Assembly (NCBI GenBank): GCA_914767715.1
Contig: OU612065.1
Span: 37,944,001-38,008,000, forward strand
DNA: 64,000 bases
DNA from: Membranipora membranacea
Lineage: Eukaryota; Bryozoa; Gymnolaemata; Cheilostomatida; Membraniporidae
Direction of reading: 5' to 3'
Shown: positions 1-64,000 of the stretch, piece by piece
How positions within the stretch are numbered: position 1 is the stretch's first letter
How the letters are laid out: every line of letters starts with the position of its first letter
Made by a program: the position numbers and the translations under genes
Notes under the pieces: generated by a model
What the model saw: the letters and a program-made list of their open reading frames with translations, nothing else
Database searches by the model: none
What the model was told of the DNA's origin: nothing

Positions 1-814
1 ATATTTCATACAACTTTTTTGTTTTGAAAAATGGCGCTGCGTTATCAAACATTCCAACTCATGTTTTTTGTATGGGTTTATTGCCCCCACTATTGCGTTA
101 GCTGTTATTATACTGAAATATATAACTCAAAAATACTCTAAGATCCAATGCTCTCTCTTTAGTGATTAAAAGAGGTTTAATGTTCTGATGAGTTTGTCTT
201 CTTTGTTAACTCCCCATGTTAACTCCCCCCTCTCAAAGAATCAAACTTAGATGCAGCACACACAATCAGATTTCAGGTAGCTGTTGTCACCACCTGACTT
301 TGGCTTGAGACCTGGTCAAGGAATTAAGGTTCGATAACCTGACGTTGTCATCTTTTAACTGTTCATTCTTGGGAGTTCAAGATAATATAAGATTGCTCCC
401 ATAATAGCTATCAAAATTTAGGTGGCTCTTAACATTCATAGACTTATATTAGTAATAAATGTTAATATTTCTATGGTCACATCTCACTTATAATCCATCC
501 TCTTTACTGAGATTATAGAACAAAGCGTACACATTTTATTTGGTCAAATGAGCTTTGCCATGCCATCCCAGAATTCATTCGTATGCGTTCAGCCAGTTAG
601 TTCGGGATAATAACTCCCTGGCTAAGCCTCTTCACTGTATCAATAATACTCTCAGGGTTGCTTCCCCACCATTTAAGAAGACACAACTCCTAGCATTATA
701 ATGTCCAGTTAGATTGGAATATTGCACCGCGTATGGACTTTGAACTGTTGAACATTGTCATAAACTTACTGCTTGCACCAAGGGTTGCTTGCACATTGCT
801 TTGACATCCTATGG

Positions 815-3800
815 TCAGAAAACTTGTATGCACCTCATCTTCATTTTGACAACTTTCCAACGTCCAGTCCAGGTGGGGTTTTCCAGAGGCAGTTGACGGC
901 TCGCCTGAGGGAGCTGGATGGAAGTTGATTGTTTGCCTTCTGTTCCCTTGGCAGCGCAGCTCTGCTATCGGGGACTACAGAGTGCTGAACGTGGCTGTCA
1001 TAACTCTAGTTTCGAACTTTCTGATAAACCCCTTTGTATATTTTAGTCACTTTTTAAAAAACCTCTTTCTCCTTGTAATTATAAGACAATAAACACTTGT
1101 GCAAAAGGTCTTACTGTATAATATGCCTCGACTGCAGCAAAATTTATTTATCAAACTTTTTGGCAGCAATTTCGTCTCCAATAATATTATAATCAGATAG
1201 TACAGGTAGGATCAGCTGGATTCTTCGTACAAGCCCAATGGTACGGTCTGGTTATATTACGAGATGAAGGTTTGTGTGTAACTTTATTATCACAAGTTTA
1301 AAAGAGGAATCTGAAAAAAATCTGAAAAAATCAATAAGTGTGTACCAACATAAGTTCTTATCGGCTGAGAGTCAAGCTGATTATTTAGTTTCCAAAAATA
1401 TGCTTATGTAGTGGCACTAGGTAGCTAATGAGTTTAATGGCAAAGTCAAATTCTTATCTTAAAGCAAGTCACTATAAAGGAAGAAGATATTCTGTATGTA
1501 TGGTGAAAATAAAATATTTGTCTCCTCCTGATACTATCGTGCTATGGTAGGAGAAAATTTAATATAATACACATAATATCATGATACATGAGGTTAATAG
1601 GTTTTTTGGGGATACTGTGCTGAAGTCAAAGTAGAAAGCACAAAATATATATGTTACTGGTATTGGTAGCTAGCGAAGCTCTCATGTGTCTTCTCTAGAT
1701 CTGGGATAAATAGCATTGAGCAAAATGGAGAGTATGAACTGGTACTGAAAAGCGCCTTTTTTTTATAAAAATATGCACATTCTGGAGGCACAAATTAGTG
1801 ATCAGTTTCTGTCACATAACACTGTTTGTCCGTCCGTATTTCATTCTGACCCAGTTTGGAGGTGCCATACACTTCCTTACGAAGCCTCTAGAGAATGGTC
1901 CTTGGTGTCGTGATCTTCCCTACAAACCAAAAGTAGACAAACAAATTATTATTCAAACGAAAAATCGCTAATAAGCTTTCGAGAATACGACACTCCATCT
2001 AAGCACCCAAAAAGCTCCAAGTCCAACTTAATAAAAACAACTTTTGGTCTAGTCTCTGCTAGCACAAGCTGTCTGCACAACTTGGTCTGTATTATGAGTT
2101 GTTCCCTCTTTCTCGTTTCTAAGATTAAAATTAATTGCCTATAAACTAGTAAGCCGAATCAGTGGCTTACAAAATAGCAATATATGTGCTGTCCTGATGC
2201 GGCATAAGAATGGAGAAAGTTTGTTTTTTTCATCTTTAGTTAGCGTTTTATCGGTGTGTGGCTTCACCCACTCCCATCAGCCTAAGCTATATATAAGAAT
2301 ATATGTTGGTACATGGATAGTTTATTATAATTATATCAAATCTAATATTCTACTATAAAATATACTCACGGTTTGATCAAAGTTGACACTTTTAGCTGTA
2401 CCCAGAGCCCAATGTATGCTGCCGGCGTCAGATAGTGCTGTCTGAGGTCTGACAAACGCTGTCTTAGCTGATTCGCCCTGGTACCTGCATTATAAGGTCA
2501 ACAAGTCATGTTTAAATTTGTTAAATTTTAAACTTTACAAAGACCTCATTGAATAGATGAAAATAAATAACCACTACTTTTATCATGTTTATATCACTTG
2601 CCCATAGAAATCTTTTAAAAAAATATTATGCTGCCTTATATCATCGGACCGTGAAGAAGAATCTTCTGCTCTCATAACTGACAAGAAAATCTATGCCAGA
2701 GCACAAAGTATTGGCTGCAAGCTTCAAGCTAATTAGCAAATTGGTGGATGCGAAGCACTTTTTTTTGGCATAAGAGAAATATTGGTCAGTCACAGCTAAG
2801 GCATATCCATATTCTTACAAGAAGTTGCGAGAGGTCAGCATGCAGCTAGCTTTATCAATATTAAGACTTGGGGACGAATTTTCATCATTAGGATCTTTTA
2901 ATTGAGTGCACGGAATGATGATTAATCCAAGTTGCATGTATTCAGTTAACCTCTTGGTCAGGCCAATCGGTAGGGGGAGGGAGGAACTAAAGCAGGCCTG
3001 ATATATAAAACCTTTGATATTTTGTATGCATTGTGTTCTGTGGAGTAGACGTGATTGTTTACCTGTTCAGATTAGGCCTACCAGACCTGGTGAACGTCAC
3101 AGCAGCTTTCGGTGCTATTATTGCATGTTTGAGTCTCGGGTAATCAAAGGAAGCCTTCACTGGAACCTTCAGTGGTGAGCCGGACATGTGTAAATACTCC
3201 GTCGACCTGCGAAATATACAGATGATCAGATCAAATAAAATACAAAAAAATCATTATTGTTGCTTCTGCCTGGTCTAAAAATTTGGTGTTGTAATTTTTC
3301 TGATATCTTCTTTCTGAGGCAGTAGTCTTGTCTTATTTCATGTTCACAAATCGCTCACGGCGGCAACAGAATTCTGGTTGCAAATGTCTGCTATATGGTA
3401 TTTGAAAGAAATATGTGCACATTATAAGAATATTACCTACATGAGACTTCAGAAGTGGAATACCAGCATGAGATAAGTCACATACATGACGCAAAAAACC
3501 ATGATGTCAGGGGAAGGGGGGAAGAGGATTGCTCTCTTCGCCTCAAATATAATGAAGCTGTATAAGTTGATGGAGGATGTATATGTGTCCATTGGATCCT
3601 TTCCCATCAAATTAGCCTCGGCCCGCAACAAAGTTTATGTTGTTAAAGTAATATTAAACCAGTTGCTTATTTATGTCAATAATTATCAACTCCTAGATTC
3701 ACATTTTACAACCCGCTTACTAAAATTCTTACAAAGAATACATACATTCTGTAGTTTAGTAGTTCGGGTGTTGGAGTTATGTAATCTCTGTACTGATATG

Positions 3801-4425
3801 AGGCTACAGACTCGGCTCCATTCACAGACAGGGCAGGATCTGATCCTCCCAGTAATCGAGGAAGTCTGAATGGTGTGTTTGCATCTCTAGGAGCTTTATG
3901 CTCCCAGCCAGGAGCTGAGAATGTTGCAGGTGCCATTTGTCCCACCTCAGGTAGTCCTTTCGGTTTGATCCTGAAATTTGCCCGTAGCAATTACTATTCT
4001 ATTGATTTTCATGCAGATCAATTAACAAAATTCCATTTAATCCGTAGGTCAAACTGTGTCGCTATGAATGAAGCAATCAAGTCACGCTTAAGATGCTGGG
4101 ATGAAAAACAAAGATATCACGGGCACCTGATATATCGTTATAATGAGCTGAATTTAATCATGTCCTATCTGCCTAGAATATAGTGTTCATGTAACCTACT
4201 GCCTTTCTACCCATTTACATATTGTTAATTTACTTACTTGGCTAGCCGCTATTGCTCGACTCCTTTATACAACGTAAGTGATAGCGCTGAAAAAAACCTC
4301 TTATGATGTATGATGTCACAATCAATCAGCACCATGGTCACTGACAGAATGTGGACTAAAGCGAATGTCGGTTCCATGACCTGCCCCACTTACCTGCCAT
4401 ATATACGACCGTTATATGCTGGCAT
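815..4425 (-). CDS. Unidentified spliced gene, about 220 aa model
   Basis: I do not recognise this protein. Exons (minus strand, 5' to 3'): 4425-4394, 3970-3746, 3206-3063, 2484-2370, and a tentative last exon 961-815. Every junction has a GT donor and AG acceptor and keeps the reading phase: the first exon ends with AG, completed by G; the second ends with AT, completed to an ATG codon; the third ends with AG. The start gives MPAYNGRIYG. The product is soluble, with no signal peptide or membrane segment, is rich in Pro and Tyr, and carries short aromatic-proline clusters such as APGWEHKAPR and YRDYITPTPELLNYR. The first four exons (172 codons) are well supported. The last exon fits phase 0 behind the acceptor GATAGCAG and ends in TGA at 815, but another frame is also open there and further exons may lie between 961 and 2370. 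A structural or ciliary role would be a guess. Confidence 0.6.
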
Positions 4426-7400
4426 TGTTCCAGCTTTTTACGCAGAATCTCAAATGCTGCTCGGCAGCATAATCCTGTTACTGATAGAAAACTTACAAAG
4501 CGACAGCAGACAGATTATAATAAAATTACGTGGTAAAGTAACTGCTGCCTCTCATTGCAACTTATGAGTTTATTTTGAACAGCAGTGGCAGTGAAATGAG
4601 TTTATTATGGATCAGAACTCGTTTGGTCCTTGGTGACAAAAATTAAACTCATAACTCTTTTATGAATGTTCTGTAGATAACAAAAGAACCATTGTTATTG
4701 TTAGCAGGACTTACATGGGAAAGTATAATGGGTTTATTAACATATTATTACATAGCTAAAATCTTATGTTCAACTCATTATTGGCACACCAAAATCTAGC
4801 TATCAATTAAATTGAAGGCTATTCATCGAACAATTAAAATTAAAACGAAATGATTGTTTTTCTCAACAAGTGCTATATAAATCAAATTACTGCAATTATT
4901 GATATGATTGGCACTGGTGTACTAAAATGAAAACATAGTTGCATCAGTGGTCCCAAAATCTAAATGAGCTGCTATGACATGACATATTTTGCATGGCATC
5001 GCTGGAAGAGTTAATGAAATTGCAATGAATGGGTTCGGATTTTAGACAATTGTATAGGAAACCATAAATTGTAAGGTTCTAAAGTTGGGATCAACTAAAT
5101 TTGTCGGCTTATTACAACCCTGCATGAAACACATATGTAGGCAAAATAAACCAACCAACCAACCAAGTTGATCCTATGTTTTACTACTTGATCCAACCCA
5201 ATAAGGCTTTGGTGCGCATAACAAACAAGGACGATACATGACTGACGTGAGAAATAGCCTCATCTCAGCGCCTCAACAAAAAAGGGGTTGCAGAGAGAAG
5301 TTAATTGCCCGAGGGTTTTCTCAAGCAATGAAGAAACAACGAAAAATCTGATGAGACAATCATCTGAAGAGAGAATAACTCCGAAAAAACCAATTAGTCG
5401 AGCATTCTCAAAACAGGCAAAGTGCACTATTGTAGGTAGGAAATCACGTGACCATAATATATGTAATGGACTGTGGAGTTGCTGTGGAATTTTAATCTCT
5501 GTTTTTGAGAGTTTACCCATTTTAAACGAACTTTACATGACATAATACTATCTTAACATAGGTGAATTTGGGTGTGAGGTATTGAATAGAAGTATCTTAG
5601 AACACCATCTTGTACATGGAAACTTGACCAGGCATAATGTAAGCAGGTAGCAATATTTAGACAATTCATTTCAGGATCAATCATTATTTATGATGATGAT
5701 CCTGGGGCGGGTTTCAATTAGAGATTTAGCCGTGCTTTCACGGCTACAGGCCAGCTAAAGCTCAGCCACTCACCAAATCGGGTTTCAATTAGGATAAATC
5801 TAACACACTCATAGCTGATCCTGAGCCGAATCTTGGCTGTTCTGTTTCAGATGGCTATCACTCAGCCACCATGCAATTTTATATGTAAGATATTATGTGA
5901 TGTGATGCTAATTTATTGAATAGTTTCATACTATCGTAATTTATGATAAATTACGATTCATCAAAGTGTAATTAATCTGCAATGACAATAGACATAAAAC
6001 CACTGACTCATAAACTCTGTCGTAATTAGTGATAATGTGAAATCTCTCCAAAATGAATATCAATCTACTAACCTGAGTGACAACTGAGTGGTAGCAGGGC
6101 CTAATTGAAACATGATTAAAGTGGCTGCTAAGATCTGGCTACAGCTCAGGTTTACGTGTGCTAAATACAATTTAGCCGGATCCTAATTGAAACCAGCCCC
6201 AGGACTTCTATTTACACTCAATAATGGTGGTACTTGCTCAATCACTGACTACTGACTGTGACTGTCATACAATCTAACTTTGATCTGACTCACTGCTTCT
6301 ATCAATACTTACTAGTCACTGAGTCTAGTCTATTGATTGAATTTCTTATTTGTTACTGCACTGAAGTAGTTGAAGTTAATCTGAGATCTCACAGCAGTGA
6401 CAGTCACTCTCAATGTAGAGTAGTAGTGCTTGCTTTCAAATTGTCTACAAGAGTAGGCCTGGTAGTTTTACCAATTTTATTTAACCAACCAACAAAGTAT
6501 TTCAATGAGTACCACCAGACAGGTACCAACTTTAATATTCATACACCTTGGCAAAGGAACTACTGCTAATTTAAGCTTCTGGTGCCCTCCCCTCATCTCT
6601 GTGTTAGAGGGGAGCAGATTCTTGCAACCCTCATCAGTTGACTAGGGAGGGAGGTCTGCATCATAGTTGGGCCTCCTCCAAGTTTGTAATCTAGTAGCAT
6701 TACTACTACTTGATGGCATATATAGATTACGTTTAGTGTTGATTTGTTATTATAATCCTAGATAACCAAGGCTTACACGGCGACCTGTGGTCCGCAACGC
6801 TGGTATCCTATAGAGATAATGCTGTCATATAAAATCTTAAAATCACGGCGTCAAGCTGGCCTCATGGTCTGTTCCTTCAAATTATGGAAACCCTCTCAGC
6901 CTTATTATGAGAGATCATACTTTGTGTTGGTCTTAGAAGACCAGTATGTGACTCCGGTACTATCATTCTACAACTCCTCTCATGTTTCACTAGAGCTTCA
7001 TGATCATAGTCTAGAGGCCCAATGAGTATGACATATGTACCTCCCCATTGCAGCCTGTTCACTGTGCTATGTGCTGATGATAAAATGTGTAACAAAATCC
7101 TTGTTTTTATCTGTACAGAAAAGTAAACATATCAGAAATCGGAAACAGGCATACTGTGATACATCATCTTATGGTACTGAAAGTGGATTTAAACTACTTA
7201 GAACTATATCGAATGAGTTGTGCAACTGCATCCTAGCAAAGCTACATACAGGAATATGTGGTAAACTAAGTTTGGTTGTGAGGTCTGTACAACAAGACAC
7301 ACTGATACTGGGTTACAAATGGTGAGTTCATCAGCCATTACCGGATTTACTCCGATCTTGGAGATTATTTCATTAGTAGGCCTTTTTAATTATCCCTCTT

Positions 7401-7724
7401 GTGCAACAAATATGTTTGCTGTTCTCATTCTGCCAACCCCTATTATACGCCTAAAACATGACAAAGGATAATCTAACCAGTGGGCCACACAGAACGGTCA
7501 TTGGGCGATAAGAATTAAGTCTATCATATTCTTATGAAAGTTTTATCCATGTGTTCCCTTGCAACAATCTATTGAGTTGTTTCCAATGGTATGACTGGTG
7601 TAGGCCTAAGGCTGGGCTGGTGTTATGGCAGTCTACCCTCATACATACAAGCTTTGTCAAGTTGTGAGCTTGCCTTCCTAGTTGATCTTACTGTTGAATC
7701 TGTGTCTTATTTTAGGTGAGTGGC
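4426..7724. other. Intergenic and probable 5'UTR region of the HECT ligase gene
   Basis: This stretch separates two divergently transcribed genes and should hold both promoters. I see no convincing coding exon on either strand. An acceptor-like CTTATTTTAG ending at 7715 lies just before the ligase ATG, so at least one non-coding 5' exon probably lies upstream, but I cannot place it. A terminal-inverted-repeat element (5700-6204, listed separately) and a CCAA tandem at about 5152-5165 are present. Confidence 0.5.
5700..6204. mobile_element. Non-autonomous terminal-inverted-repeat element (MITE-like), about 505 bp
   Basis: The left end reads TCCTGGGGCGGGTTTCAATT and the right end is its reverse complement with one mismatch (AATTGAAACCAGCCCCAGGA). 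A second, inner pair of the same GTTTCAATTAG motif lies at about 5784-5800 in direct orientation and 6092-6103 inverted, so the element is symmetrical, as if built from nested ends. No long open frame lies inside, so it would need transposase supplied elsewhere. I could not see a clear target-site duplication at the flanks. Confidence 0.7.
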
Positions 7725-18899
<11,175 letters not shown>

Positions 18900-20824
18900 A
18901 CATTGTGTGTGCACAGCGCTGTATGAAAGGGGGGTGTGCTGAGCGCGTGTCACTCTATTGGGTTTTTGAGGGGCACTTGGCGCATTGATCTCTGACTGTA
19001 AAAACCTGTGCACCTCAGTTAAACCTTCATATGATTAAAATAGATTGCACTGGAGATTCCTTTGTATTGCATTATGGGAACAGTGTCCTGAGCATTGCAT
19101 TATGGGAACAGTTACATGAGTATTTCATTATGGGAACAGTTTGACAGCCCCAACAAGCACCTGCTTGTATATATTTTAAGGCTTAAAATAATTATTATGT
19201 TATCATAGAGATGTATTCAATGTTGTTGCAAAAGTCATGAATAAGTTCACTATATGGGACATTGAAAATGAGATAATATATTTTTGTCAGTTTTTGCGCT
19301 CTTTTTTTGCCAAATTATCACGTTCAACATAATTTTTCGATTCCATATTATTAGCTGTATGCTTATTTTAATTGTTCACGGCAACGTGCACTGGCCTACC
19401 AATTATTATTAATAATTGCACGCTCATCACAGATAGCACCTTTTCCTTAGCATGCAGTCTTTATACCACACAAGCTGTAAATTAGCTGGATGAGACTGAC
19501 CATTTGTTTGAAGGAATGACAGCCCGTTCCCTACAGAGGAAACATTATATATTTATTATAGGTGACCATTTCTTTGCAATACCAGATCAAAATAGGTCTG
19601 TTCATCTACTCTAGTGTTTACATATAGATATGCAGTATATAGTGTTGATGAAGCCTTTTTTTCTTATAAATACAAAATCAAGCCGTGCTACCATAAAGTT
19701 TAATTTTATTTTTGCATCCGGTATCAGGGATAAAAATGAATGTATACAACATAGGGTAAAGAATGACCAAGATTAATTGATATTAAAATTTGAAATGTGA
19801 AAAGAGATTGGCACATTCTTTGGATTAATTACAGTTTTAGCCTTTAAATTAGTAGTGGGAACGTTGTACAACAATTCTTAAAAATACGATCACAAACAGG
19901 GTGTGTTGGATCCTCAGCTATTTTCATCAAACGCCTCTAGCTCAGTTCACACGTCTTCACCATTTAGGATGGTAATATGGTCTTTGCAACTGACCTTGTA
20001 TTCCTTCCATGTCATAAGTAATCCAAGCTGATGCAGTGGAAGTGATTAATGAACAGATAGTGGCACTGCTGTTGCTCCTTGGTGGTACTAATCTATATGA
20101 ATAAACCAGTAGTGTACATGGTTAGCATAACAGAAAAGTCTATTTAGTTGACCTGGATATAGTGTGTATCTCTGTATTGTGATAGTGAATTTAGTCTGAG
20201 TACCATTTGCGTACCGGCCCCTTACTCTAGAAAATATCTTCATGACGTCACACCTCATTACTAGATTTACATGCAATAGTATATATATCATGATATCACC
20301 ATAATATACTAGCCTGGGCAGGCTAACCGTATACGCTTCCTGATTTCTTATCGTTGACCTTACCGTTTCAAATCCTGTAGCTTAATACCACATGAGTCAC
20401 TGAATGAAAGATAATCGGATAAAGACAACCCACACAAAATAACAGTCGTGCATTTGGACCAGTTGAGACCGTGTTGGCAGGGAGGGCGCCTGTCTCAAAC
20501 TCCTTAGTGGTGATTTGTGTTGTAATGGAGTAGTCTCCTCGTGTTTTGAGAAAACTTCTCTTTGCCATGTGGCCCCCTTCAAAAACGCAAAACATGTGTT
20601 GAGGGGTCTTATTGGTCAATAAATGGATCATTTAAAGATAGCCTCGGTTTCCAAAATGTTAATTTACATTTCTTAGAAATATCATATGCTTACAGTTTGG
20701 TACAACCAATTTTAAGGGTCAACACGCTAACATCATTGTGAAAGGGCATAGCCGCGAAAAGAGCTGTGGAGGGAAAGTTTAGTCCAATATTTTAAAGATT
20801 TTGTTTTCGAGTGATATCATCAGT
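18900..20824. other. Ligase 3'UTR and intergenic region
   Basis: No coding exon is seen on either strand. Three 28-bp direct repeats built around CATTATGGGAACAG lie at 19066-19139, probably within the 3'UTR of the ligase gene. I found no clear AATAAA close to the stop. The promoter and any non-coding first exon of the zinc-finger gene would lie in the right part. Confidence 0.45.
19066..19139. repeat. 28-bp direct repeat, three copies (last partial)
   Basis: Units start at 19066, 19094 and 19122 and share the core CATTATGGGAACAG. They lie about 170 bp after the ligase stop codon. Confidence 0.85.
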
Positions 20825-23183
<2,359 letters not shown>

Positions 23184-26100
23184 AATTCTGTGCCGATGCA
23201 ATTTCACACATTTTCTTTGAAGATTTCAAATGAAAGACAAATAACAGGCGTTGTCATGCAATGCTGACATTGAGACGATTGCTCTGTTAGATCTCGGCTT
23301 GCCTAAAAGCAGACTAGTCTGGGTTAGACAGTCAGGTTGGCACGCCACTGCCAATTACCACTACAGCTTGTGAGAGAGACCGGGTTGTATGGTAACAGAT
23401 CCCCACAGAAAAGTGCTCTGGCGGATCTAGATGATCTAGTATGAATAGGCTTGAGAGCTTAGTTAGAACCCTCCCCTCCTTATATTTTGGACACTTTTTT
23501 GTTTTGATTAATTTGATTATTATGAATGATAATTTACTATATTGTATATTTATGTACAAATCAAAACCTTTTCAAGCTTTGATTCAACCTTTTCCTGCAC
23601 AATTTTTGAGTGAATCCTCTTACGGTGTATTCCTGTTCTGGAAACCAGTCAACTGCGTTGCAACAAAAATCTTACGCTTTCTATCAGTTATTTATAAATC
23701 CTGGACTGAGGTTTGAGTAATGTATAAATAAGGTATCATAATTCTGAAGGTTACCTTGATCAAAAACTGCTCAGACAAGAATTTGTTGTACAAAACATTA
23801 TTTATGACCTTCACATGGGACCAATATACTGTAATTTATAATGAAATACCTCCTAATGAATCTTGGATCAAGCTATAATAAACAATAATTTGATTTGTAA
23901 CACAGTGTCTCCTTGTGATTAATGACTACAACAGGTGGGCTGGTGGTAAGTGTGAAGGAGTACTGAAATACCTGTCATCTCAACAATCTAAGTTTTTAGA
24001 CCTGATCCTTTACTCTGACACCCTCTCTTGCGGACTGAGACCTTAATCCGATGATCCTAATTGATATTTTTTGTCTTTGCCTTGTTTGGTATTAGCATTA
24101 GCGTAGGTTGGATGTAACAAAACCTGCGTATATAGAATCATGGTAGAAACTTAGTTGATTAAACAAGAAAATATTGCGTTTGATCAGGGATCTGGTTTGA
24201 TTGTGCTGCTGCTCTTGCCACCGCTGCAGTGGTAAAATACAACATTGTGCAAACACCAGGGTCTTTGCATGATGAGTATGTGACTTGGATATATGAGCAC
24301 TAATCAGCAAAAACTCATAACTCTTGGATATCACTCGAGGCCATAACTCTAGAATAGCATATATATTGTGCCTATGCCATGACTTGCTAGTACTTTTGCA
24401 TCATATTTCATTTTCCAAACTAATACCCATACTAATCTCTGAATTTGCGTTTATTACAACAAAGCTTACAATTCAATGATGCGAACGGAAATAGATGTTC
24501 TTTTGGTCAATGCGGGGTGGTGGGGGGGGGGAATACAATGGTTGAAAGATGGAAATTAATGGTTCCATTGATGTAATAGGTGATCCCCGTTTTACGTCAA
24601 TTTACCATTCTACCAATCACCACTCTACACCATTTTACAGACTATTAAATTTTTTTTCTTGCTGCTGCCGAATTAAAATGGAGCAGATAATCTTTAAAAC
24701 AGTCGCAATTGCCGAATATATCTTGAGTTGGACTTAGCTTGCCTGATGTGCCATGCCAGAAATGGTCAGCAGTCAATGTTATAGTTTATATTAGAGTGTT
24801 TGGGATAACCTCCCAAACTATGTGTCTTCATAGCAGGCAGTAAGGAGTTTTGTCTCAGACTCCTTGTTCATAGCAACATAGCCGGGCAAGACAGGCTAAT
24901 GGCAACAGGGATAACAAAGCTTAGGATAAGTGTGTAACTATTTGAATTGTCTTCCCTCACCACTGTACCTCCTTGAGGGAGTTGTCCCCTTGTGATAGCT
25001 CATACTCTTCTTTTGAGAAGGTAAAAAAGTGATATCTGGAGGGAAGAGTAAAATACCTCAAGCAGAGCTCACACTGATTTCGAGATTACACTATTAGTAT
25101 GTGTCACTGAATTAGATTCTTCTCTTAGAATGGAAATAGTATCATAGCGTTATACGGTTAGGACACTAAACACAGGGACCCATCTGACTGTTATCTGATT
25201 GGCTGTCCCTAGTAGCATGAATAATTAGCCTGAGAAATTGTCTTGTTTACAAAATTGCATACAGTAATTATACCCCTACAGTGTCGATGATTAGGGCATT
25301 TCTAGATTGCTACTAGGGACTGGCTATTTTTGCAAGCCCTTTGTTTTGCAAAAGAAAGCTAATGATGCTATTCCAGATATGGAATTCAATGGTATGTGTA
25401 TATACATGCAATAGTATATCACGTGATCAGTGTGAGCTTTGCCTCAAGCAACTATGCCCTTGCCTCAAGTATTTATTGCTCATTGTGGTAGTAAAGTAGA
25501 CTTTGATTGACTTTAAACACACAGGCAGGGCCACAGGATTATAACAACTTTCATCCTTCATTCAAGGTTCGTCAATGTTTCAATGTTTCATCCTAAACAT
25601 AGGTTTGAGGTGGGCCTGAATGGCAGTTATTACCTGGCAACAAACAAATTGCAATTTCATATCAGAGATATATATATATATATAAGTATACATACATAGT
25701 CATAGGCATAGTTAGACTGATGCCCTGATGCTCCCTGTTCAGGCCAAGCTATCTCCCCATACTTACCTTACCTTACCTTCAACTTAATCCAAACCGTCCA
25801 CATCACGGGCACATTTGGATAAATATACCTTCAGTGTGTTCGGAGGGGTATTGCGTACTGGTATTGCAGGTGATTAATTTACAGAAAAAATGTTAAAAAT
25901 ACACCAATAATTGAACATTAATAAATTGCCTGCCCAGTTATGAAGAGAAAGGATTTATAGTAAACAAGTTGACCATAGTTAATCGATGTGTATCGGTATG
26001 TACTTGATATGTACATGTAATGCTAAGATGTTAGTTAATTGTTAGAAGGTTGTCAGGTTAATTTGGAGGAAAATATACCTTTACCTCTGGCCTCATTCTA

Positions 26101-26543
26101 TTATAGTAGCTATGTGACCATGCATCACAACTATGCTGCCAACTAATTGTTTTACCTCTGGTGTCGTGGGTAGATGAAACAAAGCGTATATAGGTATTCA
26201 ATTTTCCCAGCCGGCAAGGCTTAGCCAGCAACCTTCTGTAGAGGTTGCCAATGGGCAGCTTTATTGTTGGCCAATATCCTCTGACATCACCTGTCTTTGA
26301 TAGGTATGCCAGAGGGAGCCAGATATCCCCATTTCCCAGCAACAGATATAAGTGGTTGTAGATGCTTCTGCTTTAATACTTTATTTTCTTGCCATTAGCG
26401 GTTGCAGAAATAACTTTTCTGGACTGACAACACATAGCCAACACTTAAATATTAATGTATTTACCATACATTAGTATGGCTCCAGCATGCGAACAGTTTA
26501 CTCCCAATTGTTTTCGATGGTACACATTTACTGCAGTACAAAT
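23184..26543. other. Intergenic region with no gene seen
   Basis: I find no exon with credible splice signals on either strand. An AATAAA at 23877-23882 could serve the ZNF367 transcript but lies about 700 bp after the stop. A G-rich run (about 24519-24530) and an AT microsatellite (about 25668-25684) are the only clear low-complexity features. Confidence 0.5.
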
Positions 26544-26837
26544 CTTAGGCTTAGTTCACATTGTCCCAGATGACACTATGCCATCCCAGATGCTTATCCC
26601 AGTCACATTATAACATTCATCCCAGATAGCCATCCCAGTCAATGTGAACCAGAAAATGACACAATCCCAGACTGTCTGGGTCCGTCTGGTATAGCATCGG
26701 GAAAGTTTGTAAGCGTCAAACTTTCATTTTCTGGTTCACATTGACTGGGATGGCTATCTGGATGAATGTTATAATGTGACGGGATAAGCATCTGGGATGG
26801 CATAGTGTCATCTGGGACAATGTGAACCAAGCATAAG
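26544..26837. mobile_element. Foldback element with arms of about 115 bp
   Basis: Left arm 26544-26659 and right arm 26724-26837 are near-perfect reverse complements around a 64-bp centre. The arms carry internal short repeats of the type CCCAGATG and CCATCCCAG, so each arm is itself repetitive. Open frames seen on the minus strand here are products of the symmetry. The transcript would form a long perfect stem. No target-site duplication is evident. Confidence 0.8.
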
Positions 26838-27619
26838 AGGTCTAGGCTGAGTGTAAAATTGGTTATCACGGTTAGGTCGATGTAATTTGCAGACCAAAGT
26901 AGCAATTGTCTCCCCTAGAGAAGCGCTTGTTTTTGAGAATGCTTTACATCCAGACACCAAGTAATCAAATAAGACATTAGCATCCTTATTTAATTCCTGT
27001 GAACCAGTAACACATCCAAGAAATTTGAAATAGGCAAATACATGGCCACTGATTGAATCAATTGCTTCTGGCACCACTTAATACTCAACACAAAATGTGG
27101 TGGTCAGGAAATGATACATTTGTTAAATTATGAAACAACAATTCTTGCTAGGTATCTAAATACCTAAGGCTAAATGTTCTTAGCAAGGCAGAAGCCTTCT
27201 ACTGACCCCACTCAGCCAGTACCTCTTACACCCTCTCCCACAGGCCTTCTAGGTAATTTTATAAAATAAATAAATATAAGAAATAATTTAACTATATAAT
27301 CTTAATATCGAAATTGGATAGTGACAGTTAATAATATCCCTGATATATCCTTCCCTGAGAAGGATATAAAGCCTCTATTTAACTTCTTGAAGAGGTTGCT
27401 TAAATTCCCTTTGTGGCAACCTCTTCCACCGGTCCATATGGCATACAATTGGCAACAGTGTTCAGCCTCTTCCGGTAACCTCTTTCCAACTCAATTTAGA
27501 CAACTATTTGCCCGCTGGGTTATGTCGAACAGTCCTCCTTCCACTTTTCTAAGAAATGTAATATCTATTGCTTCTCTCCTGTCAGACAAAAGGGGAATAG
27601 CTGAAGTACTGAAATACTG

Positions 27620-28489
27620 AAGCTTTATCAAGACATGCTATGTGGTATTGTACATTATCATTTGCTGCTGGACTGGATACATGACTTCCTGTGTAACCGA
27701 TCGCAGACAGTGGTGCTGGATGGAGCTAAATCTTAATCCATTCCACCCAGTGACATCCGGAGTCCCACAGGGGTCGATGTTGGGTCCAGTGTTGTTTTTG
27801 GTGTATATCAACGATCTCCCCAGTCATGTTGATTGCTCTGCTGGCCTATTTGCTGATGATACCCTGATGTACCAAAATGTAGACAACACAAATGATGAGA
27901 GATTTCAAGCAAACTTGGAGTCACTGAACACCTGGGCTAAAACCTGGGGGATGAGTTTTAATGCTAAGAAGTGTAAGATTATTGCCTTCCATCCCCAGAG
28001 AACAGTCCCAGAGTACACTATGGACAATATAGTGCTGGAGCAAACAGATCACTGCAAATACTTGGGAGTGATACTGCAGTCAGATCTAAAGTTCACTGAC
28101 CACATAGCCGACAAAATCTTCAGCGCCTGTGCCTGGGATCCTTCCACAAAGAGGGAGATCGAGGCACTCGAGATTGTGCAAAGCCAAGGTGTGAGAATGA
28201 TCTGTGGATTGAAGGGGAGGAGAGGTGTTACGGAAGCAAAGGAGAAATTGCAGCTGGAACAGCTAGTTATTCGGCGGAAGAACTCCAGGGTAAAGCTCCT
28301 ACACAAGGTACTGTCAAGAGAGGAGGCCCACCCTGCACTCTGCACATCCTCGATGAAATAATAAACCAGCCCCATACTACAGTCTCGACAAGATCACAAA
28401 CACGGAACGAGCCACGCTCTATCGCTGCCACAGGGAACTGTTTTCATAACAGTTTTCTACCCCGGACAATATGGGATATGAAAATCTAA
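27620..28489 (+). pseudogene. Decayed LINE (CR1/jockey-like) reverse transcriptase, C-terminal half
   Basis: The longest frame (about 27735-28361) carries the non-LTR retrotransposon signature SGVPQGSMLGPVLFLVYIND followed by the catalytic FADD box (27849-27860) and NAKKCK. Upstream, DWIHDFLCNRSQTVVLDG is readable only in another frame, so a frameshift lies near 27735. A second shift near 28340 is needed to continue into the family's usual ending, NSFLPRTIWDM, which stops at 28487-28489. Between DHIADKIFSACA and WDPSTKREIEALE a block of several tens of residues usually present in these enzymes is missing, so there is also an internal deletion. It is a 5'-truncated, dead copy. The endonuclease domain is absent. 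Confidence 0.85.
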
Positions 28490-30021
28490 GGACAATCAGA
28501 GGACAATACTACTGATGCCCTACTGGATGGGTACATGTACCCACTCTGAACCCAAATGCCCTACCCATGGGATGGTATTCTGGAACAATGTCCAAACCTT
28601 ATGTATTTATGTCCAAAAACTGAGGCACGCGCCTTACGCCCCCCTAGGCAGTCTAGCGTGATGTCGTCTTTGATACGAGCTACTTTAGCAATCTATGCTA
28701 GTTCACAGCACTTGAATAATGAGAGTGGTAGGTTTACTGATGACTGATGGTACTGATATAATCTTGCAGATCATCTTTTATTAATTCTACGCAATATCTT
28801 GTCGTACTATTTCACCGTAAAGTCTGAAAAGATGTTATAAAAAACAATGGTAAGGCTCTAGAGTCAATTAGCTTGAATCAATATATAAAATACAAGCAAA
28901 CATGTATATGCGAAGTATGCAAATACAGAAAGAAATGCTGCAAAGGAGTGTTTATCAAGAGTTTGTGTAAAAATATGGTAATAAAAGGAAAATATCGTTC
29001 CTTTAGCTCCTTCCAAGTGTGTGCTTTCTTATGATGGTACGTTCTTGATTATGACTTGGAAAATTGTATCTTAAATATTCCAGTCAGAGAAAATGTAAAT
29101 AATAGTATTTAAATGTGTACGCACTACGCAGGTGGAAATAATATATTACATGATTCTCCTCTGGCACTCGATAGGTAACTGAGAGAGGACCGAATTGACC
29201 CTAGACACCGAGTTCAGAGTTGGGCAACATAACAATAGGGACACCAGGCTGACCAGTTCTCTAGACCAATCGCACGATAGCAAGAGGGCACCGAAACCAA
29301 GATCAAACGAACTCCCACCATTGTCCGAAGACTCCCGCAACACTCACTCCAAGCCGCCAGCACTATGCCACTCCATTGTTTCCAAAATGCCTGATTTAGC
29401 AGTTTTAAGGATTAGTGGATGTCATTTTATTATGCTATGACAACTCTGACGAACTCATTGATAGATATAATCTACCAAATTACATCTAACAATTGAAATA
29501 AACCTTCACTCAGACTTAACATAAAATCATTATTGTTATCTTATCAGCTATCTTTACAGCTACCACATAATTTCTTAGCTCATCATGGTTGGTCATCCAC
29601 AATCAGTGGGTGGGGCCCTGTCAACAGTTGATTTTTGACATGACGTGGACAACGACCACGACTTGACTTAGTGTCAATCAATGCAATGATGTTGATTCAA
29701 CTAAGGAAGTGGTCTTTTTTGTACTATTTTTCATGCATCATGATAATGATCTGGAGCTAGTTAAACACTACTGACTCGACTACCATGAATAATTGTTTGA
29801 TGGCGTGGGATGGAAATTGCCCCCAAAGACAAAATCTGTATCAAAAAAAGCCACCCATGGCTCATAATAATACAATAAAATGATCATTGCACAGACATAT
29901 CGCAGTTTACATTATTATCTTATGTATATGTAGGACATACAGGATTCTGGAATAGACTGGATTATGTAATCACTGGGGAGGCTAAACAAAAGGATTGTAC
30001 ACTACGTTTTTAGCTGAACGA
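28490..30021. other. Intergenic region, probable SFR1 promoter side
   Basis: No supported gene. A less AT-rich block at about 29150-29400 is open on both strands but has no homology I recognise and no consistent exon structure. Confidence 0.4.
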
Positions 30022-31172
30022 ATGTATGAGAGGTTGTTTGCCGACCGAACAATGGATCCAAACACATCTGGGACTACAGACAGCATCAATTCAGCTTGCA
30101 CCCCTATAATATCAAGAAAGGTATGAGCCTAGCATAAACTCATAGAGGAAAGATTTGACGGACATAGTAGCTGGTACATGTGTGGTCTCAGGCATATACT
30201 AGTCCCTACCTGTGCACTCTGAGGTTTGGTGCATTGATTTTTACATCCTAATCTGTTCAGTAGTTCTTCCCAATCTCATTATGACGCACAAACATGCCTT
30301 TCATCATTTAAACTACAAAATAAAATTAGCTTATGAAAAATATTTGCTTTGCATTACAAACTGATATGCATTTTTTGTATTCGTGTGCATGTATTTTATA
30401 TTCCTCGAGTAAAAAGGTTCAATATTTGGCAAAAATTTCTGATTACTTCTATATGTATATGTATATATTTCTTATATTCCTGAGCAGAACAAGTTAGTTC
30501 CGTGTGTGGTGAGAGAGTGATAATGCAAAAGTCAGGTATTCATACACACAGCTTTAAAAGTTTTTATATTGCCTGATGGTGTTTTTGTTGCAGAGAAAAT
30601 CCCTTGGTCTGGGGTTATCAGCTGGTTCGGCCAAGAAGAAATCGGGTTTTCGGACACCATTTAAAAGTTCTGTAGACAACATAGTACCAAACTCCACATC
30701 ACAAACCAGCTGTAGTACACCACAATCTGTAAGCCTGCTAACTGCAGAAGACAATGCAAATTTAAATGCACCTAATCATTCAACAGATTGCCCAAGTAAA
30801 CCCTCTACTGGTGAAAGTGCCAGCACCCCAAAGTTATTGCAGAAAAAGTCTTTGATAAGAAGAAATTTCAAATTGCCATTTGTGTCCAACTCAACCGCAA
30901 CGGCTGCACAAACGGATGAAAAGGTTATTATGGCCGAAAAACTCACCGATGCAAAAGAGGAGCTGAGGAGGTTAAAGTTGGTAGAATATCACAGAAAGCA
31001 CAATGATCTCTCCACACTATCACAGCTTACAGAGAAGTGGAGAGAAGCCGGACATCAAGCTCTGCATGAGCTACACGACCGCATTCATTGTGAACCTAAA
31101 CCTACCAAGGAGGAACTACTCCAGCAACTACGGATACCATTAGAACATTTTAATTGCGATTGTGATGATTGA
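30022..31172 (+). CDS. SFR1: SFR1/MEI5 homologue, recombination mediator, 215-225 aa
   Basis: Two exons: 30022 (or 30052)-30120 and 30594-31172, joined in phase 0. SFR1 with SWI5 forms a complex that stabilises RAD51 filaments in homologous recombination. The N-terminal part holds the family motif FRTPFKS, seen in SFR1 proteins, within a Ser/Thr-rich disordered region. The C-terminal part has the SWI5-binding coiled-coil helix: EELRRLKLVEYHRKHNDLS, a stretch with LTEKWREAGHQALHELHD, and a short ending with EELLQQLRIPLEHF. This order and spacing match vertebrate SFR1 as I know it. Two in-frame ATGs (30022 and 30052) are possible starts; neither is decided by the sequence. An AATAAA at 31241-31246, about 70 bp after the stop, is a good polyadenylation signal. 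Confidence 0.85.
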
Positions 31173-31240
31173 AAAGTTTACGTATGTTTTGTTGTTACGT
31201 TATAAAATTTTATTTTGCTACTCTGTAGTGCCAATAATGA

Positions 31241-31246
31241 AATAAA
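31241..31246 (+). terminator. Polyadenylation signal AATAAA of SFR1
   Basis: Canonical hexamer about 70 bp downstream of the SFR1 stop codon and before the convergent gene's stop at 31556. Confidence 0.6.
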
Positions 31247-31555
31247 AATACAGTGATATGATGAAAATTCTCAATAAGTCAGCTCAGCATGAAAGTCTTT
31301 TATTGCACACAAAAACCCCACATATCCAAATACGAAATAATTAAATAAAATATCCAAGAGAAACCCGTTGGTACACAAATGGCTGCCCAACTAAAAAAAC
31401 ATTCAATAATTATCAAATATAAATTACAAGCATACATACATGGGGCCAATATTTATTACAGTTGGCTGGGCCATTCTCTATATACATTGAATAAATATAT
31501 TCCTCTAATGTTTTGAGATCACGGGTTACGAGGATTATGTCAGTGATATTGTAGT

Positions 31556-33938
31556 CTATGAGTCGTTCCCTTCAGCTATATTAACCAAATCCTCCTCATC
31601 TTCAGATAATAAACACGGCTCAAACGCTTCACTAATCTGCTCACATGTAAGACTAGGATCATCTACAAAAAAAAATAACAGCTTAGACAAATCGGGTATT
31701 TGTGTGTGTGTGTTTAATTCTATGAACGTTTCTTGTTCCAGTTAGCTAGGATAGAAAATCTAACATTGATGCTCCCAACTTGATTCCTGTCCATGAAATT
31801 AGGGCGCAAGGAACATTGAAGACATTAGAATGTGAAAAGAATTCAACTGTAAGAATCAAAGAACTCAAGGATTGATGATTATTATTGTAATAAAAAACAA
31901 TAAAATAATTGAGAAAATTTATTTTAAGACTGAAAAATGTGATTCATGCCTTAATGGTTCCCCTCCCCAATAACTAATGAGATCGTTCAGGCGGTTTTAG
32001 TTTTAGCCTGACAGGCGAGTTCAGTCTTATATGATTTGTTTGTATGAAGAGTTGCCCTGCCATATACCAAGAGGCAGCAACTCCCTAATGATTCATATAT
32101 TATGTAAACTATTCTCTTTGAGAACAGTTTACGAGCTACCACCATAGAAATACACTATATAGGGCATTAGGCGTGTCATGAAAAACAAAACACCACTGGA
32201 TTGTTAAAAAATCTGGAGGCTACATTTTTGACATTACTGCCGAATTACTGATGCGGCACAATTCAATGTTGTCACCTGGATTATCATCTATCAATTATAA
32301 GCCTGAACAAACCAGTACATTGTACTGTCCAGGTGTATTAATTCTATAGCCACCACTAACCTGAGAAAGGGCAGAACCTGGTAAGAGAAGGCCACTGGAT
32401 AACCTCCTCCTTATCCTCCTCCTCTGAGTCAGCGTTGTGTGGTATACAGAATATCTTACGTAGAATGGCAGCAGCTGGTCGCTGGTCAAACCTCATTATA
32501 TCATCATATGTATCTGTAATAGACGTATACCATGGTCACCATTTTGCACCTTCTTCTGACGTGTTGTAGTGTGTTTTTCAATACTTTCATTGGATAGAAG
32601 CTGGCATCATCAACATAATACACTAATATGTATTTTTTTGCTTTATTGTTAAACAGATGGTATGGCATTAGTGAAATCGAATAACCCTTCCGGTGGAAAC
32701 AAAGATGGCCTGTACTTCATGGGATTACCATCTGTCTTTATGTGGATTGAAATGACCTTTGAATTAGGGCATAATACTCCCAAATGATACGCGCTAAATG
32801 CATTTCTTTGGGTACTATAGAGCATCTAATAATCCGATAAAACAAAATATCAACAATATTTTGGGAAATTTTATGACTGTGGATGTCTGCTATCTGATCA
32901 TGAGGGCACAATCAGAAAACATGTGAATGTTTACCGATGACCGAAACAACAAAGTCAAATTCTTCAATAAAATGATAAAAATTTAGATTGAATAAATTTA
33001 CTTATTAGCTTAATCTAAATGCAATAGTCTGTTTTTTTTTTAATCTTCTTTCCATACTCGCTCAAATCTATCTATTTCCATGTAAATGATTTTAGGATAA
33101 TAAAAAGTATGAGGCATCGGTGGCAGTCACTAACAAAATCATTGACAGACAGATACTGTACCTGGCTCGAGGGAAGGAGGTGGCATACTTTCTATCTCAT
33201 CATCAGCTTTCACCCTGGCTTTGACCTGTCAGGAAATATCGAAAAAGAATCTTATACTTCTCGCTTTGACAAAGACATACATTCGGTTACATTTTGCTAG
33301 AATAGACATTGACTTATATCCCCCCTTTGGTTTTCCTCTGATAGCAGAACGTCTTAAAATGAACATCAATAAAGTTGCCTAGTATGAAGCGTAAGGACCC
33401 TGTCTGGCGTGTCTAGCATTACGTCATCATAAGATAGGTATAATCACCAGACATCTGGTCATTAGCCTAGATGAATTTTACATAAGATGAAGCTACACAG
33501 ATATAAATACTTATTAGTAGAATTTATGTATGAATGTTATATGTATTCTTATATAAGAATATCGACACAATAATTGTAATCCATAAACAGTGCCAGCGAA
33601 GGGTATATCTCATCTACGAACCACTGCAGTCCACTGACTACTGGGAGTTGTTGGACCCCCAGGTGTGCTTCGACCTGCCTACAAACTGAGAGCAAATTGG
33701 CGCAGTCATTGCAGCCTCGCCCTTAAGGCACACTATTTCGCCGCCACGATGTGGTGAGTGACCAACCATTGGGATTTTAACCAACATTTTAACCAACATA
33801 AGATATGTGTAACAGAACTTTCTAATCCTACCTGTACTCTTTTCTTCACAGTTGGATGTTGTGTCGGAGCCACCTTGTTCTCGAAGGCTGACATATTGGT
33901 ATCTCTCAATGTCAGGCCACTGAGTGAGCCACTCTTTC
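31556..33938 (-). CDS. Small acidic protein, 3' four exons (partial); identity unknown, weakly securin-like
   Basis: Exons (minus strand order): 33938-33832, 33225-33162, 32513-32361, 31662-31556, ending in TAG. Donors and acceptors are canonical and junction phases agree (0, 1, 1). The 143-codon reading has a basic N-terminal part (HPTVKKRVQVKARVK), then DDEIESMPPPSLEPDTYDDI, a hydrophobic helix-like AAAILRKIF, and a very acidic tail (SEEEDKEEV; LLSEDEEDLVNIAEG). The first exon here enters with a 2-nt codon remainder, so an upstream exon is expected, but I could not find one that fits; translation could instead begin at the in-frame ATG at 33894. The basic-then-acidic layout and the EIExMPP block recall securin (PTTG1-type), but no KEN box or good D-box is visible in these exons, so I give no symbol. 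Confidence 0.6.
33620..33795 (+). mobile_element. 5'-truncated copy of the SINE at 40571-40830
   Basis: From CACTGCAGTCC onward this matches the body of the SINE in GOT1 intron 4 (shared blocks include CCCCCAGGTGTGCT, GAGAGCAAATTGGCGCAG and the TTTTAACCAAC tail) with scattered mismatches. The tRNA-like head is missing. It lies just upstream of the first known exon of the minus-strand acidic-protein gene, within its third known intron. Confidence 0.75.
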
Positions 33939-35499
33939 CTATTGAAGAAAAAAAATCATATCAAGTTTCAAAAACTTTAATTATCTTGATGAGCCATTCA
34001 TGCTTAGAACAATTGTACCAGCTATATAGATATTTCACCTGATTGTGTATTAGCAGATTTACCTGATTATGCTCGTTATACACACTGTCTCCAGATGGTC
34101 GACACAAATCTTGTTTTTTTAAAATGGATATTCTGTTTCTATTGGCACTAAGCACGATATGTAACAAGTAGCTGCCTCAATCAGCAAATAAAAAACATCT
34201 ATTTAACAATGTATTGTACAGCATGAGGTTTTTTTCATATAGTGGAAAGAAAACCAATTAATGTGATTTTCTTATACTCTGCTTCAAATTGTGTATGACT
34301 CGCCTCTTGCTGTGACAGATTGAGTGACTGATGCTTTTCCTCTTAGCGCCCCGCCTACATTCTCATTCTCTGTGTTATTTCTCGTTGACGACAACATTCT
34401 GGTTTGTCCTGACAAATTAGAAAATAAATGATGTAAATGAGCCCTTAGCACAAATACTGTTTATTTGGCTGTCACTGACTTATACATCCAGGCACAGACA
34501 CAGGGTACAAGCAAATTTTATATAGCGCAGGAACAGTGGGACTGGATATGTAATAAGCTGAATGGAAGATTGGTAGAACACCTTTGAAATAGCATACCGG
34601 GACTAAGGAGCAATAGTGCTCATTGCCTTTACTCTCTCCTACCCTATGCACTACTACTGCAACTTATACCACTACCTACTACTACTAAGTCCTTCTCTCG
34701 ACAGTTGTGCTAAGCTTGCAAGACCAACTCTCTTTCTTTTTTCAGAAGTTTACCTACATACATGTGACCAATACAATGGCAATGGAGTATAAAAGTCATT
34801 CTTCTGCCTTCTTCTGTTACTCACTGAATTCATTTATTAAGTGAGCTCTGGGAGTGCTACTAACTTAAAGACTAAATAATAAGCTAGGATACAATAAAAC
34901 TAACTAACTTATATTATTAAGTAAGTTAGTTACTTGTAGATAGTACTATACTAATTAAATTTATTATAAGTAGTGCTGGTTGATGTCCACTCAGTCACTG
35001 TTGTGAAATATGGATCATCCCTGTCTGTTTATAAATTCAATACCTTTTTTATTAGTATCTACTGTAGAGGTTCTCAGCAGTCCTTATCAGCCACAGGATA
35101 AAGTCTTTATGTTGTTATTCTCTAAAAATTCTGTTTCATATTTCCCAGAATTAAAATGAATTGAAATTTATGTATGCAAGAGAAATGAATTCGATATTTT
35201 ATAATTATTATTATTTACCTGCAACTGCTATGCCTCAGCCATTCAGCTAAGCAACAAGCAAAAACTGAAATAGTGCATCATAGTCCAAAATGTGTAATAC
35301 TAGGTAACTAAACTAGTTTCAAATTATTGTGTGTTGCTTTAAAATAACACTCATATGAGTGCATTTTATGAAGTATTCAGCATCTGAACATCTTCACTCA
35401 CTGCATGCATGATATATAGTTATAATACACAACATAGCACTATTTTTTCACACAACTGGTTGCAGCTGCAGTGAGGGAAGTTGAGATATTTATACCACT
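33939..35499. other. Region between divergent genes
   Basis: It should hold the GOT1 promoter and the missing 5' end of the minus-strand acidic-protein gene. Minus-strand open stretches at about 34060-34167 and 34290-34400 (starting MLSSTRNNTENE) have possible donors, but their phases do not fit the next known exon, so I do not call them. Confidence 0.4.
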
Positions 35500-43116
<7,617 letters not shown>

Positions 43117-44142
43117 TCCTTAGTGATGTGATCGATCATCGGACTTACTACAGAAGAGACCTCAAACATTTTTAAACCCAAAACATATCATCACTGCACA
43201 CTGGTAAACTCAGTTCTATGGAACACTTAGAGAATGATTCTTCCCTTTTTATAATCATTGAAGTTTGATTTTGAATCTCCTGAGATAATTTGTTCCCTTC
43301 TATAATTTTACAAGATATCCTCTACTGCACAATTATAAACTTGTGCCGCGGATCACTTTTTTGATAGGAGTTGCGTTGTTATGTTTGTCTTTTGTAGAAT
43401 AAGGCATGGATTTGCGTATATACAGTAATTTATTTTCGTAATCAAATGGCTTAAATATATTGATGCGTGAAAAAGATCTACTTGTTCTAACTGGAATATA
43501 CAGTTTCATGCAGAATCCTCAACTAGGGCAAGTAAAAATAATAATGGTTGCAAAATAATAAGGAAGCAGTCTTAGGCTGCATAATAGGATTATCTTCCCT
43601 CAGTTTATAACAGACAATCCGACATAACTGTCAACTGATTTGAATATAACATAATATTACTATAACTTCATAAAAAAATATAAGAGGGTACAAAAATAAT
43701 CTTTTGGATTGCATTAGTTGAATGGAGGGCCAATGATATTTATTTTCCGTAATCTGACGGGGGCATCTCTTATTGACCAATTTAAATAAGTTCATAGAAA
43801 AAAGTTCACACCATACAAGACGCGATCAAGGATTGCAATAGAAAAACTGGAATGGCAACAGCTTACATAGAAGCAAAGATTATAAATAGTCATTGATAGA
43901 TGCGATATATATATATTAATTATAAAACATCAGCAGAGAAATGTGATGTATAAGAAGGCTGACTAGGATAAAACTATGATTGGGTGATGAGGCTGATACT
44001 CAGCAGAGAGCAATTCACTACTTAAAGTGAAGGTAGGGTATTACTGAGGTCTAAACAGACACAATACCAAGACTAACATCAGCTGCTAGAAGTTAGAAAT
44101 TCCTGAGCACATCTACCATTAGCTGAGCTGATAGAGGGAGGG

Positions 44143-47100
44143 TCACAAATATGTTTTCACTGGAAGGTTGGCTTCCTTGCGTATTTCTTCAATCCAGGAA
44201 TACATTTCATCGACACTATCAAACTAAAACACACTCATCATTAAGAACAAAAAAAAAACAAGTGAACATTGAGCATTGAGGATTATAGGCCAGCCTTAAA
44301 TATATATTGTGGCCATACAGTTTAAAAGTATCCATATGTATCCAGCATCTTCAAAGTAGCTCAGATATCGAATCTTATTAGCAGTTCTCAATGAAATAGG
44401 TGGTAAACGTGCTTTATAGCTAAAATATGTTTCCTAGACAGAGGGGGGGGGGTGTACCTGTGACAGGCAGAGACCAGTGATGATTATAGAGGGGGGGGGG
44501 TGTACCCGTGACAGGCAGAGACCAGTGATGATTATAGGTTGCCAAAACTTCCTTCTCAAATGGAATGCTCACACCCAAACCTAACTCTATAAGCGCTGGA
44601 TCTTTGATTAGCTAAGTAAGAGAATTAACGTACCTGCATATAAAAAGTTCTGCTTGGAGTGATGATGTCCATTAGATTACTTCTCACTGAGGCGATCTCT
44701 CTGAAATGTTTTAAAAATTATATTTTATCGAGAATACCTCCGAAAGATATTCAGGATACTGGCAAATATCACAACTGTTGGTAATAACTCGGACAAGAGT
44801 GTTAGGTTTGTGGAATTAGTTTACTACGCAGTTACTGTTGGTGATTGTAAACAGTCAAGCAAAAGAGATGCTTAAACAATCTGACATTTTAGTTTATCTT
44901 CTCACAAGTCTGATCTGATTAAGGTAAAACCATGGTGGTAAGTTTTCAGACGAACCTTTATATTGTGCACCAACAGTGTGTCAGAAAGATATCATTGGAT
45001 TCACTTACCCATCTGATTTCTTACAATCTTTAACTTTATTCAGTGATACAGATTTGAGAGGTTTAGCTGCCTAGAAATATAAATAATATGATCAAATTAG
45101 GAGCCATTCTGATAAGTAACATAGGGGCAATGAAAAACATATGTGCACTTGATTTTTTATTGTGTTATAAAATTCCTAATGACAGAGCGGAGCATCATGT
45201 CGATGGACCAATTAAAAACTAGTGACACACAAGAGAAGACAACACTGTTGAAGTTTGACAGGTATATCATTATTAGTATTATACATTTATATCGGCACTG
45301 GATGTTTAATAGGCTGGTAAAGATCCTCACAAATTCATTTTTATAGTATGCAATATCCTTTCCAGTTAGCCGTAGAAATCTTCTCTTCCAATTTTTCATC
45401 TGCAAATAAAACATTTTACTCAGTTCTCCTGTGAACTTAACTTGGAAAGTTGGGGTACTGAGCAATCGGAGTAATGAAATACGAGTTACGAGGACCACTA
45501 TAACATTATTCACCATTGCTTCACAGCACAAATTCCAAAATAGCCACAGATGACTCTGTAATAAGGTAATTGACCATGTCATCAAGTTCTAGAGTAAACG
45601 TGTGTAGGTCATTAGTAACTACTTCCTTCCTAACATTTATAGCGTAAAGCCGTCACAACGAATCATGCTAGTAATTAAGTTTCACACATAATTTGAATTT
45701 ATCATGACAACAGTGAATCACCGTGTACCCCATCTGCTATCTACATATTGATAGATAAAACAAACACTCTTGTATTCCCATATCTCTATATATTACTAAT
45801 ATATACCCTTGCTTCTATATATATTACCAACACATACCCTAGCTCCTATATATTACTAATACATACCCTTGCTCCTTGTTTGACACAGTATCCAGATTTA
45901 ACGATGACTCGATTATCAGCTGAGGGTAGAAAGTTTAAGCTGTCAGCTGACTGATGATCTGATGACTCAGACTCATTACTAGAGTTACTTGGCTCTCTCT
46001 CTTCTTCCTCCTCACATAAATCTGACTCACTTATCTAAATATGAGATCATAGTGTCATCAGCTGCCGATCTCACTTAGACAGCGTGGTGTCACCATATGT
46101 AACTGTTGTATTATATATCTTGGTTTTAATTAAAGGTGACATTTACACAATCTAAATAGCAAGATTGCACTGAGAATGACACATGGGTTCAGTGGAGTAA
46201 GTTAAAATACCTAAGCTATGAGGCACCAATTGCTCGCAACTTTTTTGTGTGGTAATAGCAACCACACATTTTTACACCCTGCTGCATAATTTTCTGTGTA
46301 TTCAGTCTTTTTATCAAGAATAATAATATTGTATGCACACGAAAAATATGTCAGCCTTTTCCGTTGATTAAAATCGACTCAACGAAAAGTTTGGAGACAA
46401 TGGACTCACTTGATCGAGAATTGGCGTCTGTATAACCTTGCCACCGATTACTGTTGCCTCATAACTGCCGATGATTGAGACTCTATCAGGATTGAGTTGA
46501 GCAGTACTCACCTACAAAGATTGATGGGACACAAAGGCTTTTAACACATTGGTTTACAGCATGGATACTAGGCCATTACTCTGACTAGAGGTAGTTTTAA
46601 AACAGGTATTTTAATTATTCTGTAATTTTAATTTTTTGTAAGCATTTTTTAAACATTGCCGTCACACCACCAAACACACTGAACCAACAAAATCTGCTTT
46701 CAGTTTAGATCCACAATTACATTTGAGCAAGGGTCGAAGTTACATCCAGGTTCATTTCACCCTGTTGGGTAGACTTTTCATTAACAGCGTGTATGGATTT
46801 TTGTTTGAATCCTCACTCCCACCTAATAAAAATTCTTCAATCCAAATGATTTTCATATCCCTCTTCGGTTTAAAACCAGTATTTAAATAAATTAGCATTA
46901 ACTTTTCAGCTTGATGAGCCTAATCACCATAATGGAAGTTTTATGCTTGGCTTGATTCAGCTATGAGTATGACTCACGTTTATACGAGAGCTCTGCTTGA
47001 TGCAATGTATCCAATCTTCCATATCTCTCCACGATTCGGCGGCAAAATGAGTTATCTTAGCCAAGGAATGTACCGCTATAAACACACAAACATACCCCAG

Positions 47101-47915
47101 TGAAATAACCATCTTGTGAGAACAAGAAATGGGATGGGTTTTGTTGTCATGAAATAACAAACACTTAGAATGTTCAGTTGAGAAAAGCTAAACGCAATGA
47201 CTGCAAGCAACCTGTTGATTACTCGAATTGTCGGAAAATAAAATGTTTGTCCTGACTTATGAGTAATTTTACCATAGCTAACTAGATTTGATAGGATAAG
47301 TGTAAGGCCTTAATCGACAGGCACTTACCAAAACAGTATTGTCTCTTCTTTATCTTTGGAGATTCTTCAACCAGTGAAATACTGTCAGTTTTGAATTCTG
47401 TGAGGATTGGCCAACTAGCTGGACCAGATGGAATAAAAGGATCAGGGGCCTGAACCTGGAATGAAATAATCAAAATCATTTTATCCGCACTCTGATACTT
47501 ATGATCTGCATCCGACTAATCCAAAATTATATTTGATAACCATGTTAAAAGTCTAACAGATGAGGAATAGTGTCAGATATTCAAGTTCACAGTGTACATA
47601 TATATTATTATATTATTATATACACATCTTTTTACAGTTTTTACAGTACTCAGTATTTGTGAAGCAAGGTTGTATCAACCATGTGTGCATATAAGATTTG
47701 GTAAACAATGTAAGATTAAATATTCTGGAACCAATATTTATGACAAACGTTTACTATACCTGCGATGCGGCTCTCCCTTCTGTTCGTTTGTAACATATCA
47801 ACCTCTGTTGTGCGCGGTCAAGAACAATGAAACATTTAACAAAATCTGATTTCCCAGGGAGCTTGCAGAAACCCCATCCTTGGCTCACACCTTGTCGATC
47901 GTTCTGGATTGGCAT
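44143..47915 (-). CDS. PLEKHA1: TAPP-type tandem PH-domain protein, 309 aa, nine exons
   Basis: Tandem-PH adaptor; vertebrate TAPP1/2 bind PI(3,4)P2 at the plasma membrane through the C-terminal PH domain. Exons (minus order): 47915-47760, 47455-47329, 47075-46978, 46511-46410, 46034-45867, 45399-45331, 45070-45009, 44700-44634, 44223-44143, with continuous phase. A TGA lies in frame upstream of the ATG. N-terminal PH about residues 12-125 starts GWGFCKLPGKSDFVKCFIVL and ends AESWRDMEDWIHCI. A YEATVIGGKVIQTPI linker matches the conserved TAPP inter-PH segment, and an acidic Ser-rich insert follows. The C-terminal PH (about 204-300) opens KSGYCVKQGARMKNWKRRF, with the phosphoinositide-binding Lys and Arg residues, and ends ITPSRTFYMQ...MYSWIEEI. 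It is shorter than human TAPP1 (404 aa) because it stops about ten residues after the second PH domain. It may represent both PLEKHA1 and PLEKHA2. Confidence 0.92.
44441..44537. repeat. Tandem duplication of about 48 bp with G runs in TAPP last-intron region
   Basis: Two copies of a unit starting with a run of eight to ten G and continuing TGTACCTGTGACAGGCAGAG; the copies differ by one base and by G-run length. It lies in the intron between the last two coding exons. Confidence 0.85.
45792..45875. repeat. About 30-bp tandem repeat, three copies, spanning the TAPP exon 5 donor
   Basis: On the minus strand the exon ends GGAGCAAGG and the donor reads GTATGTATTAGTAATATATA. The same block (exon end plus donor plus intron start) is repeated twice more downstream in the intron, as GGAGCTAGG with GTATGTG and GAAGCAAGG with GTATATA. 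Starts on the plus strand are 45792, 45823 and 45852. Confidence 0.85.
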
Positions 47916-48864
47916 AGTATGTCCTCAAAAACAAGTCTACAACAGATAAATTGTACGAATACGTGCAGAGCCTTCAATCCATCATCATAATGTTTATATA
48001 TTGTGCGGATCTGAGTTGATTTACTCTCTATAAACTTGGAGCTGCATACGATGCATTCTGTGTAAGTAGGTGGTTTGGTTATCATTACTGTACAAATGCC
48101 AAGTACATTACTTGCAGGCCACTACAGAGCAGACTTGAGCAAGTCCTATCCATACCATTTAAATCAATAGAGGTTTTAGCCAAAAACTAAGTACAATACA
48201 TATTATAGCTGCCTACTAGTTATGGACAAGCTTCCAATTCTACATTGCAATGAGCCTAATAATCCATCCTATATCTGCAATCAATCAGTTAGAAGTAACT
48301 GTTACTAACTCAACTGTTACCCTTTTTTGGTACAGTCAGTTGGTAATAGCCCAATGTCTTTCTTATTCAGGCTTTCAGTTACCTGGTTTATTTTCAATGC
48401 CTCTCAATAACATAGGATAGGAAGAGCATTCAGAACTGCTATCAATACTATATATTCAATACAGTAAGTTAGTAATCAATCCTCTTCTTACTAATCACAT
48501 CAGCACACTGACACTTGAATCCTTATTCCTTACTAGAATAATAATGTTGGGTGTCTGTCTTCTCAAAAAGGCTGACTCTCCTTTCAAGATTGTCCCTTTG
48601 CTATTTGAATGCAAGAGTTACTATTCTTGTTGCATAGGGCACACTTGAGCAAACAGAGGGTATAAATGTTCAAACAGATCATAAGGAAGCAAATTTTTAG
48701 ATTTTCACCCCAGTTGACAGGAAGCTCAACCTAGGTTCTAGAATTATTTGACTAAATGTTTTGTGGAGTTATCGATGTATAACCCATACTTAATTTAAGA
48801 TAAAACAGGCTATATTGATTGACAGTAAGTTCAAGGTCATTGTCAAAGAAAAAAAAAAGTCAAA
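47916..48864. promoter_or_regulatory. Shared head-to-head promoter region of TAPP and EMC3
   Basis: The start codons of the two genes face away from each other 949 bp apart, and no coding exon is seen between them. Both promoters and 5'UTRs should lie here. I do not see a clear TATA-type core that can be assigned to either gene, so this is inferred from arrangement only. Confidence 0.5.
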
Positions 48865-51800
48865 ATGGCTGAGATTTTGTTGGATCCTAATATCAGATTT
48901 TGGGTATTTTTACCTATTGTAATCATAACTTTCCTTGTAGGGGTCATCAGGCATTATGTGTCAATGCTTCTGCAATCAGACAAAGTAGTAGATAAGCAAG
49001 CTTTGCAAACAAGGTAGGTCAAACCAGTATTTTTCATGTTTGATTGCTCAAAAATAAATTTTGTTTTTCAATTTCATCAATTCATATATTTGCCATTTCT
49101 CTGTCTTTGTTCATCTTTTATGTTTACTGATGGCTAAGAAGAGGGTTCAACGGTTTATCAAAGATTGAAAGTCATTATCTCAATCAATACATGGAGAGTA
49201 AAGAGGCTAATAAAGAGTATGAATGATGATAGTCACTTAGTCATCACAGACCGAAATCAAAAAAGAATTTATTCTCTTTGTCACTGTGACTGCCAGCTAA
49301 AGCTGCATGTAAAAAAACCTGCTCTTACCTGTTTTGTTGAGACCCCGGTTATTTCTGCTACATAATGATTCAGTTCTTAGGCCTTAGGTTGAGTCCATTG
49401 CGGCATTTTATCCGGAAGTTCCCTTTTACTCCCTGTTACTAATGATACTCCTATTCAAGTAGATGGCTTCTCCTACATGATAGTGTGAATCTATTATCCG
49501 ACCTGTCAAGCAAAGATAAAGACACACAGCAAATAATATATTGGGATTGGTTTGTTATTAGTTGTATTAAGGATTAGAAGGTGTAGGCCCTACGCATTGT
49601 TACAATGAATTTTGCCGTCACTACTCAGTTTAATGTTTACTTATCTCTTGTATGAATTGACTATATTTATTATTTCAGTCAAAGTTTGATGAGGAGTAGA
49701 GTGTTGAGAGAAAATGGCAGATATATTCCTGATACAGTGAGTAGACCAGGCTGAGGCAGCCACGATGTATATCATTCTTGTAGCAGGGAGAATGGAATTC
49801 TCCCTGCTTGAAGGAATCATTAAATTTGTGTTCCAAATAAGCTCTTTTTGTTTCATTTATACCCTTTATTGGCTGTTCAGTGCAGTGCAGACCAACAAGA
49901 ACACGCAACAATGAAATGAAAAATATACTGATATGAAGCCTGTCTTGATAAAGCTTTTCAAGACAGGCTAACTGATATGGTGATTGCAAGGAAAAGCTTC
50001 AAAAAGTCTGGTTAGGTTTTCCATAAACGAAAATGCTGGGTGGCTGTATCCGTTATGCTGAAGCTGAGTGTACATGAGGGAGATAAAGGTTGGACAACAA
50101 AATCACAGTGCAAATGAAAACATGCCAACTTAACAAATTGCATTTGAATATTAAAATATGTCATAAGGCTACACATTTACTTTTGTTACAGGCTTTTTAT
50201 GCTAGAAAACAATTTTACAATGATAAAGAGAAGGGATATTTTACACTGAAACAGAAAACAACGGAAACTCAACAGCCTAAAAATCCTATGTCTGGTCAGT
50301 ATATACGGTGACTTTTGCTCAGAATGTGCAGTGTATCCATGCGTACACAACGCAATACACAATACAAATGGTACTGATGTAGTATTTATCAGAATTAGAC
50401 TTGCCTTCCCTCAGCTTTGTATATTGTTCCTCAGATGCAATAAATCATAAAATTTAAGGCGCCCTTGGTTTGAAGTCACAATTGAATTGGCATAGTTTTG
50501 GCCGGAGCTATCACTTCATTTGATTGATTAACTTATGGACACCCTTTAAAACCTTGCTAGAGATATACGGACTTGATGAAATTTGAACACATTCTACCAT
50601 TATATATTACACTTGGAATATTATAAGCTGTTATAAATTACATTATAAGCATATTGTTATTATACTGGACCAATCTTTTCACTCAGATCCATCAATGATG
50701 ACAGACATGATGAAGGGTAATGTAACTAACATGTTACCGATGATTGTTATCGGAGGCTGGATCAACTGGGCTTTCTCTGGATTTCTCACCAGTGAGTTAT
50801 TTAGGGGCTCCTTAAAATACACTGCTCGACTTTATGCGTATTACAAATTAGCGCATGTATACTTTGCTGTAGCTGCAATGGTTTTGAGTCCTGTCAGGGC
50901 CACTTTTGGTGTAAGAAAGAGTTTTTGAGTTTGTGCTACATCTCATTGGCTATGTATTTGTTCTAACTAAATGGTTGCGTTAACGCTCTACTATCAACGA
51001 AGTGTGGCAGTTTCGGTCACTTATGCCCTTGTGTTCCCATGACATTTGTTATAATTTTGTAGCCAAGGTTCCGTTTCCTCTAACACTGAGATTTAAGGAG
51101 ATGTTACAGCGCGGAGTTATGTTACCTTCTCTCGATGCTGCCTGGGTCAGCAGTGTATCCTGGTACTTCCTTAATGTGTTTGGACTGAGAAGTGTCTACT
51201 CTCTAATACTCGGTCAGGACAATGGTAAGTGTCTACTCTCTCATACTTGGTCAGGACAACGGTAAGTGTCTACTCTCTCATACTCGGTCAGGACAACGGT
51301 AAGTCTCTACTCTCTAATACTCGGTCAGGACAACGGTAAGTGTCTACTCTCTCATACTCGGTCAGGACAACGGTAAGTGTCTACTCTCTCATACTCGGTC
51401 AGGACAACGGTAAGTGTCTACTCTCTCATACTCGGTCAGGACAATGGTAAGTGTCTACTCTCTCATACTCGGTCAGGACAACGGTAAGTGTCTACTCTCT
51501 CATACTCGGTCAGGACAACGGTAAGTGTCTACTCTCTCATACTCGGTCAGGACAACGGTAAGTGTCTACTCTCTCATACTCGGTCAGGACAACGGTAAGT
51601 GTCTACTCTCTCATACTCGGTCAGGACAACGGTAAATGTCTACTCTCTCATACTCGGTCAGGACAACGGTAAGTGTCTACTCTCTCATACTCGGTCAGGA
51701 CAACGGTAAGTGTCTACTCTCTCATACTCGGTCAGGACAACGGTAAGTGTCTACTCTCTCATACTCGGTCAGGACAACGGTAAGTGTCTACTCTCTCATA

Positions 51801-54800
51801 CTCGGTCAGGACAACGGTAAGTGTCTACTCTCTAATACTCGGTCAGGACAACGGTAAGTGTCTACTCTCTCATACTCGGTCAGGACAACGGTAAGTCTCT
51901 ACTCTCTCATACTCGGTCAGGACAACGGTAAATGTCTACTCTCTCATACTCGGTCAGGACAACGGTAAGTGTCTACTCTCTCATACTCGGTCAGGACAAC
52001 GGTAAGTGTCTACTCTCTCATACTCGGTCAGGACAACGGTAAGTGTCTACTCTCTCATACTCGGTCAGGACAACGGTAAATGTCTACTCTCTCATACTCG
52101 GTCAGGACAACGGTAAGTGTCTACTCTCTCATACTCGGTCAGGACAACGGTAAGTGTCTACTCTCTCATACTCGGTCAGGACAACGGTAAGTGTCTACTC
52201 TCTCATACTCGGTCAGGACAACGGTAAGTGTCTACTCTCTCATACTCGGTCAGGACAACGGTAAGTGTCTACTCTCTCATACTCGGTCAGGACAACGGTA
52301 AGTGTCTACTCTCTCATACTCGGTCAGGACAACGGTAAGTGTCTACTCTCTCATACTCGGTCAGGACAACGGTAAGTGTCTACTCTCTCATACTCGGTCA
52401 GGACAACGGTAAGTGTCTACTCTCTCATACTCGGTCAGGACAACGGTAAGTGTCTACTCTCTCATACTCGGTCAGGACAACGGTAAGTCTCTACTCTCTA
52501 ATACTCGGTCAGGACAACGGTAAGTGTCTACTCTCTCATACTCGGTCAGGACAACGGTAAGTGTCTACTCTCTCATACTCGGTCAGGACAACGGTAAGTG
52601 TCTACTCTCTAATACTCGGTCAGGACAACGGTAAGTGTCTACTCTCTCATACTCGGTCAGGACAACGGTAAATGTCTACTCTCTCATACTCGGTCAGGAC
52701 AACGGTAAGTGTCTACTCTCTCATACTCGGTCAGGACAACGGTAAGTGTCTACTCTCTAATACTCGGTCAGGACAACGGTAAGTGTCTACTCTCTCATAC
52801 TCGGTCAGGACAACGGTAAGTGTCTACTCTCTCATACTCGGTCAGGACAACGGTAAGTGTCTACTCTCTCATACTCGGTCAGGACAACGGTAAGTGTCTA
52901 CTCTCTCATACTCGGTCAGGACAACGGTAAGTGTCTACTCTCTCATACTCGGTCAGGACAACGGTAAGTGTCTACTCTCTCATACTCGGTCAGGACAACG
53001 GTAAGTGTCTACTCTCTAATACTCGGTCAGGACAACGGTAAGTGTCTACTCTCTCATACTCGGTCAGGACAACGGTAAGTGTCTACTCTCTCATACTCGG
53101 TCAGGACAACGGTAAGTGTCTACTCTCTCATACTCGGTCAGGACAACGGTAAGTGTCTACTCTCTCATACTCGGTCAGGACAACGGTAAGTGTCTACTCT
53201 CTAATACTCGGTCAGGACAACGGTAAGTGTCTACTCTCTCATACTCGGTCAGGACAACGGTAAGTGTCTACTCTCTCATACTCGGTCAGGACAACGGTAA
53301 GTGTCTACTCTCTCATACTCGGTCAGGACAACGGTAAGTGTCTACTCTCTAATACTCGGTCAGGACAACGGTAAGTGTCTACTCTCTCATACTCGGTCAG
53401 GACAACGGTAAGTGTCTACTCTCTCATACTCGGTCAGGACAACGGTAAGTGTCTACTCTCTAATACTCGGTCAGGACAACGGTAAGTGTCTACTCTCTCA
53501 TACTCGGTCAGGACAACGGTAAGTGTCTACTCTCTCATACTCGGTCAGGACAACGGTAAGTGTCTACTCTCTCATACTCGGTCAGGACAACGGTAAGTGT
53601 CTACTCTCTCATACTCGGTCAGGACAACGGTAAGAGTCAATTCACACGGCTAACAATAGATGCATTATGCTACACTAAAAAAACTATCTACCATAGATAA
53701 AAAGATAAAAAATGCCGCCAGTTGATACATTAACACTACTTATTGAGAATATGAAGATTCTCAGAAGACTTATGTTTGCTATATATCTGTAATTGCAGTA
53801 GGGTAGGTCTGTCTTCTTATTTCCATTACTCTGTAGGTTTGAATAATTAATAGATTGGTGGGGATTCAGTGTACATTTATTTTAAACATTTTCAACCATT
53901 TTAAAGAACATCATTGACTGCGGAGAGAATTCTGTGTCTTATATTGGATTACCACTTGAGCAGGGAAATGTTTTCAGCTAACTTGTTGCACTCTTTTGGA
54001 TATTAAATCATAACTGGTTATATTTGATATATATTAACAGCTGCTGACCAGACAAGAGCTATGCAGGATCAGTTTACAGGAAATGCTGCCGCGATGGCTC
54101 AGCAGGATCCTAATAAAGCATTTAAGGTCAGTCTTGTATCCATCACTGTACCAGAGTGCTGGCTCAGATCCAGTCAGTATTTGTCTCAGATAGTGGGGTG
54201 GACCACCAAACCCTCTTGAAGATTCAGATACTGGCCTGCCAACTACCAAGTATTTTCACTGTCACTCTAAAAGCATACATAAAATTGAAAGTGGAACCAG
54301 CAAAGCTAGTTAGCTTCAAAACAAGCCCAGAGCTGAACCCCTTGAGTCTGGAACCACCAGAAGCTGAGTAATGAGGCATTGAGGGCAACCCTATCAATAT
54401 TTGCTCGCGAGAATGCCTTGATGTAAGGTCACATCAGGATTTCTCATAAAAATTGGGCTTTTTTGCTTATGGAAGAAACAACGTGAAAACAAGTTTTTTT
54501 TCAACCTCAGAATGTGGGTTAATCTGCTTCAATTTTTTGCATTGGAATTATCTGTTTGATGGCGCGAGCTTCATTTGAGTTCAACTTGTTTCATCCAATT
54601 TTGTCGAAAATACAAGACTCCACAGTTATTATAAGCAAAATCTATGTTTGCGACAACATATCCCCCTATCTAGGCTGGCGAGCGTCAGAGAGGCCTTACT
54701 TTAATAAGCTGTAACTTAGGCCTAGTTGCCCAATTGAGCTGTTTTTGGGCTCATTTCAAAGTTTATTAACTGGAGAACTACCACTATTGATTTTAAATTT

Positions 54801-55243
54801 CATGGATGCTGTTGTTGCAGAGACTCGAAGGATGCTATTGTGGCATCTCCCCCTCGTCAAAGTAAAACACCCTGGCTGTTACTTTATGTCGGTTGATAAT
54901 GAATGTTGATGTACTAGAATAGGCCTATTGAAGTACAGACAATAAGGATTTTGCTAAGAGATCATCATGATAGTTGCAGTGATGAATGTAGGCACCTATC
55001 TCTCCTTTCATATTGCTGACACTTTTTTCGATTAAAAAATTATGACATGACTGGCTCTATGGGTTCACAGGTAGAAAGCCCAATTTTGGTTGTTTCCTTA
55101 CTCATTTTGACCTTCCTGTATTTTGTACTTTCTAGGCAGAGTGGGAGGCTTTAGAGATGTGTACTCATAGATGGGCACTCGATGGAGCAGTAAAAGAAGT
55201 ATTCCCAACGAATAGTCCCTCATCGACATCAGTGATCGGTTGA
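48865..55243 (+). CDS. EMC3: ER membrane protein complex subunit 3, 256 aa, seven exons
   Basis: Core subunit of the EMC insertase (Oxa1/YidC superfamily), which inserts tail-anchored and multi-pass proteins into the ER membrane. Exons: 48865-49013, 49679-49736, 50192-50294, 50687-50791, 51063-51224, 54041-54126, 55136-55243; phases agree and the frame ends in TGA. The N-terminus [20 protein letters not shown] enters the first membrane segment (about 12-30), followed by [13 protein letters not shown]. Segment two is about 120-138 ([16 protein letters not shown]) and segment three about 169-188 ([17 protein letters not shown]). These match human EMC3 (261 aa) closely. The C-terminal cytosolic tail is shorter and ends TSVIG, without the long acidic/KEL end of vertebrates. 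The donor after exon 5 is the first unit of a 66-copy repeat, so correct splicing requires choosing it among copies. AATAAA at 55406-55411 is a likely polyadenylation signal. Confidence 0.96.
51192..53633 (+). repeat. 37-bp minisatellite, 66 copies, made of the EMC3 exon 5 end plus its splice donor
   Basis: The first unit is the real exon end, from GTGTCTACTCTC through CTCGGTCAGGACAATG, followed by the intron start GTAAG. The same block, with AACG for AATG and usually CTCATAC for CTAATAC, then repeats at exactly 37 bp. The first and last units start at 51192 and 53597, a distance of 65 full periods, so no unit has gained or lost a base. Sequence variants among units are few (GTAAAT for GTAAGT, GTCTCT for GTGTCT, CTAATAC for CTCATAC). 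Since 37 is not a multiple of three, all frames of the array are equivalent and each meets TAA once every three units. Confidence 0.97.
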
Positions 55244-58200
55244 CCAGCTGCTTTACCTAATCTGTTACATATAGCAATGAAAATAGAAAAATTTTAATTA
55301 ACATGATGATGATTTGTACAAAATTGAGTTCTTATAACTCATATTCATTTGACAATGATGTGTGTTATTTATGATCCTTAGTGCCACCAAATATGTAGTC
55401 CATTTAATAAACAATGATCAGTCCAATATTTTATCTGCAAAATAAAGATTTGAACCATTAACCTGAGTACAATCAAAATATTCATAATATTCATACTCAT
55501 ATCCAAAGGCAGAGTATGTCCAACCATAAAAAAATCAAAACCCCAGTAAAGCCTACTGATGACCAGATATCTTGCACAACCTTACCGTCTACAACCGACC
55601 TTCATATCAGAATCATCCTACTAGCCATGTAATGATTTTTCTTGGTGGGATTTTTTTGTGTTGACCGGTCCTGACCTGTCCGGTTGGCTCCATTTCTCAT
55701 ACTCCCGAAAACTTAGCATTTTACCTTCATTTAATTAACCAAAGACATACATCCCTGTGCACCTTAAAAAATTTAGTTGTAAAACCAGATACATTTCCGT
55801 CATTGATTTGTTACTTGGACAGGCTGTGTAGGTTGCTATCCCAGGCTCATCAGGTCGGTTGATAAGAACAGATTTCAGAGGTACACAAGGCCGCTGTTGA
55901 GGCTCAGGTGTCACTGTATACCACCACCACCTACTTAAAAACCTTCCTGCACTATTCAGTATTGTGTCCATAACAGAGCACAGCCAGCCCTTAAAAGCGT
56001 TCGGGATGGCGACGCTTTTAAGAGCTTGCTGTGAAACAGAGGGACATTGGCGGGCAGATTAGCAGCGGATGAGTATGTTCCTTCGCGCTAGAGACAGCTG
56101 CTAATCGCGCATGTAAATCCTGTGTAATGCATTAATGCCCACCTGCTTTGAAACTATGAGATTCAAGACAAGGAATCGTGACTCATTGCAGACCAGTAAA
56201 TTGGAATGTCTCGTGCCAACAGCTCAAATGACTGCTAAATGTTGATCAATAAGTCTGCTCATTCTGGCCGGACAATGATTGATCTGAACTCACATAGTTT
56301 GAGATATTGAACAAAATCTACCCAAGATTATTGCTTTCTCCATCATAATTTAAATTGTTAATCCTGAAAGGTGAGATATTCCATCATTTTAAAGCAGTCA
56401 AAGCACCAAGGTTGAATCCAAGAGATCACCTTTTGCCACGCAGCGCCATCAAGGTGTGGGTACTTTGAGGAAAATCTGATATTAAATCCTAAAGAAAGTA
56501 ATTCTTTCTCCAAACTTTAAGCATGTCTTGGAGTTGCGTTCTAATTGTTGGGTAGAGGACAACTTCATATTTAAGAATTTGGTTGTGATATGTAAAAATA
56601 AGTTTTCAACAACATAAAACTCAGACCAATATCCATGGATGCATTCCTGAGACACTACTTTCAAGTGCAGGTTGGATGCAGAATTGGGACATTTAATAAA
56701 TCTCACATAAATCTCATTTTTTGCAATTCCAAACCAATTAATGGACGACAGTGACTGAGCAAAACGATACCTTCGACCGAGTTTCTTGCAAGAACTGAGT
56801 ATCTTGTAAAAACTTAATTTCTTGCAAAAACTGAGTTTTAAAATTGTTAAAAATATTGTCACATGCCAAGTCATAATGATGACAACAAAAACACCAGAAA
56901 TTTAGACCAACAAAATTGTGTTATTTCTCATTACTGAACAGGTCAAATTTGTTACCTCTGATAGTGGAGTGATATAGCAGAAGTTGGACATCAAGGCATC
57001 GCACCATGATATTAGGATTTATTCGTATTCCAACGCCGCAGTGGGCTCAGGCTTATTTTAGGCGGAAGTAGTTTGTACTAGATATCAAGGTTACATAATT
57101 TTCATCATAATATTCTCGTTGTATTTGTATCCATCCTTAACAGACCACATCATAACATAGAAATTTTTTTAGAAAAATAAATTAGCTCTCTTACATAAAA
57201 TATTATCTGTTATGTACAGGTTTGACTCGAATAGATTCTGGATTTAGTATACAGATAGGAACGTTTTATAAATCCACATCAATGTGCATAAAACAAAGCA
57301 CATTAAATGGATCCAACAAAGACTTTGAGACTGTTACCTCCCGGTTACATTGGTGCGCTATGACATAATGTTAATGATATACATATCATCATAAGTTATA
57401 CATAATCAGTCACACCTTGCCTACATTTCGCTAATTATGCACAAAGAAGTGCAAGGGTAATAGCACAACCTGGGCCCTCTACTATATACAGTACTTTTAA
57501 GATAACTGGTGCGATAAAAGTGAAGAATGAATCATGGAACTATGGCAGCTTTGGAAAATCATCAAAACTTTGGTATAAAAGCTGCAAAAAATCGAAACAC
57601 ACTGGAAGCATCTTCGTTACGATAAAACTATTTACCAAACCCACACTCAGTTAGTGGAGAGTTTTTAAAACTAGGATTTGGTCACCATCATTTGGACATT
57701 TAAAATATTTCAAAAAAGGATTGCACAACCCAGTTAACAACCTATTTTAGGCTCTTTAGCAAAAGAGAAAATGGCACAGTCAACAAAAACTGATAATCTC
57801 AATAAGTAGTATGACGTTTGCTGAGCATCATACATAAAATAAAACAAATTGCTTTTCTGTGACCTTGAGAAGCAATTAATGCGTAACCTCACACTCTCAA
57901 GCGATTTAATGGTCCCTTAGAAAAAGGCCATGAAGCCAATTAGGAGTTATGCACCTACGTGATCAGTGCACACAACTCCTCAATATATGCATAATTGAAA
58001 AGTAGTAACTTCGTTGTAATTATAATAATAAGGTACACCAGCTCCTGTTTATCATACACACGTAACATGAAGACTAGTGAATTAATTAAGATTATTTAAA
58101 TAATGCGTATCGGCGTTGGTAAAATAAATTGTGGCACCTTTTTGCATAAAAATAAACCAAATGCATTATGCAATTATCTCGGATACAGACAATGCTATGT

Positions 58201-58269
58201 CCAAAAATTTAAAGCTACAGAAGTATACATTGAAATAATTGACAAAAAATAAACAGGAACAAGTTAATA
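55244..58269. other. Convergent 3' region between EMC3 and the last gene
   Basis: EMC3 ends at 55243 and the next gene, on the minus strand, ends at 58270. AATAAA hexamers near 55406 and 55440 suit EMC3. No supported gene lies in between. A 130-codon minus-strand open frame at 56482-56874 looks like low-complexity AT-rich sequence with internal repeats (TTTCTTGCAA) and has no splice or family support. Confidence 0.5.
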
Positions 58270-61200
58270 CTAGCTGATTTGATCAGGTAAAGTTGTCAGA
58301 CACTGCAAAGTGTTTATATAGCCATTGGTGACTTTTACACTCTCCCACACCTCCACGCCCGCATCATCTATATAATACTTCACTCGAGTTTCTGAATTAT
58401 CAGAGCTTTTGCAGTGTGGTTTTACCACCTAAAAAGAACAACAACATATTCTGTATGAGTAAAAGCCAACTGGATGTTGATGGCAGCCAGTACATCAAGG
58501 CAACACAATGAGCTAGACCTTGAGTAAAAGGCAACAGCAATGAAATGGCCACTCCTGATGCCTCCATAGGTAACACCAATCCACTAGTGATTAATTATAA
58601 TGGTCTGGAGAGAAACAGGATGGACTGTCCTCGGTCGCTGTTGGTTTTCAGGGCGGGCGTTATACATAGGCATTTCAAACATTAAACATTCATTGCCATT
58701 TAAATGTTTGTGGTTTTTGTTTGGCTGGAAAAACAAAGATGAAAACAAGTTGAGAGATTGAGCAACGATAAAAGTGAGGTTGAAATTTGAAATAGAAGTG
58801 ACAGGGTGTGTAATGATTCAGAGTAAACAACCCAATTTTATGATGAATAGCTCATTTTCCACTATAATCCGAAAACAAAATTTGGTGTTGTAGATTATCA
58901 TTTCCGCAAAGATTGGCCAGTGACCAGCAAGATCACAATAAACAAATGACATTACAAATTTTAAGTGAGTTACATCCTGTTGCAAGTGTAAATTCTAGAT
59001 AAAAATTCACAACAAACACTACTTTTGCTGGCCTTCACTTTAGCTTAGCAGCCTCCGCTCACAATGTATCAATTCTACCCACATGTGTGTAGCGAGATAT
59101 AAAAAACAATGTGAGTCACTGGGAATCAGTAATTAAGTTAGGCAGCGCAAACAATGAAAAGTCCCGTACTACAAACTTACTATCAGAGTCTAAACACTCT
59201 TTGTTCTTCTCTCAAAAGCTTAAACCTCATCTAACTAAATCACTTTATTATTGTTTTCGTCGAAATTGTTTAGTTAGGCTTATTAATGGACAGAAAATTT
59301 GACAAAAACAGTTGGCGTTGCAATATTTTGTTGAAGAAAAGAGTGATGAGTATTAGCTGCATAAATTGGAGACCAGTCAGCAATTTGCTCAGTGTCATAT
59401 TACATGAATGGATAGCTGAGAGGCTGACGCAGGTCAACAAATATAAAAAATGTACCTCAAAACATTCATGACAGCGATTATTTCAGGAGAAGTACAAGGT
59501 CCAAACTCTCATAGACAGGAAGTAATACTTACATATGCAGCAGTGAGACTTTCAGCCACACCATGTTCTCTCAGCATAGCGGAGCACAGTGCGTTTATAT
59601 CGTTAGCTTGTCCCTCGTCTCTCCCACAGGGACAGCCATCAGAACATTGTTCTTTAGTGGACGAGGACCTGCTTCGCTTACTACTACTAGATTCCACGGC
59701 CATCCCATGGTACAGCTTCTCACCATCAACACTGAAAACAACAAAAATATCTCGTTATAAACAGAAGCCGATGGAAGTGCGATTAATTTACCCCGAAAGT
59801 CAGTCCACCCACACCATTGAGCTAGGGAGGAAGAGTTTATCGGTTAGTGTCCTCAACAACAATGTTGATGGAAAAAATCTGACAGGACTGTTTTGCCTGT
59901 TTTCCTAATGAAAGGAGTCATGAATGTATTTACAGCTCAAGATCTATTCTATTTTTGTGTTGCTCCCTTCTGGTTGCCTCCTAAAGTTTTTTTTGGTACA
60001 GTGCCAGCCGCGCAGTGCCATTTTAAGCTCCTTTTTCCCTAGCTTGCGGTTAAAACCATCTTACAATATAATTAATGCCTGGCTAAAGGCGGTAAACAAC
60101 TATCATTTTATAGCCAATATATCATTCTAACTCCGCCTTTTACCATTCCAGAAAGGATTTAGACTAAGAACAGAATTAGGCCCCTCTTGATTCTTTGTAA
60201 AAAAAACAACATGAATATTTCTTGCAGCTGCTCATCGCCATGTACTGCTCAATGGATGCTTCAGATTTCTGCATCCATTGAGAAAAATGTCCACATGTGC
60301 AGATTAAAGTCGTGAGTCACCTAAATAAAACCAGCAAAAATTTTCAGTTTTTGTAAGATAAAATGTTGCAGAGAAGCTTGTTTTTCTTATGTTGCAAGCA
60401 ACCATCACAGGGGAATAGCAATCATAAACCCGGGTGTTGATGAGATGAGGGAGGGCGATTGGCTTGAATCTACTCTGTGGCTTTACATTTAGACACTGCA
60501 GCCTACGATGGATGCTTTATTTAGTGGTCTAGCGGTTTTCTTTTTCATTTATACCACAAGCTCAAGCTGCGCTGAAAACAACGAAAAACAAGCCCGCCAC
60601 TCAATTGGCTGGAAAAAACCACTGTCTATTGTTTCTATAAACTCAAATAGAGATTGATTGGGCCTGCACTCACCACAAGGACAAGTGAATGTTTTTCAGC
60701 AAAATGGCTAAGAATATCACCGACTTGTGAGTAGAGAGGGTAGTTGTTGTTTTTCTCGATCATGTAAGAGGATCGCGTGGTGGTCTCGATTTAGAATAAG
60801 CCATGACCTTTTAAGAACCAGGATGTCAAATGAGTGATAAAATAATGCATAAGGTTTCACTGTAGGCTACCGGTCATCATGATACAACATTACTCATACC
60901 AAACCTCGGACAAAATCATAGAGATATCGATGATGAATAATGTTAATGAGTTAAATTATAATGAGATAATCCGTTGTTATGATTCTTTGCTGTTCCTTTG
61001 ACAATAATGCACTCATTTTGGCAGAATTCCATTTAGTGCAACAATGGCATAAAAATTCATCATTATCATCATTATCTCCATAATTTAGCTGCCAGGACCA
61101 GGTGATAGGCTACATATACAGCTCTGACCACCAATAGCTCAATGGTAACTCTCTACTGATATCTGATCATAATGCATGTAAATGACCAGTTTAATATCTA

Positions 61201-62560
61201 AAGGGACTGAGTGCAATGACTTTATAGGAATGTCGGCCTCCCAATCCCAGCTGTATATAAAATGACCAAAACATATCCGTCTGTCAGAAGGTGCATTAAT
61301 GTCAGTTATCAACCTTTCACTGCCATCAAATCTTGTTTTCAGAATTTAATGTTTACGAGAAAAGCTTCAATCCAGTTTTTGTTGTCTTCTTTTGTGGTCA
61401 CTATTGAGATAAACTAAAACATCCTGGTTTTATTTGTAAATGTAAAAATACCCCACATCAAAAACAAGCTAGTCGCTGATAAGAGCTCAGTAATTAGGGG
61501 TTAGCTAGCAAGCAACAGTAGTCTCATCGACTGGGCAACTTTGATTTTGTGTTGTTTTATAAATCAGCCCAGCATGACTAAAGTTTAGGTTGTACAGCCT
61601 GCCTATGGAGACACAGAACAGTGCTGCTGTACTGTATATCCACTAACAGGGTACACCGACATGCCCAGTCTGTCTGTCACAAGACATGAGACAACAACAA
61701 AGCTAATTGCTGCATTGCTAAAAATAGCCCTATGGTGTGGGAACCTCACTATTGGGCGGGTGTAAAGTTACCCCTTATTTAGATAGGCTACCCTTGCAGT
61801 ATTTGGCTTCCTCAACAGAGGAGGATGTTTTGATGATGGAAATTTCTAGAGAATTTTGAAATAACCCCGTGAGCCCCAAAAGCCAAATTTTAAATAGGGT
61901 TTGGCCATGGGCCACAAATTATTCAGAATAATGTTAATAATTTCCACAACCCAATCAAGTTACCACAGAAAAGGGATATAATATATATCCTTAAACAGTA
62001 GCCTAAATATATTCTTAGCTCCCAAACCCAAAAGATTTCACGGGTCCTGAGAACAGTTTTACCGGGTGCCGAGGAGTTAACTAACCTTATCTCATCACAA
62101 GTATACATGGGTGCCGGGTATGTGGAGCCATGTGACTTCCCGTTACATCTCACTGTCCTGTTATTTACTACCAACTTCTCACCGAATGTTTGATCTAAAA
62201 AACAACAAAAACAGGATATCATAAGATATGACACACACACTGATGTCTTGTGATAAAAAGCTTACCAACCACTACCAGCCACCACTGGGTAAAAGGCCTG
62301 CATGAGAGAATCAGTGTTGTTGCGAAGGCTTCACATATTACTTGCTCAATTTGTGAACAAACTCATGAGCAAGGAAATGATGAAACAGCAGCTCAGTTGA
62401 TTCCCTTAGTAAAATATTGACTTGATTGCAGGCTCAAGTAAAGAGCTCATTTATGATGTAAATAATTAATATTATAGGGCTAAGTGACGTCAGAGGAAAG
62501 TAACATAACAAAAAGTTTATCACGCAGGATGGCTTGCTTCTCTGCGGCCTCACACGCCAT
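58270..62560 (-). CDS. Unidentified small spliced gene, about 167 aa
   Basis: Exons (minus order): 62560-62524 (tentative first), 62194-62086, 59731-59533, 58428-58270, ending TAG. The last three are joined by good GT-AG introns with phases that agree (2, 0). The first, starting MACEAAEKQAIL, uses a weak GTGATA donor but fits the required phase. I do not recognise the protein. It is hydrophilic, with no membrane segment. Features: a Cys/Gly-containing N-terminal block (RTVRCNGKSHGSTYPAP), a Ser/Arg-rich loop (SSSSKRSRSSS) followed by CSDGCPCGR, a helix NDINALCSAMLREHGVAESL, and a strand-like end VKYYIDDAGVEVWESVKV. Cysteines occur in close pairs, which could bind metal, but no standard spacing is clear. 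Confidence 0.55.
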
Positions 62561-62836
62561 CCAACACAAAGCCTGCAGACTAAAGCTATGGATATTGTTT
62601 ACATGAGTCACGAGTATATACCGTAAACATTTAAATACAATAATTAGACTTGCATGATCATGCAATTTATATCAGCAGAAAAATTCTTCTCTAGATAGAG
62701 TAAGTAGAGAAGAAAACGATATCCAGCAATAACCGCCCAAGTTGTTTCTGAACATCCTATTCAATCTCAAACCGTTGCGTCATGGGACAGGACAAGACAG
62801 GAGGAAAAACTACTTAGAGTAGATTGGCGCGTTGGG

Positions 62837-63035
62837 CACCCTGGGACTTCCTCACTGCTGTGGGGCACCCTGGGACTTCCTCACTGCTGTGGGGCACCCT
62901 GGGACCTCCTCACTGCTGTGGGGCACCCTGGGACTTCCTCACTGCTGTGGGGCACCCTGGGACTTCCTCACTGCTGTGGGGCACCCTGGGACCTCCTCAC
63001 GGTTGGGCACCCTTGGACCTCCCCACGGCAGCAGC
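62837..63035. repeat. 29-bp GC-rich minisatellite, six to seven copies
   Basis: Units start at 62837, 62866, 62895, 62924, 62953 and 62982, and contain CACCCTGGGACTTCCTCACT. The last units are truncated and diverged. Open frames across it on the plus strand (reading WGTLGPPH-type repeats) are by-products of a short stop-free unit. Confidence 0.9.
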
Positions 63036-63143
63036 CTTGATGAGCTTGTGAGGTACCCAATCAATGGGTCACGTTTAATGATTTTTTGGATTAAAATATG
63101 TTTGTTTTCTTCCCAGGCCAATAAAGAGGAAATTAATACTAAG

Positions 63144-63259
63144 TGATCTTAGGGAGGATAGTCACATTGAGTCGATCTTAGGGAGGATAGTCACATTGAG
63201 TCGATCTTAGGGAGGATAGTCACATTGAGTTGATCTTAGGGAGGATAGTCACATTGAGT
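63144..63259. repeat. 29-bp minisatellite, four copies
   Basis: Four near-identical units containing GATCTTAGGGAGGATAGTCA; one C-to-T change separates the third copy from the others. Confidence 0.95.
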
Positions 63260-64000
63260 CGGACATTCTAACCACTGCTAATGACCTAGCTAGTGAATCA
63301 CCACTCCCACAACATGATCCACCCCATTTCGATACGGGCTAACATGACAGACGAATGAGCTGAAATCACAGGCATATCCGAGGCTAAAAGCAGTTAACGA
63401 TCGGTCCCTGTGCAAATATGGTCAGTGTGACAGGGAAGGGTAAATCTGACCCTGAGCGCTGATTACTTATCAACATACCGGCCATCACACTGGAGTACCT
63501 GTGAGCACCGAGCGGAGCACAAACAAACGCTGTGATAGGAAAGTAAATCAGTCTATGAAGTGGAGGACTAAAACGAAGACAACAACAAACGAGCGGAGTT
63601 GGTCTGACTGATGTGGTTTACTTCTCTCAGAGTATAATTGTTTTGTTTTGAGCAGATAGCGATCCCCTACTGAGCATAATTATGGCTTTGAAGACGTAGA
63701 AGAAGAGGCTGCAATTAAACTAACATGAATGAAATAGTGATCATCATCATATTTAGAACACGGCTCTGGCCTTAGTGTCAGTGGCATAAAAAATACTATG
63801 ATGTTGTTTTAAGGTTCCTTTCCCTGGGGCCTCCACTCTACATATCGGATTTTTGTTCAAAATTTTAATTTATCGAATCTGAATCATAAAACATCTGAAA
63901 TCTCAATTTGAAATTTCTTGAATCTATGATTTCAAATCAACTGCACAACTAACTAGGATTGAATATACCCGATAGTGATTTAGCCTAGAACAAAGGATAA

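Follow-up and report, generated by a model that had tools for sequence, protein, structure and literature searches.

A mirage-type minisatellite repeats the exon 5 end and splice donor of EMC3 66 times in a bryozoan

Introduction

EMC3 is essential in other animals. In the bryozoan Membranipora membranacea the fifth exon of this gene ends in a tandem array in which the end of the exon and its splice donor are repeated 66 times, which raises the question of how the regular protein is made from such a template and what the other 65 donors are for, if anything. The locus lies in a single 64-kb stretch of DNA (hereafter the window), and the picture drawn here is that of this one window in one assembly. 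Most probably, the array is a recent minisatellite of the type named mirage in amphioxus, tolerated and mostly neutral, with splicing at the 5'-most donor. Several other explanations were considered and are weighed below where the evidence bears on them.

The host gene

The host gene is EMC3. On the + strand, seven exons combine into a single open frame of 256 codons, the 256-aa model contains the Pfam domain EMC3_TMCO1 (E 1.2e-55), and residues 3-244 of the 256 align with human EMC3 in a structure match (chain 6ww7_C, E 2.3e-106). The identity of the gene and its exon 5/6 junction, both of which had been proposed in an earlier note on this DNA, are borne out by the continuous frame, the Pfam domain and the human structures. 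The coding exons span 6379 nt of genomic sequence. Intron 5 (51225-54040) measures 2816 nt, and the other five introns of the gene measure 271-1009 nt. The following features belong to the gene model:

48865..49013, + strand: EMC3 exon 1, coding part
49679..49736, + strand: EMC3 exon 2
50192..50294, + strand: EMC3 exon 3
50687..50791, + strand: EMC3 exon 4
51063..51224, + strand: EMC3 exon 5, the 3' 35 nt of which are the exonic portion of repeat unit 1
53632..54040, + strand: rest of intron 5, unique sequence that ends in the acceptor AG (54039-54040)
54041..54126, + strand: EMC3 exon 6
55136..55243, + strand: EMC3 exon 7 up to the stop codon

The window also holds a GOT1-like gene of eight exons, which encodes 411 aa over a coding span of 7617 nt and was used for comparison.

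Structure of the array

Three features describe the array, as obtained from a unit alignment, from TRF and from predicted pairing with U1 snRNA:

51190..53631, + strand: 66-unit array, 37 nt per unit (AAGTGTCTACTCTCTCATACTCGGTCAGGACAACGGT), with one GT donor in each
51225..51230, + strand: donor 1 (GTAAGT), in use to judge from the database protein P0097; U1 duplex -11.0 kcal/mol
53630..53635, + strand: GTAAGA, donor of the last unit and possibly the original one of intron 5; U1 duplex -8.2 kcal/mol

The TRF call (51190-53638, 66.2 copies, score 4751) is far above chance. All 66 units are exactly 37 nt long without any indel, 49 of them are identical, and the 20 differences found in 2442 bases (0.8%) are confined to five positions of the unit. 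Eight unit types were distinguished; units 1 and 2 each have a type of their own and the last whole unit is the consensus, as read from a single allele. One donor per unit is found in register, giving 66 GGTAA in total, and these comprise 61 GTAAGT, four GTAAAT (units 12, 20, 24 and 40) and a single terminal GTAAGA (unit 66). The end of exon 5 is accordingly occupied by one authentic donor and 65 competitors. The earlier count of 66 copies at this boundary was right, with coordinates within two bases, and the near-identical competing donors that it described in register were all recovered.

Tandem arrays are error-prone in assembly and the copy number rests on one assembly, so the true locus might hold only one or a few copies. 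Such an artefact is nevertheless very unlikely given the lack of indels, the eight internal unit types and the clean unique flanks of the array, and given that a second, small case is present in the same window.

No better match to the 31-nt core of the unit was found elsewhere in the window, where none exceeded 19/31 in ungapped comparison, and no exact match to the unit was found in viral contigs, among which records of the organism's own genome may be absent. A mobile-element origin of the unit was rejected on these two observations. Neither Rfam matches at gathering scores nor tRNA matches were obtained.

Fate of the transcript at each donor

Splicing from donor 1 gives the full 256 aa. 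From donor 2 translation continues past the junction and is terminated in exon 6, 206 residues in, while the computed products of donors 3-8 and 64-66 all stop after 205 residues at the same codon:

51263..51265, + strand: TAA stop, in frame for donor 3 or any later donor (computed for donors 3-8 and 64-66, by position for the rest)

Since this TAA sits in unit 2, it ends every product from donor 3 onward. The earlier note had stated that full-length EMC3 depends on the first donor, and indeed donor 1 alone yields the whole protein. Its prediction of a premature stop for all later donors also stands, at TAA 51263 from donor 3, though for donor 2 the stop is reached only in exon 6. What does not stand is its suggestion of a splicing buffer: the whole protein is out of reach from any of the 65 extra donors, the frames predict no rescue if donor 1 were lost, and the reading of later donors as backups was rejected.

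Each unit might instead be composed of a 30-nt GT-AG intron and a 7-nt microexon (GACAACG), with stepwise removal of the mini-introns or inclusion of in-frame 21-nt inserts. A CAG does follow a pyrimidine-rich stretch in each unit, and in a small matrix made from the acceptors of EMC3 and GOT1, 13 in all, one authentic acceptor (exon 4) scores lower than the array CAG. In the same matrix, however, the common array CAG is equalled or exceeded by 51% of the window's 3856 AG sites and the best array variant by 36%, whereas 10 of the 13 authentic acceptors fall within the top 3.01% of AG sites. The array CAG sites thus score as ordinary AG sites; microexon or recursive splicing was rejected, and we give it next to no credence.

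Use of the first donor

The database protein P0097 (sources jgi and lgn, two member sequences) matches the 256-aa EMC3 model in every residue. A single contig of 1123 nt is given for it, against a coding span of 6379 nt in the genome. A contig so much shorter than the coding span must derive from an intronless sequence in which exon 5 ended at donor 1. This indicates that spliced EMC3 RNA uses donor 1, in a qualitative sense, as a protein-level match to a transcript-sized contig; a processed retrocopy would look alike. The protein database behind P0097 is clustered at 90%, and minor isoforms may hide inside the cluster. In the earlier note a cDNA check of the donor joined to exon 6 had been proposed, and at the protein level its outcome is favourable: P0097 is identical over all 256 aa, and no contig listed for it exceeds 1123 nt. 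A translation of the array in the frame of exon 5 was absent from the 336 proteins examined, i.e. 96 matches to exon 5, the best 120 of 1339 matches to EMC3 and the best 120 of 1330 matches to GOT1.

These observations bear on the possibility that the array acts as a rheostat of unproductive splicing, by which some transcripts would be spliced from donors 2-66, encode only 205 or 206 residues and be lost to nonsense-mediated decay, so that the length of the array would tune the amount of EMC3. Whichever alternative donor is taken, the stop does come early and one or more exon junctions follow it, and GTAAG is kept in 61 of the 65 competitors. Set against this are the absence of the array translation from the 336 proteins and, likewise, the absence of a truncated near-identical protein among the best 120 of 1339 EMC3 matches, both of which are weak arguments, as decay products can be expected to be rare and may be hidden by clustering. 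We consider this reading unlikely. A bolder extension, in which boundary minisatellites are used or tolerated across bryozoan genomes and the length of the EMC3 array is a heritable, fast-mutating dial of dose, is quite improbable; if it were true, each extra donor would slightly raise the odds of nonsense-mediated decay, and the dose of EMC3 would vary with copy number between colonies or cells.

What could mark out donor 1 was sought in its predicted pairing with U1, for which the human U1 5' end was used. Among the 65 other donors of the array, 56 pair at -11.2 kcal/mol, one equals donor 1 and eight are weaker, namely three GTAAGTCT (-9.3 kcal/mol), the four GTAAAT (-5.5 kcal/mol) and the last GTAAGA (-8.2 kcal/mol). 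Consequently, 57 of the 65 downstream donors pair with U1 at least as well as donor 1 does. The EMC3 donors outside the array range from -5.7 to -10.3 kcal/mol. The predicted unpaired probability of donor 1 (0.0040) is the lowest of all, the others having 0.0043-0.0264 with a median of 0.0064. A weight matrix built on the remaining 12 donors of EMC3 and GOT1 gives 11.96 bits to donor 1 and 11.69 bits to the common array donor; this lead of 0.27 bits may reflect a small effect of strength. That donor 1 is chosen for its U1 strength or openness was nevertheless rejected on the pairing and accessibility values. As neither property favours donor 1, position is the main remaining cue, and we infer that it is the deciding one. 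Upstream preference is not universal, since in competing pairs of donors SRSF1 can favour the intron-proximal donor, according to the part of the source drawn on here (PMC5585400). With 65 downstream donors in near-equal context, this exon offers a stringent natural experiment on whether order or strength decides between 5' splice sites.

The same pairing energies are relevant to a role of the array as a sink for U1 or a guard against polyadenylation, in which many U1 sites would keep U1 snRNP bound to the intron and curb premature cleavage. GTAAGT occurs 61 times in intron 5 and not once in the other five introns, and 58 of the 66 array donors out-pair every other EMC3 donor at U1. Intron 5 has a single A(A/T)TAAA, however, which lies near its 3' end, and the array has none, leaving nothing obvious to guard; such a role appears highly improbable.

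Age and origin of the array

Among the 96 matches to exon 5, 35 fit the pattern of a sequence running past the exon end, of which four continue as coding sequence and the other 31 run into an intron. In these 31 relatives the exon 5 end was never seen twice; 20 of them read at least 13 residues, enough for one unit. P0022 and P0077 are identical to exon 5 over 53/53 and 41/41 residues and read on for 54 and 59 residues, and their intron starts differ from the array. P0023, an exon from the relative of 86% identity, reads only six residues past the exon end. P0023 and P0098 both match exon 5 in 51/53 residues, and from these equal differences the two would seem to come from the same species. 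Among the best 120 of 1339 EMC3 matches P0098 stands at 86%, followed by Lineus longissimus at 69% as the nearest named species, and no bryozoan-named EMC3 was found among them. For GOT1 the nearest named species among the best 120 of 1330 matches is Watersipora subatra, a cheilostome bryozoan, at 74%. The difference of 0.8% between units and the lack of a second copy in the relatives make the array look recent and lineage-specific.

The array probably arose by a tandem duplication of 37 nt, of which 35 came from the 3' end of exon 5 and two from the 5' end of intron 5; this unit would then have grown to 66 copies through slippage or unequal exchange. Exon 5 would be recognised by its own acceptor and body and would extend to the first good donor met, either during transcription or in a scan from 5' to 3', and the 65 downstream donors would be bypassed and excised with intron 5. 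The array would be tolerated and mostly neutral because splicing takes the 5'-most donor and removes the rest with the intron. The route of duplication, position as the cue, and neutrality are all three what we infer. A candidate anchor for the duplication is a pair of words at the places that it would join, AAGTGTC in the exon, where unit 1 starts, and AAGAGTC in the intron, downstream of the last donor. If this anchor is true, the donor of today would be a hybrid of two intron bases followed by coding sequence, by which GTAAGA would have become the better GTAAGT, and the ancestral donor would now be the last in the array. Shared exact words of at least 7 nt were found at 1069 of 1900 random positions, however, and microhomology was rejected as proof of the origin; such words are common in the control and the anchor is short, so that it is compatible with the route but no evidence for it.

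A second donor-spanning repeat

The GOT1-like gene in the window has a smaller duplication of the same layout:

37667..37775, + strand: GOT1-like exon 3 (gene model), the end of which is duplicated along with the donor
37753..37815, + strand: donor-spanning tandem duplication, 28 bp x 2.2, with donors at 37776 and 37804

Use of the second donor adds 28 nt and a stop is reached. The database protein P0217 is the 411-aa GOT1-like model, and its longest contig has 1805 nt against the coding span of 7617 nt; the identity to the model on such a contig implies that donor 1 is used at this exon too. Tandem repeats are found at 2 of the 13 donors of EMC3 and GOT1 (binomial P ~0.03), a post hoc figure based on a hand-summed repeat length from which no enrichment is claimed.

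Comparison with known boundary minisatellites

In amphioxus, tandem repeats known as mirages have units of 10-72 bp in Adh3 and of 150-160 bp in globin genes, with regular splicing and instability in length, in the passages of the source drawn on here (PMC3087553), and further mirages are described in troponin C and PGBD5 in those drawn from another (PMC3902484). As in EMC3, the repeat lies across an exon/intron boundary and duplicates splice sites, regular splicing is kept, and more than one gene is hit in one genome, so far as these passages go (PMC3087553, PMC3902484). The unit of 37 nt falls inside the range given for the Adh3 mirage (PMC3087553). Unlike the amphioxus cases that these sources describe, the host is a bryozoan and the copies are 66 and near-identical, while amphioxus BflGb6 has 6 and 3 per haplotype. 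The anatomical trait of a mirage, units that hold an exon end plus an intron start, is found here in all 66 units, and regular splicing despite repeated signals is seen at the protein level. In mirages the units of a cluster also evolve in concert, with the boundary units exempt; here 49 of 66 units are identical and units 1 and 2 differ from all others, but the last whole unit has the consensus sequence. The EMC3 array is a boundary minisatellite of the mirage kind, extreme in copy number.

Intron 7 of the human factor VII gene carries between 5 and 8 repeats in people. These are highly homologous 37-bp repeats of which the first contains the authentic donor, and only the most upstream one is used, according to the excerpted source (PMC6627357). 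Both the 37-bp units and the use of the first donor are shared with the EMC3 array, for which use of the most upstream of near-equal donors is a qualitative result at the protein level; the equal length is taken as coincidence. The gene is a different one, and the likeness is one of description.

Minisatellites at exon-intron boundaries, with units of 30 bp on average, also alter introns in segmentally duplicated human genes, and in this location they resemble the present array; as the part of the source drawn on here describes them, they often occur in alternative transcripts or new introns and have about four copies on average, whereas no alternative product was seen for EMC3 (PMC2812944). 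The earlier note had called such an array unexpected in an essential gene. This was too strong in view of the boundary minisatellites of amphioxus that leave splicing undisturbed (PMC3087553, PMC3902484) and the donors within 37-bp repeats of factor VII (PMC6627357), as far as the excerpted sources reach. Such a case in Bryozoa is not mentioned among the literature matches listed. With two cases within 64 kb, this bryozoan joins amphioxus and the human factor VII gene as a setting in which boundary minisatellites are known.

Other repeats in the window

The end of exon 3 of the GOT1-like gene and its splice donor are duplicated in a 28-bp repeat of 2.2 copies (37753-37815), which is the window's second boundary minisatellite, that is, a tandem repeat spanning an exon end together with its donor. 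Four perfect 19-bp units were found at 11315-11389, each containing CAGTAAG preceded by a T-rich stretch, and this array lies about 120 nt beyond a putative WW-domain exon that was judged by eye. The nearby ORF 11021-11236 is in a different frame from that exon and gave no Pfam match. Domains were located as follows:

11791-12327, + strand, WW domain
18127-18474, + strand, HECT domain

Both may belong to a single NEDD4/ITCH-like ubiquitin ligase.

A near-perfect 48-bp duplication including a run of G occurs at 44440-44537, and two distinct arrays of 29-bp units are separated by about 120 bases:

62834-63026, 29-bp array, 6.8 copies
63145-63261, 29-bp array, 4.0 copies

The ORF covering the former (62708-63037) was without match in a Pfam search.

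Other ORFs with domain matches

20783-21625 and 21717-22088, two ORFs whose resemblance to C2H2 zinc fingers is weak and scores under the curated Pfam cut-offs
27621-28358, ORF with a reverse transcriptase domain
30558-31169, ORF with a Mei5 domain (double-strand break repair)

The reverse transcriptase ORF is a remnant or copy of a retroelement.
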